Shown: piece by piece, positions 1 to 64,000 of the stretch
Position numbering within the stretch: position 1 is the stretch's first letter
Layout of the letters: every line of letters begins with the position of its first letter
Assembly: GCF_027474845.2 (NCBI RefSeq)
Contig: NZ_CP107031.2
Span: forward strand, 813,501 to 877,500
Length of the DNA: 64,000 nucleotides
Reading direction: 5' to 3'
Source: Maribacter aestuarii
GTDB taxonomy: Bacteria > Bacteroidota > Bacteroidia > Flavobacteriales > Flavobacteriaceae
The notes under the pieces: generated by a model
Databases searched by the model: none
What the model saw: only the letters and a program-made list of their open reading frames with translations
Told to the model about the DNA's origin: nothing
Program-made: the position numbers and the translations under genes

Positions 1-547
1 CAATACGCTGTGGTACGTTGTCGTCGGAATACTCGATGGTAACCTGCGCTTTGGCGTCTGGCCTTAGATAGGAAATTTCCTTACCTTCTCTCCTTATCTC
101 CGCCAAGGTCCTTAAAATACGATGGGAAATATCCAATGCCAACGGCATGTAGTTCTCCGTTTCCTTGGTTGCATATCCGAACATCATACCTTGATCCCCG
201 GCACCCTGCTCTTCCTTGGAACCGCGATCCACACCTTGGTTAATATCTTGGGATTGCTCGTGAATTAAAGAAATTACGCCACAGGAATCACCACTGAACT
301 GATATTCTCCTTTGGTGTAGCCAATATTGTTGATGACTTCCCTCGCAATATTCTGAACGTCCAAATAAGTATCACTTTTCACTTCTCCGGCAAGCACGAC
401 TTGACCCGTTGTCACCAACGTCTCGCATGCCACTTTGCTTTCTGGGTCAAAAGCCAAAAAATGATCTAACAAAGCATCACTTATCTGGTCTGCAACTTTA
501 TCTGGATGTCCTTCACTAACAGATTCTGATGTAAATAAATATGCCAT
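1..547 (-). CDS. metK: S-adenosylmethionine synthetase (partial, 3' end outside window)
   Basis: Makes S-adenosylmethionine from methionine and ATP in the cytoplasm. About 182 N-terminal residues are visible; the C-terminal part lies beyond base 1. The protein opens [20 protein letters not shown], the classic metK start with the SEGHPDK ATP/methionine loop, and continues through the conserved [12 protein letters not shown] segment. The ATG is the complement of 545-547. An unusually long leader carries a SAM-II-like aptamer (645-689), so the gene is probably feedback-controlled by its own product. No gene overlaps the leader. Confidence 0.96.
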
Positions 548-644
548 TACACTATTTTAGAATGAAGAAGATTTGACAGGATATAAAAAAGTAGCTTACA
601 AGTCCCTTGGAAAGAGATTCCAAAATCAAATTTGGAACAAACTG

Positions 645-689
645 CTTTAGCATTTTTAACGAGGTTGCAATCAGTCAAATCCTTCCTCT
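645..689 (-). promoter_or_regulatory. SAM-II (SAM_alpha) type riboswitch aptamer in metK leader
   Basis: Reading the minus strand from 689 down, the order is GAGG (688-685), GATTTG (681-676), TTGCAA (670-665), CCTC (664-661), GTTAAA (660-655) and GCTAAA (651-646). GAGG and CCTC form P1. The order GAUUU - UUGCA - P1 3' strand - GUUAAA - GCUAAA is that of the SAM-II H-type pseudoknot known from Alphaproteobacteria and Bacteroidetes. I could trace P1 clearly but the P2 pseudoknot pairing only weakly. The aptamer sits at the expected 5' end of the transcript, about 100 nt before the metK start codon, which is far for simple ribosome-site sequestration. Confidence 0.72.
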
Positions 690-701
690 TATTTGATACC
701 A

Positions 702-709
702 CAAAAGTA
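702..709 (-). promoter_or_regulatory. Putative metK promoter -7 box
   Basis: The minus strand reads TACTTTTG, matching the Bacteroidetes sigma-A -7 consensus TAnnTTTG. It would start transcription near 695, just upstream of the riboswitch P1 strand. No good -33 TTG was found at the usual spacing. The rest of the 548-885 intergenic region shows no further gene. Confidence 0.4.
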
Positions 710-885
710 TGAAAATTGTTTCTTTTAAAAATTATTCTCACCTTATTTAATAGTGGTAAACCTGTTTACAAAATAGGTTACGAATTAATGCCGTATTTCA
801 TCCACTATTTTTCTTAAAACTTAATATACTTTGTATATTGTGCGGCACAACTTTTCAAGGGAACTAACCGTAAAAACTGACCACA

Positions 886-1500
886 ATGCACATTGCCGTA
901 GCCGGAAATATTGGAGCAGGGAAAACCACGCTGACAAGATTATTGGCCAAACACTACAAATGGGAAGCTCATTTTGAAGACGTTGTGGACAATCCTTATC
1001 TGGACGATTTTTATAATCAGATGGAGCGATGGAGCTTCAATCTTCAGATTTATTTCCTAAACAGTAGGTATCGGCAGATATTACAAATTAGGGAAAGTGG
1101 TAAAAACATTATCCAAGACCGGACTATTTACGAGGATGCCCATATTTTCGCACCCAATTTACACGCTATGGGATTGATGACGAACAGGGACTTTAAGAAC
1201 TATTCCAGTTTGTTCGAGTTGATGGAAACGCTGGTAAAACCCCCTGATTTATTGATATATCTTAGAAGTTCCATTCCCAATTTGGTCAATCAGATTCATA
1301 AAAGGGGCCGGGAATATGAAAACACTATTTCTATAGATTATTTGAGTAGATTGAACGAGCGTTATGAAGCATGGGTTCATGGTTACGAAAAAGGAAATCT
1401 CTTAGTCATAGATGTGGATAAATTGGACTTTGTCGATAGCCCAGAGGACCTGGGCACCGTAATCAATAAAATTGATGCCGAGATTCACGGGCTGTTCTAG
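886..1500 (+). CDS. Deoxynucleoside kinase
   Basis: Phosphorylates deoxynucleosides for dNTP salvage in the cytoplasm. The 204-residue protein has the P-loop GNIGAGKTT (residues 7-15), the DRT/IYED motif (78-84) typical of the dNK/dCK/dGK family, and an arginine-rich LID segment KRGREYE near residue 140. Length matches bacterial deoxyadenosine/deoxyguanosine kinases; substrate preference cannot be read from the sequence. It is divergent from metK and convergent with the App1-type gene, whose stop codon overlaps its own stop (1497-1500). Confidence 0.9.
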   Translation: MHIAVAGNIGAGKTTLTRLLAKHYKWEAHFEDVVDNPYLDDFYNQMERWSFNLQIYFLNSRYRQILQIRESGKNIIQDRTIYEDAHIFAPNLHAMGLMTNRDFKNYSSLFELMETLVKPPDLLIYLRSSIPNLVNQIHKRGREYENTISIDYLSRLNERYEAWVHGYEKGNLLVIDVDKLDFVDSPEDLGTVINKIDAEIHGLF

Positions 1501-2504
1501 GAAATAAAACCATGTTCCTTCGCGTGGGTAATGGCGTCTTCTGTTTTCTCTACTATTAAAAACGGAATATCCTTAAAATTTGCAAATAAGTTCTTAATAC
1601 GTAGCATTCGTTTTGAATCTGTCACGATTCGTAAATAGATAGCTTTTACCTGTTTTGGAAATTGTCCCGCAATTTCTTGGTAAATGTCCCCGTCTTTCTC
1701 ACCACTATCTCCAATCAGTATAAATGATAATTTCGGATAAGTTTTTAGAATGTTTAAGATTTCACGTTGTTTTTCGGGTAATCCGTCCGTTTTATTTCGA
1801 GATCTGAAGCTGGACATACTTCGGAGCAGAATAGGTCCTTTAGGAAAATTGTTCGTTTTTAAAAAGAGTTCCAAATACCGATAGAGATTCCATGGACTAT
1901 GGCTAACATAAAATATAGGGTTTGCTTCCGTTCCTGTATTTCCCCTGTGCAACCTGTGATAGAAATCTGACGCTCCTTCCAAAGCCATTCTTTTGGTCGC
2001 CCTCTTAAAAATAGTATTGATGGCAACCTTCCATTTTAGGGAAGAGACCACACCTGTATGGAGAATGGTGTCGTCAATATCACTAATGACACCAAAAGAA
2101 GCTTCGGGACTAGGAATCAACATTTCTCCAGGGAATTTATTTTTGTTCAAAATTTCCCGTTTTAAGTCGAAATCCGTGAACGCTATTTCAAAATTCACCC
2201 AGCCTTCTTCATTTGCCAATCCCGATAGAGCATCCATTTGCTTATCAATTAAGAAATAGCCTTCATCATCTGTCTTACCAGAAATTGAGGTGCCATCACC
2301 TAAATTGGTCAAGATGGACGTATTGACCACCTCATCGGTCTCAAACCTTTTATAAAAATTTACTAAAAGGTTTAAAATTCCTTTTTGCTCCAAATCGATA
2401 TTCTCATCCTCCAAAGCCCTGCCTCTAGTATAAAAATGACTTTGCGTTCCATAAGTCTGGAAGACTATGATTTGATATTTATCTTTTTTTCCGAATAGCG
2501 TCAT
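1497..2504 (-). CDS. App1-family phosphatidate phosphatase-like protein (DUF2183)
   Basis: A 335-residue soluble protein. The catalytic half contains the HAD-like DxDxT motif in SDIDDTILHTG (residues 141-151) and a late FILIGDSGEKDGDIY acidic segment, both typical of the App1 catalytic domain (yeast App1 is a phosphatidate phosphatase). The N-terminal ~135 residues form a beta-rich region usual in bacterial members. It begins 1 nt after the stop of the upstream DUF4010 gene, so the two are probably cotranscribed. The bacterial substrate is not established. Confidence 0.85.
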   Translation of the reverse strand: MTLFGKKDKYQIIVFQTYGTQSHFYTRGRALEDENIDLEQKGILNLLVNFYKRFETDEVVNTSILTNLGDGTSISGKTDDEGYFLIDKQMDALSGLANEEGWVNFEIAFTDFDLKREILNKNKFPGEMLIPSPEASFGVISDIDDTILHTGVVSSLKWKVAINTIFKRATKRMALEGASDFYHRLHRGNTGTEANPIFYVSHSPWNLYRYLELFLKTNNFPKGPILLRSMSSFRSRNKTDGLPEKQREILNILKTYPKLSFILIGDSGEKDGDIYQEIAGQFPKQVKAIYLRIVTDSKRMLRIKNLFANFKDIPFLIVEKTEDAITHAKEHGFIS

Positions 2505-2505
2505 A

Positions 2506-3774
2506 TTAAAAGTGCCATGAATTCGGCCAGAGCCAGATTATGAATAATCCAAAAACAATAGATAGTCCAAATGATATGCCAATCCACTTGGCAAGGCCTT
2601 TAGAACCCAATACGGCGGCCATTATTCCCTTAAAAAGTAAATTGGAAAGTGTGGCCAATAAAATCAATCGCCAACCGGTAGTCGTGGCCAAACTATCGCC
2701 TTTCATTAGCTGCGAGAGTGATAGGGTAATTGCGTCAACATCCGTCAAGCCACTAATAATAGCTACGGCATAAAGTGCTTCGTTTCCAAATTCCTTCTTG
2801 GTGAAAGCGACGGCCAACAAAATAAGCCCGTACAATAACCCAAATATAAGCGCACTTTTGAATTGTGCCGGGTTTTCTGGTTCCGGCATTTCATCATCGG
2901 TATTGTCCTTATTTATTAAATAGAATAAGACGGTACAAATGATAGCCATTATACAAAATTCGATCGCCAGGGGAAGAATGAGCTGGGTAAGTTTTTCAGG
3001 AACGACCACACTAACCTCAATTATCACCCTCACCAAAGCAATTGCAGAGGCTGTGGTTATTATAAAGGCCGAAATTTTATTGATGTTCTTGACATCGGCC
3101 GTTTTTCGTGCATAACTTACCGTAGTAGCGGTGCTACTTATTAGACCTCCTAGAATGCCATTGGAAATAATACCTGTTTTCTTTCCTAAGTATTTATAAA
3201 TGAAATAACCGACGACGCTGATTCCCACAATTAAAACGACCATGAGCCAAATATTGTATGGGTTGAGGACCTCCATGGGACCATAGGTTTTATTAGGTAA
3301 AATGGGCAATATGATAAGCGATATGCCTGCAAAGGTCATAATGGCCGCAAGGTCTTTATCCTTCAGATTTTCTATGAAATCATGAAGATGATCTTTACCG
3401 TATAATAAAATAGCCAAAAGTCCACCCACGATAACTCCTATAACCTGATTACCCATAACCAGATAGGCACCAATGGCGAACATGAGTAATGCGGCCACCT
3501 CCGTGGTCTGCCCTATATCGGCGTCTGAAAGCTTTCTGAGCTTTATGATATTGGCCACTACTAAGAGGGCGGTTAGCGAGATACCCATGAGCGGCAACAA
3601 GTAAGGATTTTCAAAATCACGCGATAAAAATCCAGAAAGCACCCCCAAAATAGCTATAAGCGTAAACGTGCGTACCCCGGCCATTTCATCTTCGTGGCGT
3701 TGCCGTTGTAGACCCACCAATAAACCGAGACCAAAGGCTATTACTAATGTTGTAAGGTCACTGTAGTCCATCAT
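2506..3774 (-). CDS. MgtC/SapB-family membrane protein with DUF4010 domain
   Basis: A polytopic inner-membrane protein of about 422 residues. The N-terminal ~140 residues resemble MgtC/SapB (FGLGLLVGLQRQR followed by an AGVRTF segment), and the remainder is a hydrophobic DUF4010 region with about ten membrane segments. The frame extends upstream to a TTG, but tandem ATG codons (complement of 3769-3774) give a sensible start MMDYSDLT. It leads a two-gene unit with the App1-type phosphatase. The transported or sensed substrate is unknown. Confidence 0.85.
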   Translation of the reverse strand: MMDYSDLTTLVIAFGLGLLVGLQRQRHEDEMAGVRTFTLIAILGVLSGFLSRDFENPYLLPLMGISLTALLVVANIIKLRKLSDADIGQTTEVAALLMFAIGAYLVMGNQVIGVIVGGLLAILLYGKDHLHDFIENLKDKDLAAIMTFAGISLIILPILPNKTYGPMEVLNPYNIWLMVVLIVGISVVGYFIYKYLGKKTGIISNGILGGLISSTATTVSYARKTADVKNINKISAFIITTASAIALVRVIIEVSVVVPEKLTQLILPLAIEFCIMAIICTVLFYLINKDNTDDEMPEPENPAQFKSALIFGLLYGLILLAVAFTKKEFGNEALYAVAIISGLTDVDAITLSLSQLMKGDSLATTTGWRLILLATLSNLLFKGIMAAVLGSKGLAKWIGISFGLSIVFGLFIIWLWPNSWHF

Positions 3775-3941
3775 CAATGAATATAATACAATTCTTTGCA
3801 AAGAAAGTGAATGAAACCAAAGTCAAAGCTGTTTGAACAATAATAAATTTAAAAAAAAACAGGGCTACATATCCTCACAGAGAATTTCTATTCATTTTTT
3901 CTCTAAATACTTTTTGTTAACCTAGAAACCTATTAAGTTCG

Positions 3942-3971
3942 CTTTACTCAATGAAAGAGCTACTTTACTCA
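3942..3971. promoter_or_regulatory. Direct repeats CTTTACTCA with 21-bp period
   Basis: The 9-mer CTTTACTCA occurs at 3942-3950 and again at 3963-3971, exactly two helical turns apart, upstream of the TonB-like gene. Two 9-bp direct repeats spaced 21-22 bp is the arrangement bound by LytTR-type response regulators. The regulator is not in this window, so the assignment is by layout only. Confidence 0.4.
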
Positions 3972-4039
3972 GTAGTCCTTTCAATCCCTGATTCCTTGTC
4001 TTAGCTTTAAGTACTTGTTAATTCTTAAAAATTAAAAAA

Positions 4040-4741
4040 ATGGAACTAAAAAAGAACCCTAAAAAAGACTTGAACAAAAATAGCAGCCTGTATTTTGTCT
4101 TTGGATTATTGATCGTAATGCTACTGACTTTCGCTGCTCTTGAATGGAAAACATACGAATCGGATGCTATTTATGACCTATCGATGATCGTTTCCGAAAG
4201 TGAGATTGAAGAAGAGCCCTTGGAAAAATTTAAAATTGAAAAGCCCAAAATAAAACAAGTATTACCTCCTGAAATAAAAATAGAAGAAGATAATGTAGAA
4301 ATTGAGGAGACGGAAATCCTTTCTACGGAAGCAAATCCGGACACCGAAATTCTAGAGGTGGACGAAATTGAGGTGGACGAGATTGAAGAAGATGTAGATG
4401 TGAATTGGATTACCATAGAAGAAGTCCCAATTTTTCCTGGTTGCGAGAACGAAAAAGACAAAAGGGCCTGTTTTAACGAAATGATGCAAAAGCATATAAA
4501 GAAACATTTCAGATACCCAGAATTGGCTCAGGAAATAGGCTTGCAAGGTAGGGTAAGCACACAATTCATTATACAAAAAGATGGGACTATTGGTGCAATT
4601 AAGAAAAGAGGGCCTCATCAATTATTAGAGGACGAAGCAGAACGAATTTTAAAGAAACTGCCAAAAATGAAACCTGGTAAGCAAAGGGGTACACCAGTAA
4701 AAGTTCCATTTACGCAGCCCATAACTTTTAAATTGCAGTAA
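4040..4741 (+). CDS. TonB-family energy transducer-like protein
   Basis: A 233-residue protein with an N-terminal cytoplasmic stretch rich in Lys/Asn, one membrane segment (about residues 17-35), a long acidic linker dominated by Glu, Ile and Val (about 50-130, including EVDEIEVDEIEEDVD), and a C-terminal TonB fold (about 150-233; FRYPELAQEIGLQGRVSTQF, then PVKVPFTQPITF). It probably spans the periplasm and contacts an outer-membrane receptor or another partner. The linker is acidic rather than Pro/Lys-rich as in classical TonB. It is a stand-alone gene without ExbBD, and ends at a strong bidirectional terminator. Confidence 0.85.
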   Translation: MELKKNPKKDLNKNSSLYFVFGLLIVMLLTFAALEWKTYESDAIYDLSMIVSESEIEEEPLEKFKIEKPKIKQVLPPEIKIEEDNVEIEETEILSTEANPDTEILEVDEIEVDEIEEDVDVNWITIEEVPIFPGCENEKDKRACFNEMMQKHIKKHFRYPELAQEIGLQGRVSTQFIIQKDGTIGAIKKRGPHQLLEDEAERILKKLPKMKPGKQRGTPVKVPFTQPITFKLQ

Positions 4742-4742
4742 T

Positions 4743-4780
4743 AAAAAAGCCCTTATTCAAGTTTGAATAAGGGCTTTTCT
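4743..4780. terminator. Bidirectional rho-independent terminator
   Basis: A 16-bp stem, AAAAGCCCTTATTCAA paired with TTGAATAAGGGCTTTT, lies between the convergent TonB-like gene and the membrane pyrophosphatase. A and T runs flank both sides, so it can serve both genes. Confidence 0.9.
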
Positions 4781-4796
4781 TAAAGAAGAAAGAATT

Positions 4797-7208
4797 TTAG
4801 TTCCGTTCTTCCTCAATTTCTTCAACAACTTTCTCTACTTGAACTTTCACATCCTTTGAGGCAGCGTTGAATGCCTCAATTTTAGCTTTTACTTCCTCCT
4901 CGGTACCTTCAAAAACTTGTTCAGTAACCTTTTCCTCACCGTTCTCCGTAGTCGTCGTAGTAATTACAGCAGTTGTATTTCCATCATCATTTTTGTCCAT
5001 CTTAACCTCAACACGCTTTTGCATTTGTTTTGCAACAACCTCCGTGTTTATTTTTGCTTCGTTGTAAGCTGTCATAGTATCCCCACTAATAGCGATACTT
5101 GGCGCAATGACCAATGCCACTACGGACATCAATTTTAACAAGATGTTCAAAGAAGGACCTGAGGTGTCCTTAAAAGGATCACCAACAGTATCACCAACTA
5201 CGGCTGCCTTGTGAGCATCTGAACCTTTACGTCCATCGGACTCTATCATTTTCTTAGCATTATCCCAAGCGCCACCGGCGTTAGATTGGAAAATAGCCAT
5301 TAGCACACCTGCAGAAGTTACACCGGCCAAAAGACCTCCTAACATTTCTGCACCACCAATGAATCCAACTGCAACGGGTACGGCTATGGCCAAAAGACCC
5401 GGCAATACCATTTCTTTAATAGAAGCCTTTGTTGAGATATCCACACACTTATCGTACTCGGCATATCCATCTGCGGCATCGAAAGTCGCGCGTTGTTCCG
5501 GAGTTGCTTTAGACATATCTGAATCTACCGCTCGCATAACCTCCAAGGCAGCTTTTAATTGAGGGATATCCCTGAACTGACGACGAACTTCTTCAATCAT
5601 TGCCATTGCAGCACGACCAACAGCATTCATGGACAATGCCGAGAATACAAAAGGCAGCATTGCACCTACTAGCAGCCCTGCCATTACGGTAGGTTTAGAA
5701 ACATCAATAGAACTTACATTGGCAACCTTCATAAAGGCGGAGAACAACGCCAAAGCCGTTAAAGCGGCAGAAGCAATCGCAAAGCCCTTTCCAATAGCAG
5801 CAGTAGTGTTACCTACCGCATCCAATTTATCCGTACGCTCCCTAACCTCCGGGTCTAATTCCGCCATCTCGGCGATACCACCAGCGTTATCGGAAATAGG
5901 TCCGTAAGCATCAACCGCCAGTTGAATTCCGGTATTCGCTAACATTCCTACCGCAGCAATCGCGATACCATAAAGACCTGCAAAATGATGTGAAATCAAT
6001 ATGGCCGCAGCAATTAATAAAATAGGAATCATAGTAGACATCATTCCCACACCCAATCCTGCAATTATGTTTGTAGCCGCACCAGTCTCTGATTGACGAA
6101 CTATAGAGTTCACAGGTTTTGTACCGGTACCGGTATAGTATTCAGTAATCTTACCAACTCCTAGACCAGCAATCAAACCGGCCAACGTAGCATAAAATAT
6201 TCCCATGGCTCCGCTTGGAAGACCCTCTACAGATTCAGGAATTAAGGCATTGATTATAAAGTATGAGGCAATTACCATTAAAAATGCAGAACCAAACTCA
6301 CCGATATTTAAAGCAGTCTGTGGGTTACCGCCATCCTTAACCCGAACAAAAAATGTTCCGATAATGGACATGATGATACCTACCGCGGCCAACACCAATG
6401 GAAGATATACTGCACCTAAACCAGCGAAATCTGGAGTAATGATAAAAGCTCCCAATACCATGGTACCAATAATGGAACCAACATAGGACTCGAACAAATC
6501 CGCTCCCATACCTGCAACATCACCAACGTTATCACCTACGTTATCCGCGATCGTAGCAGGGTTCAGCGGGTGATCTTCAGGAATACCCGCTTCTACCTTT
6601 CCAACCAAATCCGCTCCAACATCAGCAGCCTTGGTATAAATACCTCCACCTACACGGGCGAAAAGGGCAATCGAGGACGCTCCTAATGAGAATCCGGAAA
6701 GGACGTTCAATACCAATCCAAGGTTATCCGCACCCGGCCATATATTTTGATAAATCATAAACAGTCCACTGAGTCCTAGAACCCCAAGACCAACGACACC
6801 CAATCCCATTACTGCACCACCGACAAAAGCAACTTCTAATGCCTTACCCAATGATGTTTTAGCCGCTTGTGTTGTTCTTACGTTCGCCTTCGTAGCCACA
6901 CGCATTCCAATAAATCCTGCAAGCGCGGAACAGATGGCGCCCACTATAAACGAAAGTGCCACCATACCGTGGGAACCAGTTTCATTACTACCCTTAAAAT
7001 ACAATAAGATAGCAACGGCTATAACAAAGACCGAAAGGATCTTGTACTCCGCTTTTAAGAAGGACATTGCGCCATCGGCAATATTCTTGGCAATTCTAGC
7101 CATTTTGGCGTCTCCTTCATCTTGTTTGCCGACCCATATATTCTTTACGAATACGAAGATCAAAGCCAGGATACCGAATGCCGGTAAATAGTTTACGATT
7201 AATTCCAT
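4797..7208 (-). CDS. hppA: Membrane-bound ion-translocating pyrophosphatase, K+-dependent type
   Basis: Couples pyrophosphate hydrolysis to H+ and/or Na+ export across the inner membrane. The 803-residue protein has about 16 membrane segments, the pyrophosphate-binding DNVGDNVGD motif and a late [18 protein letters not shown] segment. The stretch [10 protein letters not shown] has Ala and Gly where K+-independent enzymes have Lys and Thr, so it belongs to the K+-dependent class. Na+ versus H+ specificity cannot be settled by eye. A hydrophilic charged C-terminal tail of about 80 residues follows the last membrane segment. The soluble pyrophosphatase lies directly upstream on the same strand behind its own terminator. 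Confidence 0.96.
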
Positions 7209-7263
7209 TTGTTTGATTATTTATAGTTTTTTAAGCGGGTGCTAAAGTAGTAAAATAGAACAG

Positions 7264-7301
7264 AATAAAAAAAGCCACCTTACAATAAAGTAAGGTGGCT
7301 T
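7264..7301 (-). terminator. Terminator of the soluble pyrophosphatase gene
   Basis: The stem AAGCCACCTTAC / GTAAGGTGGCTT (7272-7283 and 7290-7301) has a 6-nt loop and is followed on the minus strand by a run of T. It separates ppa from hppA, so hppA probably has its own promoter in the remaining short gap. Confidence 0.88.
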
Positions 7302-7320
7302 AAAATTAAAAATAGGTTAC

Positions 7321-7839
7321 TTAAATCGTAAACGTGCGCTTCTTTTTATGTTCGCTTTCTTCATAGCGTTTTACACATTCGTGATAAATTTTTATGGCCT
7401 CCTCAGCGTCTCCCCAACCTCCGGTATCTACCTTTTTCTTCTCTAGATCTTTATAAACTTGAAAGAAATGCTCAATTTCCTTTAATCTATGTGGATTTAA
7501 GTCGCTGATATCATCCCTCCTACTCCATATGGGGTCGGAAACGGGCACACAAATTATTTTCTCATCAGGTCCTTTTTCATCTGCCATATGAAAAACACCT
7601 ATTGGTTTAACTTCCATGACCACCATAGGATATGTTGGTTCTATCCCTAACACTAGAACATCCAGAGGATCTTTGTCCAGAGCTAATGTCTCCGGAACAA
7701 AACCATAATCACCCGGATACATCATTGAGGAAAACAAGGTCCTATCAAAACGAATCTTGTTCAATGTAAAATCATACTCATACTTATTTCTACTGCCCTT
7801 TGGTATTTCTATCAATACGTCAAAAGTTACTTCCTCCAT
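7321..7839 (-). CDS. ppa: Soluble family I inorganic pyrophosphatase
   Basis: Hydrolyses cytoplasmic pyrophosphate to phosphate. At 172 residues it has the size of bacterial family I enzymes and carries the Mg2+-binding signature DKDPLDVLVLG, the YPGDYGFVP segment and an EKIICVPVSDP stretch with the later metal aspartate. The ATG lies in the complement of 7837-7839. Placement immediately upstream of a membrane pyrophosphatase suggests the cell can either dissipate or conserve the energy of pyrophosphate from one locus. Confidence 0.94.
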   Translation of the reverse strand: MEEVTFDVLIEIPKGSRNKYEYDFTLNKIRFDRTLFSSMMYPGDYGFVPETLALDKDPLDVLVLGIEPTYPMVVMEVKPIGVFHMADEKGPDEKIICVPVSDPIWSRRDDISDLNPHRLKEIEHFFQVYKDLEKKKVDTGGWGDAEEAIKIYHECVKRYEESEHKKKRTFTI

Positions 7840-7918
7840 GGTTCTTGAATTTTAATAAATCATTATTTCTAAGCAAAACGATTTTCGTTTTGCCAAATTG
7901 CCCGTGTACGAAATCTTC

Positions 7919-10419
7919 TTAAAAATTGAAGCCAAAGGTTCCGGTGACACCAAAAGGCCTTGCATCGGGGTTATCTAGATAATTACCTCTAAAATTAAAA
8001 TCGATTCGGAATATTTTAAAAATGTTTCCTACCCCAAATGAATACTCGTAATAAATCTTATCCGAAGGCGCCCTCAATGGTGTAGTTAAGGTTGCCGGAG
8101 CACTTAGCGCTCTATTCGCAACGGAAAGACTTCCCCAAACCCCTCTCAATCCTACAATTTCCCTTAGATTCAATTTACGCATGAAAGGTATCCTAGAAAA
8201 CAATCGTCCATTAAAATTATGTTCTAAATGAACCGAAGCATAGGTATCCGTCACAAATTCATAGAAATCCAGATTGGGGAACGTGCCATAATTAGAGAAG
8301 AACGTCTGGTTCCCCGGTACCACACTTAGTAAACCCAGCGGCACTTCACCAAAAGTCTTCCCCAATTCCAATGTACTCAATAACCTACCAAAACCTCCAA
8401 TTTGCCATGGCTGACTGTATGAAAACTGCAGCTTGCTGTAATTAAAATCGCTATCCAGCAAGCCTTCTGTTCCTTTCGTGAAATTCAGAAGTAGGGTACT
8501 GTAGGTATCGTTCACATCCCTGCGCTCTACTCCATAACCAATGGTCTTCTTTCCTGGTGTATATATTAACAATGTATTAAAATCAAACTGTCTAATCTCC
8601 GAAGATATTCCCGTGGGGGAATCGGCATCTATATATTCTAAACTAAAGTCATTGGGTAATGCAGAACTTAACGTCCGGAATGTTCCGCCTAGCGAAACCC
8701 TGAAATTTGTGATGGGTTCCATTTCAAAATTAAGGGCACTTAAATTAATATTCGTTAGCCGGTTATTGGCACCGACCGTTAGTAAGGATGAAGAGGCAAC
8801 ACTCCGGCCCAGTACGTCGTTCGTGGCGGTGAGACTAACACCAAGCTGCTCAATATCCCTTCGATTTCCTCCGGATACTATCAATCTGCTTTTGCGGTCC
8901 AACAAAAATTTACCTGATATTCCGTATTTAAATCTGTTATCCGTAAATCCGTAAGCGGTATACCCTTCTAAACGCCAAGGATCATTTTGTCCAAAATAAG
9001 TCCTAGCCCCAATACGGACCCGTGGCCCTTCGGCATCGTTGTACCCAAAAAAATCATAGATGGTTCCAACATCAAGATTCCATTTATCGATTTCTACATA
9101 TCCGGAACCTAGTATACTCACCAAATTATAGTAAGACTTGAATTTGGGCACCGTTTTTAGTGTGTCCAAAAGTTTGTAAATCCCTGCCTCGTCCTTGTTC
9201 AAGGATTCCAAGCGGTTCTTTTCCCAAAAAGCATCGTCCTTTACAATGACATCAATATCCAACGGATTTATGTCTCTCCTATAAAATTCGTTTGGCTTAG
9301 GGTCATTAAATTTATAGTTATCAAAAACTGTTGTTCGTTTCCCGTAGACACCTCTTGATTCCTCTTTCTTTTGAAAACTAAAATCACTAAGCATATAATC
9401 CCTTTTCAATAGAAAGACAGAATCGTTTACCACGTTAAAATCCTGTTCTATGTAAATCTCCTTTACCCAGTTGATGTTAGCGCTTTTGGTAACTTCAAGG
9501 TTGATATTCTTGATGGCCCATGTGGAATCGTTCACCCAAAAATCACCTTTAAAGGTGAGCTCGTTCTTCCGTCTAGGGTAATAAACGATGTTGTAACACC
9601 ATTTGTTATCGATAAATGCGCTGTCCCGCAGGGCGTAGTTGTAGGTGTCCACACCTGTCCGCGAGAGTGGGCTGGTAAAGCTTTTATCAAAAAACTTTAG
9701 ATAGTTGTCATAGATATCATAACTCTGGTACAAGTCCTTTACGAAAGCTATTATCGCTTGATTGTTCTCGAACCCAGAGTTCTTGTTTCCCAATATTTCT
9801 TCCTTTTCTTCCTTTAGGATGTTATCTCCGTAAACTTTTGAAAATGTCTCGTTCAAAAAGATGGGCAAATACGTTTTCCCAGTAATTCTTGAAGTATCCA
9901 AATCTTGAAAAATAAACTCAAGCCCTTTGAATATCTTTCGTTTCATCAAGGCACTATCTATAGTGTTCAGATCAAACTCTACCTTTTCATATTTATCGAA
10001 TGCATACTGATTAAACTTACGCACTCCATTTTCCCGTTTCTTGGCCCAAATTTTGCGAAGTATATCTACCGCAGGATTATTTTTTTTGATTGTTTTCCTG
10101 AAATCAGGATTACCTCGTTTAGCTGTTCCGTAGCCTCTATCAGTGTGATTTTCATATTGTACATCACCCTGGTAGTCAGTGGCATCTCAACATTATCAAA
10201 TCCAATAAAAGAAATTACAAGCACCTCATGATTGTTATCGGATTCCAAATAGAATCTACCGTCGTCATTGGTAATGGTCCCCTCTGTAGAATTTTTAAAA
10301 AGTATGTTTGCGAAGGCCACAGGCTCGCCAGCTTCATCCACCACAATTCCGCCAACCTTGGTCTGTGAATGCACTAGAATTGAAAATAAAATGAAAAGGG
10401 AAATTAAGGTTTGTTTCAT
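7919..10419 (-). pseudogene. DUF5686 family outer-membrane protein with carboxypeptidase-like regulatory domain, split by a -1 frameshift
   Basis: The 5' part (10419 down to 10066) encodes a signal peptide MKQTLISLFILFSILVHSQ and a CarboxypepD_reg-like beta-sandwich (GGIVVDEAGEPVAFANILF). It then stops just after a run of eight A (minus strand; complement of 10080-10087). Adding one A, or slipping back one base, joins it to KNNPAVDILRKIWAKKRENG and the long DUF5686 region (about 700 residues, beta-barrel-like, ending in GVTGTFGFNF with a terminal Phe). The rejoined protein would be about 833 residues, usual for the family. The downstream frame has only an unconvincing GTG start at 10024. Either a frameshift mutation, a sequencing undercall or recoding at TCA-AAA-AAA explains it. 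No terminator separates it from ppa. Confidence 0.85.
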
Positions 10420-10462
10420 GAATGATGATGTATTCCAAAGAAGCTACGTCGCAATTAACATA

Positions 10463-10499
10463 TCAAAAAAAAGCTTCTTCAACCTTGGTCGAAGAAGCT
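10463..10499 (-). terminator. Terminator of pdhB
   Basis: The stem AGCTTCTTC / GAAGAAGCT (10472-10480 and 10491-10499) is followed on the minus strand by eight T. It ends the pdhB transcript just upstream of the DUF5686 gene. Confidence 0.85.
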
Positions 10500-10524
10500 A
10501 AGATACTTTTACAAAGGATACCGA

Positions 10525-11502
10525 TTATTTATATAACACTTTTTTAACGGCGTTAACAACATCCTTATGATTGGGCAACCACTCCTCTAACAAAACCGGA
10601 GAATATGGCGCAGGCGTATCTGCCGTATTAATTTTTACGATTGGAGCGTCCAGATAGTCAAAAGCATGTGCCTGAACGTGATAAGTGATTTCCGTAGCTA
10701 CATTCCCAAAAGGCCAGGCCTCTTCCAATACCACCAAGCGATTCGTTTTTTTGACAGACTTTAATATGGCATCATAATCCATAGGTTTTACGGTACGTAA
10801 ATCTATGATCTCACAACTAATTCCTTCCTTTTCCAACTCATCCGCAGCTTTGTCCGCTTCCTTAATAATCTTCCCAAAAGAAACTATGGTAACATCTTTA
10901 CCTTCCCTGCGAATATCCGCAACACCAATTGGTATTACGTAATCCCCTTCAGGGACCTCCCCCTTATCCCCGTACATTTGTTCAGATTCCATGAAAATGA
11001 CCGGATCGTCATCACGGATAGCGGCTTTTAAAAGCCCTTTCGCATCAGCGGGATTGGATGGAACAATTACCTTTAAACCAGGGCAATTGGCATACCAGCT
11101 TTCAAAAGCCTGTGAATGCGTTGCTGCCAACTGACCTGCAGAAGCCGTAGGGCCCCTAAAAACAATTGGACACGGAAATTGCCCGCCGGACATTTGTCTT
11201 ATTTTGGCCGCATTGTTTATAATTTGGTCAATCCCTACCAAAGCAAAGTTGAAGGTCATAAATTCCACTATAGGTCGGTTACCCGTCATGGTAGAACCAA
11301 CAGCAACCCCGGCAAAACCTAGTTCTGAAATAGGCGTGTCAACAACCCGTTTGGCTCCAAATTCATCCAACATTCCTTTAGAAGCTTTATAAGCGCCATT
11401 ATATTCCGCAACTTCCTCTCCCATTAAATAAATGGACTCATCCCTGCGCATCTCCTCGGACATAGCTTCAGCTATCGCTTCTCTAAATTGTAGTGTTTTC
11501 AT
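10525..11502 (-). CDS. pdhB: Pyruvate dehydrogenase E1 component, beta subunit
   Basis: Forms the thiamine-diphosphate-dependent E1 heterotetramer that decarboxylates pyruvate for the pyruvate dehydrogenase complex. The 325-residue protein shows the family landmarks GEEVAEYNGAYKASKGML, DTPISELGFAGVAVGS and the C-terminal VLEEAWPFGNVATEI. The frame is open a further 10 codons upstream, but the ATG at 11500-11502 giving MKTLQFREAIAEAM matches the family start. The alpha subunit and E2 are about 25 kb away (34545-37193). The gene is divergent from etfB, with a perfect palindrome between them. Confidence 0.95.
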   Translation of the reverse strand: MKTLQFREAIAEAMSEEMRRDESIYLMGEEVAEYNGAYKASKGMLDEFGAKRVVDTPISELGFAGVAVGSTMTGNRPIVEFMTFNFALVGIDQIINNAAKIRQMSGGQFPCPIVFRGPTASAGQLAATHSQAFESWYANCPGLKVIVPSNPADAKGLLKAAIRDDDPVIFMESEQMYGDKGEVPEGDYVIPIGVADIRREGKDVTIVSFGKIIKEADKAADELEKEGISCEIIDLRTVKPMDYDAILKSVKKTNRLVVLEEAWPFGNVATEITYHVQAHAFDYLDAPIVKINTADTPAPYSPVLLEEWLPNHKDVVNAVKKVLYK

Positions 11503-11533
11503 TTCTGTAAATAATTGTTGGATTGAAAGCAAG

Positions 11534-11541
11534 CAAAAATA
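11534..11541 (-). promoter_or_regulatory. Putative pdhB promoter -7 box
   Basis: The minus strand reads TATTTTTG, a full match to TAnnTTTG, about 32 bases before the pdhB ATG. A TTTTG lies upstream but at shorter than usual spacing, so only the -7 box is claimed. Confidence 0.4.
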
Positions 11542-11588
11542 GCAAATTATATATCAAAATATCCTTTGGCAGAATCAAAAAAGCAATA

Positions 11589-11616
11589 AAATTTACTATG
11601 CATGCATAGTAAATTT
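11589..11616. promoter_or_regulatory. Perfect 28-bp palindrome, probable operator
   Basis: Each half reads AAATTTACTATGCA and its exact reverse complement follows with no spacer. It lies in the divergent pdhB/etfB region, 13 bp before a -7-like box of etfB (TATCTTCG, 11630-11637), so it covers the expected -33 region. That is the usual position for a repressor of a dimeric helix-turn-helix family. It lacks a T-run and a loop, so it is not a terminator. The regulator is unknown. Confidence 0.75.
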
Positions 11617-11629
11617 CGAAATTAATAGT

Positions 11630-11637
11630 TATCTTCG
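11630..11637 (+). promoter_or_regulatory. Putative etfB promoter -7 box
   Basis: TATCTTCG differs by one base from TAnnTTTG and gives a leader of about 22-25 nt to the etfB ATG at 11666. The palindrome at 11589-11616 overlaps the region where the -33 element should be. Confidence 0.4.
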
Positions 11638-11665
11638 TGACCATCATTTTAAAAGCATTTGATTA

Positions 11666-12406
11666 ATGAAAATATTAGTTTGTATAAGTAATGTTCCGGA
11701 CACTACTTCTAAAATAAATTTCACTGATGGTGATACTAAATTCGATACTAACGGCGTACAGTTCGTCATTAATCCTAATGATGAATTTGGGTTAACAAGA
11801 GCTATGTGGTTTAAGGAAAAACAAGGTGCAACGGTGCATATTGCGACTGTTGGCGGGGCCAATGTTGAACCTACCATGAGAAAAGCCCTGGCCATTGGTG
11901 CGGACGAAGCCATCCGTGTCAATGCAGAACCCACGGATGGATTTTTCGTTGCCCAACAATTGGCTCAGGTTGTAAAGGATGGAGATTATGACTTGATTAT
12001 TGGAGGAAGGGAATCCATTGATTACAATGGTGGAATGGTTCCCGGTATCCTTGCATCCCTTTTGGATATGAATTTTGTAAATACCTGCATCAGTCTTGAA
12101 GTGGACGGCGATAAGGCTACTGCAATCAGGGAAATTGATGGTGGAAAGGAAACCTTGAGCACTAGCTTACCACTCGTAGTAGGCGGACAAAAAGGCCTAG
12201 TTGAAGAAAGCGATTTAAGAATTCCTAACATGCGTGGCATTATGCAAGCACGACAGAAAAAACTCAATGTTGTAGAACCCATAGATACGGCCATAAAAAC
12301 AACGGATATCAAATTTGATAAGCCCGCACCAAAAGGAACTGTAAAATTGGCAGATAATGTAGATGAATTGGTGAACTTGCTCCATAATGAGGCCAAGGTC
12401 ATTTAG
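11666..12406 (+). CDS. etfB: Electron transfer flavoprotein beta subunit
   Basis: With EtfA it accepts electrons from acyl-CoA dehydrogenases and passes them toward quinone. The 246-residue protein has the AMP-binding ETF fold, with EFGLTRAMW, DYDLIIGGRESIDYNGGMVPG and the ETF-beta signature region VEESDLRIPNMRGIMQARQK. It starts at ATG 11666 and is followed 41 bp later by etfA, forming an operon that ends at the terminator at 13442-13488. It is probably controlled by the upstream palindrome. Confidence 0.96.
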   Translation: MKILVCISNVPDTTSKINFTDGDTKFDTNGVQFVINPNDEFGLTRAMWFKEKQGATVHIATVGGANVEPTMRKALAIGADEAIRVNAEPTDGFFVAQQLAQVVKDGDYDLIIGGRESIDYNGGMVPGILASLLDMNFVNTCISLEVDGDKATAIREIDGGKETLSTSLPLVVGGQKGLVEESDLRIPNMRGIMQARQKKLNVVEPIDTAIKTTDIKFDKPAPKGTVKLADNVDELVNLLHNEAKVI

Positions 12407-12447
12407 TCAGTTTACTTGCCATAATTTAAGAATCAAAAATTAAAAAA

Positions 12448-13416
12448 ATGTCAGTACTAGTATATACAGAGTCCGAAAACGGAAAATTCAAAAAGAATGC
12501 CTTTGAAGTAGCATCCTATGCAGCGTCCGTTGCGAAGCAGTTGGGCACGACTGCCACTGCAATTGCTATCAACTCTAATTCGAACGAAGAGTTGGGTACC
12601 TATGGAATCAGCAAGGTGCTTAACATTAAAAATGATGCATTGGCTACATTTAATGCTAAGGCGTATGCCCAAGCTATCTCACAAGCTGCACAAAAAGAAA
12701 GTGCGAGCGTAATTATAGTAAGTTCAAGCGCGGATACTAAATATATGGCGCCACTTTTGGCGGCATCATTGGAAGCCGGATATGTCCCTAATGTGGTAGA
12801 AGCACCTGAGGGCACTAGTCCCTTTAAAGTAAAAAGAACGGCTTTCAGTAACAAGGGATTTGCGCATACCGAGATTAAGTCCGATATAAAAATAATTGGT
12901 GTGTCCAATAACGCCTTCGGTGTAATTGAAAATAAGGTTGAAGTTTCATTAGAAGATTTTTTAGTTTCTTTGGATGATGATGCGTTTACCACTAAATCTG
13001 TGGACATCGACAAGGTGGTTGGAAAGGCAACCATAGCCGACGCTGATATAGTAGTATCCGCGGGTAGAGGTTTAAAGGGTCCTGAAAACTGGGAAATGAT
13101 AGAAGAATTGGCCGATGTTTTGGGAGCTGCAACCGCTTGCTCAAAGCCAGTGTCGGATTTGGGTTGGAGACCTCATGGTGAGCATGTAGGGCAAACAGGA
13201 AAACCCGTAGCAAGTAATCTTTATATTGCTATTGGAATATCAGGTGCAATTCAACATCTTGCGGGGGTTAGTGCCTCCAAAACCAAAGTAGTCATCAATA
13301 CCGATCCTGAAGCGCCCTTTTTTAAAGCTGCGGATTATGGAATAGTAGGAGATGCCTTTGAAGTAGTACCCGAATTGATAGAAAAATTAAAGGAATTTAA
13401 AGCCCAAAACGCTTAA
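12448..13416 (+). CDS. etfA: Electron transfer flavoprotein alpha subunit
   Basis: FAD-binding partner of EtfB. The 322-residue protein has an N-terminal alpha/beta domain and the C-terminal FAD domain with VSAGRGLKGPENW, HVGQTGKPVASNLYIAIGIS and GAIQHLAGVSASK motifs, ending in the NTDPEAPFFKAADYGIVGD segment that holds the flavin. Length and order are normal for the family. An acyl-CoA dehydrogenase that could donate electrons is encoded at 56540-57681. Confidence 0.96.
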   Translation: MSVLVYTESENGKFKKNAFEVASYAASVAKQLGTTATAIAINSNSNEELGTYGISKVLNIKNDALATFNAKAYAQAISQAAQKESASVIIVSSSADTKYMAPLLAASLEAGYVPNVVEAPEGTSPFKVKRTAFSNKGFAHTEIKSDIKIIGVSNNAFGVIENKVEVSLEDFLVSLDDDAFTTKSVDIDKVVGKATIADADIVVSAGRGLKGPENWEMIEELADVLGAATACSKPVSDLGWRPHGEHVGQTGKPVASNLYIAIGISGAIQHLAGVSASKTKVVINTDPEAPFFKAADYGIVGDAFEVVPELIEKLKEFKAQNA

Positions 13417-13441
13417 TTTTTGTTAATTTGTGCCCCGAAAG

Positions 13442-13488
13442 GGCTGTTCAAATAGTTGGCGTCCCAAGTATTTTGAACAGCCTTTTTT
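13442..13488 (+). terminator. Terminator of etfBA
   Basis: GGCTGTTCAAA (13442-13452) pairs with TTTGAACAGCC (13472-13482), followed by six T. It closes the etfBA operon 15 bp before the next gene. Confidence 0.88.
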
Positions 13489-13502
13489 AGTTAATAAAAC
13501 CT

Positions 13503-14129
13503 ATGAGTCTAGTACGATTAAAAATAAAAGGGATTTCTTATAGCCAAACCCAAAATGGCGCATATGCCCTTATATTGAATGAAGTTGAAGGAGACCGCAA
13601 ACTCCCCATTGTCATCGGTGCTTTTGAGGCTCAGTCTATCGCGATTGCGTTAGAAAAGGAAATTAAGCCTCCCAGACCACTTACACATGACCTTTTTAAG
13701 AATTTTTCCGACCGTTTTGATATTGTCATCAAACAGGTCATCATACATAAATTAGTAGACGGTGTTTTTTATTCGAGTATAATCTGTGAAAGGGACGGAA
13801 TAGAAGAAATTATAGACGCCCGTACGAGTGACGCCATTGCTTTAGCCCTCAGATTTAACGCCCCTATTTTTACCTATAAAACCATTTTGGACAAGGCTGG
13901 CATCTTTTTAAAATTCTCAACAAAGGACAAAGAAAAGAAAAATGACGATAGTATTATGGTAGATGAAATTCTACAAGAAGGCGAAACTGTTGAGATAGAG
14001 TCAGGTGCCTCGGACGGCTACCAAGAATTAAGTATAGAGGAACTTGAAAAAGAACTCAAAAAGGCCGTTGCCAATGAAGATTATGAGAAGGCGGCCAAAC
14101 TAAGGGATGAGATTTCCAAAAGAAACTAA
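13503..14129 (+). CDS. Bifunctional nuclease family protein (DUF151) with C-terminal UVR motif
   Basis: The 208-residue protein has an N-terminal DUF151 domain (about 1-135; KLPIVIGAFEAQSIAIALE, then DARTSDAIALALRFNAPIF), a domain shown in some bacteria and plants to have DNase/RNase activity. A short acidic linker leads to a UvrB/UvrC-like helical hairpin (about 176-205; EELEKELKKAVANEDYEKAA). It lies between etfA and a nucleoside transporter (17 bp gap), so it may be cotranscribed with the latter. Its biological role in Bacteroidetes is unsettled. Confidence 0.9.
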   Translation: MSLVRLKIKGISYSQTQNGAYALILNEVEGDRKLPIVIGAFEAQSIAIALEKEIKPPRPLTHDLFKNFSDRFDIVIKQVIIHKLVDGVFYSSIICERDGIEEIIDARTSDAIALALRFNAPIFTYKTILDKAGIFLKFSTKDKEKKNDDSIMVDEILQEGETVEIESGASDGYQELSIEELEKELKKAVANEDYEKAAKLRDEISKRN

Positions 14130-14146
14130 AGTACAAATACCGCTAC

Positions 14147-15613
14147 ATGAAAAAAAGTACTTGGTTACTGTTCATTATTCTTGCCCTAATTTGCTCCCTT
14201 AACACCTTCTCTCAGACCCCAGTAGGAATTGATACAATCTCAAATTCCGTGGACACCATTACCCTTAACGACATTGAAACCCCAACCTCTGTTACAGTGG
14301 TTGAGAACGAAGGTTTCTCCATAAATAGCCTGTGGCGTGGCATTTTAGGAATGCTGGTGCTGATGGGAATTGCATTTTTATCCAGTTCAAATAGAAGGGC
14401 AATAAATTGGAGAACCGTTGGAATAGGACTCTCTTTGCAATTGATTATTGCCATAGGAGTTTTAAAGGTTCCTTTTGTTCAACTCGTTTTCGAACAGATT
14501 GGTAAAGTATTCGTGAGTATTCTGGAGTTTACCCGGGCGGGAAGTAAATTCCTTTTTGAAGGCCTTGTCGTAGACACCAATACTTTTGGTTATATTTTCG
14601 CCTTTCAGGTATTACCTACCATTATTTTCTTTTCAGCGCTAACGTCTTTATTGTTCTACTTAGGAATTATACAAAAGGTTGTAAAAGGCCTAGCTTGGTT
14701 ATTGTCCAAGAGTCTGGGTATCTCAGGTGCAGAAAGCTTATCCGTTGCCGGAAATATATTTCTTGGCCAAACGGAGGCCCCACTTTTGATTAAGGCCTAT
14801 TTGGAAAAAATGAACCGCTCAGAAATTCTTTTAGTAATGATCGGAGGAATGGCTACTGTTGCCGGAGCGGTACTTGCGGCCTATATTGGATTTTTGGGAG
14901 GTGAGGACGAAGTGCTACAGCTTGTGTTTGCCAAACATTTATTGGCGGCTTCGGTCATGGCGGCCCCAGGTGCAATTGTTATTTCTAAAATGTTATATCC
15001 ACAGACGGAAACCATAAATACGGACGTTAGTGTTTCCTCAGAAAAAATAGGTTCCAATATTTTGGATGCAATTGCCAATGGAACTACGGAAGGATTGAAA
15101 CTAGCCGTAAATGTTGGGGCCATGTTATTGGTTTTTGTCGCCATCATTGCAATGATTAATGGCATTTTGGAATGGACGGGAGACCTTACAAGCCTGAATG
15201 GTTGGATTGCGAATAATACCTCTTATCAGAAATTTTCGCTGGAAGCCATCTTAGGGACCATATTCGCACCACTGATGTGGTTAATAGGTGTTGCCAATGA
15301 GGATATCATGCTCATGGGTCAGTTATTGGGTATTAAGCTTGCGGCCAGTGAATTCGTAGGCTACATTCAACTGGCGGAATTAAAGGATATGACAACTCTG
15401 CCACACTTAAAGTTCAATAAATCCATCATTATGGCAACCTATATGTTATGCGGATTTGCAAATTTCGCTTCTATAGGCATACAGATTGGCGGGATTGGTT
15501 CCCTGGCTCCGGGTCAGAGAAAAACCCTTTCAGAGTTTGGAATGAAAGCGGTACTAGGCGGTTCTTTGGCCTCCCTATTATCTGCGACCATAGCAGGTAT
15601 GATTTTGGGGTGA
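14147..15613 (+). CDS. nupC: NupC/CNT family nucleoside transporter with N-terminal signal-like extension
   Basis: A cation-coupled concentrative nucleoside importer of the inner membrane. The CNT core is recognisable from GQTEAPLLIKAYLEKM (the GQTEAP motif), MATVAGAVLAAYIGFLG and IGVANEDIMLMGQLLG. The 488-residue protein starts with a signal-peptide-like MKKSTWLLFIILALICSLNTF and a hydrophilic stretch of about 40 residues before the first core helix, making it longer than typical NupC. Neighbours are the DUF151 nuclease upstream and thyA downstream after a terminator, consistent with nucleoside salvage. Confidence 0.92.
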   Translation: MKKSTWLLFIILALICSLNTFSQTPVGIDTISNSVDTITLNDIETPTSVTVVENEGFSINSLWRGILGMLVLMGIAFLSSSNRRAINWRTVGIGLSLQLIIAIGVLKVPFVQLVFEQIGKVFVSILEFTRAGSKFLFEGLVVDTNTFGYIFAFQVLPTIIFFSALTSLLFYLGIIQKVVKGLAWLLSKSLGISGAESLSVAGNIFLGQTEAPLLIKAYLEKMNRSEILLVMIGGMATVAGAVLAAYIGFLGGEDEVLQLVFAKHLLAASVMAAPGAIVISKMLYPQTETINTDVSVSSEKIGSNILDAIANGTTEGLKLAVNVGAMLLVFVAIIAMINGILEWTGDLTSLNGWIANNTSYQKFSLEAILGTIFAPLMWLIGVANEDIMLMGQLLGIKLAASEFVGYIQLAELKDMTTLPHLKFNKSIIMATYMLCGFANFASIGIQIGGIGSLAPGQRKTLSEFGMKAVLGGSLASLLSATIAGMILG

Positions 15614-15666
15614 AGCCATCTACCCCGCAAAACGGGTGCTTAAATCTTTGGTTAATAATTTTTAAT

Positions 15667-15711
15667 AAAAGCCTATCAGACTTTGACAAAAGGGCAATAG
15701 GCTTTTCCTAT
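15667..15711 (+). terminator. Terminator after the nucleoside transporter
   Basis: AAAAGCCTAT (15667-15676) pairs with ATAGGCTTTT (15697-15706), followed by a T-rich tract. The 20-nt loop is long. It separates the transporter from thyA. Confidence 0.7.
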
Positions 15712-15762
15712 TTTTACAAAACTTAACCAAAGGGAATATGCCCTTAGGAAGGCTTGGGACTT

Positions 15763-16587
15763 ATGAAACAATACCACGATTTACTTAAACATGTTTTAGC
15801 TGAAGGAAACCAAAAAGGAGACCGCACAGGAACGGGGACCAAAAGCGTTTTTGGCTACCAAATGCGGTTTGACCTCAGCGAAGGATTTCCTATGGTTACT
15901 ACGAAAAAGTTGCACTTAAAGTCCATTGTGTACGAACTGTTGTGGTTTCTTAAAGGCGATACCAATATTGATTACCTTAAGGAAAATGGTGTACGTATAT
16001 GGAATGAGTGGGCAGATGAGAATGGTGACTTAGGACCGGTTTACGGCCATCAATGGCGCAATTGGAACGGTGACGATATTGATCAAATCCAAGAGGTTAT
16101 CAATTCCCTGAAAAACAATCCCAATAGTAGAAGAATGCTGGTCTCCGCTTGGAATCCAGGCGTACTGCCGAATACCTCTAAATCGTTCTCTGAAAATGTG
16201 GCCAACGGAAAAGCGGCCTTACCGCCTTGTCATGCCTTTTTTCAATTTTATGTCGCTGACGGTAAACTTTCGTGTCAACTATATCAAAGAAGTGCCGATA
16301 TCTTTTTAGGTGTTCCCTTTAACATAGCGTCTTATGCCTTATTTACCATGATGATGGCGCAAGTATGTGGTTATGAGCCTGGGGATTTTATCCATACGTT
16401 TGGAGATGCCCACATATACAACAACCACATGGAGCAGGTAGAGCTTCAGTTAAGTAGGGAACCCAGACCACTTCCAAAAATGATTCTTAATCCGGAGGTA
16501 AGAAATATATTTGATTTTAAGTTCGATGATTTCACGCTTGTAGATTACAATCCCCATCCACATATTAAGGGAGTGGTAGCTATTTAG
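15763..16587 (+). CDS. thyA: Thymidylate synthase
   Basis: Methylates dUMP to dTMP using methylene-tetrahydrofolate. The 274-residue protein includes [13 protein letters not shown], the active-site region [13 protein letters not shown] with its catalytic Cys, the phosphate-binding [20 protein letters not shown], and the C-terminal [11 protein letters not shown]. The frame is open to a TTG at 15754, but ATG 15763 with AGGAAGG upstream fits the family start MKQYHDLL. The folate partner folA is not adjacent but 8 kb away (24871). Confidence 0.97.
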
Positions 16588-16624
16588 CATAGAGCATATT
16601 TATATCTGGTATTAGCCATAAATA

Positions 16625-16648
16625 AAGCCCAAACTTCCGCTTGGGCTT
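16625..16648 (-). terminator. Hairpin between thyA and the repeat lipoprotein gene
   Basis: AAGCCCAA / TTGGGCTT with an 8-nt loop. On the minus strand it is followed by TTATTTATGG, a weak T tract, so it more likely ends the lipoprotein transcript than thyA. Confidence 0.6.
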
Positions 16649-16678
16649 CACAGCAAAATAAATTTTCTTTTTCAAAAA

Positions 16679-18091
16679 TTATTCCCTGGTGACCGTAATA
16701 AAATTGGAAAGGTCAAAATCACCAAAAAGATTATCCAGATTTTCTCCAGCCTCCAAACCAACAATACCATTCTCATACGTTAAGTGCCAAATATAACAAA
16801 CACCCACTCCCGCTCCATCAAAATCTACGCCTTTTACCGCAGCCAAGGTAGGCGGCAAACCTAAGATATTGAGGACATCATCCGTAATTACATAGGTCTG
16901 GTTAGAACCGTTTAAATTACTGGAATCTAATGTGATGTTACTTACCATGTCAGGTGAGCCGTCTATGGTAAAAGTAAAAGGACCTCCAGAAAGTGTTCCC
17001 GCATCCAATGGTTCTCGGGTTACGGTTATTGAATTGGACAAGGCGAAGAAACCATCTAAATCTCCCGCATTCATTCCTACTTCCAGACCTACCAATCCAT
17101 CCTCATAAGTAATATGCCAGATTAAGCAAACCCCTGCCCCTGCACTATCGAAATCAACCCCTTGAGCGGCTTCCAAAGTGGGTGGCAATCCAAGAATCTT
17201 CAAATCCGCATCGGTAATTACAAAACCACTATTTCCACCGTTAACTGCGGTGTCATCCAAAGCTAGGTCTGTTGCTTTATCCGGTGTTCCGTCAACAACA
17301 AACTCGTATGGTCCGCCTGATAAAGTACCTCCATTAAGAGCATTCCTAGTGACCATTATTGAATTTGAAAGTGCATATCCGCCAACCAAATCAGAAACGT
17401 TATTTCCTGCTTCAAGACCTGTTAGTCCATCCGCATAGGTCAAATGCCATATAAGACATACCCCAGCACCGGCTTCATCAAAGTTTACGCCTTCAATCGC
17501 AGCCAATGTTGGTGGCAGTCCAAGAATTGTGTTGGCATCATCTGTTATAACATAGGTCTGGTTGTCGCCATTTAGCAAGTTATCGTCCAAAGTGATACCA
17601 CTAACCATATCAGCCATGCCATTAACCGTAAACTCAAAAGGACCACCTCCCAATACACCCGCGTTCAATCCATTTCTGTTTACGGTAATAAAATTGGAAA
17701 GGTCAAAATCACCAAAAAGATTATCCAGATTTTCTCCAGCCACCAAACCGTTCAAGCCCTGTTCATAGGTCAAATGATAAATATAACAAGAGCCCTCACC
17801 GGCTTCATCAAAATTCACACCCTCAACGGCCTCCAAAGTTGGCGGTAGTCCAAGTATGTTTCTTTCTGCATCGGTAATCACATAGTTTTGAAAACTACCC
17901 GTTAGCGTTGACGCATCAAGGGTTATCCCGCTTACCATATCAGGATTTCCATCCACTGTAAAGGTGAAAGGTCCTCCAGATAAAGTTCCCGCATCCAAGG
18001 TTATTTCGGCGACAGTAGGGTCGTCGTCCTCACAACTAACTATGAAGACAGACATAGCAAGTATCAGTAAAAGTGTTTTTAAATTATTCAT
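16679..18091 (-). CDS. Lipoprotein of four tandem ~110-residue repeats
   Basis: The 470-residue protein has a lipoprotein signal with lipobox VSC (Cys20) and an acidic EDDD after it. Four repeats of about 110 residues fill the rest. Each begins AGTLSGGPFTFTVDG or similar, continues through YVITDD..ILGLPPTL and an FDEAGAGVC.IWHLTY segment with one Cys, and ends DLSNFITVTR. Comparable modules occur in large secreted Bacteroidetes proteins; I know of no assigned function. Acidic residues after the acylated Cys often favour surface export in this phylum. Repeats 1 and 4 share a 57-bp identical DNA segment. It is divergent from a two-component system. Confidence 0.8.
   Translation of the reverse strand: MNNLKTLLLILAMSVFIVSCEDDDPTVAEITLDAGTLSGGPFTFTVDGNPDMVSGITLDASTLTGSFQNYVITDAERNILGLPPTLEAVEGVNFDEAGEGSCYIYHLTYEQGLNGLVAGENLDNLFGDFDLSNFITVNRNGLNAGVLGGGPFEFTVNGMADMVSGITLDDNLLNGDNQTYVITDDANTILGLPPTLAAIEGVNFDEAGAGVCLIWHLTYADGLTGLEAGNNVSDLVGGYALSNSIMVTRNALNGGTLSGGPYEFVVDGTPDKATDLALDDTAVNGGNSGFVITDADLKILGLPPTLEAAQGVDFDSAGAGVCLIWHITYEDGLVGLEVGMNAGDLDGFFALSNSITVTREPLDAGTLSGGPFTFTIDGSPDMVSNITLDSSNLNGSNQTYVITDDVLNILGLPPTLAAVKGVDFDGAGVGVCYIWHLTYENGIVGLEAGENLDNLFGDFDLSNFITVTRE
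16695..16751. repeat. 57-bp exact direct repeat, copy A (copy B at 17685-17741)
   Basis: Bases 16695-16751 are identical to 17685-17741. They encode the shared C-terminal segment AGENLDNLFGDFDLSNFIT of repeats 4 and 1 of the lipoprotein. The other repeats have diverged at this place, which suggests a recent exchange between the first and last repeat. Confidence 0.85.
17685..17741. repeat. 57-bp exact direct repeat, copy B
   Basis: Partner of the segment at 16695-16751, 990 bp away in the same orientation. Recombination between the two would remove three repeat units in frame. Confidence 0.85.
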
Positions 18092-18316
18092 AATCGGTCT
18101 ATTTTTAAATCCGATTCAAAGAAACCCAGATGCTGTAACAGAAGTATCACACAAAATTCAATTTTTATTATCTATTGATTTTCAGTTTCTTAACCATTAT
18201 TTTCTTAGGTTTTTGAAAGAAACGACCATTTTAAACGACTTTTTAGTCACGGAAACTGGATAATTTTTGAAGAACTGTGAACTTTCCGTGACATTTTACC
18301 CTTTATTTCGCTATTC

Positions 18317-19021
18317 ATGAAAAAAGTATTGATTATTGAAGACGACATCGAAATCATTCATTTGTTGGAAATACATTTGAAGGATTTAGGTTGTGAAGTG
18401 TCCTTTGCCACAAGAGGAGGTGACGGCCTTCATAAAGCTATTGAGGAAGTGCCGGATTTAATAATACTAGATATTATGCTTCCTGAAATGGATGGTCTTG
18501 AAGTGTGTCAGAAGATAAGGGCCAACAAGATAAAATCACCCATTATAATGCTCACTGCCCGCTCTGAGGAAATTGATAAAGTGTTAGGTTTGGAATTGGG
18601 TGCCGATGACTATTTAACCAAACCATTTAGTGTTCGGGAATTTATCGCAAGGGTTAAGGCTATTTTCAGAAGACAAAAAATGATTTCTAAAACCGAATTA
18701 AACAACTCAACTCAAAATATAATAAAATTCGGTAATCTATCAGTTAACATCGAAATGCGAAAGGTTGTTTTGAATGATACCAAAATAGAACTGTCACCAA
18801 AAGAATTTGAACTATTAGTGTTGTTGGCCTCCAACCCCGGTAAAAGTTATGATCGCGCCAAACTCTTGAACCTTATTTGGGGGTATGACTTTGAAGGATA
18901 TGAACACACCGTAAACTCACATATAAACCGCCTTCGTTCTAAAATTGAACCAGACATGAGCAAGCCAAAATTTATTTTGACCACATGGGGGGTAGGATAC
19001 AAATTCAATGAGGAATTATGA
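18317..19021 (+). CDS. OmpR/PhoB-family response regulator
   Basis: A cytoplasmic DNA-binding regulator of 234 residues. The receiver domain (about 1-120) has the acidic pocket EDD (8-10), phospho-acceptor Asp52 in LDIMLPEMDG and Lys in LTKPF. A winged-helix domain (about 135-234) ends with HINRLRSKIE and TTWGVGYKF. Its stop overlaps the histidine kinase start by 4 bp (ATGA at 19018-19021), so the pair is translationally coupled. Targets are unknown; the divergent repeat lipoprotein is the nearest candidate. Confidence 0.95.
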   Translation: MKKVLIIEDDIEIIHLLEIHLKDLGCEVSFATRGGDGLHKAIEEVPDLIILDIMLPEMDGLEVCQKIRANKIKSPIIMLTARSEEIDKVLGLELGADDYLTKPFSVREFIARVKAIFRRQKMISKTELNNSTQNIIKFGNLSVNIEMRKVVLNDTKIELSPKEFELLVLLASNPGKSYDRAKLLNLIWGYDFEGYEHTVNSHINRLRSKIEPDMSKPKFILTTWGVGYKFNEEL

Positions 19022-20511
19022 GTGACAATATACTCTCAAATAGGCTAATAAAAAGACTGGTATTCTCCTTTCTGGCCATTCTCGTTTTGGCAGGGGTAAG
19101 CTATACAATAGCCACCATCTACCTATCCAATAAGTACTTTTATGAAACTACCCAAAGACTGCATTCCAATTTGGCGCAAGACTTAATTGACGAGAAGTTT
19201 ATTGACCAAAGCCCAATTGATAGTGCGGGAGTAGTGAACAAAGCTTTGTTCGGAGATATTATGCACGACATGATGGCGGTAAACAGAGCAATTGAGGTCT
19301 ACTTACTAGATTTGGATGGGCGTATACAATACTCTGTAGTTCTTGACCATGATGCACCGGATACCAATCTAAAGAAAATAGACCTAGCTCCAATTAAAAA
19401 GTTTATTTCCTCTAAAGGTCAGAATTATATTCTTGGGGACGATCCAAAGAACTTGGACAACAAACAGGTCTTTTCCGCCGCTCATTTTGATAAGAATGGT
19501 AAAGAAGGTTACATCTATATTATATTGGCTGGAGAGGATTATCTGGCTACCAGAAATACGCTCTTTAATAGCTATGCCCTAAAACTGGGGTTGGGAACAT
19601 CCCTCTTGACCCTTTTTTTTGCGGCAGTTCTGGGAATATTATCAGTCTGGTATCTGACAAAAAATTTAAGGGCTGTGGTCTACGCCGCCAAACGTTTTCA
19701 GCAGGGGGATTTAACATATAGAATTAAGGACGCAGAGAACACCGATTTGGCAGGAGTCGCTACCACCTATAATGAAATGGCGGATACCATTTTGAACGAT
19801 ATTGAAAAAATAAAGTCGCTAGAGGTTTTGCGACGAGAGTTAATTGCCAATATTTCACATGATTTACGGACACCACTTGCCATTATGCAAGGATATATCG
19901 AAACCTTGCAAATGAAGGATATCGAACTAACCAATGAGCAACGTTCAGATTATTTAAAAACTATAAAATCCAGTGGGGAAAGGCTTTCTAAACTTATTTC
20001 ACAGCTTTTTGAATATTCGAAATTGGAAGCCAATCAGATTGAACCACAAAAAGAGCCATTTTTAATAAGTGAGTTGGCCAACGATATTCACAGGAATTAT
20101 CAAGTACTGGCAGCACAAAAAAATATAAGTTTAAAATTAGAAATGAAGAAGGGTATTCCCCTTGTTTTTGCGGATATATCACTTGTTGAAAGAGCAATAC
20201 AGAACTTAATGGACAATGCCCTAAAGTTTACACCTGAAAAAGGAGAGATTATCGTAAAAATTGAACCCAAAGGAAAAAATGTTGAGATTACGATTAAGGA
20301 TTCAGGTCCGGGAATTCGAAAAGAAAACCAGGCACTTATTTTTGAGCGCTACCGCCAGACCAAAACAACGAAACAGAAGGAAGGGGCGGGTCTTGGCCTC
20401 GCTATTGTGAAAAAAATAATAGAACTCCATAATGGAAGCATAAAAGTTTTAAGCAAGCCTAACGAGGGCACTGCTTTTAGTTTCAGTCTACCGGTCTATG
20501 ACACGGCTTGA
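19018..20511 (+). CDS. Membrane sensor histidine kinase
   Basis: Partner of the preceding regulator. The 497-residue protein has two membrane segments (about 12-34 and 190-213) enclosing a periplasmic sensor of about 155 residues, a HAMP linker (about 214-265), a HisKA domain with His281 in ANISHDLRTPLAIM, and a HATPase domain with the N box (NLMDNALKFTP) and G boxes (DSGPGIRKEN, GAGLGLAIVKK). It contains an intact run of eight T (19613-19620). The signal is not evident. Confidence 0.95.
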   Translation: MSDNILSNRLIKRLVFSFLAILVLAGVSYTIATIYLSNKYFYETTQRLHSNLAQDLIDEKFIDQSPIDSAGVVNKALFGDIMHDMMAVNRAIEVYLLDLDGRIQYSVVLDHDAPDTNLKKIDLAPIKKFISSKGQNYILGDDPKNLDNKQVFSAAHFDKNGKEGYIYIILAGEDYLATRNTLFNSYALKLGLGTSLLTLFFAAVLGILSVWYLTKNLRAVVYAAKRFQQGDLTYRIKDAENTDLAGVATTYNEMADTILNDIEKIKSLEVLRRELIANISHDLRTPLAIMQGYIETLQMKDIELTNEQRSDYLKTIKSSGERLSKLISQLFEYSKLEANQIEPQKEPFLISELANDIHRNYQVLAAQKNISLKLEMKKGIPLVFADISLVERAIQNLMDNALKFTPEKGEIIVKIEPKGKNVEITIKDSGPGIRKENQALIFERYRQTKTTKQKEGAGLGLAIVKKIIELHNGSIKVLSKPNEGTAFSFSLPVYDTA

Positions 20512-20547
20512 AGAGTTCTAAAAATACCTTCGACCGAAATTATTATT

Positions 20548-20555
20548 TATCTTTA
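20548..20555 (+). promoter_or_regulatory. Putative egtB promoter -7 box
   Basis: TATCTTTA, one base off TAnnTTTG, lies 16 bases before the egtB ATG. The gap from the kinase stop is 60 bp, enough for a separate promoter. Confidence 0.3.
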
Positions 20556-20571
20556 AGGTAAAATTGCTTTA

Positions 20572-21732
20572 ATGATACTTACCGATTCGCTTTTGGATTT
20601 TTTCTTAGAAACCAGAAAGCATACCGAAACTATTTGCCAACCTTTAGAGATTGAGGATTATGTGGTACAACCAATCGTAGACGTGTCTCCTCCTAAATGG
20701 CATCTAGGACACACCACTTGGTTTTTTGAAGAATTCATTTTAAAAGTATACGATGAGGACTATAAGGTTTATGATGAAGATTTTTCATTTGTCTTTAATA
20801 GCTACTACGAAAGCGTAGGTAAAAGGGTAGTACGTTCGGACCGTGGCAACCTTTCCAGACCTTCCGTCAAAAAAGTCTATGAATATCGGGCCCATGTCAC
20901 CAATGCCATTAAAGAATTGATTTCCAATGTTGACAATAATGAGATGGATGAAGTAATGGAAATCGGTATCCATCATGAAAAACAGCATCAGGAATTACTG
21001 CTTACGGACATTAAATATATTTTGGGAAATAATCCACTACTGCCGAAGTATTCGAATACATTCAAGGAAAACCCAGTCGAAAATCATACCTGCGAGTGGA
21101 TAGCAATGGATGAAGGCATCTATGAGATTGGACACAATTCTGCGGAATTCTGCTATGACAATGAATTGGGCAGGCACAAGGTTTTTCTACATTCTTATCG
21201 GATAGCGAATAAACTAGTAACCAATGGAGAATTTATTCAATTTATAAATGATGATGGATATAAGCGGTTTGAGCTTTGGCACGCCGAGGGCTGGGATTGG
21301 GTAAACCAACAGCACATTGCCGCACCTTTATATTGGCACCTAATTGATGGTGAGTGGCAACACTACACGTTAAGCGGGCTGCAAAAAATAAACTTCGAAG
21401 CGCCTTTGACCCACATCTCCTATTTTGAAGCTTTTGCCTTTGCGCAATGGAAAGGTATGCGACTACCAACGGAATTTGAATGGGAGGCCGCTCAACATTT
21501 TTTCAAATGGGGACAACGTTGGGAATGGACAGAAAGCGCCTACCTACCCTATCCCAATTACCAAAAAGCAGATGGCGCACTGGGAGAATACAATGGGAAA
21601 TTTATGGTGAATCAAAAAGTGCTCAGGGGAAGCTCGGTAGCCACACCCATTAAACATTCCAGGCCTACCTATCGCAATTTTTTCCCGACATACCTTAGGT
21701 GGCAATTTACCGGATTAAGGTTGGTTCAATAA
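20572..21732 (+). CDS. egtB: Ergothioneine biosynthesis sulfoxide synthase EgtB
   Basis: A non-haem iron enzyme that joins a thiol donor (gamma-glutamylcysteine or cysteine) to hercynine with O2. The 386-residue protein has an N-terminal DinB-like domain with candidate iron ligands His47 (WHLGHTTWFFEEF) and His135/His139 (HHEKQHQELLLTDI), followed by an FGE-sulfatase/C-type-lectin-like domain ending FTGLRLVQ. It starts an operon with egtD (16 bp gap) and a DUF427 gene. No egtA or egtC lies nearby, which would fit the EgtB type that uses free cysteine; this is inference. Confidence 0.93.
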   Translation: MILTDSLLDFFLETRKHTETICQPLEIEDYVVQPIVDVSPPKWHLGHTTWFFEEFILKVYDEDYKVYDEDFSFVFNSYYESVGKRVVRSDRGNLSRPSVKKVYEYRAHVTNAIKELISNVDNNEMDEVMEIGIHHEKQHQELLLTDIKYILGNNPLLPKYSNTFKENPVENHTCEWIAMDEGIYEIGHNSAEFCYDNELGRHKVFLHSYRIANKLVTNGEFIQFINDDGYKRFELWHAEGWDWVNQQHIAAPLYWHLIDGEWQHYTLSGLQKINFEAPLTHISYFEAFAFAQWKGMRLPTEFEWEAAQHFFKWGQRWEWTESAYLPYPNYQKADGALGEYNGKFMVNQKVLRGSSVATPIKHSRPTYRNFFPTYLRWQFTGLRLVQ

Positions 21733-21748
21733 TCTCGACATATACTAC

Positions 21749-22720
21749 ATGACTAAAATAAGTACGCAGAAACTCACCACAGATTTTGAACGCGAAGTGC
21801 GACAAGGTTTAACGGACTTCCCCAAACATTTATCCTCTAAATATTTTTATGACGCCGTGGGTGATAAACTTTTCCAGGATATTATGGCGATGCCAGAATA
21901 TTATTTAACGGATGCGGAATTTGCTATTTTGGAACAACGCAAAACTGATATCACTGAATTGTTTTCCCGTGGCTCAGAAACTTTTAATCTTATAGAATTA
22001 GGTGCAGGTGATGGCAAAAAAACAAAAATCCTTCTTAAGGAATTGTCCGACCAGAATATAGATTTCACGTATTTACCCATTGATATAAGTCAGAATGCCC
22101 TGAACCAATTGACGGAAACCATAGAAAATGAATTGCCCACCGTAAAAACCAAAGCCCTACAAGGAACCTATTTTGAAACCCTTTCGACCTTCAATGAATT
22201 AAACTACGCCAAAAAAGTAATCTTGTTTCTCGGCTCCAATATAGGAAACCTTTTGCATGAACAAGCCATTAATTTTCTTCGTAGTGTGCGAGAAATCATG
22301 TTAAAGGATGATTTACTTTTTTTGGGCGTTGATCAAAAAAAACATCCGAAAAAAATATTGGATGCCTATAATGATGCAACGGGAATTACCGCTGCCTTCA
22401 ACAAGAATATTTTGTTCAGGATAAACAAGGAACTTGGAGGGGACTTTAATCCAAATCAATTTTTGCATTGGGAAGTGTACGACCCGGAAACCGGTACAGC
22501 AAAAAGTTACCTAGTCTCAAAAGAAGCACAAGAGGTTTCAATAAAAAAATTAGATTTGACAGTTAGCTTTAAATCCTGGGAAACTATTCATACCGAAATT
22601 TCCCAGAAATACGACGACGAAATCATGCAGTGGTTGGCACAAGAATCAGGGTTAACTATTGAGACCGAATTTAGTGACGCGCAAAATCAATTTAAAAATT
22701 ACGTTTTAAAAAAGAACTGA
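21749..22720 (+). CDS. egtD: L-histidine N-alpha-methyltransferase EgtD
   Basis: Trimethylates histidine to hercynine with SAM, the first step of ergothioneine synthesis. The 323-residue protein has the SAM-binding ELGAGDGKKTKIL (residues 83-95), an early SSKYFYDAVGDKLFQDI motif and FLGSNIGNL, all typical of EgtD. The length is that of stand-alone EgtD and not the OvoA fusion. An intact run of eight A lies inside the gene near 22336. It is followed 4 bp later by DUF427. Confidence 0.95.
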   Translation: MTKISTQKLTTDFEREVRQGLTDFPKHLSSKYFYDAVGDKLFQDIMAMPEYYLTDAEFAILEQRKTDITELFSRGSETFNLIELGAGDGKKTKILLKELSDQNIDFTYLPIDISQNALNQLTETIENELPTVKTKALQGTYFETLSTFNELNYAKKVILFLGSNIGNLLHEQAINFLRSVREIMLKDDLLFLGVDQKKHPKKILDAYNDATGITAAFNKNILFRINKELGGDFNPNQFLHWEVYDPETGTAKSYLVSKEAQEVSIKKLDLTVSFKSWETIHTEISQKYDDEIMQWLAQESGLTIETEFSDAQNQFKNYVLKKN

Positions 22721-22724
22721 ACTT

Positions 22725-23006
22725 ATGAAAGCAATTTGGAATGACACGATTCTAGCAGAAAGTGATGATACTTTGGTTATCGAAAACAATCATTATTTTC
22801 CTGCAGAGAGCATAAAAAAAGAATATTTCAAATCCAGCGATACCCATACCAATTGCCCTTGGAAGGGCACCGCTTCTTATTATACCTTAGCCGTAGATGG
22901 AAAAGAAAATAAGGATGCCGCTTGGTATTACCCAGAAGTGAGCGAATTGGCAAAAGGCATTAAAGGAAGGGTTGCCTTTTGGAAAGGTGTAGCTGTAGTA
23001 AAGTAA
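22725..23006 (+). CDS. DUF427 domain-containing small protein
   Basis: A 93-residue cytoplasmic protein composed of one DUF427 domain: MKAIWNDTILAESDDT start, FPAESIKKEYF, then CPWKGTASYYTL and the AAWYYPEVSELAKGIKGRVAFWKGV segment with conserved Trp and Tyr residues. The family has no firm function. It is the third gene of the egtBD operon with 4 bp spacing, so a link to thiol-histidine metabolism is possible but not shown. Confidence 0.92.
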   Translation: MKAIWNDTILAESDDTLVIENNHYFPAESIKKEYFKSSDTHTNCPWKGTASYYTLAVDGKENKDAAWYYPEVSELAKGIKGRVAFWKGVAVVK

Positions 23007-23032
23007 TACGGGGGAATATAGATAGAACATAT

Positions 23033-23066
23033 AAAAAAGGCATGGAATTAATTCCATGCCTTTTTT
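23033..23066. terminator. Perfect 34-bp palindromic bidirectional terminator
   Basis: A17-nt half, AAAAAAGGCATGGAATT, is followed at once by its exact complement. It lies between the convergent DUF427 and CBM48 genes, and each strand ends in six T. Confidence 0.9.
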
Positions 23067-23083
23067 AATATTTTAAACTAATA

Positions 23084-23380
23084 CTATAATTCTAGAACAG
23101 CGTTCTCAGAACCAGCATAGTCGTTCCACTTGTATCCATCCGCTTCGGTTTCATTTATGAAAGCACCGTCAACGATGTACTTAAATTCATAAGAGTTCTC
23201 TTTTGGTAAGTCGAAGGTTCCTTTAAAGGTACCGTTCTTTAGTTTCTTCAAGGTGCTACCTTTTGGGCTCCAGTTATTGAAGTCACCTACTACGGCTACT
23301 TTTTTTGCTTCTTCTGCAGGTACTGTAAAAGTTACCTTACATACCGGTTTAGTCTTTAAATATTGTTTTGCTATTGCCAT
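23084..23380 (-). CDS. Small stand-alone CBM48 / AMPK-type glycogen-binding-like protein
   Basis: A 98-residue protein with one early-set beta-sandwich: VTFTVPAEEAKKVAVVGDFN, the carbohydrate-binding-type NNWSPKGSTLKKL, GTFDLPKENSYEFKYIVDG, then the WNDYAGSENAVLEL end. It has no catalytic domain and no signal peptide. Family members bind alpha-glucans or act as regulatory modules, but this small form may serve another purpose. It ends at the shared bidirectional terminator. Confidence 0.85.
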   Translation of the reverse strand: MAIAKQYLKTKPVCKVTFTVPAEEAKKVAVVGDFNNWSPKGSTLKKLKNGTFKGTFDLPKENSYEFKYIVDGAFINETEADGYKWNDYAGSENAVLEL

Positions 23381-23536
23381 GATTATGTGATTTTTATAAT
23401 TTACGGCAAAACTACTATATTAAGATGCTCATTTCCAATGATTAATATCATTTTTATGAAATTGATAAAAATTTGGTAAGATTTAACATCACTTATAAAA
23501 ATTGGACCATCAAAATTTAGAAGTAAATAATTACAA

Positions 23537-24619
23537 CTAGGCTGTTTTTAAGATTCTTACAATCGTATTCAGGTCGTTTTCATTATTATAAAAGTGAAAC
23601 CCAACACGTACACCATCTCCACGTTGCGCACACAATACATTTTCATGCAATAATCGTTGAAATTTATGATTGTCAATTTTTAGATTAAAGATGGTACTAT
23701 GCTTCGCCCTTTCTATTATATCATCGTCTAAAAGTCCTAAATCTGTAAATTCCTGTTTCGCCTTGTGGGACAAATTGTTGTTATGGGCCGATATTTTGTC
23801 CATACCTATACTCTTTAAATACTCCAAAGAGAACTTAAGGCTTCCAAAATTGAGACAGGATAAATGGCCTGGCTCTAACTTTTTGGCAAACCTGATGCTT
23901 TCCTTTTTATCAACATCGCCATTTGCCGAATTAAAGCCAATCGTTTTTGGAAAAAATTCCTCCTTAACTTGGTCAGAAAACAACATAAACCCATTGCCAT
24001 ATCCTGCTAATAACCACTTGTAGGCACTGGCCCCAAGAACGTCTATTCCAGAGGATTCAAAATTGAAATCTACTACACCGCAAAACTGCGTTCCATCAGC
24101 AATGATAATTAAATCAGAATATTCCTTCTTCAAGTCCTTTATAAATTCCAAATCGATGAGAAAACCATCTAGCCACTGTACCAAGCTGATGGCCAAAACG
24201 TCAATATTCTCGGAGCGCACGGTTTCCCTAATTTCGTTTTCCACATCGGCGCTCATCTTTACATAAGAGATGTCAAATTTCCGATCTTCAAATGGCCAAT
24301 TAACAGATGGATAATCGTTCTCCAGCAATAGAATTTTCCTTTTGGGGTCCAATCCTTCCAACAATACGTTCAATCCCGTTGAAAAATTGTTTACCAAGGC
24401 TATATTTTCCGTCTTACAATTAAAAAAAGTTCCAACGGTCTTACGGGTATCGCTCAGTATCTTCATGGTTTTTTCACGCATATCGCTCCCGTGCAAAAGC
24501 AAATCCAAATCGTGTTCTTGGCGCCAATCAATTAGGGAATCGTACAAAGGTCCAAATACGGCGGTGTTGACATATATACTTTTTCGTACTACCGGAAAAT
24601 CGTTTCTTATTTTTTCCAT
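23537..24619 (-). CDS. Class V aminotransferase-fold PLP-dependent enzyme
   Basis: A 360-residue fold-type I PLP enzyme of the aminotransferase V / cysteine desulfurase family. The Schiff-base Lys is probably Lys201 in ASAYKWLLAGYGNGF, preceded by IIIADGTQFCG with Asp175 and Gln178, and an ENIALVNNFSTGLNVLL segment grips the cofactor phosphate. Substrate cannot be assigned. EgtE, the C-S lyase of ergothioneine synthesis, belongs to this same class and is otherwise missing here, so this gene is a neighbour candidate. It is on the opposite strand from egtBD and separated by one gene. Confidence 0.82.
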   Translation of the reverse strand: MEKIRNDFPVVRKSIYVNTAVFGPLYDSLIDWRQEHDLDLLLHGSDMREKTMKILSDTRKTVGTFFNCKTENIALVNNFSTGLNVLLEGLDPKRKILLLENDYPSVNWPFEDRKFDISYVKMSADVENEIRETVRSENIDVLAISLVQWLDGFLIDLEFIKDLKKEYSDLIIIADGTQFCGVVDFNFESSGIDVLGASAYKWLLAGYGNGFMLFSDQVKEEFFPKTIGFNSANGDVDKKESIRFAKKLEPGHLSCLNFGSLKFSLEYLKSIGMDKISAHNNNLSHKAKQEFTDLGLLDDDIIERAKHSTIFNLKIDNHKFQRLLHENVLCAQRGDGVRVGFHFYNNENDLNTIVRILKTA

Positions 24620-24870
24620 CTAAATCTTATATCTGTAATATCTTGTTATTGTATAAACAAAAAGTCAGTCCTCCAACACTTGTATTGCATCAATGGTATC
24701 CACCCCTACCTGCGTTGACTATGAATTGATTTCTCTATTTAATATCTATGGCAAATTGTCATATAGATTATGCACAAAAATCAATTGCCGTATCTTAGCT
24801 TAAAGATAGTTATTGTCGCATTTTAATGGCGTGCTTTTTGCTATTTCGTTTCATATAATTTAGAAAAACA

Positions 24871-25365
24871 GTGAATACTATTACGATGATAGCGGCGGCA
24901 GCGGAAAACGGTGCTTTAGGAAAGGATAATGATTTAATATGGCATCTTCCAGATGATTTTAAAAGATTTAAGCGTCTAACCACGGGACATAAAATCATTA
25001 TGGGCCGAAAGACTTTTGAGAGTTTTTCTAAACCCTTGCCCAACCGTATTCATATTATCATAACCAGGGATAAAGATTATAAGGTAGATTCTAAAGACTG
25101 CATTGTGGTAAATTCTTTGGTTGAAGCGCTCCAATTAGTTTCAAATGAACACGCCTACATTATCGGCGGTGGTGAAATTTACAAACAGGCCGAACCTTTC
25201 TCGAACACGATAGAACTTACCAAGGTACATGAGAGCTTTGAGGCGGATACGTATTTTCCGAATCTTGACCATAAAACATGGAAGCTCGTAACCGAGGAAT
25301 ACCATCCAAAGGATGAAAAGCACAAGTATGCTTTTAGTTATTTAACTTACATAAGAATAAAATAA
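24871..25365 (+). CDS. folA: Dihydrofolate reductase
   Basis: Reduces dihydrofolate with NADPH, regenerating the cofactor used by ThyA. The 164-residue protein has IAAAAENGALGKDNDLIWHLP at its N-terminus, HKIIMGRKTFES and the NADPH-binding YIIGGGEIYKQ. GTG at 24871 is the likely start because the first beta strand (TITMIAAAA) needs it; the first ATG (24886) would truncate that strand. An in-frame stop lies shortly upstream. It is convergent with murI. Confidence 0.95.
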   Translation: MNTITMIAAAAENGALGKDNDLIWHLPDDFKRFKRLTTGHKIIMGRKTFESFSKPLPNRIHIIITRDKDYKVDSKDCIVVNSLVEALQLVSNEHAYIIGGGEIYKQAEPFSNTIELTKVHESFEADTYFPNLDHKTWKLVTEEYHPKDEKHKYAFSYLTYIRIK

Positions 25366-25415
25366 CGACTATCCCGAACTATTTGGAATTTTTAATAAAA
25401 TTGTCCCGCCAAAGG

Positions 25416-26204
25416 TCAAAAATCCAAATAAGCCACTTTAACCGAATTTCTATGGTCATCTAAAAATCGCTTAAGTACGCTCACGTTGGAGTTTGTATAA
25501 AATTGATGCTTGCCATTAACCTTAGAAAGGTTTAATATTCCGTGCTGCTCTAAAATAGATTTCGTCTGCCGCGCAACCGCCTCACCAGAATCAATGATTT
25601 TAACGCTCTCGGGCAGCAATTCTTTTAATAAGGGTATCAAATACGGATAATGGGTACACCCTAAAACCAGATAATCTATTCCCTTATCCAACATTGGCCG
25701 TAAGTACTCTTGTAAAAGTTGCCTTGTTTTTTCATTTCCCACTTCACCGCTTTCAATAAGTTCTACCAATCCTTTACCCTGTTGCTCCACAATTTCTATC
25801 CCCTCCCCATGGTTAAGTGAAGTGCTGTGAAACAAACTACTAGTTAAGGTTCCTTTAGTGGCTAAAACGCCGACCGACTTAGATCTTGAGTTTAAGGCCG
25901 CAGGTTTTATGGCTGGTTCAATACCAATAAATGGAACCTTATAGGTTTTTCTAAGGTAGTCTATGGCATTGGTAGTCGCCGTGTTACAGGCCACGACGAT
26001 TAACTTGCAATTATGGTTTAAAAGATACTCGGTGTTTTTGATACTTAGTCCCAGTATTTCCTCAGAAGATTTTTCTCCATATGGAGCGTTTTTACTATCA
26101 GCTAAATAAATGGAATTTTCCTTTGGCAAAAGGGCTTGAATTTCCTTCCAAATAGAGGTTCCTCCAATCCCGGAATCAAAAACGCCAATGGGAAGTTTGC
26201 TCAT
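25416..26204 (-). CDS. murI: Glutamate racemase
   Basis: Supplies D-glutamate for peptidoglycan. The 262-residue protein has the expected DSGIGG start (residues 10-15), catalytic Cys73 in VACNTATTNA and Cys183 in LGCTHYPYLIPL. It lies 9 bp downstream of the alkaline phosphatase gene on the same strand and is probably cotranscribed with it. Confidence 0.96.
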   Translation of the reverse strand: MSKLPIGVFDSGIGGTSIWKEIQALLPKENSIYLADSKNAPYGEKSSEEILGLSIKNTEYLLNHNCKLIVVACNTATTNAIDYLRKTYKVPFIGIEPAIKPAALNSRSKSVGVLATKGTLTSSLFHSTSLNHGEGIEIVEQQGKGLVELIESGEVGNEKTRQLLQEYLRPMLDKGIDYLVLGCTHYPYLIPLLKELLPESVKIIDSGEAVARQTKSILEQHGILNLSKVNGKHQFYTNSNVSVLKRFLDDHRNSVKVAYLDF

Positions 26205-26213
26205 AATACCATA

Positions 26214-27884
26214 TTACTCTAATACTTCGGCGATTGGCTGACCCGTATTACCGCTCGGAAAGGATATTCCTAATAGTGTGGCTATTGTGGGAGCAATATC
26301 AGGGATTTCCGTTCTTGCTACGGTACTTCCTTGCTTTATACCCTTTCCGTAAAAAAGTAAAGGACAGTGCGTGTCATAAACTTGAGGAGAACCATGTGTT
26401 GACCCCGTAGACCCGTAACTAGCAGTGCCAGGTTTTAAGACCAACAATATATCTCCAGATCTTTTCTGGTTGAAGCCATTTTGTAGGATATAGGGTATTC
26501 CAGAGGTATAGTCGTTCTGCCACATTTGATAACCCGTATATACCCTGTCTACATAATCATAGCTTAGAAGTTCAAGCGCGATTGTTTCTTGAACGTTTTT
26601 TAATTCCAAATCTAGATTTTTAACAATTTTATCATCCAAAAAGAATTGAAGGTTTGAAAAATTCTTAATGATATCCTCGGTGCCATATTTGAATTTTAGA
26701 AACTCTGAGAATTTTGTTTGGGTCGTTTCATAATCCACATAACCAGCGGGTATTCTTTGATCTTTAAGATAACTAGGAACTTCGACTGCACCGTGGTCTG
26801 CCGTTAAGAAGACGGTATACTCTTCTTTGCCTACATTTTTGTCCAAAGCTTTGAACAGTCGCGCCAAGTCTTCATCCAATCGGAGATAAGTATCCTGTAT
26901 CTCCTTTGAATTTACACCGTATTTATGACCTACATAGTCGGTACTTGAAAAACTAATAGCTAAGAAATCGGTTATCGCATCCTTACCTAAGTTTTCCTGT
27001 TTTAAGGCCTCAATAGCAAAATCCGTAGTAATACTATTTCCGTAGGGCGTAGCCTTAATTAATTCATAATCCCGTGTTTTATCTAATAGGTTTGGCGTGC
27101 TGTGGGGAAAGGTAGGAGTAACCTCATCTTGGAACAACCCCTCATAACCATTATTATCCGGACCGCTTTCCAAATATGTATTTATATCACCTAATGTAGT
27201 CCAAGCCTTCTTATAGGATTGAGCCTTTCCTGAGGAGTTAAAATCATCCACCCATTTAGGTAGCTGATTCATATAATAGGTGCTGCTTATCCACTTTCCT
27301 TCATCCCCACCATGAAACCAGTATGCGGCGTTGGCCGTATGCCCTCCGGGTAGTACGGCACCCCTATCCTTGAGGGCAATAGCTATTGTTTTTCCCCTCA
27401 TTTGCGTGTGCAATCTCAACTCATCCGTAATGGTAGTGACCGTCATTCTATGTGGTGACATTTTACCTGCATCAGAAGCAGTGCCCACGGAATTATACGT
27501 ATCATCCGAAGCGCAGTACACATCAATATCATTTTCCTTATCGTACCAGTTATTTCCAATTATACCGTGAGTTGCAGGTGTGGTTCCAGTGTAAACCGAT
27601 GTATGCCCGGGACCTGTGCTAGTAGGTGCGTAGTTAAAATGGTTGTTCTTGCAATTATAGCCCTCTTCTACAAACCGCTTAAAACCATCATCCCCGTAAT
27701 GCTCGTAAAATCTGGTCAGGTAATCATAACGCATTTGGTCCACTACGATACCCACAACCAGTTTTGGAGACACTTTTATTTGGGTTGTCTCCTCTGTTTT
27801 GTCTCTTTTTTGGGAATTAACGGAAAAAGCGATAAGTAGTGCCAAAATAAAGGTAGGAAAGGAAAAAAGACTTCTAATTTTCAT
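26214..27884 (-). CDS. PafA-like alkaline phosphatase family protein (exported)
   Basis: A periplasmic or outer-envelope phosphomonoesterase of the alkaline phosphatase superfamily. The start at the complement of 27882-27884 (MKIRSLFSFPTFILALL) gives a signal peptide ending near SVNSQ and about 556 residues; the frame extends 13 codons further without family support. Metal ligands and nucleophile are visible: GIVVDQMRYDY (Asp49), PTSTGPGHTSVYTG (Thr90), DYVGHKYG and TADHGAVEVP, then the late GSTHGSPQVYDTH. The Thr nucleophile matches PafA of Bacteroidetes. Confidence 0.92.
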   Translation of the reverse strand: MKIRSLFSFPTFILALLIAFSVNSQKRDKTEETTQIKVSPKLVVGIVVDQMRYDYLTRFYEHYGDDGFKRFVEEGYNCKNNHFNYAPTSTGPGHTSVYTGTTPATHGIIGNNWYDKENDIDVYCASDDTYNSVGTASDAGKMSPHRMTVTTITDELRLHTQMRGKTIAIALKDRGAVLPGGHTANAAYWFHGGDEGKWISSTYYMNQLPKWVDDFNSSGKAQSYKKAWTTLGDINTYLESGPDNNGYEGLFQDEVTPTFPHSTPNLLDKTRDYELIKATPYGNSITTDFAIEALKQENLGKDAITDFLAISFSSTDYVGHKYGVNSKEIQDTYLRLDEDLARLFKALDKNVGKEEYTVFLTADHGAVEVPSYLKDQRIPAGYVDYETTQTKFSEFLKFKYGTEDIIKNFSNLQFFLDDKIVKNLDLELKNVQETIALELLSYDYVDRVYTGYQMWQNDYTSGIPYILQNGFNQKRSGDILLVLKPGTASYGSTGSTHGSPQVYDTHCPLLFYGKGIKQGSTVARTEIPDIAPTIATLLGISFPSGNTGQPIAEVLE

Positions 27885-28000
27885 GCGGAATTTCTTAATA
27901 AGGTAAAAGTAAATAAAATACATAGCCCTTAAAAGTTCAAATGAGGTTTAAATCCATTCCTTTATTGTTATTTTTACGCGAAGAAATCTATTTTTAATAC

Positions 28001-28738
28001 ATGAACTATTTAGCGTCTGTTGGCAGCTATGCAATTATGGTCCGAGAGGTTTTTAAAAAACCGACGAAATGGAGAATAATGAAATCGCTGATATTAAAGG
28101 AGATAGATGAGCTAATTTATGGTTCTTTAGGTATCATCGTATTTATATCCTTTTTTATAGGTGCTGTAGTGGCTATACAAACAGCACTAAATTTGACCAA
28201 TCCCATTATTCCTAGAAGTCTTATCGGTTTCGCAACCAGACAGTCAGTCATATTAGAGTTTGCTCCTACATTCGTGTCCATAATCATGGCAGGAAAAGTT
28301 GGTTCTTATATTACATCCAGCATTGGCACCATGCGGGTAACGGAGCAAATTGACGCCTTAGAAGTTATGGGGGTCAACTCACTGAACTATTTGGTTTTTC
28401 CTAAGATAATCGCTATGTTATTTTATCCTTTTGCCATTGCCATATCTATGTACGTTGGTATTTTTGGGGGTTGGCTGGCCGGAGTTTTTGGTGGGTTTTT
28501 AACCAGTACCGATTTTGTTAACGGCTTACAAACTGACTTTATACCCTTTCATATCGCTTATGCATTCATAAAAACCCTCTTATTTGCCTTTGTAATTGCC
28601 ACTATTCCTTCTTTTCATGGATATTATATGAAAGGTGGTGCACTTGAGGTAGGAAAAGCAAGTACTACTTCTTTTGTTTGGACGAGTGTGGTGATTATTA
28701 TTTTGAATTACTTATTAACGCAACTCCTGCTCGGCTAA
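28001..28738 (+). CDS. mlaE: MlaE-family ABC transporter permease
   Basis: Inner-membrane permease for phospholipid or related lipid traffic between membranes. The 245-residue protein has about five membrane segments and the family motifs GSLGIIVFISFFIGAVVAIQ and SITTG-like STTSFVWTSVVIIILNYLL at the C-terminus, plus EQIDALEVMGVNSLNYLVFP. Its stop TAA overlaps the mlaF ATG by one base. No MlaD/MCE gene is present in the window. Confidence 0.93.
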   Translation: MNYLASVGSYAIMVREVFKKPTKWRIMKSLILKEIDELIYGSLGIIVFISFFIGAVVAIQTALNLTNPIIPRSLIGFATRQSVILEFAPTFVSIIMAGKVGSYITSSIGTMRVTEQIDALEVMGVNSLNYLVFPKIIAMLFYPFAIAISMYVGIFGGWLAGVFGGFLTSTDFVNGLQTDFIPFHIAYAFIKTLLFAFVIATIPSFHGYYMKGGALEVGKASTTSFVWTSVVIIILNYLLTQLLLG

Positions 28739-29505
28739 TGATAGAAGTAGATAACATACATAAGTCTTTTGGGGAAGCCCACGTTTTAAAGGGTGTTTCC
28801 ACAACGTTTGAGACCGGAAAAACAAATTTAATCATCGGCCAGAGTGGTTCGGGAAAGACCGTATTCTTGAAATGTCTTTTGGGGCTTTTTACGCCTGAAG
28901 AAGGAAGCATTATTTATGACGGGAAAAGATATTCTGAACTTACAGATGACGAAAAGAGGGATCTGCGACAAGAAATGGGAATGGTTTTCCAAGGAAGTGC
29001 ATTATTTGATAGTATGACTGTTGAAGGAAACGTGCGTTTTCCGTTGGATATGTTTACAAAACAATCCAAATCTGAAATGGAGGACCGCGTTAATACGGTA
29101 CTTAAACGCGTTAACCTTATTGACGCCCACAACAAGTTTCCTTCGGAAATATCAGGAGGAATGCAGAAACGGGTGGCGATAGCCCGTGCCATTGTCATGA
29201 ATCCTAAATATCTTTTTTGTGATGAGCCAAACTCTGGTTTGGATCCAAAAACCGCGATATTGATTGACGACCTCATTAAAGAAATAACAGAAGAATACGA
29301 TATTACAACCGTCATAAATACCCATGATATGAACTCCGTTATGCAAATTGGAGAAAAAATACTTTTCCTGAAAAACGGATTCAAGGAATGGGAGGGTACG
29401 AAAAATGAAATTTTCAAGACCGATAACGAAGCGGTTACAAACTTTGTCTATTCTTCGGATCTTTTCAAAAAAGTACGTCAGATGTACATTGAGGAACGCA
29501 ATTAA
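28738..29505 (+). CDS. mlaF: MlaF-type ABC transporter ATP-binding protein
   Basis: ATPase partner of the preceding permease. The 255-residue protein has Walker A GQSGSGKT, the signature SGGMQKRVAIARAIV, Walker B YLFCDEPNSGLDPKT and the switch His in VINTHDMNSV. The frame is open upstream within mlaE, but ATG 28738 gives MIEVDNIHKSFG, the normal family start. Its stop overlaps the stop of the convergent DUF389 gene (29502-29505). Confidence 0.95.
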   Translation: MIEVDNIHKSFGEAHVLKGVSTTFETGKTNLIIGQSGSGKTVFLKCLLGLFTPEEGSIIYDGKRYSELTDDEKRDLRQEMGMVFQGSALFDSMTVEGNVRFPLDMFTKQSKSEMEDRVNTVLKRVNLIDAHNKFPSEISGGMQKRVAIARAIVMNPKYLFCDEPNSGLDPKTAILIDDLIKEITEEYDITTVINTHDMNSVMQIGEKILFLKNGFKEWEGTKNEIFKTDNEAVTNFVYSSDLFKKVRQMYIEERN

Positions 29506-30971
29506 TTACTTGATAATTCCTTGATTTGAATATTATTATTGTTCAATCTTAGTTTCAACCACATTAGAAGTTTTTGAGCATCTTTCTCCGTTTGACTTCT
29601 TTTCGTATTGTCCTTCCAAGTTATTTCAAATACCGGAATACTATCCGTTTTCGTAAAGTCAGTAGAAATTAAATAGGAATATGCAAGACGGTCAAGATTC
29701 TCGTAATTGGCCTTAGCCTCCATACTAATTTCCTTGAAAGGTATTTGTCCGAACGCAACTTTGTTCAAACGTCCAAGCTCTGATTCTAAAAACGCGATTT
29801 TTTCATCTTTGGATGATAATTGATTCTTTTGGGATTCGTAGAGTTCATTAATGTATTTTAATTGATCTGCCTCGCCACTTTTCGAACCTTGAATCACCTG
29901 AAGCTCGCAACCCTTTAATCTATCGTTTTCACTCATTTTGGATTTCCACATGGCAATAATATTGTCCGGCACTGTTTCATTTCCCATAAAAACAACTTCT
30001 ACCAAAGAATTTTTACCGGAATTATATTCCAAATCGGTAAAATCTTCTAAAAACCTTCCTTCACCAGAAAATTTATAAGGTGCAATGTTTTCTGAAATAA
30101 ATTCATTGGCCGCTTTTCTAAAAAGCGACTCTTGAAAGACGTTCCAAAATGTTATACTGGCAGGTATCATTACTGCAACGGCTAATACTGATGCTAGACG
30201 GCCAATAAGTCTCCTACGTTTGGAATTCACATAACGCACCATTGGAAAACGAAGCAGTTTTATAATTAAGAAAGTGGCTAGGGCAATGAATATAGTGTTT
30301 ATAGTAAATAAATACATGGCACCACCAGCATATTCCCAATTACCTATAGCTAGACCAAATCCTACGGTACATAATGGCGGCATTAAAGCGGTTGCTATTG
30401 CAACACCAAAAATAACGCTGGCAATGGTTCCTTTTTTGGCTCTTGCGATGACCAATGCCAAACCACCAAAGAAAGCAATGAGTACATCACGAATATCAGG
30501 CGCCGTACGAGCCAGCAATTCGGAAGATTCCTCTTGAAGTGGAAAAAATTTAAAGAATAAAAATGCAGTCAAAACACTGAGGACGACCATTACCGCAAAA
30601 TTTTTCAAAGACCTCTTTAAAGTATCTATATCATTTATTCCAACAGAAAGACCTATACCAAGAATTGGCCCCATTAACGGAGAAATAAGCATGGCACCAA
30701 TGACTACTGCCGTTGAATTTGCATTTAAACCTATTGAAGCTATAAATATGGAACAGACGAGTATCCAAGACGTATGCCCTTTAAAAGGAATATCCGCAAT
30801 AATAGCTTCTTTGGTGGCCGCTTGATCTGTATTTGTTCGAATATTTAATAGTTCGGACAAAAACTTCTTTATACTACCGGCAAGACCTTTAAAGTCTTTT
30901 TTTACCTCTTCCCCGCTTTCACTCGGTTTTTCTGTAGGGGTGATGTTATCTTGATTCAATTTTTCCTGCAT
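29502..30971 (-). CDS. DUF389 domain-containing membrane protein
   Basis: A 489-residue inner-membrane protein. After a charged cytoplasmic N-terminus (about 60 residues), the DUF389 core has about six to seven membrane segments with STAVVIGAMLISPLMGPILG and GVAIATALMPPLCTVGFGLA. The C-terminal ~200 residues are soluble and contain a coiled-coil-like stretch. No transport substrate is established for the family. It lies 2 bp downstream of manC and ends a minus-strand run of genes starting at 34464. Confidence 0.9.
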   Translation of the reverse strand: MQEKLNQDNITPTEKPSESGEEVKKDFKGLAGSIKKFLSELLNIRTNTDQAATKEAIIADIPFKGHTSWILVCSIFIASIGLNANSTAVVIGAMLISPLMGPILGIGLSVGINDIDTLKRSLKNFAVMVVLSVLTAFLFFKFFPLQEESSELLARTAPDIRDVLIAFFGGLALVIARAKKGTIASVIFGVAIATALMPPLCTVGFGLAIGNWEYAGGAMYLFTINTIFIALATFLIIKLLRFPMVRYVNSKRRRLIGRLASVLAVAVMIPASITFWNVFQESLFRKAANEFISENIAPYKFSGEGRFLEDFTDLEYNSGKNSLVEVVFMGNETVPDNIIAMWKSKMSENDRLKGCELQVIQGSKSGEADQLKYINELYESQKNQLSSKDEKIAFLESELGRLNKVAFGQIPFKEISMEAKANYENLDRLAYSYLISTDFTKTDSIPVFEITWKDNTKRSQTEKDAQKLLMWLKLRLNNNNIQIKELSSN

Positions 30972-30973
30972 GA

Positions 30974-32062
30974 TTACGCATAATTATTACCAAAAGCATC
31001 CTTAACTTTTAAAAGTACTTTTTTAATATCCTGTTCTTTGGACTTTGGATAAATCAATAGCACCTCTTCCTTGTCGACTATAATATAATCCTTTAGCCCA
31101 TCTACGACAACTATTTTATCTTTAGGCGACCTTATCATGTTTCCATGGGCATCCTCCGCAAGCACTTTGGCATTTACGATAGCATTCCCACTCTTATCCT
31201 TATCCAGCTTATCGAATAGCGAACCCCATGTACCTAAATCGTTCCAATCAAATGTAGCTTCTAAGACAAAAATTGACTTTGATTGTTCTAAGATTGCATA
31301 GTCTATGGAAATATTTTCTGCCTTGGGATATTGCTCCGCTATAAAACCGCTCTCGGCTTCATTATTATAGAACGACAGACCAGCTTTAAAGAGTTCGTAT
31401 TGTTCTGGTTGATAATTTTTGAAAGCGTTTACAATAGTATTCACGCTCCACATAAAGATACCCGCATTCCATAGAAAATTTCCCTGAGCCAAAAAGTCCT
31501 TTGCAGTTTCGTAGTCCGGTTTTTCCCGAAATTGACTTACTTTTTTAATTTGATTTTCACTTGTTTTATCATATTCGATATAACCAAAACCGGTATTTGG
31601 AAAAGTTGGCTTAATTCCCAAAGTACAGAGCACTTCTTCCTTTGCACATTTTTCAAAACAGGCGGTTACATCATTAGCAAAAGCCTCTTCATCCTCTATC
31701 CAGTGATCACTAGGAGCAACAATCATTACCCCTTCTGGATTCATTTTTTGGATTTTCAAGGCCGCATATAGAATACATGGAGCGGTATTTCGCATGGCAG
31801 GCTCCAATACGACCTGTTCTTGTTTCACTTTTGGTAGCTGCTCCAAGACCAAATCGTTATAACGTTCATTGGTTAGAATCAGGATATTCTCTGTAGGCAC
31901 AAATTTATTAAGACGCTTAAAGGTTTTTTGTATCAACGTATCCCCTGTTCCCAGCATATCGTGAAACTGTTTCGGGTATTCCGTTGTGCTAATGGGCCAA
32001 AACCGTGAACCGACCCCACCCGCCATTAAAACGGCATAATAATTCTTATTCATTCTATTCAT
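30974..32062 (-). CDS. manC: Mannose-1-phosphate guanylyltransferase
   Basis: Makes GDP-mannose from mannose-1-phosphate and GTP for polysaccharide and glycan synthesis. The 362-residue protein has the nucleotidyltransferase motif LMAGGVGSRFWPIS, MIVAPSDHWI, FREKPDYETA, FLWNAGIFMW and the ATFDWNDLGTWGSL signature of this class. It lacks the C-terminal phosphomannose-isomerase domain of bifunctional ManC. The start MNRMNKN has a second ATG three codons later that is equally possible. Confidence 0.94.
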   Translation of the reverse strand: MNRMNKNYYAVLMAGGVGSRFWPISTTEYPKQFHDMLGTGDTLIQKTFKRLNKFVPTENILILTNERYNDLVLEQLPKVKQEQVVLEPAMRNTAPCILYAALKIQKMNPEGVMIVAPSDHWIEDEEAFANDVTACFEKCAKEEVLCTLGIKPTFPNTGFGYIEYDKTSENQIKKVSQFREKPDYETAKDFLAQGNFLWNAGIFMWSVNTIVNAFKNYQPEQYELFKAGLSFYNNEAESGFIAEQYPKAENISIDYAILEQSKSIFVLEATFDWNDLGTWGSLFDKLDKDKSGNAIVNAKVLAEDAHGNMIRSPKDKIVVVDGLKDYIIVDKEEVLLIYPKSKEQDIKKVLLKVKDAFGNNYA

Positions 32063-32136
32063 GTATAAGTTTGAGTTTAACCTTGTTCATCCTTCCACTA
32101 AGCATTGGATTCCCGTATTGTAAAAACAAGTATAAT

Positions 32137-32739
32137 TTAGTCAATAATTAATTCTACTTCTGCGTTGGGTTGAAATAAATAGGTTCTGCCCGTATGTACC
32201 TCAACACACTCGTACCGCTTTATCTTTTTGTTTCCTTTTTTAAAAAGCTTCCCATTATAGATTCGAAATGTGCTCCCATAAGGTAACTCAAATACATACG
32301 TTTTATTTAATTCTTGTTCGTCAAATCTTTTTAGAGCTATGGACAAATTCGCATCCGTGCTACTACTAGCCTTAGGATTTCTAAAATGCCTCGCTAAAAG
32401 CGGTAATAATTTTGATGGGAAAATCTCGGGACGGATAAATGGCAACATTAGATATTGAAAAGTTCTTTTCCATTCCAATCCATGCGGCTTAATCCGTCTG
32501 CCATACTTTTCAAAAGCTACCAGATGTGCAATTTCATGGACAAGTGTAATCAAAAACCGGTATTTATTAAGCGTGGCGTTCACTGTTATCTGATGTTGGC
32601 CGTTGGACAATCTTCTGTAGTCCCCATGCCTTGTCACACGCTCATTCACTATTTTTAAATGTACCTTATTTTCCTTTATAAGGTCAAAACATAACTGAAC
32701 AGCTCTTTCCGGCAAATATTTATGGAGCGTATCCTGCAT
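32137..32739 (-). CDS. SprT-like zinc metallopeptidase-fold protein
   Basis: A 200-residue protein with the zinc-binding HEIAH motif (His68, Glu69, His72) in FLITLVHEIAHLVAFEKYG, followed by KPHGLEWKRTF, which supplies the third ligand. These are the hallmarks of the SprT/Spartan fold. The C-terminal part is beta-rich and lacks an obvious Cys4 zinc ribbon. The function in bacteria is unproven. Stop and start codons are 1-2 bp from the SDR gene, indicating an operon. Confidence 0.88.
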   Translation of the reverse strand: MQDTLHKYLPERAVQLCFDLIKENKVHLKIVNERVTRHGDYRRLSNGQHQITVNATLNKYRFLITLVHEIAHLVAFEKYGRRIKPHGLEWKRTFQYLMLPFIRPEIFPSKLLPLLARHFRNPKASSSTDANLSIALKRFDEQELNKTYVFELPYGSTFRIYNGKLFKKGNKKIKRYECVEVHTGRTYLFQPNAEVELIID

Positions 32740-32740
32740 A

Positions 32741-33421
32741 TCATGGAGTACTGCTGGATACTTGCAATAATTTGCCGTTGTATAATTTATTCCCCGTAAG
32801 CGAAAATTCTTTTATATAGGTGGCCATTTCCAAAGCGGTAATTGGAGCTTGGTAGTTAGGGAAAGCTTCTTCCAGCATCTCGGTTTGTACGGCACCCAAG
32901 GCCAAAACGTTGAATGAGGGCCCACTTTCCTTAAATTCCTCCGCCCAGAGTTCAGTCATGGTAATAACTGCTCCTTTACTAGAACTATAAGCAGCAAGTC
33001 CTGGGAATTTCATACTCCCTTGAACACCGCCCATAGAACTGATGGTGACCACGTGACCAGCCTTCGGCATTTTTGGTAAAATTGCTTTGGTCATTAAAGC
33101 AACTCCAAAAACATTTACCTTATAAACAGCTTCAAATTCCTCCATGGTAGTCTCCAAAAAAGGTTTGTTCAGCAATATGCCCGCATTGTTGATTAAGATA
33201 TCTACCTGATTCCAATTGACCTTTACGAAGGAATGGACTTTTTCAATTTCGGAAGGAACTGATAAATCCATGGAAATAGTACTTACGGTATCAATACGCA
33301 AGGCATCTATAGGTCTGATATTTCGGGATAGTGCCAACACGTTGTGCCCATCCCCTGCGAACAGACGCACCAATTCTAGGCCTATTCCCCTACTCGCACC
33401 CGTTACTATGACATTAGCCAT
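32741..33421 (-). CDS. Short-chain dehydrogenase/reductase
   Basis: A cytoplasmic NAD(P)-dependent oxidoreductase of 226 residues. It shows the nucleotide-binding TGASRGIG motif, the NNAG motif (ILINNAGILL), catalytic Ser in VVTISSMGG and the YSSSKGA catalytic Tyr/Lys pair. Length is slightly short but normal for classical SDRs. The substrate cannot be read. Its ATG overlaps the last base of the M28 peptidase stop. Confidence 0.93.
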   Translation of the reverse strand: MANVIVTGASRGIGLELVRLFAGDGHNVLALSRNIRPIDALRIDTVSTISMDLSVPSEIEKVHSFVKVNWNQVDILINNAGILLNKPFLETTMEEFEAVYKVNVFGVALMTKAILPKMPKAGHVVTISSMGGVQGSMKFPGLAAYSSSKGAVITMTELWAEEFKESGPSFNVLALGAVQTEMLEEAFPNYQAPITALEMATYIKEFSLTGNKLYNGKLLQVSSSTP

Positions 33422-34464
33422 TAATTATATTTTATTTCCTTATTATTTGCATTTACTATTCCGGTCACCATGGGTATTAACTTGTTGGCTACATTGGCCA
33501 TATGTGTAAAATCCATTTCAGAGTTCTCGTCCCCTGCTTTGTGATAGTAACCGTAGTTAGTAAAGTCAAATGTACTATAAGTTTGCGAGGGGACTCTAAA
33601 TGCCTCATGAAACGGATAATTGTCCGAACGTTTAAAAAGGTTGAATTCCTTTGCTTTGGGCAAAAATCCAACCAATTGCTCACCTGCATATTTATTACTA
33701 ATCTCTGCCAAATTGGATAGCTTAAAACCCGTGAGATACAAAAGATGATTTTTATCAACCATTGGAACACCGACCATTTCAAAGTTGAGCGTAGTGTAAA
33801 GGTCCAAATCCTTGTCGCTAAGTTTAGAAGCTAAATGTTTAGAGCCCATTAGACCCTTTTCTTCTGCACTGAACAACGCAAAAATAATACTCCTTTTGTT
33901 GTTCTTATTTTTTCCAAAATAACGAGCAAGCTCCAATACCATGGCGGTTCCGGAAGCATTGTCATTTGCCCCGTTTGCGATAGCATCACCATTATCTGGA
34001 CTAACCATTCCTATATGATCATAGTGCGCCCCTAAAATCACATACTCATCTTTTAAACGGGTGTCCGAACCTTGGATATAACCAACAACATTGAAGGCAG
34101 TTTTATCGAAATTTCTTAGAGTGTCTCGGTACGATTCGAAATAGGGAGCTATTCCGTTATCCACAAATACCTGTTTAATGAAATCCGCAGCTTTTTCTAT
34201 TTCTTCGCTTCCCGAATCCCTTCCTTTCATTTCATCCGAAGCTAAAAACTGCATTATAGCCTTAATATCTTCGGGAGATGTAAACTGTGTATTGGCTTTG
34301 TTTGTGGTAACATCATTTCCAGTGACTTCTTCTGGTGCAGTTGCAATCCTACCCTTTACCCCTTGAGGACCGTTGTTAGGATTTAAGGTGGTTTGCTGCT
34401 GAATTTTTGCTGTACCACACCCTATTAGGGCCAGTATTTGCAGCAAAACTATTATTCTTTTCAT
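33421..34464 (-). CDS. M28-family peptidase, lipoprotein
   Basis: A membrane-anchored zinc exopeptidase of 347 residues. The lipoprotein signal ends at lipobox LIGC (Cys16). The M28 metal ligands are visible in GAHYDHIG, GANDNASGTAMVLELAR and SAEEKGLMGSKHLA, then FKRSDNYPFHEA near the C-terminus. It is the first gene of the minus-strand run M28 - SDR - SprT-like - manC - DUF389. Substrate specificity is unknown. Confidence 0.92.
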   Translation of the reverse strand: MKRIIVLLQILALIGCGTAKIQQQTTLNPNNGPQGVKGRIATAPEEVTGNDVTTNKANTQFTSPEDIKAIMQFLASDEMKGRDSGSEEIEKAADFIKQVFVDNGIAPYFESYRDTLRNFDKTAFNVVGYIQGSDTRLKDEYVILGAHYDHIGMVSPDNGDAIANGANDNASGTAMVLELARYFGKNKNNKRSIIFALFSAEEKGLMGSKHLASKLSDKDLDLYTTLNFEMVGVPMVDKNHLLYLTGFKLSNLAEISNKYAGEQLVGFLPKAKEFNLFKRSDNYPFHEAFRVPSQTYSTFDFTNYGYYHKAGDENSEMDFTHMANVANKLIPMVTGIVNANNKEIKYN

Positions 34465-34490
34465 AGAGATTCGTTAGTTTTTCTAAAGAT

Positions 34491-34517
34491 AAAAAAAGCA
34501 TCCCTGAAAAGGGATGC
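34491..34517 (-). terminator. Terminator of the pdhA-E2 operon
   Basis: GCATCCC (34498-34504) pairs with GGGATGC (34511-34517). On the minus strand the hairpin is followed by seven T. Confidence 0.88.
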
Positions 34518-34544
34518 CATTAGATTGTAATTTAAAATACCAAG

Positions 34545-36191
34545 TTATGCCAACATGGTAACCGGATTTTCCACAAAATAACGTAAAGTCTGTAAAAACT
34601 GAGCTCCTACGGCACCATCCACTGTTCTGTGATCACAGGCGAGTGTAAGTTTCATAGTACTACCCACTACTATTTCACCGTTCTTTACCACAGGTTTTTC
34701 TACAATGGCACCAACAGATAAAATCGCAGAATTAGGTTGGTTAATGATGGAGGTGAACTCTAAAATCCCAAACATTCCCAAATTCGATACTGTGAATGTA
34801 CTTCCTTCCATCTCGGAAGGAGCAATCTTCTTATTCCTAGCTTTCCCAGCTAAATCCTTAACCGCAGCACCTATTTGGGTTAGACCCAACTGATCTGCAA
34901 ATTTAACGACGGGAACTACAAGGCCTTCGTCCACAGCAACGGCAACTCCCATATGAATATGTTTATTATATCTTGTAGTATCACCATTCCAAGATGTATT
35001 AACTTGGGGATGTTTTTTTAATGCCATGGCACAAGCCTTTAATACCATATCGTTGAAAGATACCTTAGTGTCTGGCAAACTATTGATTTGAGCCCGCGAT
35101 TCTTTTGCATTGTCCATATCAACCTCAATAGTCAAGTAAAAATGGGGTGCTGTGAATTTAGAATTTCCGAGAGCCTTTGCTATGGCCTTTCTCATGTTGG
35201 AATTCTTCACTTCTTCACTACCTTCTTCACCTACAGGCAAGCTAATAGGAAGTGCAGATGGCGCAGAACTCTCTACTTTGGCAGTAGCGGTTGCATCAGC
35301 TTTTGACGGCTGATAATTCTCAATATCCTTTTTGATGATTCTTCCGTTATCCCCAGATCCTGTAACATCCGACAAGTCTATGCCTTTGTCTTCAGCAATC
35401 TTTTTAGCGAGTGGCGATGCAAAAATACGCTCACCATCACTAACGGATTTTGTCTCCTTCTTCGAGGAAGTATCTGTTTTAGATTCAGATTTTTCTTCTT
35501 TCTTTTCACTCTCCGAAGTAGCCTTCTTTCCGCTAGATGATTTAGCATTTAATACAGCATCGACATCCGTTCCTTCTGGTCCAATTACGGCCAAGACCGC
35601 ATCAACTGGAGATGATTCTCCTTCTTGTATTCCTATGTGCAATAAGGTTCCCGAATAGAACGATTCAAACTCCATTGTAGCCTTATCCGTTTCTATTTCC
35701 GCAAGAATATCACCCTCCTCAACGGTATCCCCTACCTGCTTTAACCAAGTTGCAACGGTACCCTCTTCCATGGTATCACTCAAACGAGGCATTTTAATAA
35801 TCTCTACCCCTTCTGGAATTTCGGCCGAAGTTTGGTTGCCGGCGTCAGCTGTTTCCTCCTTTCTTTCGTTATCCTCTTCTGTTGCTTCTTTTTCAGATTC
35901 TTTCTCCTCCTCCGTGTTTTCACTTCCGTTTATAAGTCCAGAAATGTCTTCTCCTTCTTCCCCAATAATGGCTAAAAGTGAGTCCACCGGTGCGGTTTCA
36001 CCTTCCGGAATTCCTATATGAAGCAGCGTTCCTTCGTTAAAGGACTCAAATTCCATAGTAGCCTTATCCGTCTCTATTTCCGCTAGAATATCACCTTCTT
36101 CAATTTTATCTCCCACTTTTTTTAACCATGCGGCAACCGTACCTTCTTCCATGGTATCACTTAAACGGGGCATATTTACAACTGTAGCCAT
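34545..36191 (-). CDS. pdhC: Dihydrolipoamide acetyltransferase (E2) of pyruvate dehydrogenase, two lipoyl domains
   Basis: Core of the pyruvate dehydrogenase complex; transfers acetyl groups from lipoyl arms to CoA. The 548-residue protein has two lipoyl domains with lysines at 43 and 170 (both in EIETDKATMEFES), separated by an acidic Glu-rich linker. A subunit-binding domain follows (about 255-293, FASPLAKKIAEDKGIDLSDV), then the catalytic domain with His521 in DHRTVDGAVGAQF. The two lipoyl domains are very similar to each other, suggesting a recent internal duplication or ongoing conversion. It lies 3 bp downstream of pdhA. Confidence 0.96.
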   Translation of the reverse strand: MATVVNMPRLSDTMEEGTVAAWLKKVGDKIEEGDILAEIETDKATMEFESFNEGTLLHIGIPEGETAPVDSLLAIIGEEGEDISGLINGSENTEEEKESEKEATEEDNERKEETADAGNQTSAEIPEGVEIIKMPRLSDTMEEGTVATWLKQVGDTVEEGDILAEIETDKATMEFESFYSGTLLHIGIQEGESSPVDAVLAVIGPEGTDVDAVLNAKSSSGKKATSESEKKEEKSESKTDTSSKKETKSVSDGERIFASPLAKKIAEDKGIDLSDVTGSGDNGRIIKKDIENYQPSKADATATAKVESSAPSALPISLPVGEEGSEEVKNSNMRKAIAKALGNSKFTAPHFYLTIEVDMDNAKESRAQINSLPDTKVSFNDMVLKACAMALKKHPQVNTSWNGDTTRYNKHIHMGVAVAVDEGLVVPVVKFADQLGLTQIGAAVKDLAGKARNKKIAPSEMEGSTFTVSNLGMFGILEFTSIINQPNSAILSVGAIVEKPVVKNGEIVVGSTMKLTLACDHRTVDGAVGAQFLQTLRYFVENPVTMLA

Positions 36192-36194
36192 GTA

Positions 36195-37193
36195 TTATAA
36201 TTTATGTTGCACAAAGGGAAAATCTTCTTGTTCGTAAACCATATCGTACAATTGATTTACTGGCGGATAGTCCGACTCTTCTGCAAATTTTTCACATTCC
36301 GAAACCAAAGCCTTGACCCTTTTATCAATTTTTTTTATTTCCTCGTCTGTGGCATATTTATTCTCCTTGATAATATCTAAAACCTGTGTAATTGGATCTA
36401 TCTTCTTATATTCCTCCACCTCATCTTTAGTTCTATAGTGTTGTGCATCTGACATAGAGTGCCCCCTGTAACGATAAGTCTTCATTTCTAGGAAAGTTGG
36501 TCCACCGCCACTTCGTGCCCTGTCAATAGCTTTGCTCATTTCTTGCGCTACCGTAACGGGATTCATTCCATCCACGGGACCACAAGGCATTTCATAGCCC
36601 AAACCAAGTTTCCAGATTTCTGTAGAGAAAGAGGTTCTAGCTACAGAAGTTCCCATAGCATAGCCATTATTTTCACAGATGAAAACTACAGGTAATTGCC
36701 ATAACATGGCCAAATTAAAAGTTTCGTGAAGTGAACCTTGCCTTACCGCACCGTCTCCCATATAACAGAGGGTTACCGCATCACTTCCATGATACTTATC
36801 CCCAAATGCCATACCGGCACCTAAGGGTATCTGACCACCAACTATCCCATGACCACCATGAAATCTATGTTCTTTGGAAAATATGTGCATTGAACCTCCC
36901 ATACCTTTAGAGGTTCCTGTAACCTTACCGTAAAGTTCCGCCATTACCCGCTTTGGATCAACTCCCATCCCAATGGGCTGGACATGGTTCCTATACGCAG
37001 TAATCATTCTATCCTTGGTCAAGTCCATTGCATGAAGTGCACCCGCTAAAACTGCCTCTTGACCGTTGTATAAGTGAAGAAAACCTCGGACTTTCTGCTG
37101 AATATAAACTGCGGCCAGTTTATCTTCAAACTTTCTCCAAAATAGCATATCCTCATACCATTTCAAATAAGTTTCTTTGGTAATTTTTTCCAT
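36195..37193 (-). CDS. pdhA: Pyruvate dehydrogenase E1 component, alpha subunit
   Basis: Partner of PdhB (10525-11502) in E1. The 332-residue protein has the thiamine-diphosphate motif GDGAVRQGSLHETFNLAML closing with ENNGYAMGTS, the substrate-channel GGSMHIFSKEHRFHGGHGIV and the RYRGHSMSDAQHYRTKDE loop. A TATTTTTG -7-like box on the minus strand (37265-37272) could start the operon. Confidence 0.96.
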   Translation of the reverse strand: MEKITKETYLKWYEDMLFWRKFEDKLAAVYIQQKVRGFLHLYNGQEAVLAGALHAMDLTKDRMITAYRNHVQPIGMGVDPKRVMAELYGKVTGTSKGMGGSMHIFSKEHRFHGGHGIVGGQIPLGAGMAFGDKYHGSDAVTLCYMGDGAVRQGSLHETFNLAMLWQLPVVFICENNGYAMGTSVARTSFSTEIWKLGLGYEMPCGPVDGMNPVTVAQEMSKAIDRARSGGGPTFLEMKTYRYRGHSMSDAQHYRTKDEVEEYKKIDPITQVLDIIKENKYATDEEIKKIDKRVKALVSECEKFAEESDYPPVNQLYDMVYEQEDFPFVQHKL

Positions 37194-37380
37194 TTATTTT
37201 GTTTAATTATTGTAAATCCTGTTGGACTTGAAAAAAGGTAGCACTTTTTTGCATCACAAGAGAACAAAAATACACATATAAATGAATCGATAAAAAAAAT
37301 AGAAACAAAAGGGAGGAAGAATTTAGAAGCGTAACACTAAAGTCCACTATCGTTTAATTTACAAGAACCCTTAACCTATG

Positions 37381-37869
37381 TTATTTTAGAAAAGTACTAT
37401 TAAATCCTAACGGGAGTATATCGGCAATGGAGTTGCACTGAATAATGTCACCAACTTCTCCCATCAGCAGTAATTTAATAGGCTTTTTTTGTTTAAACTC
37501 ATATTCCGAAATGGATTGCCGACAATTTCCGCAAGGCGCTGCCGGAGAATCGACTTTGTGATTGGCAGAAGCTGCGGATATTGCAATAGTTTTAATTTGT
37601 ACCCCAGGGAATTTTGCCCCTGCATAAAATATAGCGACCCTTTCTGCGCACAAGCCAGATGGGTAGGATGCATTTTCCTGATTGTTCCCGGTAACTATTT
37701 CACCATTCTCCAGGAGAACAGCCGCACCAACCTTGAAATCCGAATAGGGCGCATAGGCATTTTCCCTCACTGCAACAGCTCTGTTGAGCAGTTCCGCTTC
37801 CGTACTTTCCAGTTCCTTAAGATCATTGAAAACCGTAATTTCAAAAGTGATTTTTTTCTTTACCGCCAT
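37381..37869 (-). CDS. cdd: Cytidine deaminase
   Basis: Deaminates cytidine and deoxycytidine for pyrimidine salvage. The 162-residue protein has the zinc site formed by SGLCAERVAIFYAG (Cys and catalytic Glu) and APCGNCRQSISEY (two Cys). An N-terminal extension of about 20 residues precedes the usual start region. In Flavobacterium johnsoniae the same gene lies next to porV, and the order is kept here. Confidence 0.95.
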   Translation of the reverse strand: MAVKKKITFEITVFNDLKELESTEAELLNRAVAVRENAYAPYSDFKVGAAVLLENGEIVTGNNQENASYPSGLCAERVAIFYAGAKFPGVQIKTIAISAASANHKVDSPAAPCGNCRQSISEYEFKQKKPIKLLLMGEVGDIIQCNSIADILPLGFNSTFLK

Positions 37870-37940
37870 TTATTTAAGAAATTATTTTCGATACATATTC
37901 CCATACTTGTGTTTACAAGATAGGTAACTTTTAAAACATA

Positions 37941-37964
37941 AAAACCCGCTTTGAAGCGGGTTTT
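37941..37964 (-). terminator. Terminator of porV
   Basis: AAAACCCGCT / AGCGGGTTTT with a 4-nt loop, followed on the minus strand by five T. It lies between porV and cdd. Confidence 0.85.
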
Positions 37965-37987
37965 ATATACGTGTTAAATATGTTTTG

Positions 37988-39133
37988 TTAATCATTGATA
38001 AACTCTTCACCTAAATTAAATGTAAGTGAAAAACGAAGCGTATTCTCCAATGGGTTCCTTACTTGCGATGTTGAAAACAAGTAGGATAAATCTATTTGTG
38101 CAGCTTTAAATTTAAAGCCCGCTCCAAGTGCAAAAAACTTTCTGGAACCTTTCTCCTCGCTTTCATTAAAATAGCCGGTTCTTAACATAAATGCGTTCTG
38201 ATAGGAATATTCAGCTCCAAGGGCCCAGGTGAATTCCTTCAGTTCTTCACTGAATCCGTCAGGGGCGTCGCCAAATGAGCCAAAAATACCACTAAAGCCA
38301 CTTTCATTTTGGTAGATATCGTTATCCTCGGAATCAATATCGCCGTCCCCATCAAAATCCTGGGGCGTAGGAACTAATAATTTGCTGAATTCTGAAGTAA
38401 GCCCGATAACATTGTCCTGGTCTAGAATAAAATCAAATCCGAGACCAAATCTTAAATTGCTCGGCAAAAAGTTTTCTTGTCCACCTTCATCATATTGAAT
38501 TTTTCCGCCAATATTGGAAATATTGAATCCCGCTCTCCAGCGTCCATCAAAATTGTCATAGGCCACCTCCCTTGATCGGTAGTACCCGGCTACATCAACG
38601 GCAAACGAACTAGCTGCTTGAGAGTCCGTGCTTGCATCTTGAAATTTCAAATTTGAACTAATAAACCTACCGGCTACGGCCATGGAAAAAGTTGGACTCA
38701 ATTTTAAGGAGTACGATCCGTCTAAGGCAAACTCGTTTGGTTTTACCAGCGTTCCTATATCAGAAGCAGTTTGTCGTAACTCTATTTCACCTAAAGTAAA
38801 ATAACGTAGACTAACGGCAAAAGCACTGTTCTCGTTTATTTTGTTGTAATAATTTCCGCTTAAGAGTCCTATGTCAGCAATGACACTTTCCAAATAAGGA
38901 GTGTAACTTAGACCTATGCCCATTTTGCGCTCCGCAAAGGCAAATTTGGCCGGGTTCCACTGCTGGGAAAATGCATCGGCGGATGTTGCGACGCCCATAT
39001 CGCCCATACCCGCCGCACGAGCGTCGGCAGCAATAGTCAAGAATGGAACTGCAGTAGTAATAACGCGTTGCTCATCCTGAGCGCCTAACTTAACCACGGC
39101 ACACAGCACAGAAAGAATCAATAATTTTTTCAT
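37988..39133 (-). CDS. porV: Type IX secretion system outer-membrane protein PorV
   Basis: A FadL-like outer-membrane barrel that shuttles T9SS cargo to the cell surface. ATG at the complement of 39131-39133 gives a signal peptide MKKLLILSVLCAVVKLGAQ and about 381 residues; 12 further codons are open upstream but lack support. PorV landmarks are the N-terminal VPFLTIAADARAAGMGDMGV and QQWNPAKFAF, and the barrel C-terminus LRFSLTFNLGEEF. An acidic DFDGDGDIDSEDND insert could bind calcium. porU, its usual upstream neighbour, is absent. Confidence 0.93.
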   Translation of the reverse strand: MKKLLILSVLCAVVKLGAQDEQRVITTAVPFLTIAADARAAGMGDMGVATSADAFSQQWNPAKFAFAERKMGIGLSYTPYLESVIADIGLLSGNYYNKINENSAFAVSLRYFTLGEIELRQTASDIGTLVKPNEFALDGSYSLKLSPTFSMAVAGRFISSNLKFQDASTDSQAASSFAVDVAGYYRSREVAYDNFDGRWRAGFNISNIGGKIQYDEGGQENFLPSNLRFGLGFDFILDQDNVIGLTSEFSKLLVPTPQDFDGDGDIDSEDNDIYQNESGFSGIFGSFGDAPDGFSEELKEFTWALGAEYSYQNAFMLRTGYFNESEEKGSRKFFALGAGFKFKAAQIDLSYLFSTSQVRNPLENTLRFSLTFNLGEEFIND

Positions 39134-39169
39134 TATGTGTAAGATTGGATTTAGGAAAATATCAACCAT

Positions 39170-39542
39170 ATTGTACTTGTAAACGCCCTTTTAAGGATTA
39201 TCTTATGTTAAGATGAAGATATTTTTAGATTTTTCTATCTCCATAAGTCCTTATATAAACGAGCACATATCAATTTTGGATAGAAATACAACAAATAACG
39301 CGCCTCTTCAAAAAAAGTAAATCCTATACCATACTATAATGGTTTTTGTGGCGTTATGACTGATAGTGATACCTTTTTCAGGTAGTTAAAAGTGATGAAC
39401 ATTAAATTTATTTTAACGGATAAAATAATCTATTGAAAACATCGTTCTAATCACCGGAAAGTGTAAAAAAATATAAATCCAATTCTTATAGCTATTAAAT
39501 AAGAAGATAGTTGTTTACAAAGATTGAACTCAAGTCCTAATT
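39170..39542. other. Intergenic region between porV and gldJ, no gene seen
   Basis: About 370-410 bp of AT-rich DNA between the divergent porV and gldJ genes. No frame of meaningful length is open, and I see no remnant of the large porU gene found at this position in Flavobacterium johnsoniae. It should hold both divergent promoters. Confidence 0.7.
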
Positions 39543-41207
39543 ATGAAAAAACAGTTTATTAAAGTTGTACTCTCATTAACCGTTATAGCGGGAGGTTTCA
39601 CAGTTACCAGCTGTAAGAAATCTTCATCTTCAAAGAACGTTTCCAGAGCTACAGGTTGGAAAATAAATGCGAAGGAAGGTGGCTTTCAATACAATACTGA
39701 TTTTAAGGAACAGGAGACTGCACCTGGATTGGTATTCGTAGAAGGTGGAACATTCACCAAAGGAAAAGTACAGGATGATGTAATGCATGATTGGAACAAT
39801 ACTCCAACCTCACAGCACGTGCAGTCTTTCTACATGGATGAGACCGAGGTAACTAATGTCATGTACCTCGAATATTTGGACTATTTAAAAAGCGTCTATC
39901 CCCCAGAAAATCCAAAGTATACAAACATTTACAAAGGTGCTTTGCCTGACACTTTGGTTTGGAGGAATAGATTGGGCTTCAACGAGACCATGACCAACAA
40001 CTATCTTAGACATCCTGCCTATGCGGAATATCCTGTAGTTGGTGTTAACTGGATACAAGCTACCCAATTTGCTGAATGGAGAACGGATAGGGTTAACGAA
40101 GTTATGTTGGAACGTGAGGGGTATCTTTCCGAAGATGCAAAGTATCAAGCTGCTACCGGAGAAGTTTCAGGTACCTTTAGTACAGAAGCTTACTTAAACA
40201 GGCCAGAATCCGTTTACAATGGTCAGATAGATTCGCTTCAAGGCAAAAAGAAAAAGGATAGTGTATCTACTTTTGCAAAAAGAAGTAGCGGCGTTATTAT
40301 GCCAGAATATAGACTTCCAACTGAAACCGAATGGGAATATGCCGCTCAGGCCCAAGTCGGACAAAGGGAGTACAATAATTATAGGGGTAGAAAAAAATAT
40401 CCATGGGAAGGTGATTATACAAGAAACGGACAAAGGGTTGGTAGAGGCGACCAATTAGCCAACTTTAAGCAAGGTAAAGGTGATTATGGCGGAATAGCTG
40501 GTTGGTCTGATGACGGCGCCGATATTACAGCAGAAGTAATGTCATATAAGCCAAATGACCTAGGGCTGTACGATATGGCTGGAAATGTAGCCGAGTGGGT
40601 TGCGGATGTATACAGACCTATAGTTGATGATGAGGTAAGTGATTTTAATTACTACAGGGGTAATATATATATGAAAACTGCTATCGGTGAAGATGGTAAA
40701 GTAAATATCCTTAGAGATTCCATCATTTATGATACACTACCAAACGGAAAGGTAGTTGCCGTAAACTTGCCTGGCGAGATTAAAATGGTCCCTGTGGACG
40801 AAGAAGAAACTTATTTAAGAACAAATTTCTCATCCAGTGACAATAGAGGTTATAGGGATGGTGATCCAGGTTCTTCAAGATTCTTTGACCGTTTTAGCGA
40901 TGAAGATGATGAGAATCAACGTAAAATGTACAATTCTCCGAAACACAAAGTAGAAAGAGATTCAGCAGGTACATTGTCCAGACAATATGATCAGTCCAAC
41001 AACAGAACTACTCTAATAAACGACGAAGTACGTGTTTACAAAGGAGGTTCTTGGAGAGATAGAGCTTACTGGCTAGATCCAGCACAAAGAAGATATATGC
41101 CACAGTATATGGCTACGGATTACATCGGTTTTAGATGTGCGATGTCTAGAGTTGGTTCGAAATCTAAGACTAAAAACAAAACCGTAAGAGGAAAGAAGGC
41201 TAAATAA
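39543..41207 (+). CDS. gldJ: Gliding motility / T9SS lipoprotein GldJ
   Basis: An outer-membrane-associated lipoprotein needed for gliding and for stability of the type IX machinery. The 554-residue protein has a lipobox TSC (Cys24), an FGE-sulfatase-like fold (VFVEGGTFTKG, FYMDETEVTNVMYLEYLDYL, EYRLPTETEWEYAAQ, LYDMAGNVAEWVADVY, VYKGGSWRDRAYWLDPAQRR) and a basic Lys-rich tail. Length and order match GldJ. murF follows after a terminator, as in other Flavobacteriaceae. Confidence 0.96.
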   Translation: MKKQFIKVVLSLTVIAGGFTVTSCKKSSSSKNVSRATGWKINAKEGGFQYNTDFKEQETAPGLVFVEGGTFTKGKVQDDVMHDWNNTPTSQHVQSFYMDETEVTNVMYLEYLDYLKSVYPPENPKYTNIYKGALPDTLVWRNRLGFNETMTNNYLRHPAYAEYPVVGVNWIQATQFAEWRTDRVNEVMLEREGYLSEDAKYQAATGEVSGTFSTEAYLNRPESVYNGQIDSLQGKKKKDSVSTFAKRSSGVIMPEYRLPTETEWEYAAQAQVGQREYNNYRGRKKYPWEGDYTRNGQRVGRGDQLANFKQGKGDYGGIAGWSDDGADITAEVMSYKPNDLGLYDMAGNVAEWVADVYRPIVDDEVSDFNYYRGNIYMKTAIGEDGKVNILRDSIIYDTLPNGKVVAVNLPGEIKMVPVDEEETYLRTNFSSSDNRGYRDGDPGSSRFFDRFSDEDDENQRKMYNSPKHKVERDSAGTLSRQYDQSNNRTTLINDEVRVYKGGSWRDRAYWLDPAQRRYMPQYMATDYIGFRCAMSRVGSKSKTKNKTVRGKKAK

Positions 41208-41228
41208 TTTTTTCCCTTAACAGATATT

Positions 41229-41260
41229 AAAAAAGCCCTTTTCATAAAGGGCTTTTTTTT
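41229..41260 (+). terminator. Terminator of gldJ
   Basis: AAAAAGCCCTTT (41230-41241) and AAAGGGCTTTTT (41246-41257) with a TCAT loop, followed by a T run ending at 41260, just 12 bases before the murF ATG. Confidence 0.9.
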
Positions 41261-41272
41261 ATCTTCGATTTT

Positions 41273-42550
41273 ATGGAGATTGATAGGCTACACAAAATTT
41301 TTCTTGATTACCCATCGGTTAGTACCGATACAAGAAAAATAAAAGAAGGTGATATTTTTTTCGCGTTGAAAGGCGATAATTTTAACGGGAACGAGTATGC
41401 CAAACAGGCATTAGAAAAAGGAGCGAGTTACGTAGTTCTTGATGAGAAAAAATATGTAATAAACGAACGTACACTACTGACAGACGATGTATTAGAAACG
41501 CTACAAAAATTGGCCAATTATCATCGAAAGCAATGTGCCGCTAAGGTAATAAGTCTTACCGGAAGTAACGGAAAAACCACGACCAAAGAACTCATTAATG
41601 TCGTTCTATCCAGAAAATATAAAACCGTTGCAACTAAGGGAAACCTGAACAATCACATAGGAGTACCGCTTACGCTATTATCTGTAAAAGAGGTTACAGA
41701 AATTGCTATTGTAGAGATGGGGGCCAATCATCAAAAAGAAATTGAATTTTTATGCAAAATTGCTGAACCTGATTTTGGTTATATAACAAATTTTGGTAAA
41801 GCCCATTTAGAAGGTTTTGGTGGTGTAGAAGGTGTAATAAAAGGCAAGTGTGAACTATATAATTATCTAATGCCCCTTAATAAAAGTATTTTCTTGAATG
41901 CAGATGATCCTATTCAACGGGAGAAGTTAGCAGGTTACGTTAAGAAATATGGCTACAGCACACATGATTCCAAATTTTACAAAATAAAACTTTTAAAAAC
42001 CGACCCTTATCTGGAAATTGAATTTGAAAATTTATCGGTTAAAACCAAACTGATAGGGGCGTATAATTTCCCAAATTGTTGTGCCGCCATTCTCATCGGC
42101 AAGTATTTCAATGTTGAACTAGAAGCTATTAAAGGGGCAATTGAAAATTATGAATCAGATAACAATCGTTCACAGGTAATAAATAAAAACGGGCATAAAA
42201 TAATATTGGATGCCTATAATGCCAACCCAACGAGTATGCAAGCGGCTTTGGAAAGTTTTAAAGACTTAGATGCACAAGCTCCAATTCTGTTTTTAGGAGA
42301 TATGTTCGAGCTTGGTGAAAGTGCCGCTCAAGAACATCAGTACATAGCGGAACTTGCGGCCAACCTTGGATTTTCGGATGTAGTGTTAATAGGTAAAAAC
42401 TTTTACGGAACTAAAAGCAAATTTCAAAAATTTGAGTCTTTCGATGATGCTAAGAAACATATACAAGAATTTAAACTTCCACAAGAATCTACCTTATTTA
42501 TAAAAGGTTCTCGCGGAATGGCTCTGGAACGAATATTGGAGCTCATTTAG
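41273..42550 (+). CDS. murF: UDP-N-acetylmuramoyl-tripeptide--D-alanyl-D-alanine ligase
   Basis: Adds D-Ala-D-Ala to the peptidoglycan precursor. The 425-residue protein has the Mur-ligase P-loop SLTGSNGKTTTKEL, AIVEMGANHQKEIEFL, ITNFGKAHLEGFGG and DAYNANPTSMQAALE. The ATG (41273) lies directly after the gldJ terminator, with a possible -7 box TATCTTCG at 41260-41267, so the transcript may be nearly leaderless. It is followed by a tRNA-Val gene on the opposite strand. Confidence 0.96.
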   Translation: MEIDRLHKIFLDYPSVSTDTRKIKEGDIFFALKGDNFNGNEYAKQALEKGASYVVLDEKKYVINERTLLTDDVLETLQKLANYHRKQCAAKVISLTGSNGKTTTKELINVVLSRKYKTVATKGNLNNHIGVPLTLLSVKEVTEIAIVEMGANHQKEIEFLCKIAEPDFGYITNFGKAHLEGFGGVEGVIKGKCELYNYLMPLNKSIFLNADDPIQREKLAGYVKKYGYSTHDSKFYKIKLLKTDPYLEIEFENLSVKTKLIGAYNFPNCCAAILIGKYFNVELEAIKGAIENYESDNNRSQVINKNGHKIILDAYNANPTSMQAALESFKDLDAQAPILFLGDMFELGESAAQEHQYIAELAANLGFSDVVLIGKNFYGTKSKFQKFESFDDAKKHIQEFKLPQESTLFIKGSRGMALERILELI

Positions 42551-42566
42551 TACAGAGAAAATACTG

Positions 42567-42641
42567 TGGGACATACTGGATTCGAACCAGTGACCTCTGC
42601 CCTGTCAAGGCAGCGCTCTAAACCAACTGAGCTAATATCCC
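42567..42641 (-). tRNA. tRNA-Val (GAC)
   Basis: A 75-nt cloverleaf: acceptor GGGATAT/ATGTCCC plus discriminator A, D stem GCTC/GAGC, anticodon stem CTGCC/GGCAG with loop TTGACAG (anticodon GAC, complement of 42604-42606), T arm ACTGG/CCAGT. CCA is not encoded. It is the left flank of the DUF1549/DUF1501 block. Confidence 0.95.
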
Positions 42642-42825
42642 TTTTCGGGGGCTAAGGTAAAACTTAATTATTTATCACGAAAAAGAAACCTCCGTCAAAA
42701 TACAGTAGTTGCTTACCTTACACTATAATTAAATCCAAATACCAATCCTTTCATTTAAAAGAAACGAATTACAATAGTTTTCAAAAAAAATGTAAATTTA
42801 GGGTACAACCTAATTTTCTTAATCC

Positions 42826-45800
42826 ATGAATTTCAGGCATTTTGGATTCTTCCTAATAAGTCTCTTTTTTTTAGTTGCCAATATAATGTTCCGGACGAAT
42901 TGGAAATGGCCTATAACGACTTACCGGATGTTATTGATTTTAACTTTCATGTTAAGCCAATATTATCGGACCGTTGTTATACTTGCCATGGACCTGATGC
43001 TAATTCAAGAAAAGCAGGATTACGACTCGATATTGAAGAAAATGCTTTTGCTACCCTAGAAAGCAGAAATACCGCCTTCGTGAAAGGGAGTCCGGGCAGT
43101 AGTGAAAGTATCCGTAGGATACTAAGCAGTGACCCAGAGGTCCAAATGCCTCCCCCAGAATCTAATTTATCACTTTCTAAAACGGAAAAGGCAATCCTTA
43201 TTAAATGGATTGAACAAGGTGCAAATTGGAAAAAGCATTGGGCATTTCTTCAATTGGAAAAACCAAATATCCCTAAGGTTGAAAATGACTCATGGCCGCA
43301 TCATAATGAAATCGATCAATTTATACAGGATAAACTTCAACAGACCGATTTAGAACCATCGCAAGAGGCGGACAAAGAAAGGTTGTTACGCAGGGTTACC
43401 ATGGACCTTACGGGATTACCACCTACGATAAATGAAATTGACGCATTTATTTCAGATGATAATGTGGATGCCTATGAAAAGTTAGTGGACCGCCTTTTAA
43501 GTACGGATGCAAATGCCGAACGATTGGCCTTGGATTGGATGGATCTATCACGATACGCGGATTCACATGGGTTACATGCAGATGGAGCCCGATTAATGTG
43601 GCCTTGGCGAGATTGGGTCATTGAGGCTTTTAAAAATAATATGCCGTATGACCAATTCGTCACTTGGCAACTCGCAGGAGATCTTTTGCCAAATTCTTCC
43701 AAAGAGCAGAAATTAGCTACTGCATTCAACAGAAACCACCCTATGACTGCAGAGGGTGGAGCAATAGAAGAAGAGTTTAGGTTAAACTATGTTTTTGACC
43801 GTACAGAAACTGTCGGCACCGCATTTCTAGGCCTAACCGTTGCATGCGCAAAATGTCATGACCACAAATTTGACCCTATTTCACAAGAGGATTATTTTAA
43901 AATGACAGCCTTCTTTAATAATATAAAAGAATTAGGCATGACCGGGGATGATGGCAATTATGGGCCTATGCTGGCGCTTCCGGATAAAGACACCGAAAAA
44001 AAACTGAAAAACTTGGAGGAAATTATTAATAAAAAAGAGGGTAAACTTCTTTTAACTCAAAAAGAACTTTCAAATTTAGATACCTATATTAAAAATCTAC
44101 CTCCAAATTTTAAAGAAAAGCAACTATTAGATTACTATCCATTAGACAATCTTACCAAGAACAGCAAAGGCCATGTTGCGGATAACAATAGAAATGCGAC
44201 TACCAGAGAAGCTCCTGAGCTTGTTCCAGGGGTTAAGGACAGGGCCTTTGAGTTTGATGGAGAATATGATGACCTCAACCTTCATAATATTCCAAATTTT
44301 GAATGGACCGATGCTTTTTCCATAAGTCTTTGGATGAATACCACGAAAAGGGAAGCCGGAAAAACACAGACCCTGATAGGTACTTCTGGGGATAAAAATA
44401 ATTTTTGGAGAGGATGGGACCTTTATTTGGACAGTCTAAATCATCTCAATGCTAGGCTTATTCATTCACTACCTCATAACTACATTCATGTACGATCCAA
44501 GGATTCCATAAAAATCAATGAATGGAAACATGTTGCTTTTACTTACAACGGTTCGTCAAAGGCAAAAGATATCAAGTTATATATTGATGGTGAGTTGGCA
44601 GCAGTGGAAATCGGTTTTGATAATTTATACAAAAGCATTAAGACAATAAGAAGTGGTAACCATTCAGCTTTTGACGCCCCGGTCAGGGTAGCAAAAAGTT
44701 ATAGAGGTTTTACGGGAGAAAATGGAAATTTTTTAGGAAAGATTGATGAAATCAGAATTTATCAGAGGACCTTATCCCCTCAAGAGATAAAAAGGCTAGG
44801 AATTTTAGACGATAGTAATGAGAATTTACCTGTAGACAAATCATTTTGGGTACAACAATCCAATGAAATTAAAGACCTACAAGAAGAACTTAAACATTTA
44901 AGGGGGCAATGGCTAAAGACCATGAATCCAGTTATGGAAGTAATGGTCATGGAAGAAATGCCGCACAAAAGAAAGGCATTCCTATACAATAGAGGTGATT
45001 ATGAACAGCCTTCTTATGAAGTCAAGGCGAATACTCCGTCTATACTTCCGGAATTCTCTCCTGAATTTCCAAAAAATAGATTGGGCTTATCCGAATGGCT
45101 TTTTTCAAAAGAGAATCCTCTGACCGCTAGAGTGACTGTAAATAGGTATTGGCAGTTATTGTTCGGAAAGGGATTGGTGGATACACCTACAGATTTTGGA
45201 GTCCAGGGTTCCCTTCCAACACACCCAGAACTATTGGATTGGCTCGCGAGTTCTTTCAGGGATAGCAACTGGAATGTAAGAGCGTTACTCAAAACAATGG
45301 TAATGTCACACACCTATAAACAGTCTTCTGTTGTACCTGAGGAACTCAAACAGAAGGATCCAGGCAATAATTATCTCGCAAGGAGTAACTCGTACAGGTT
45401 ACCTGCAGAAATGATACGGGACAACGCCTTGGCCGCAAGTGGCCTGTTGGTTCCTATTGTAGGAGGCAAAAGCGTTAAACCATATCAACCAGCCGATTTA
45501 TGGATAGAGAAAACTAGTTTTTCCCACGAATTATTGAGATATAAGGAATCTAAAGGAGATAGTTTGTATCGCAGGAGTCTATATACCTTCATACGTAGAA
45601 CACAACCACATCCCGCGATGATAGCATTTGATTCTCCCTCAAGGGAAGTATGTACCATAAACAGAGAAAATACGAATACACCTTTACAAGCCTTAGTGTT
45701 ATTAAACGACAAACAGTTTGTGGAAGCTTCAAAAATTCTCGCTGAACGAGCACAGAAAGAAGGAGGTGATACCTTAGAAGATCAGATTGCCTTTGCGTTT

Positions 45801-46025
45801 AGATTAGCACTAACCCGCAAACCAAAAAAGTCAGAATTAGGCTTGCTTCTAGAACTTTTTGAACATCAAGAGAGGAGGTTTGGAGATAACCCCAGCGAAG
45901 TTTCGGAACTGTTGTCAGTAGGAGAAAAACTGGTCGATAATTCCTTAGATAAAACAAAAACAGCGGCCATGACCATCGTTGCTAATACCCTGTTAAACCA
46001 TGATGAGGCCTATACCAAAAGATAA
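42826..46025 (+). CDS. DUF1549/LamG/DUF1553 cytochrome-type lipoprotein (PSCyt1-PSCyt2-PSD1), signal peptide in a shifted frame
   Basis: The main frame (from a TTG at 42900; first ATG 42906) encodes about 1040 residues. They comprise a PSCyt1-like haem motif CYTCHG, a DUF1549 domain (RVTMDLTGLPPT ... CAKCHDHKFDPI, itself a second CxxCH), a LamG/concanavalin-like insert (about 402-633) and a DUF1553 domain (NPLTARVTVNRYWQLLFGKG ... CTINRENTNTPLQAL). The lipoprotein signal MNFRHFGFFLISLFF begins at 42826 in another frame. Adding one T to the T8 run at 42865-42872 gives MNFRHFGFFLISLFFFSCQY, with a lipobox ending FSC, and a 1066-residue lipoprotein. It is the first gene of a four-gene operon. 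Redox activity is inferred from the haem motifs; the substrate is unknown. Confidence 0.85.
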
Positions 46026-46036
46026 AACTAACAGCA

Positions 46037-47500
46037 ATGTGCGATAATCACAACAAAAATTATACCCGTAGGGATTTTCTAACCAAAACCACACTGGGTA
46101 TGGGTGCGTTGTCACTCGGTGCAATGATAGATCCAACGAGTATTTTTGGGAATGCTCCTAAGGGAATACCGACGGATTTTGGAACGGGCGGTGTTTTAGG
46201 GCAACCCCATTTTGCGCCAAAAGCCAAGAGAATAATCTATTTGTTCCAGAGTGGCGCCCCGTCTCAATTGGATTTGTTCGATTATAAACCCCTTCTGAAC
46301 AAGATGCAGGGTCAAGATTTACCGGAAAGCGTTCATGGAGGTCAGCGTTTAACAGGAATGACTTCGGGGCAGGCTTCCCTTCCTCTAGCGGGCACGTTGT
46401 CCAAATTCAATCAGTATGGTGATAGCGGAGCCTGGATGACCAATTTAATGCCGTATACCTCCAAAATCGTTGATGAGCTTTGTTTCATAAAATCGATGTA
46501 CACTGAAGCTATCAACCACGATCCGGCTATTACCTTTATTCAAACCGGTTCTCAATTACCGGGAAGACCATCAATGGGTTCTTGGTTGAGCTATGGTTTG
46601 GGAACGGACAACAAAAATCTTCCGGAATTTGTGGTACTAGTTACTAAGGGCAAAACCGGTGGACAACCACTATATTCAAGATTGTGGGGAAATGGTTTCC
46701 TTCCTTCTCAACACCAAGGGGTTCAATTCAGAGCTGGAAAAGATCCCGTTTTATATTTGACTAATCCTCCTGGAGTAGATGCTAAAGGAAGAAGAGAGCA
46801 ATTAGATTATCTTCAAAAATTAGAGCAATTAAATCATAACGATATAGGTGATCCTGAGATATTGGCTAGAATGGCCCAATACGAAATGGCATTTAGAATG
46901 CAAACCTCTGTGCCCGAAATTATGGATACGGCCGATGAGCCTGATTACATTTATGACATGTACGGAGAGGATAGCAAAATACCGGGCACATTTGCCGCCA
47001 ACGCTTTGTTAGCAAGAAGATTAGCGGAACGTGACGTCAAATTCATCCAACTCTATCATCAAGGTTGGGACCAGCACGGGAATCTGCCTAATGCCCTAAA
47101 CAGACAATGTAAGGATACAGATCAGGCAACGGCTGCCCTTATTAAAGATTTAAAACAGCGAGGTATGCTGGAAGATACTTTAGTAATCTGGGGTGGTGAA
47201 TTTGGAAGGACCAATTACTCTCAGGGGCAATTGACCGCAACAAATTTTGGAAGGGATCATCACGGTAAGTGTTTTACAATTTTTATGGCCGGAGCAGGTA
47301 TCAAAGGTGGGGTGACTCTAGGAGCAACAGACGATTTTGGTTTTAATATAACACAGCGTCCTGTCCATGTTCACGATTTTCAGGCTACAGTAATGCATTT
47401 ATTAGGTATAGACCATGAAAGACTAACTTTTAAATTTCAAGGAAGAAGGTACCGTCTTACGGATGTTCATGGAGAGGTGGTTAAAGAAATCTTAGCCTAG
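46037..47500 (+). CDS. DUF1501 family protein with Tat signal
   Basis: A 487-residue exported protein. The twin-arginine signal reads YTRRDFLTKTTLGMGALSLG. The rest has the alkaline-phosphatase-superfamily/sulfatase-like DUF1501 features IIYLFQSGAPSQLDLFDYKP, IKSMYTEAINHDPA, QLYHQGWDQHGNLP, WGGEFGRTNYSQG and GRDHHGKCFTIFMAGAG. Tat export suggests folding with metal in the cytoplasm. DUF1501 genes routinely follow DUF1549/DUF1553 genes in Planctomycetes and some Bacteroidetes. It starts 11 bp after its partner; the activity is undefined. Confidence 0.92.
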   Translation: MCDNHNKNYTRRDFLTKTTLGMGALSLGAMIDPTSIFGNAPKGIPTDFGTGGVLGQPHFAPKAKRIIYLFQSGAPSQLDLFDYKPLLNKMQGQDLPESVHGGQRLTGMTSGQASLPLAGTLSKFNQYGDSGAWMTNLMPYTSKIVDELCFIKSMYTEAINHDPAITFIQTGSQLPGRPSMGSWLSYGLGTDNKNLPEFVVLVTKGKTGGQPLYSRLWGNGFLPSQHQGVQFRAGKDPVLYLTNPPGVDAKGRREQLDYLQKLEQLNHNDIGDPEILARMAQYEMAFRMQTSVPEIMDTADEPDYIYDMYGEDSKIPGTFAANALLARRLAERDVKFIQLYHQGWDQHGNLPNALNRQCKDTDQATAALIKDLKQRGMLEDTLVIWGGEFGRTNYSQGQLTATNFGRDHHGKCFTIFMAGAGIKGGVTLGATDDFGFNITQRPVHVHDFQATVMHLLGIDHERLTFKFQGRRYRLTDVHGEVVKEILA

Positions 47501-47514
47501 ATAAACATCAAATT

Positions 47515-48567
47515 ATGAAAAAGACAAGAAGGCATTTTATTAAAAATACACTGGTAGCTTCCGCAGCCGGATTTATTTTACCCAGTGAAACTTTTGGAAT
47601 TATAAATCCAACTAAAAATATGAGTTCAATAGTAGGCCATGGGAATTTCACCTATAACGTTGATAAGGAATGGGGCGTTCAGGACCCTTCAAAAACACCT
47701 GTTAACGATTGCCATGAAATGGTGATGGACAGCAATGGTCATATCTTAATGACCACCACGGGTACCAACAATGACAATATTTTGGTTTATGATAAGTCCG
47801 GTAAAGTTTTGAAATCTTGGGGGCAAGAATTTCCAGGGGCACACGGGCTGTCCATAATGGGAGAAGGTAAAGATCAATTTCTCTTTATAACTGACCCTGA
47901 TTCTCATAAAGTCTGGAAAACCACTTTGGACGGTAAAATACTTATGACCTTGTCCCGACCCAAAGAAATAGATGGTTATACCGAAGACGAGCAATTTAAA
48001 CCTACCGAAACGGCAATCTTGCCAAATGGGGAATTTTATGTGGCGGACGGATATGGGGAGAACTACATCATACATTATAATGCCAATGGTGAATACATGA
48101 ATCACTTTGGAGGGACTGGCAACAAATCCAATGAATTTAATTGCTGTCATGGTATTACTTTAGATACAAGGGATAAATCTAACCCAACGCTTTTAATCAC
48201 ATCTAGGGCAAGTCAAGAGTTCAAAAGATTCTCTTTGAATGGACAGCATTTGGAAACTGTTCCATTGCCCGGATGCTCCATTTGTAGGCCCGTGATTCAT
48301 GGTGATAATCTTTATTTTGCAGTAATCGTTACTAAAACTTGGGATTCTTGGGATGGCATGCTGGCCGTTCTTGATACCGACAACAAAGTTGTTTCTTTGC
48401 CAGGGGGTGATGCTCCCCAGTATCTCAATGGCGTTTTGCAAGAACCTATATATGATGGAAAAACCTTTAGAAATCCCCATGACGTCCTTATTGATAACGA
48501 TGGTAATCTATATGTACCACAGTGGGCGTCGGGCAAAACATACCCTATCAAACTCAATAGGATCTAA
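47515..48567 (+). CDS. Exported six-bladed beta-propeller (NHL-like) protein
   Basis: A 350-residue protein beginning with a Tat-like leader KKTRRHFIKNTLVASAAGFI. Repeating blade motifs follow: DCHEMVMDSNGHILMTT, GAHGLSIMGEGKDQFLFIT, PTETAILPNGEFYVADGYGE, GITLDTRDKSNPTLLIT and NPHDVLIDNDGNLYVPQW, typical of NHL/peptidylglycine-lyase-like propellers. Cysteines cluster near ECNCCHG-like FNCCHGIT and PGCSICRP. It is the third operon gene (14-bp gap). A binding or hydrolase role is possible but not assignable. Confidence 0.88.
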   Translation: MKKTRRHFIKNTLVASAAGFILPSETFGIINPTKNMSSIVGHGNFTYNVDKEWGVQDPSKTPVNDCHEMVMDSNGHILMTTTGTNNDNILVYDKSGKVLKSWGQEFPGAHGLSIMGEGKDQFLFITDPDSHKVWKTTLDGKILMTLSRPKEIDGYTEDEQFKPTETAILPNGEFYVADGYGENYIIHYNANGEYMNHFGGTGNKSNEFNCCHGITLDTRDKSNPTLLITSRASQEFKRFSLNGQHLETVPLPGCSICRPVIHGDNLYFAVIVTKTWDSWDGMLAVLDTDNKVVSLPGGDAPQYLNGVLQEPIYDGKTFRNPHDVLIDNDGNLYVPQWASGKTYPIKLNRI

Positions 48568-48581
48568 ACCAATTTGGAAAA

Positions 48582-49949
48582 ATGATTCTATTTTTAGCCT
48601 TTGATTTTACCAATTTTATTGGTCGCTTCCATCCTATTTTAGTCCATCTACCCATAGGTTTCCTCTTGCTGGCCATTTTTATGGAATGGTATGAGAGAAT
48701 AGTGAAAAGAAAACAACTAAGTTTTTTAATTTCCTTTGCATGGCTACTAAGCGGTATTGGTGGGGCTCTTGCGGCTTTATGCGGCTGGTGGTTGGGTGAG
48801 ACTGGTCTATACCTTGAGAACGATTTGTTTTGGCATCGTTGGTTGGGGATTTTAATTGTTCTGTTATCCTTTGGAGGGTGGCTACTTAAAAAGAAACCCA
48901 CAGAATATTCCGGTGTTTTTCACTACGTCTTTAACGTTTTGGTTTTGAGCTTAATCCTGTTTGAAGGTCACTTAGGTGGTAATTTAACTCATGGGCAAGA
49001 CTATCTATTGCAGTATGCCCCTAGGTCCATTAAGAATATATTTCAAAAAGAAGACACCCTTCAACGCATTGATTTAATTGGCAAGGATTCTATTTTGGTC
49101 TACCATGACCTGATTGAACCAAGCTTTGCGAAAAAATGCTTTGCCTGTCATAATGCGGAAGTTAAAAGGGGCGGCCTAAACATGGAACATCCGGATTCTC
49201 TCATGGTAGGGGGCGAGAGCGGGCCAGTGCTTGTTTCTGGAAATACACTAGAAAGCGAAATTTTCAAAAGAATTACCTTATCCCAAAAAAATACAAAGTT
49301 TATGCCCCCAGTAGGGGAATCCATGACTTATTCCGAAATACAACTTCTTGATTGGTGGATAAACAATGGGGCTGATTTTGCGATAAGCCTTAAGGATGCA
49401 AAACTTGATGAATCCGTTAAATCTCTTTTATTAAGAACATATGGTATAGATACAACACCCAAACCATGGTACGAAACCGTAAAAATTGAGCCGGCAGATA
49501 GTTCTATAATAAAGGATGTATCCAGTATGGGCTTTGTTATCAAAAGGCTTGGCTTTACGAATAATTTATTGGACGTTAAATTTGAGGGAAAAGATTTAAG
49601 TGATGAAAAACTTCAATCATTATCGGAAATTTCTGAACATGTCACCTGGCTATCTTTTGCTAAAAGCAATATATCCGACAGGGGACTAAAATATGTAGCT
49701 GAATTCAAAAATCTGACAAGACTACAACTAGAACGAACCGATATTTCCGATGAAGGAATCGAGCCGCTATCCGTACTTGAACATCTGGAGACCATCAATC
49801 TATATGAGACTAGTGTTTCTGAAAAATGTCTCGGGTATTTAACCCAGATACCAAGTCTTAAACGCGTTTACTTGTGGAGAACAAATCTGAACATAGAAAA
49901 AACTGGCTTGTTCAATGAAGAACATCCTCATTTAGAAATCATCTTTTAA
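48582..49949 (+). CDS. DUF2231 membrane domain - cytochrome c - leucine-rich repeat fusion protein
   Basis: A 455-residue inner-membrane protein. About four membrane segments with FHPILVHLPIGFLLLAIFMEW (DUF2231) occupy residues 1-135. A planctomycete-type cytochrome domain follows with CFACHNAEVKRGGL (CxxCH near residue 186) and FMPPVGESMTYSEI. Leucine-rich repeats take up about 320-455 (DEKLQSLSEISEHVTWLSF and similar units). It could be the quinone-side electron acceptor for the soluble operon partners; this is inferred from domains. It ends 11 bp from the convergent Gfo/Idh gene. Confidence 0.88.
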   Translation: MILFLAFDFTNFIGRFHPILVHLPIGFLLLAIFMEWYERIVKRKQLSFLISFAWLLSGIGGALAALCGWWLGETGLYLENDLFWHRWLGILIVLLSFGGWLLKKKPTEYSGVFHYVFNVLVLSLILFEGHLGGNLTHGQDYLLQYAPRSIKNIFQKEDTLQRIDLIGKDSILVYHDLIEPSFAKKCFACHNAEVKRGGLNMEHPDSLMVGGESGPVLVSGNTLESEIFKRITLSQKNTKFMPPVGESMTYSEIQLLDWWINNGADFAISLKDAKLDESVKSLLLRTYGIDTTPKPWYETVKIEPADSSIIKDVSSMGFVIKRLGFTNNLLDVKFEGKDLSDEKLQSLSEISEHVTWLSFAKSNISDRGLKYVAEFKNLTRLQLERTDISDEGIEPLSVLEHLETINLYETSVSEKCLGYLTQIPSLKRVYLWRTNLNIEKTGLFNEEHPHLEIIF

Positions 49950-49960
49950 TTATGCCCAAG

Positions 49961-51295
49961 TTATAAAGCGTAATTTCTGTTTTTTCTTTTGCGAAGCTTA
50001 TTCGCCTCAGAATTACCTTTGAACTTTTCCTTTTTAGGATCCCAGTTCAGGGTTGTTCCTAATTCATAAGCTATATTAGCGACATTACAAATAGTTGCTG
50101 ATCTATGACCTGTTTCAACATCACATATCGGACTTGTCCTCGTTTTTATCGCAGATAACCAATTTTCATAATGATTTCCCTGATTCTTGAAGAGTTCCGT
50201 GGAATTTCCTCCATTGGGCATTAAAATATTTATTGGAGTTGTTTCCAGAAAACTTCGGCTAACGTCCATAGTTCCTTCAGAACCAATAAACCTTACCGCC
50301 CATCCCCTTCCAAAATCTTCGTGTACCATTTCAATGCCATTCTCATAATATATTTTCAGGCCTCTAACAAAATTTTTATCATTGGGCGGAATATAGGTAG
50401 TAGGTCCGGTCCGGTCCATACCCAAACACCACTGGACAATATCGAACATATGGGCGCCCCAATCCGAAAGAATGCCACCACCAGTCTCTTTAAAATCTCT
50501 CCAAGCGGGATATTTATCCACAACTTCAGGGGCAATAGTATGGTGATATGTTAGTAACGGTGCTGGGCCACACCAAAGATTCCAATCAATTCCTTTTGGT
50601 ATTTCTTCTTTAGGAAGATTATAAGCTATTGCAGGATCACCAACATTCACGAATACCCTGGAAATCTCACCTAGCTTACCAGATGCAACGATTTCTTTCG
50701 CCTTTGCAAACTTTTCCCAAGAACGTTGCATACTCCCCACCTGTAGGACTTTGTCATTCCTGATCGTAGCATCGACCATTGCCCTTCCCTCCTTAATAGT
50801 ATTGGTCATTGGTTTTTCACAATAGACGTCCTTACCATTATTCATGGCGTCTATTGATTGTAAAGCGTGCCAGTGATCTGGTGTAGCAATTACAACCGCA
50901 TCAATATTTTTTTGCTCTAGTAGTTCTTCATAATTTAAAAAAGTTGTTATGCCCTCAAATTTAGTTTTGTTGCGTTTTTCAGCATATAAGTTTTGTACAA
51001 TACTTTTGAAAGCTTCCATCTTAGGAATCCATACATCACTGCCGGCCACTATTTGAGCCTGGGAATTGGTCATAAATTTATTTGCCAAAATACCTCCTTG
51101 TTTTCCAAGACCTATAAAGCCAAGACCTATCTTATCACTCGGAGGCACAAAGCCTTTACCCAAAACATGTCTAGGAACTATAGAGAAAAGTCCTAAAGCC
51201 ATTGTTGTTTTGGTTATGAAATCTCTTCTTGAGAAATTTGCTGGACCTGATTTTTTCCTGGTACCATCTTTAGTCTCCGCACTGGTATCTTTCAT
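49961..51295 (-). CDS. Gfo/Idh/MocA family oxidoreductase with Tat signal
   Basis: A 444-residue exported NAD(P)-dependent sugar-type oxidoreductase. A twin-arginine signal SRRDFITKTTMALGLFSIV follows a charged 20-residue leader; the core has LGFIGLGKQGG (Rossmann), AVVIATPDHWHALQSIDAMN, DVYCEKPMTN (catalytic Lys) and GGGILSDWGAHMFDIVQWCL. The C-terminal tail is basic. Its RRDF leader resembles that of the DUF1501 protein. It is convergent with the cytochrome operon and probably acts in the same periplasmic pathway. Confidence 0.92.
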   Translation of the reverse strand: MKDTSAETKDGTRKKSGPANFSRRDFITKTTMALGLFSIVPRHVLGKGFVPPSDKIGLGFIGLGKQGGILANKFMTNSQAQIVAGSDVWIPKMEAFKSIVQNLYAEKRNKTKFEGITTFLNYEELLEQKNIDAVVIATPDHWHALQSIDAMNNGKDVYCEKPMTNTIKEGRAMVDATIRNDKVLQVGSMQRSWEKFAKAKEIVASGKLGEISRVFVNVGDPAIAYNLPKEEIPKGIDWNLWCGPAPLLTYHHTIAPEVVDKYPAWRDFKETGGGILSDWGAHMFDIVQWCLGMDRTGPTTYIPPNDKNFVRGLKIYYENGIEMVHEDFGRGWAVRFIGSEGTMDVSRSFLETTPINILMPNGGNSTELFKNQGNHYENWLSAIKTRTSPICDVETGHRSATICNVANIAYELGTTLNWDPKKEKFKGNSEANKLRKRKNRNYAL

Positions 51296-51410
51296 TTTTT
51301 AATAATAAATTACCTCATGAAGTTAGGGATTTATTCGGAAACTATTATTGCCAAACTCAATGAAAAATAAAGATAAAATATTGGCCCTTAGGCGGTTTAA
51401 TTAAGGAGCT

Positions 51411-51448
51411 AAAAAATAAAAATCCACATCATAAGATGTGGATTTTTT
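51411..51448 (-). terminator. Terminator of tRNA-Val (TAC)
   Basis: AAATCCACATC and GATGTGGATTT with an ATAA loop, with A/T runs on both sides. On the minus strand it lies a few bases past the tRNA 3' end and is followed by a T-rich tract. Confidence 0.85.
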
Positions 51449-51456
51449 CATTTATG

Positions 51457-51531
51457 TGGGCCCTACTGGATTCGAACCAGTGACCCCCTGCTTGTAAGGC
51501 AGGTGCTCTGAACCAACTGAGCTAAGAGCCC
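51457..51531 (-). tRNA. tRNA-Val (TAC)
   Basis: A 75-nt cloverleaf: acceptor GGGCTCT/AGGGCCC plus A, D stem GCTC/GAGC, anticodon stem CCTGC/GCAGG with loop CTTACAA (anticodon TAC, complement of 51494-51496), T arm ACTGG/CCAGT. CCA is not encoded. It shares a 22-bp identical T-arm segment with the tRNA-Val at 42567-42641. Confidence 0.95.
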
Positions 51532-51590
51532 TAAAAGGGATGCAAATATAGAATAGTTTTATTTAGTCCAAAAGAAAAAATGACAAAAAA

Positions 51591-52802
51591 TTAGACGACC
51601 TCTGCCACTACAAAATTACTGCCGCCGATAAAAATCAAATCCTCTTCTTCAGCAGAACATTTAGCCGCCTGGTATGCCTTATTTACACTAGAATAGCTTT
51701 TACCATTTAAACCAATTAAATTCGCTTCCTTCAACAATATATTTTCATCCAAACCCCTAGGAAGATTGGGTTTACAAAAATAATAATGTGCTTTTCTAGG
51801 AAAAAGTGGGAGGATGGTATCTAGCTTTTTATCCTTTACAAAACCCAGAACAATATGTAGTTCTCCATAAACTTCATTTTTCAATTGTTCCAGCACCAAT
51901 GTTAAACCTTCTCGATTATGTGCCGTATCACAGATAATCTTAGGCGATTCAGCCAAAACTTGCCAGCGTCCCTGAAGCCCAGTATTGTGTACAACATTCA
52001 AAAGGCCTTCTTTTATATGGGAACTCGAGATTTCAAATCCCGAAAGCAATCCAATTACAGCAAGAACTCCGGTTATATTCTTTCGCTGATAACTTCCCAG
52101 AAGGGATGTTTCAAAATGTTCGTTAATTGCAGTATCGGCAAAAACTAAGGAAGATTTATTTTTATTTGCGATTGCCTCAAATACTGTTTTAATCTCATCC
52201 TGTGTCTCACTAATGACCACAGGAATCCCAGGTTTTATTATCCCCGCTTTCTCCATTGCAATTTCAGGTAAGGTAGTACCCAACATATCCATATGGTCAA
52301 ATCCTATGTTAGTAATCAAACACACCTCTGGTGTAATGATGTTTGTAGAGTCCAACCGCCCTCCTAAACCTACTTCAATGATTGCAATATCTACATCTTT
52401 AGCAGCGAAATAACTGAATGCCATGCCAACCGTCATTTCAAAAAAAGACAACTTATGCAAGTTCAAAAAGGTTTGGTGTTCAGCTATAAAATCAACTACA
52501 AATTGTTTATCGGCCTTTTTACCATTTATGCGAATACGCTCCCTAAAATCTTTTAGATGCGGGGATGTATATAATCCAACCTTATAACCGGCCTCCTGCA
52601 GAATTGAGGCAAGCATGTGGCTACTAGAACCTTTTCCGTTGGTTCCGGCAACATGAATGCTTCTAAAGCTATTTTGAGGATTCTTTAGATGTTCGGCGAA
52701 TTTAATGATGCCATCCAATTTGGCATGATACGCGGAATTACCTTTGAGTTGGTACATAGGAAGTTGGGCAAACATCCATTTCAAGGTCTCCTTATAGGTC
52801 AC
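51591..52802 (-). CDS. folC: Bifunctional folylpolyglutamate synthase / dihydrofolate synthase
   Basis: Completes dihydrofolate and adds its glutamate tail. The 403-residue protein has HVAGTNGKGSSSHMLASIL (P-loop), GLYTSPHLKDFRERIRING, AIIEVGLGGRLDSTN and NIGFDHMDMLGTTL, all Mur/FolC-family motifs. It starts with GTG (complement of 52800-52802), overlapping the tonB stop by 4 bp (GTGA), so it is translationally coupled to the ExbB-ExbD-TonB operon. Pairing of folC with tonB genes is common in Flavobacteriaceae. Confidence 0.95.
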   Translation of the reverse strand: MTYKETLKWMFAQLPMYQLKGNSAYHAKLDGIIKFAEHLKNPQNSFRSIHVAGTNGKGSSSHMLASILQEAGYKVGLYTSPHLKDFRERIRINGKKADKQFVVDFIAEHQTFLNLHKLSFFEMTVGMAFSYFAAKDVDIAIIEVGLGGRLDSTNIITPEVCLITNIGFDHMDMLGTTLPEIAMEKAGIIKPGIPVVISETQDEIKTVFEAIANKNKSSLVFADTAINEHFETSLLGSYQRKNITGVLAVIGLLSGFEISSSHIKEGLLNVVHNTGLQGRWQVLAESPKIICDTAHNREGLTLVLEQLKNEVYGELHIVLGFVKDKKLDTILPLFPRKAHYYFCKPNLPRGLDENILLKEANLIGLNGKSYSSVNKAYQAAKCSAEEEDLIFIGGSNFVVAEVV

Positions 52803-53743
52803 TCTCCCAATTTAAAATTCACGACCACAAAACCGGTCTGTTCGCTTGGTGCTTTGGAATCTAAATTCCATTTATGCATAAACGCAGTTTTCCTGGCAGG
52901 TTCCAGTAAACATGGGTTATTATTAGTGGTCCCCCGCACTCCCGGCGTTGCACTTATGACTTTACCGTTTCGATCAACAACAATTTTTACCACTACTCTA
53001 CCGGACTCATTACATTCTTGGGGAACTTTTCCCTTATTCACTAGAGACCTACCGTTTAAGCCGTATCCTCCAGTTCCACTTCCAGAACCTGGACTACCGT
53101 AATAGCTTGTGGCATAAGGATCTCCGTCTGGTTGTCCTTTATCTCCGGCCTTGTCATCATCTCCTTCACTGCCAGAAGCCGTTCCATCGGATTTATTCAA
53201 CCCCCCCATCATTTCATCCAGCTTTTTCTTTTTGGCCGCTTGCTCCCTTATGGCCTGTTCTTCAGCATCTTTTTTCTGCTGTGCTATTTTGGCCGCCTTG
53301 GCCTTTTCTGCCTTTAAGGCGTCTTCTTTTCGCTTCTGAGCTTCTTTTGCAGCATCCTCGTCGCGTTTTTTAGCCTCAGTTGCCTGTTTAATTTTTAAAG
53401 CCTCTTCGCTCTCCTTCGTCAATAGCTTTTCAGATGGAGCTTCTTTAGCCACAGATTCTTCTGGAACTTCTTCAATTTCTTCCTCTTCAACAACTTCCTC
53501 TTGGACTTCTTGTTTAACGGGCTCCACGGGTGGAGTATCCAAAGGTTCGGAAATAATCTTTTCTTTTGGCTGTACTTGACCACTACCGAAATCGGTAGTT
53601 CCAAAATTAACCGAAATACCATTTTCTATGGGTGGATCCATATAAGTGAGACCAATGTAAAATAGCAGCAACAACAAAACACTTAACAGCAACGTGGTAA
53701 GTGTAAATGATTTTTTCTTGTGTCTCGTATCTAAAAATGCCAT
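52799..53743 (-). CDS. tonB: TonB-family energy transducer
   Basis: Transmits ExbBD-derived force to outer-membrane transporters. The 314-residue protein has one N-terminal membrane segment (TLLLSVLLLLLFYIGLTYM), a Glu/Pro region and a long Lys/Ala/Glu-rich coiled segment (about 115-175), then a Gly/Ser/Asp linker and a C-terminal domain with ESGRVVVKIVVDRNGKVIS, divergent from classical TonB_C. The ATG directly abuts the exbD stop. The middle resembles TolA-type stalks, so a TolA-like role is possible. Confidence 0.88.
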   Translation of the reverse strand: MAFLDTRHKKKSFTLTTLLLSVLLLLLFYIGLTYMDPPIENGISVNFGTTDFGSGQVQPKEKIISEPLDTPPVEPVKQEVQEEVVEEEEIEEVPEESVAKEAPSEKLLTKESEEALKIKQATEAKKRDEDAAKEAQKRKEDALKAEKAKAAKIAQQKKDAEEQAIREQAAKKKKLDEMMGGLNKSDGTASGSEGDDDKAGDKGQPDGDPYATSYYGSPGSGSGTGGYGLNGRSLVNKGKVPQECNESGRVVVKIVVDRNGKVISATPGVRGTTNNNPCLLEPARKTAFMHKWNLDSKAPSEQTGFVVVNFKLGE

Positions 53744-54130
53744 CTAATTGGGCCGCACCGCCAAAATGACCTTATAATTATTCCTGTTGGCAATATCCAT
53801 AACGTTAACCGCTTCTTTAATGGCTACGCTTTCCTCTGCCCTTAGGATAATAGTAGGTTTTTCTTGACCTTCAAGTGCTTTTTTTAATTCAATTTCAATG
53901 TATTCTCCGTTAATTCTCTCGTTATTCACAAAATACTGTAAGTTCTTGTCTATACTAACCGATACGTTCTGTGTATTCGTTGACTTACCTTTTGCTTTAG
54001 GCAATAACAAATCCAATGCATTAGGTGAATTGGCCGTCAACATGAAAAATATCAATAATAGGAAAACGATATCCGTCATGGAAGACATACTAAAGTCTGG
54101 ACTTACCTTATTTCTTCCTTTTAATTTCAT
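53744..54130 (-). CDS. exbD: Biopolymer transporter ExbD
   Basis: A proton-channel subunit of 128 residues: a short cytoplasmic N-terminus, one membrane segment with the critical Asp in SSMTDIVFLLLIFFML, and a periplasmic domain ending VILAVRPN. It lies 9 bp after exbB and is adjacent to tonB, forming the standard ExbB-ExbD-TonB unit. Confidence 0.94.
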   Translation of the reverse strand: MKLKGRNKVSPDFSMSSMTDIVFLLLIFFMLTANSPNALDLLLPKAKGKSTNTQNVSVSIDKNLQYFVNNERINGEYIEIELKKALEGQEKPTIILRAEESVAIKEAVNVMDIANRNNYKVILAVRPN

Positions 54131-54139
54131 GGCGAAATA

Positions 54140-54820
54140 TTAAAGTGGTTCATTCAATAAATCCAAGAATTCTACGGCATTGGCTTCCATTTTGTGTACC
54201 ACCTTATCCGTTCTGTTTACAAGATGGTTATAGCCCATATAAGCTATGATACCTACAATTAATCCTGCAACGGTCGTAGTCATCGCCGTATAAATACCGG
54301 ATGCTAACGAACCCATTTCTGCTTGACCGCCACTACTGGCCATTTCGTGAAAAGCTAAAATCATACCAATTACGGTACCAAGGAAACCGATCATAGGGGC
54401 GGCACCCGCCACTGTAGCTAAGACACTCACGTTCTTCTCCAATTTATAAACCTCTAACGTCCCCGCATTTTCAATGGCTGTGTTGATGTCATCCAGGGGC
54501 TTTCCTATTCGAGAAATTCCCTTTTCAGTAAGCCTCGCCACTGGGGAATCTGTTTGTGCACATAAAATTTTTGCTGCTTCCAGTTTTCCCGTAGTCACAT
54601 GGTCCCGAATCTGATTCATGAAGTTCTTGTCGATTTTGGAGGCCGCATTCACGGCTAAAAGTCGCTCAAAATAAATATAAAGGGCTACACCAAGCATCAA
54701 AAAAAGCACAGTGATAATCACCACACTTCCTGTCCCCCCATTGAAGACCAAATCCATTACGGAAAGGGTTTTTTCCTCGGAAAGCATTTCTTCCGTAGCA
54801 GAATCCTGAAATAATAACAT
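54140..54820 (-). CDS. exbB: MotA/TolQ/ExbB proton channel family protein
   Basis: An inner-membrane motor subunit of 226 residues with three membrane segments and the C-terminal signature APMIGFLGTVIGMILAF and TAMTTTVAGLIVGIIAYMGY. ATG at the complement of 54818-54820 (MLLFQDSATEEML) is preferred over a TTG six codons upstream. It is the first gene of exbB-exbD-tonB-folC. Confidence 0.94.
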   Translation of the reverse strand: MLLFQDSATEEMLSEEKTLSVMDLVFNGGTGSVVIITVLFLMLGVALYIYFERLLAVNAASKIDKNFMNQIRDHVTTGKLEAAKILCAQTDSPVARLTEKGISRIGKPLDDINTAIENAGTLEVYKLEKNVSVLATVAGAAPMIGFLGTVIGMILAFHEMASSGGQAEMGSLASGIYTAMTTTVAGLIVGIIAYMGYNHLVNRTDKVVHKMEANAVEFLDLLNEPL

Positions 54821-54871
54821 AATGTTCTTGATTATCAAATTTGCCTTAATAACGGTATTTAATCGATTAAA

Positions 54872-56206
54872 TTATCCGTGAAGCACAAAATCTCTTAATA
54901 AAATAAAAACACCCGCACCGCTAATAAATCCGATGAAAGCCAACCATGCAATTTTTTTCAGATACCAGAAGAAGTCTATTTTTTCCATACCCATGGCGAC
55001 GACGCCGGCAGCCGAGCCAATGATCAACATACTACCGCCGGTACCGGCCGAATACGCAATAAAATGCCACAACGGGCTATCCAAGGATTCCCCAAACATT
55101 CCCATACTAGCAGCTACCAAAGGCACATTATCAATTACGGCAGAGCCTACACCAAATAACATCACTACGATATCGGTATTGGGAATGGCTTCGTTCAGAC
55201 TTGCCGCATAATGGAAAAGTAGCCCCAAAGATTCCAAAGCCGCAACTGCCAATAATATTCCCAAGAAAAACAAAATACTTGGTAATTCTATTTTGGACAG
55301 GGAATTGTGAACGGGACTGTGATGTCCTCCGGCTTCATGTTCACCTCCATCAATAGTAGATATGCTAAACTTTTTATTACTATATATCTCTGCAAAAGTA
55401 GCTACAACGGCAAGTGACAACATCATACCAACATAGGGTGGTAAATGCGTAATGGTTTTAAAGAACGGTACAAATACGATTGATCCTAACCCAAGATATA
55501 GCATTATAGATCCATACTTGGATTTAGGTTCCTCTGCTGCGAAGTCGCCATCTATTACACCTTTAAATGCTTTATAATTTCCAGCAACCAAAACCGGAAT
55601 TACCATACATACGATGGAAGGTATAAGTACATGTATTACCAACTGGCCTGCCGTAACCTTGTTTGCTATCCATAACATGGTCGTGGTAACATCACCAATG
55701 GGTGACCACGCTCCACCGGCATTGGCGGCAATAATTATCATACCCGCAAACCAAAGCCGTGTGTTACGGTCACTGATTACCTTTTGTAGTATGGTTATTA
55801 AAACTATGGTCGCCGTAAGGTTGTCTATAATGGCAGATAATATGAAAGCCAAAATTGAGAACAACCAAAGTAATTTCTTTTTACTCCTGGTACGTATATA
55901 TCCTTTTATAGTAGCGAAACCGTCAAAATAATCTATTATCTCAACGATGGTCATAGCTCCAATAAGGAACACCAGAATCTCCGCTGTTTTTCCAAGATGA
56001 TGCAATAGAATTTCATCAATATGCGAAGGTTCCAGCTCTCTTAGTTCTGCATTTACCTCAAAAACAGACATATGGTTCAGCGCTATGATTGCCCAAAGTA
56101 TAGCCATCATTGCTAGCGCAGGAATTAGTTTATCTATTTTAAGGTTATGCTCTAATGTAATTGCCAGATAGCCTGCCAAAAATACTATGATAATTATGGT
56201 TTCCAT
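54872..56206 (-). CDS. nhaD: NhaD-type sodium:proton antiporter
   Basis: Exchanges Na+ for H+ across the inner membrane. The 444-residue protein has about twelve membrane segments and the NhaD/ArsB-superfamily stretches IDNLTATIVLITILQKV, ANAGGAWSPIGDVTTTMLWI and SAVIDNVPLVAASMGMFG. Fits a marine, sodium-based lifestyle together with the K+-dependent membrane pyrophosphatase. A cluster of inverted ACACTTT motifs lies just upstream. Confidence 0.92.
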   Translation of the reverse strand: METIIIIVFLAGYLAITLEHNLKIDKLIPALAMMAILWAIIALNHMSVFEVNAELRELEPSHIDEILLHHLGKTAEILVFLIGAMTIVEIIDYFDGFATIKGYIRTRSKKKLLWLFSILAFILSAIIDNLTATIVLITILQKVISDRNTRLWFAGMIIIAANAGGAWSPIGDVTTTMLWIANKVTAGQLVIHVLIPSIVCMVIPVLVAGNYKAFKGVIDGDFAAEEPKSKYGSIMLYLGLGSIVFVPFFKTITHLPPYVGMMLSLAVVATFAEIYSNKKFSISTIDGGEHEAGGHHSPVHNSLSKIELPSILFFLGILLAVAALESLGLLFHYAASLNEAIPNTDIVVMLFGVGSAVIDNVPLVAASMGMFGESLDSPLWHFIAYSAGTGGSMLIIGSAAGVVAMGMEKIDFFWYLKKIAWLAFIGFISGAGVFILLRDFVLHG

Positions 56207-56238
56207 ATTCAGTTGGTTTTATGCTTAATTTTCCACTT

Positions 56239-56280
56239 ACACTTTCAAAAAAGTGTATTCAATTTTTCAATTGAAAGTGT
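56239..56280. promoter_or_regulatory. Inverted-repeat cluster upstream of nhaD
   Basis: ACACTTTCAA (56239-56248) and TTGAAAGTGT (56271-56280) form a 10-bp inverted repeat; AAGTGT at 56251-56256 gives a third half-site pairing with the first. It begins 33 bp before the nhaD ATG on the nhaD side. This could be an operator or a hairpin in the leader. Confidence 0.45.
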
Positions 56281-56505
56281 TTAAAGATATTAAATTTGTC
56301 TTTGTTTTCATGATCTTGACAATATTTAACCGGAGATATTTGAAACTCATGGTTTTAGACTTAAAAAATTAATTTTAAAAACTCCCCTTTACTCAAAATC
56401 ACGGTGTGTAAATTATTTGTGTTTCTATATTTGGACTGTTAAAAACTAACAAATAATTATGAGACCCAACCGCCGCCCCTATAGAGAAAATAGGATGGAT
56501 AACCG

Positions 56506-56513
56506 TATATTTG
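56506..56513 (+). promoter_or_regulatory. Putative acyl-CoA dehydrogenase promoter -7 box
   Basis: TATATTTG matches TAnnTTTG exactly and lies 27 bases before the ATG at 56540. A second identical TATATTTG occurs at 56426-56433. Confidence 0.4.
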
Positions 56514-56539
56514 CGCTAATAATAATAAGTCTACATATC

Positions 56540-57681
56540 ATGAATTTTTCCTTAAGCGAAGAGCAAGAATTAATCCAACAAGCCGCAAAAGATTTTGCCC
56601 AAAACGAACTGTTGCCTGGAGTCATTGAAAGGGATGAAAAACAAGAGTTTCCAAAAGAAGAGGTTAAAAAAATGGGTGAACTAGGTTTTCTTGGAATGAT
56701 GGTAGATCCCAAATATGGCGGAAGTGGACTTGATACCTTGTCCTATGTTTTGGTAATGGAGGAATTGTCAAAGATAGATGCCTCGTCATCAGTAATTGTA
56801 TCCGTGAACAATTCACTCGTTTGCTGGGGATTGGAAACATTTGGTACAGCTGCCCAAAAAGAGAAGTATCTTACAAGGCTGACCACTGGTGAAGCAATCG
56901 GTGCTTTCTGTCTATCGGAACCAGAAGCGGGAAGTGACGCCACGTCACAAAAAACGACTGCAATCGATAAAGGAGATCACTATATTCTCAACGGAACGAA
57001 AAATTGGATTACCAACGGTAGTTCTGCCGAAATCTATTTGGTTATCGCGCAGACCGATAAAGAAAAAAACATCGGGGAATTAATGCACTAATTGTTGAAA
57101 AGGGAGCCGAAGGATTTGAAATCGGGCCAAAAGAAAATAAATTAGGAATTAGGGGTAGCGACACCCATTCCTTAGTTTTTAATGATGTTAAGGTTCCAAA
57201 GGAAAATAGGATCGGAGAAGATGGTTTTGGATTCAAATTCGCAATGAAGACACTTGCGGGAGGTAGAATTGGTATCGCCGCTCAGGCCTTGGGTATTGCC
57301 GCCGGAGCCTACGAATTGGCGCTGAAATATTCCAAAGAACGAAAGGCATTCGGAACTGAGATTAGCAACCACCAAGCTATTGCCTTCAAATTAGCTGATA
57401 TGCATACCCAGATTCAGGCCGCTAGGCATTTAGTCTATCAAGCCGCATGGGACAAGGACAATGACAAAGATTATGACCTATCTGGGGCCATGGCCAAATT
57501 GTATGCTTCTCAAATAGCCATGGAAACCACGGTAGAGGCTGTTCAAATACACGGTGGAAACGGTTTTGTAAAAGACTATCATGTGGAACGTTTAATGCGT
57601 GATGCAAAGATTACCCAAATTTACGAAGGCACTTCGGAGATTCAGAAAATAGTAATTTCCAGAAGTATTCTGAAATCCTAA
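56540..57681 (+). pseudogene. Acyl-CoA dehydrogenase, interrupted by a -1 frameshift
   Basis: A flavoprotein that oxidises short/medium acyl-CoA and reduces ETF. The first part starts MNFSLSEEQELIQQAAKDFA, has LSEPEAGSDATSQKT and WITNGSSAEIYLVIAQT, and stops at 57091. Adding one base to the A7 run at 57063-57069 continues as [19 protein letters not shown] and joins the downstream frame with [40 protein letters not shown] and the catalytic-Glu region [13 protein letters not shown]. The repaired protein would be 380 residues, the normal size. The frame is open to 56459, but ATG 56540 fits the family. Confidence 0.9.
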
Positions 57682-57997
57682 TACTGGATTTTATAACATA
57701 TACCCCCAATTATTTTGGAATCCATCAAGATAAAGCACCAATAAGCTTGTTACCCCCTTAATATTTAACAGGATTTTTGTGATAACTTAAACTTTAGCAA
57801 GATTACCCCTCTATCTGGGCAGAGGGATGTCTTTTTATGTTCTAATTTTATCAATCCGATAAATTGAGCATACTAAAAATATCATATTCAATATTTTTTA
57901 AGAATTATTTGAAAACGTTGAATAATTTATTGATAAAATGATTTATCAATGAATATTATTCATTAAAAATGATATTTTTGAGTAAATACCGTAAATT
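57682..57997. promoter_or_regulatory. AT-rich gltB upstream region with inverted repeats
   Basis: 316 bp without a gene. ATTGATAAA-atga-TTTATCAAT (57929-57950) and AATGAAT-att-ATTCATT (57948-57964) are overlapping inverted repeats next to a TAnnTTTG box TATTTTTG (57973-57980), 17 bases before the gltB ATG. This looks like a regulated promoter. A short GC hairpin CCCTCT/AGAGGG at 57807-57826 may terminate the preceding gene, but it has only a weak T tract. Confidence 0.5.
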
Positions 57998-60900
57998 ATG
58001 AAATTGAAAAAACAAGGATTATATCTGCCCGAATTTGAACATGATAATTGTGGCGCCGGGTTTATATGTAGTTTGAAAGGTAAAAAATCGAATGATATCA
58101 TCCATAAGGCTTTAGAAATTTTAGCACGGTTGGAACATAGGGGTGCGGTAAGTGCAGATGGTAAGACAGGTGACGGTGCTGGTATTCTTATCGATATTCC
58201 CCATGATTTTTTTCAAGCGGTATGTGATTTTAATTTACCTGAGCCGGGTCAGTATGCGGTAGGTAACATATTCTTCCCTCGGAAAGAAAATCAACGAAAT
58301 TTTTGTATTTCCGTTTTTGAGGAAAATATAGAGAAACAAGGATTGAAGCTTCTTGGCTGGAGAGATGTACCTGTTAATCGTTCCGTGCCTGGCAGAATTG
58401 CTACTGAAACTGAGCCATTTGTAAAACAGCTGTTCATTGCTAAGGAAACCGAAGAACAGACTTATTTCGAATTTAATCTCAAGTTGTATATAGCTAGAAA
58501 GGTTACGGAGAATACTATCATTAATTCCAAACTGTCGGAACACAAGTTTTTTTACGTCCCCAGCCTTTCTACGAAAATTATCATTTTTAAGGGATTGTTG
58601 ATGCCATTGGACATTAGTTTGTACTATTCTGATTTGATGGATTCCAGGGTGGTTACCAGATTAGCGTTGGTACATCAGCGATTCTCTACCAACACTTTTC
58701 CCACATGGGATTTGGCCCAACCTTTCAGGTACATGTGCCATAACGGTGAGATTAATACCTTGAGAGGGAACGTCTCTAGAATGTTTTCTCGGGAGGAGTT
58801 ACTGGAAAGTGACCTTTTTGGTCCTGAAATAAAGAATATCCTACCAATCATTTTGAGGGGGAAATCGGATTCTGCCACTATGGATATGGTAGTGGAGCTA
58901 CTCCTAATGACCGGACGCTCACTGCCCGAAGTCATGATGATACTGGTACCCGAGGCCTGGGAAAAAAATGAGGAAATGTCCGAGACCAAAAAAGCGTTCT
59001 ATGAATACCATTCCTGTATGATGGAACCTTGGGACGGACCTGCCTCTATTCCTTTTACTGATGGAAATTATATTGGCGCCGTACTGGATAGAAACGGATT
59101 ACGACCGTCAAGATATTCTGTGACCAAGGATGACTATGTTGTGATGTCTTCGGAAACTGGAGTGGTCGAAATTGCACCGGAAAATGTAGAATTTCATGGA
59201 AGGCTAGAACCTGGAAAAATGTTCTTGGTGAACATGGAAGAAGGAAGAATTGTTAATGATGAGGAAATAAAGGAAAATATTGCCAAAAAACATCCCTATA
59301 AAAAATGGCTTCAGAATAACCTGGTCCACTTAAAGGACATTCCGTACAATGATTGTCCCCTGTTTATAGGCGAGGAGACCTTGGAAAAAAGAAAGTCTGT
59401 TTTCGGATATACCCTTGAGGATATCAACACCATAATTTTACCTATGGGCAAAACAGCTAAAGAACCCATAGGATCCATGGGTTCGGATACTCCCATCGCC
59501 GTATTATCGGAAAGACCACAACTTATCTATAACTATTTCAAACAACTATTCGCACAGGTAACCAACCCACCGTTAGATGGCATACGAGAGGAATTGATAA
59601 CGGACATTAGTCTTACGCTGGGTAGCGACCATAATATATTTGAATTTTCAGAACTGCACTGTAGAAAATTAAAAATCCAAAACCCTGTTATTTCTAAAGA
59701 GGATTTGGATAAAATCAAAAACTATGATGTCAGCCCAGACTATAAGGTTGTTTCTATTCCCATTCTTTATCCCATTGAACAAGGTCATAATGGTCTGGAG
59801 GACGCCCTTCAATCTGTATTGGACCAAGCATCACAAGCGGTGGACGATGGCACCAATATCATCATATTGTCGGATAGAAATATTAATGAGAAAAATGCCC
59901 CTATACCAGCCTTATTAGCCTGTTCTTTTGTCAACAGTGGCTTACAGAAACTAGGAAAACGTTCCAATTCTAGTATTATCATAGAATCTGCGGAACCAAG
60001 GGAAGTACATCATTTTGCTTTGTTATTTGGTTTTGGTGCCAGTGCCGTAAATCCTTATTTGGTAAACGAAATTATTTCCGAACAAATTGAGGAACATGAC
60101 ATTACCGAAATCTCATTTGACGAGGCCATAAAAAATTACAATAAGGCAATAGGCAAGGGAATCCTTAAAGTGATGAATAAAATTGGAATCTCTACGCTTA
60201 ACTCTTATCGGGGATCTCAGCTTTTTGAATGTATTGGCATCAATACCAAAGTAGTGGACAAATACTTCCCGAACACGCCAACACGTATACAAGGGATAGG
60301 TCTGTATCAAATAGAAAAAGAAATTGCCAAACGCCATTCAAAGACCTATAGTAATAAGTCAGTTGCAGCTACTCTCGATTTAGAAATTGGGGGTGAATAC
60401 AGATGGCGACGGGACGGTGAAAAACATATGTTCAATCCAATTTCTATCGCAAAGCTCCAAAAATCCGTCAGGAACAATGAGCCGGACACCTATAAGGAAT
60501 TTTCCAAAATGGTCAACGAGCAATCACAAAGTTTGATGACCATTAGGGGCCTTTTTGAGTTTTCTAATTACGACCCCATTCCTTTGGACGAGGTAGAACC
60601 ATGGACAGAGATTGTTAAACGATTTAAGACCGGCGCCATGTCCTATGGCTCTATCAGTAAGGAAGCCCATGAAAATTTGGCAATCGCCATGAATCGTATA
60701 GGTGGTAAGAGCAATTCTGGAGAAGGTGGTGAAGATGAAGAACGTTTCTATAAGAATGCTACGGGCGACTGGAGAAATAGCGCCATTAAACAAGTGGCAT
60801 CAGGAAGGTTTGGGGTTACCTCCAATTACCTAACGAATGCCAAGGAGATTCAGATAAAAATGGCACAGGGTGCAAAGCCAGGTGAAGGAGGCCAATTACC

Positions 60901-62506
60901 AGGCCCTAAAGTGAATCCTTCCATAGCGAAAACGAGAAACTCTACACCTTATGTTGGGCTTATTTCACCCCCACCCCATCATGATATCTATTCTATCGAA
61001 GATTTATCCCAATTAATTTACGATTTAAAATCAGCCAATAGAAAAGCTCGTATAAATGTAAAATTAGTTTCGGAAGTAGGTGTCGGTACGGTCGCAGCCG
61101 GTGTTGCAAAAGCTAAGGCCGATGTAGTACTTATCTCTGGGTTTGACGGAGGCACAGGCGCATCTCCATTAACATCGCTGAAACATGCGGGACTTCCTTG
61201 GGAATTGGGGATTGCCGAGGCGCAGCAGACCTTGGTTTTGAATGATTTAAGGAACAGGATTATACTGGAATGTGACGGACAGCTTAAGACAGGTAGGGAC
61301 GTCGCGGTGGCCTGCTTATTAGGTGCAGAAGAATTTGGATTTGCCACAGCTCCACTGGTAGCCTCAGGATGCATTATGATGCGTGTATGTCATTTGAATA
61401 CATGTCCCGTAGGTATTGCTACGCAAAATCCAGAGCTGCGTAAAAAGTTTGAGGGTAAACCGGAACATGTAGTAAACTATATGTATTTCGTGGCACAGGA
61501 ACTTAGGGAGATCATGGCCCAATTGGGCTTTAGGACCATCAATGAAATGGTAGGACAGGTTCAAAAACTAGACCGTAGGAAAGCACTGGAGCACTACAAA
61601 GCTGCAGGTATAGACTTGACTCCTATCCTACATCAGATAGATGTTCCAAAAGGAACCAAACTCTACAACACCGAACGACAAAAACATGACGTGGATAAGT
61701 CCATCGAATTTGATATTATAGCGAAAGCCAACCCGTCACTGTTTAGAAAAGAGAAATTGACTTTGGATTATCCTATCCATAATACAGATAGGGCGGTAGG
61801 TGCTATTATTAGTAATGAAATTTCAAAAACTTACGGAGCCGAAGGTCTTCCTATAAACACTTTGAGATTGAATTTTACAGGTTCTGCAGGACAGAGCTTC
61901 GGAGCATTTGCAACCAGAGGCCTCACAATGATAGTTAATGGAAACACTAATGATTATCTGGGCAAAGGACTCTCAGGAGCAAAACTTGTTGTAAAGGTCC
62001 CGGAGAAATCCACGCTTGTTCCGGAAGAAAACGTGATCACCGGCAATGTAACCCTGTATGGTGCAACGGCAGGTAGGGCATACATTAATGGGAAAGCCGG
62101 AGAACGATTCTGTGTACGAAACTCGGGGGCAAAAGCCGTTGTCGAAGGTATTGGCGATCACGGTTGCGAGTATATGACCGGAGGTATTGCCGTAATTTTA
62201 GGTGAAGTGGGAAGAAACTTTGGTGCTGGAATGAGCGGTGGAATCGCTTATGTGTTAGATCAGAACAAAACGTTCAAGAAAAGATGTACTGGAGATGGAT
62301 TAAATCTTTTGGAGGTAACTGAGGACAATGACGTTAAGCAACTGAAGGATTTAATTGAGAGTCATTACAACGCTACACAGAGTCCTTTAGCACAAAGGAT
62401 TTTAGAAAATTGGGAATCCTTTTTACCTAAATTCATTAAGGTTTTACCGGAGGAATATAGGCAAGCATTGATACGTCTAGAAGAAGAAAAATTACAAACA
62501 ATATAA
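57998..62506 (+). CDS. gltB: Glutamate synthase large subunit
   Basis: Transfers the amide of glutamine to 2-oxoglutarate with electrons from GltD. The 1502-residue protein has an N-terminal Ntn glutaminase whose Cys18 (HDNCGAGFICS) would be exposed by removal of a 17-residue propeptide. A central domain follows, then the FMN-binding synthase domain (GEGGEDEERFY, GAKPGEGGQLPGPKV) with the 3Fe-4S cysteines in MRVCHLNTCPVGIATQ, and the C-terminal GXGXG beta-helix. Length is normal. gltD follows 8 bp later. Confidence 0.97.
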   Translation: MKLKKQGLYLPEFEHDNCGAGFICSLKGKKSNDIIHKALEILARLEHRGAVSADGKTGDGAGILIDIPHDFFQAVCDFNLPEPGQYAVGNIFFPRKENQRNFCISVFEENIEKQGLKLLGWRDVPVNRSVPGRIATETEPFVKQLFIAKETEEQTYFEFNLKLYIARKVTENTIINSKLSEHKFFYVPSLSTKIIIFKGLLMPLDISLYYSDLMDSRVVTRLALVHQRFSTNTFPTWDLAQPFRYMCHNGEINTLRGNVSRMFSREELLESDLFGPEIKNILPIILRGKSDSATMDMVVELLLMTGRSLPEVMMILVPEAWEKNEEMSETKKAFYEYHSCMMEPWDGPASIPFTDGNYIGAVLDRNGLRPSRYSVTKDDYVVMSSETGVVEIAPENVEFHGRLEPGKMFLVNMEEGRIVNDEEIKENIAKKHPYKKWLQNNLVHLKDIPYNDCPLFIGEETLEKRKSVFGYTLEDINTIILPMGKTAKEPIGSMGSDTPIAVLSERPQLIYNYFKQLFAQVTNPPLDGIREELITDISLTLGSDHNIFEFSELHCRKLKIQNPVISKEDLDKIKNYDVSPDYKVVSIPILYPIEQGHNGLEDALQSVLDQASQAVDDGTNIIILSDRNINEKNAPIPALLACSFVNSGLQKLGKRSNSSIIIESAEPREVHHFALLFGFGASAVNPYLVNEIISEQIEEHDITEISFDEAIKNYNKAIGKGILKVMNKIGISTLNSYRGSQLFECIGINTKVVDKYFPNTPTRIQGIGLYQIEKEIAKRHSKTYSNKSVAATLDLEIGGEYRWRRDGEKHMFNPISIAKLQKSVRNNEPDTYKEFSKMVNEQSQSLMTIRGLFEFSNYDPIPLDEVEPWTEIVKRFKTGAMSYGSISKEAHENLAIAMNRIGGKSNSGEGGEDEERFYKNATGDWRNSAIKQVASGRFGVTSNYLTNAKEIQIKMAQGAKPGEGGQLPGPKVNPSIAKTRNSTPYVGLISPPPHHDIYSIEDLSQLIYDLKSANRKARINVKLVSEVGVGTVAAGVAKAKADVVLISGFDGGTGASPLTSLKHAGLPWELGIAEAQQTLVLNDLRNRIILECDGQLKTGRDVAVACLLGAEEFGFATAPLVASGCIMMRVCHLNTCPVGIATQNPELRKKFEGKPEHVVNYMYFVAQELREIMAQLGFRTINEMVGQVQKLDRRKALEHYKAAGIDLTPILHQIDVPKGTKLYNTERQKHDVDKSIEFDIIAKANPSLFRKEKLTLDYPIHNTDRAVGAIISNEISKTYGAEGLPINTLRLNFTGSAGQSFGAFATRGLTMIVNGNTNDYLGKGLSGAKLVVKVPEKSTLVPEENVITGNVTLYGATAGRAYINGKAGERFCVRNSGAKAVVEGIGDHGCEYMTGGIAVILGEVGRNFGAGMSGGIAYVLDQNKTFKKRCTGDGLNLLEVTEDNDVKQLKDLIESHYNATQSPLAQRILENWESFLPKFIKVLPEEYRQALIRLEEEKLQTI

Positions 62507-62514
62507 ATCGAAAC

Positions 62515-63981
62515 ATGGGAAAGATAACGGGATTTTTGGAATTCGATAGAAAAGTAGAAGCTTACGCTCCTGTGGAGGAGCGTGTAAAACACTACAGAGA
62601 GTTTACGGTACCCTTAGAAGAAAAAGATTTAAAGGAACAGGGAGCAAGATGTATGGACTGTGGCATACCATTCTGTCACAGTGGGTGCCCCTTGGGCAAC
62701 CTCATTCCCGATTTTAACGATGCGGTATACAGGGGAAAATGGGAAAAGGCAGCCAGTATTCTGCACTCAACCAATAATTTTCCTGAATTTACAGGTAGGC
62801 TTTGCCCAGCACCTTGTGAAGAAGCCTGTGTTCTTGGAATAAATGAAGATCCAGTTTCTATTGAAAATATAGAAAAAAACATTGTGGAGACTGCGTTTGA
62901 AAAAGGGTGGGTTACGGCCAATACTCCACAGAAACGAACAGGAAAAAGGATAGCAGTTGTAGGTTCCGGTCCAGCTGGGTTGGCAGCGGCCCAACAATTG
63001 AATAGAGCTGGACATACGGTCACGGTCTTTGAAAGGGATGAAAAGCCGGGAGGTCTCCTTCGTTATGGGATTCCGGATTTTAAAATGGAAAAACATATAA
63101 TTGATAGAAGATTAAAAGTTCTAGAAGCGGAAGGCATAGTGTTTCAATGCGGTGTTGAAATAGGAAAGGACATCAAAGCTAACGAGCTAAAAGCTGATTT
63201 TGATGCTATCGTACTTTGTGGTGGTGCAACGGTGAAAAGAAGACTTCCTATCGAGGGTTCGGACTTGAACGGTGTGGTTCAGGCCATGGATTTCCTCCCT
63301 CAAAACAATAGGCGTGTAGATGGTGTAAAAGAATTTAAAAAAGAGATATTGGCAACCGGTAAGGATGTGGTAGTCATTGGAGGAGGAGATACCGGGTCGG
63401 ATTGTATCGGTACGTCCTTTAGACAAGGTGCAAAATCAGTCTCGAATTTTGAGATTATGCCAATGGCGACTACTACTAGGCCTGAAGACCAGCCTTGGCC
63501 ATTTTGGCCTATGCGCTTGCGAACTAGCTCTTCTCACAAAGAAGGTGCTGAACGTTTTTTTAGTATTTCTACTAAGAAATTTATCGGGGATAAAGATGGT
63601 AATCTAAAGGGATTGGTCACTGCAGAAGTAGAATGGGTAAAAGTGCCTGGACAAAGACCACAATTGAAAGAAATAGAGGGCACCGAAAAAGAATGGAAAT
63701 GTGAGTTGGCCTTATTAGCCCTAGGTTTTACTGGATCGGAAATGACGGTAGCCGAACAACTTAACTTGGAAGCAGACCAAAGGACCAATATAAGGGCAAG
63801 TGAAAATAATTATCAGACAAACATTCCCGGGGTATTTGTAGCTGGTGATCAGCGCAGAGGACAATCTTTGATTGTATGGGCGATTTCCGAAGGACGGCAA
63901 GCCGCTTACCATGTGGATACTTTTTTAATGGGTGAATCAGCTCTCCCTTTAAAGGGTGAAGGGGATTTACCGAGGGCGTAG
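62515..63981 (+). CDS. gltD: Glutamate synthase small subunit
   Basis: An NAD(P)H-oxidising flavoprotein that feeds electrons to GltB. The 488-residue protein has 4Fe-4S cysteine clusters in CMDCGIPFCHSGCPLGN and CPAPCEEACVLG, an FAD motif VVGSGPAGLAAAQQLNRAG, an NAD(P)H motif VVIGGGDTGSDCIGTS and the C-terminal GVFVAGDQRRGQSLIVWAI. It is complete, with the stop at 63979-63981, and forms an operon with gltB. Confidence 0.97.
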   Translation: MGKITGFLEFDRKVEAYAPVEERVKHYREFTVPLEEKDLKEQGARCMDCGIPFCHSGCPLGNLIPDFNDAVYRGKWEKAASILHSTNNFPEFTGRLCPAPCEEACVLGINEDPVSIENIEKNIVETAFEKGWVTANTPQKRTGKRIAVVGSGPAGLAAAQQLNRAGHTVTVFERDEKPGGLLRYGIPDFKMEKHIIDRRLKVLEAEGIVFQCGVEIGKDIKANELKADFDAIVLCGGATVKRRLPIEGSDLNGVVQAMDFLPQNNRRVDGVKEFKKEILATGKDVVVIGGGDTGSDCIGTSFRQGAKSVSNFEIMPMATTTRPEDQPWPFWPMRLRTSSSHKEGAERFFSISTKKFIGDKDGNLKGLVTAEVEWVKVPGQRPQLKEIEGTEKEWKCELALLALGFTGSEMTVAEQLNLEADQRTNIRASENNYQTNIPGVFVAGDQRRGQSLIVWAISEGRQAAYHVDTFLMGESALPLKGEGDLPRA

Positions 63982-64000
63982 CACTAAAATCAATCTTTCA

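Follow-up and report, generated by a model that had tools for sequence, protein, structure and literature searches.

The DUF1549/DUF1553, DUF1501, and DUF2231-cytochrome genes of the window (the whole 64-kb stretch of DNA analyzed) form the conserved core of a five-gene set, and this core is a real unit. We put forward, tentatively and with less than even confidence, that the gene set represents a copy of a modular redox system that is exported, processes sugars, and feeds electrons to respiration.

Layout and conservation of the gene set

The first-pass annotation had described five genes, four of them spaced by 11, 14, and 14 bp and the fifth a convergent Gfo/Idh gene, and the ORF coordinates agree with this: the spacings of genes 1/2, 2/3, and 3/4 are 11, 14, and 14 bp, and gene 4 lies 11 bp from the convergent gene 5. 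A Pfam scan judged at E 0.001 returned the same families that the first-pass annotation had assigned to all five proteins, with the LRR match of gene 4 scoring under its Pfam cut-off. PSCyt1, DUF1549, and DUF1553 were all above their cut-offs in one protein (gene 1). The features are as follows.

42566-42641, minus strand: tRNA-Val (gac), murF side of the gene set
42826-42872, plus strand: start codon (ATG) and signal peptide of gene 1, in a different frame from the remainder (three-frame translation)
42900-46025, plus strand: gene 1 ORF; PSCyt1, DUF1549/PSCyt2, LamG, and DUF1553/PSD1, two CxxCH motifs
42975-43160, plus strand: PSCyt1 domain of gene 1 (Pfam)
43308-43928, plus strand: DUF1549/PSCyt2 domain of gene 1 (Pfam)
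44256-44792, plus strand: LamG (Laminin_G_3) domain of gene 1 (Pfam)
45075-45857, plus strand: DUF1553/PSD1 domain of gene 1 (Pfam)
46037-47500, plus strand: gene 2 ORF; DUF1501, Tat-type RRxF signal, sulfatase-related by profile
47515-48567, plus strand: gene 3 ORF; NHL-type six-bladed propeller, Tat-type RRxF signal
48582-49949, plus strand: gene 4 ORF; DUF2231 membrane domain, PSCyt1, C-terminal LRR region
48627-48989, plus strand: DUF2231 membrane domain of gene 4 (Pfam)
49137-49310, plus strand: PSCyt1 c-haem domain of gene 4 (Pfam)
49961-51295, minus strand: gene 5 ORF; Gfo/Idh oxidoreductase, Tat-type signal
51456-51531, minus strand: tRNA-Val (tac), folC side of the gene set

The Maribacter-like genome also encodes TatC and cytochrome c assembly genes. 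The gene set is flanked on both sides by tRNA-Val genes, on which the first-pass annotation was silent.

Across 60 related genomes including this one, DUF1501 was found within 8 kb and on the same strand in 59 of 60 cases of DUF1549 domains, and the DUF2231-cytochrome in 55 of 60; most of these genomes belong to a single genus, several of the modules are orthologs, and modules of related species are not independent counts. The DUF2231-cytochrome was missing from three modules of one genome (G036) and one module of another (G008). Five of the 55 were single ORFs matching both gene 1 and gene 4 (Pfam scan of one), an argument for a joint action of genes 1 and 4. In other Bacteroidota genera, genes 1, 2, and 4 occurred together at 15 of 20 loci in rearranged order, and the remaining loci held gene 4 alone (4/20) or only gene 4 and the propeller (1/20). 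A Planctomycetota contig carries a gene 4 relative followed by a propeller relative.

The co-occurrence that had been suggested as a check was thus borne out as tight linkage of DUF1549/DUF1553, DUF1501, and the DUF2231-cytochrome, with close relatives of the Gfo/Idh gene nearby: all 12 of 12 close gene 5 relatives sit 1.2-11.2 kb from a module. In contrast, conservation does not extend to all five families in this order: the propeller slot varies among sister modules, some of which have a sugar-isomerase-like barrel there, and six related genomes lack the Gfo/Idh gene at the corresponding locus.

The number of DUF1549 copies per genome ranged from 0 to 6. Flanks of the sister modules were counted on 111 proteins at 29 of 40 loci of Maribacter and relatives. 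They included Gfo/Idh (7), AraC (7), sulfatase (6), ThuA (4), rhamnosidase (3), LacI (3), and fucosidase (2); none of these families had at least two members among the 44 other proteins of the window, among the 25 of 81 families listed. Housekeeping families were also found (tRNA synthetase, ribosomal S16, and RimM, 3 each). As for the SusC/SusD pair that marks a polysaccharide utilization locus, SusD and TonB-receptor proteins were present at one locus (L068) and a TonB receptor at another (L040).

Features of the five proteins

Gene 1 had been described as encoding a lipid-anchored protein. The frame breaks at a T8 run (42865-42872), so that the hydrophobic signal and the mature protein are read in different frames; the protein predicted for this genome begins only at 42906. 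In the closest relative with an intact gene (96% identical), a lipoprotein-type signal is in frame, and a crude lipobox pattern matches 31 of the 56 gene 1 relatives, some of the others having variant or different N-termini. Therefore, the lipid anchor fits the nearest relatives but is unreadable in this assembly. The CxxCH motifs noted earlier, two in gene 1 and one in gene 4, are conserved in 55/56 relatives (the exception being a truncated ORF of locus L041) and in 54/54 relatives, respectively. The AlphaFold model of gene 1 (mean pLDDT 78.5) is mostly helical, with a beta-rich LamG part predicted between two long helices. No structural relative was found for the DUF1549/DUF1553 core in a fold comparison that spanned the LamG region only.

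S1 sulfatases belong to the alkaline phosphatase superfamily, and their formylglycine motif is C/S-x-P-x-R. DUF1501 of gene 2 appears to be a sulfatase relative, as judged by profile comparison: its profile matched the C-terminal part only of the sulfatase profile (hhalign, 92.8% over 111 columns), and its PF00884 match (E 0.0032) was under the cut-off. In contrast to S1 sulfatases, DUF1501 has an invariant histidine, His161, which falls at the position of the catalytic Cys (that of CxPSR) in a global profile alignment, and the C/S-x-P-x-R motif is missing from this alignment. A purely oxidative reading of the pathway suggested earlier is thus doubtful because DUF1501 appears sulfatase-related, with His at the catalytic Cys site. 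DUF1501 also has a relative adjoining DUF1800; in this genome, a DUF1501-type match lies ~1 kb from the DUF1800 gene, and 35 of the 36 genomes of the genus (this one included) have a DUF1800 gene. Since no cytochrome match was found in the one DUF1800 protein scanned, the role of DUF1501 need not be redox. Comparison of the gene 1 and DUF1800 profiles gave hhalign probabilities of 4-6% over ~30 columns, that is, no demonstrable similarity.

The gene 3 relatives share an invariant His/Glu/Arg set. The gene 3 profile matched 7qrw (E 7.4e-18) and 3fvz (E 1.1e-14), and both peptidyl-alpha-hydroxyglycine lyase (PAL) and TRIM-NHL propellers are among the proteins that it resembles. The likeness to PAL, a propeller with zinc ligands and catalytic residues, is at the profile level, and the invariant set of gene 3 includes His.

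In gene 4, H17, H22, H85, H137, the CxxCH motif, and M241 are identical in all 54 relatives, and H130 in 53 of them. In a structure model (modelled without haem), the five conserved His lie close to where helices 17-42, 79-104, and 111-137 end, all on the same side of what is predicted to be a four-helix bundle; the c-haem motif then follows, with the invariant Met. We propose that the DUF2231 bundle may hold a b-type haem or a quinone site. The conserved His and Met residues lend support to the earlier suggestion that this protein may connect to the respiratory chain.

PDB matches of gene 5 included glucuronide-3-dehydrogenase 8tdi and the dehydrogenases 8tdf and 8tdh. Its score against NF058561 (BT_2158 glycoside 3-dehydrogenase) was 138.9 bits, under the curated cut-off of 750. 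Gene 5 is an optional partner of the module and appears related to sugar 3-dehydrogenases.

Proposed function and alternatives

The linkage, domain content, conserved residues, and profile kinship of DUF1501 to sulfatases are observations; a sugar substrate, electron flow, haem in DUF2231, and hydrolysis by DUF1501 are what we infer. Gene 1, a lipoprotein in the nearest relatives with c-haem motifs and a lectin-like LamG part, would bind a glycan or oligosaccharide and would either perform its oxidation or take electrons from that oxidation. The c-haem of gene 4 would receive the electrons, which would travel on through the His-rich DUF2231 membrane bundle into the respiratory chain; DUF1501 would hydrolyze a bond of that substrate. 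For the propeller, the role may be that of an accessory, either an enzyme or a binding protein, that can be exchanged for another, and gene 5, where present, may oxidize a sugar ring alcohol, as periplasmic glycoside 3-dehydrogenases do. A bolder form, which we regard as somewhat unlikely, is a widespread and previously undescribed respiratory sugar oxidase with the DUF1549/DUF1553 core as a new kind of di-haem glycan-oxidizing enzyme, DUF2231-PSCyt1 as its dedicated quinone-reducing b/c cytochrome, and DUF1501 as a His-for-formylglycine hydrolase acting on the same substrate.

The genes might instead serve to mature or export surface polysaccharide or envelope material made by the cell itself, rather than break down food sugars; the haem domains would then sense redox state or oxygen, or play a structural part. 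DUF1501 is paired with DUF1800 elsewhere, including in bacterial chitin synthase operons, as described in PMC5122149; the near-universal DUF1800 gene of the genus, the DUF1501-type match near it in this genome, and the mostly housekeeping neighbor families in this window (25 of 81 families listed), are in line with such a role. However, many sister modules adjoin sulfatases, glycosidases, or AraC or LacI regulators, and the DUF1549 copy number varies between genomes as in catabolic loci; an envelope role is unlikely in our view. Disposal of electrons or reactive oxygen by a peroxidase-like di-haem protein and a membrane cytochrome, with the sugar genes as mere neighbors, would suit the two c-haem motifs seen in 55/56 gene 1 relatives and the stress-induced sigma factor of Rhodopirellula, for which a DUF1553/DUF1549 gene is discussed as a likely target (PMC2754498). 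This seems very improbable: the dedicated Gfo/Idh gene, LamG, and the carbohydrate neighbors suit sugars better, and no peroxidase family appeared in the Pfam scan of the five proteins at E 0.001.

The out-of-frame signal peptide and the late start of the predicted protein could also mean that this particular copy of the set is decaying, with the export signal of gene 1 lost and the set defunct here while intact in relatives. However, there is a single break, in a homopolymer, where sequencing errors are typical; beyond this point gene 1 reads on without interruption, as do the other four ORFs for the full length expected of them, so that decay is quite improbable. As for the linkage itself, mere shared ancestry or hitch-hiking without joint function might be suspected where a single genus supplies most genomes and some of the modules are orthologs of each other, but it is scarcely credible for a core that is found again at 15/20 loci of other genera in rearranged order and also as a fusion.

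Comparison with known systems

LacABC-type sugar 3-dehydrogenases include a GMC flavoprotein subunit. The membrane-bound lactose 3-dehydrogenase of this type, described with a DUF1080 hydrolase (PMC9007349), resembles the proposed sugar-processing redox system in periplasmic sugar oxidation followed by hydrolysis; unlike it, the five proteins gave no GMC or DUF1080 match at E 0.001. BT2158, annotated as a periplasmic glycoside 3-dehydrogenase, is reported as required for disaccharide growth in Bacteroides (PMC11300592). Gene 5 is likewise an exported-type Gfo/Idh protein, but it scores under the family cut-off and travels with cytochrome genes. In the DUF1800-DUF1501 pair of PMC5122149, a Tat-type DUF1501 protein likewise neighbors a large, functionally uncharacterized protein; the pair differs in that DUF1800 lacks both demonstrable profile similarity to gene 1 and, in the one protein scanned, a cytochrome match.

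DUF1549, DUF1553, and DUF1501 are still domains of unknown function in Pfam, and we found no description of this gene set in a literature search limited to open-licence papers. The present analysis supplies a testable partner set for DUF1549/DUF1553 and DUF1501, namely a linked, sometimes fused membrane cytochrome and a dedicated Gfo/Idh enzyme; therefore, the redox hypothesis is directly testable with few proteins. The His-for-Cys swap in a sulfatase relative poses a second sharp question.

Also among the closest known systems are the PSCyt1-PSCyt2-PSD1 genes (Studholme et al., as cited in PMC5615132 and PMC2754498). DUF1549 and DUF1553 have 41 copies each in Rhodopirellula and are abundant in some planctomycetes (PMC2754498). 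According to PMC5615132, PSCyt2 (DUF1549) genes of Planctomycetes and Verrucomicrobia usually adjoin a family of unknown genes, with sulfatase genes often near, and some carry carbohydrate-binding modules such as Laminin_G_3; its account of these pairs does not name DUF2231, and looking for DUF2231 in the open-licence literature brought up only one other paper. The domain kinds are the same here, whereas the host belongs to Flavobacteriaceae, DUF2231-PSCyt1-LRR is a third core partner, and a dedicated Gfo/Idh gene is optional. PSCyt/DUF1501 gene pairs are already known, though uncharacterized, and what sets the present variant apart is the DUF2231-cytochrome as a core partner together with the optional Gfo/Idh gene.

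Gene set and its position in the genome

The first-pass annotation had described a five-gene envelope module at 42826..51295, read as an oxidative pathway located outside the cytoplasm. Its five ORFs and their spacing match the ORF calls, and Pfam agrees with the domain content given for all five.

42900-46025, forward strand: gene 1, PSCyt1, DUF1549/PSCyt2, LamG and DUF1553/PSD1, with two CxxCH motifs
46037-47500, forward strand: gene 2, DUF1501
47515-48567, forward strand: gene 3, NHL-type propeller
48582-49949, forward strand: gene 4, DUF2231, PSCyt1 c-haem domain and LRR region
49961-51295, reverse strand: gene 5, Gfo/Idh

None of the five proteins matched an NCBIfam family at its cut-off, and their named close relatives come for the most part from Maribacter species, including M. 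algicola, M. flavus, M. aurantiacus, and M. litopenaei, which points to a genome in or close to Maribacter. The single 3.86 Mb contig that contains the window (813501-877500) carries a second module (DUF1549 at 123167), and the genome encodes cytochrome c assembly (PF01578) and TatC (PF00902). tRNA-Val(gac) (42566-42641, reverse strand) and tRNA-Val(tac) (51456-51531, reverse strand) bracket the gene set, and the same arrangement was observed in two fetched loci, L035 and L037. Since murF still adjoins tRNA-Val(gac) in 7 of 12 relatives without a module at this site, the stretch between the two tRNA-Val genes looks like a variable site. A SAM-II riboswitch is located at 637-694 of the window (reverse strand, 70.2 bits).

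Conserved core and optional partners

Counting matches on one strand up to 8 kb apart as linked, we surveyed 60 genomes, the own genome included, 36 of which belong to the same genus. DUF1549 had 60 matches, spread over 29 genomes, and the 57 good matches of gene 4 were spread over 30. DUF1501 was near 59 and gene 4 near 55 of the 60 DUF1549 matches; strong DUF1501 matches had DUF1549 nearby in 59/60 and gene 4 in 56/60, and gene 4 matches had DUF1549 nearby in 55/57 and DUF1501 in 56/57. The exceptions were contig-end pieces (G031:C72 and G009:C140), modules without gene 4 (G008:C114 and three in G036), and gene 4 by itself (G036:C14). Five of the 55 DUF1549 and gene 4 pairs were one ORF matching both families (G003, G006, G021, G032, and G035); the fusion scanned with Pfam (L062, from G032) holds DUF2231, PSCyt1, DUF1549, and DUF1553 on a single chain.

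In Maribacter and related loci, the gene 3 position was occupied by a propeller or an AP_endonuc_2-matching protein (a sugar-isomerase-like TIM barrel; one tested case, L049), or was empty. In one locus group (tested on L053), there is an additional CHB_HEX_C_1-matching protein, and gene 4 matches Fn3_assoc/CHB_HEX/F5_F8. At E 1e-60, gene 5 had 18 matches in the 60 genomes. All 12 with at least 59% identity (own included) had a DUF1549 match at a distance of 1.2 to 11.2 kb, while one of the six at 34-37% identity was near DUF1549 (G036:C5, 13 kb). At the gldJ/murF locus, six other genomes carry the core without an adjoining gene 5 (L034, L035, L036, L037, L038, and L041; L034 covers only 1.5 kb on that side). 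Therefore, gene 5 is an optional yet dedicated module partner. The linkage of DUF1549, DUF1501, and gene 4 in the 60 genomes indicates that the annotated set is real as a conserved module, but the proposal that all five genes form the unit did not hold: because the third slot varies, the conserved core is genes 1, 2, and 4, with gene 5 optional.

In the PDB, gene 5 matches, among others, the glucuronide-3-dehydrogenase 8tdi and two further dehydrogenases, 8tdf and 8tdh. Its match to the family model of BT2158 was far under that model's cut-off; BT2158 is described as a periplasmic glycoside 3-dehydrogenase and is required to grow on trehalose, leucrose, and palatinose (PMC11300592).

Export signals and conserved residues

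The ATG at 42826, annotated as the gene 1 start, does begin a typical signal peptide, but its frame closes and the mature protein lies in another frame. The frame changes at eight T (42865-42872), and the own genome's predicted protein starts at 42906. A 96% identical relative has a lipoprotein-type signal in frame at its start; the break could reflect either a single-base error in the assembly or a genuine defect. The predicted lipid anchor of gene 1 appears common but perhaps not universal: a crude lipobox pattern matches 31 of 56 relatives, and among the non-matches are variant cysteine signals, misplaced starts, other hydrophobic N-termini, and fused DUF2231. At L041 (G010; genome completeness 81%), the ORFs of gene 1, gene 4, and murF are all broken in two, a pattern suggestive of sequencing errors.

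Tat-type export of DUF1501, as first annotated, agrees with an RRxF signal in 54 of 56 relatives, but that description was incomplete, lacking the relationship to sulfatases. Along 111 columns in its C-terminal part, the DUF1501 profile matched sulfatases with a probability of 92.8% (SusC control, 0.2%), and gene 2 matched Sulfatase (E 0.0032) and Phosphodiest (E 0.014) in Pfam, both under cut-off. The sulfatase CxPSR segment aligns to NHDPA of DUF1501 in a global alignment with an overall probability of only 7.8%. His161, D345, H347, E388, and H408 are invariant (56/56), and D82 and H460 are conserved in 98%. From these comparisons, we infer that DUF1501 probably shares a metal-hydrolase fold, the nucleophile site being different.

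Gene 3 has the RRxF signal in 30/30 relatives. Its invariant residues include H42, H67, E68, H110, E165, D178, H212, R231, R258, and H322, and in the PDB it matches TRIM-NHL propellers and PAL, among others.

In gene 4, H17, H22, H85, H137, C186, C189, H190, and M241 are invariant in 54 relatives, and H130 is conserved in 98% (53/54). The structure model (mean pLDDT 83.6) has helices at 17-42, 48-72, 79-104, and 111-137, and the conserved His lie close to where the first and third helices begin and the fourth ends. An up-and-down bundle would put these helix ends on one face, where the cytochrome domain follows, and we propose that this His-bearing face of the DUF2231 bundle may form a b-haem or quinone site. 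The conserved His and Met favour the annotated role of this protein as a likely membrane link to the respiratory chain. The fold search of gene 4 returned LRR matches.

Spread, surroundings, and relation to known gene groupings

At E 1e-10, the gene 4 profile had matches in 45 of the 296 genomes searched from the phylum; counting the own genome, 37 reached 1e-60 or better, and the other 8 were short cytochrome-domain matches. We hand-picked 20 loci, one per genome, from the high ranks of this list; two belong to the own genome's family, and the sample omits G000 (own genome) and G036, already examined, and the similarly ranked G176, G207, G263, G271, G314, and G326. Relatives of genes 1 and 2 shared 20 kb with gene 4 in 15/20 loci, not always adjacently (e.g., L117). 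Gene 4 stood alone in L113, L114, L115, and L108, the last truncated at a contig end, and was accompanied by a propeller in L110. At L119:9186-19999, gene 4 stands in tandem with two consecutive DUF1501 and DUF1549 pairs and a partial third DUF1501 at the locus end. On a Phycisphaerales contig (L073:9001-11017), a gene 4 relative (23-25%) precedes a propeller relative that aligns at 36% over 128 residues and is cut off where the contig ends; neither DUF1501 nor DUF1549 was matched within the 11 kb examined. This hints that the gene 4 and propeller pair occurs outside Bacteroidota and speaks slightly for an exported sugar-processing redox system.

We surveyed, on each side, at most two neighbouring proteins of 150-1250 residues at 29 of 40 Maribacter and related loci, partly from related species. 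Among these 111 proteins, the best 25 of 129 families included 7 Gfo/Idh (a count overlapping with the proximity of gene 5), 7 AraC, 6 sulfatase, 4 ThuA, 3 rhamnosidase, 3 LacI, 3 Na/sulfate-symporter-type, and 2 fucosidase proteins, and also housekeeping proteins (tRNA synthetase, ribosomal S16, and RimM, 3 each). Among the 44 other window proteins, no sugar-linked flank family with at least two members was found, single members being possible beyond the 25 families listed. P450, ferredoxin-reductase-type, and alcohol-dehydrogenase-type genes lie near a sister module at L043:1678-5530. They resemble the gene clusters by which 6-O-methyl-galactose in red-algal galactans is demethylated, which we take as a lead. 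L044, L046, and L057 have ORFs comparable to these genes in length.

The gene set is a real, conserved, uncharacterised module. In the open-licence literature searched, we found neither the DUF2231 partner nor gene 5 described as belonging to this set, and DUF2231 itself came up in one database paper. The sole DUF1800 gene of the own genome, beyond the window (G000:C1:2143044-2145748, reverse strand), has a DUF1501-type match beside it; across the genus, DUF1800 occurs in 35 of 36 genomes. PMC5122149 describes chitin synthase clusters in which DUF1501 and DUF1800 form a pair, and PMC2754498 reports 41 copies each of DUF1553 and DUF1549 for Rhodopirellula. For Verrucomicrobia, PMC5615132 describes PSCyt2 genes of unknown function that adjoin an unknown gene family. 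CBM domains occur in some of them, with sulfatases close by. The gene set is a variation on these already known PSCyt2/DUF1501-type gene groupings.
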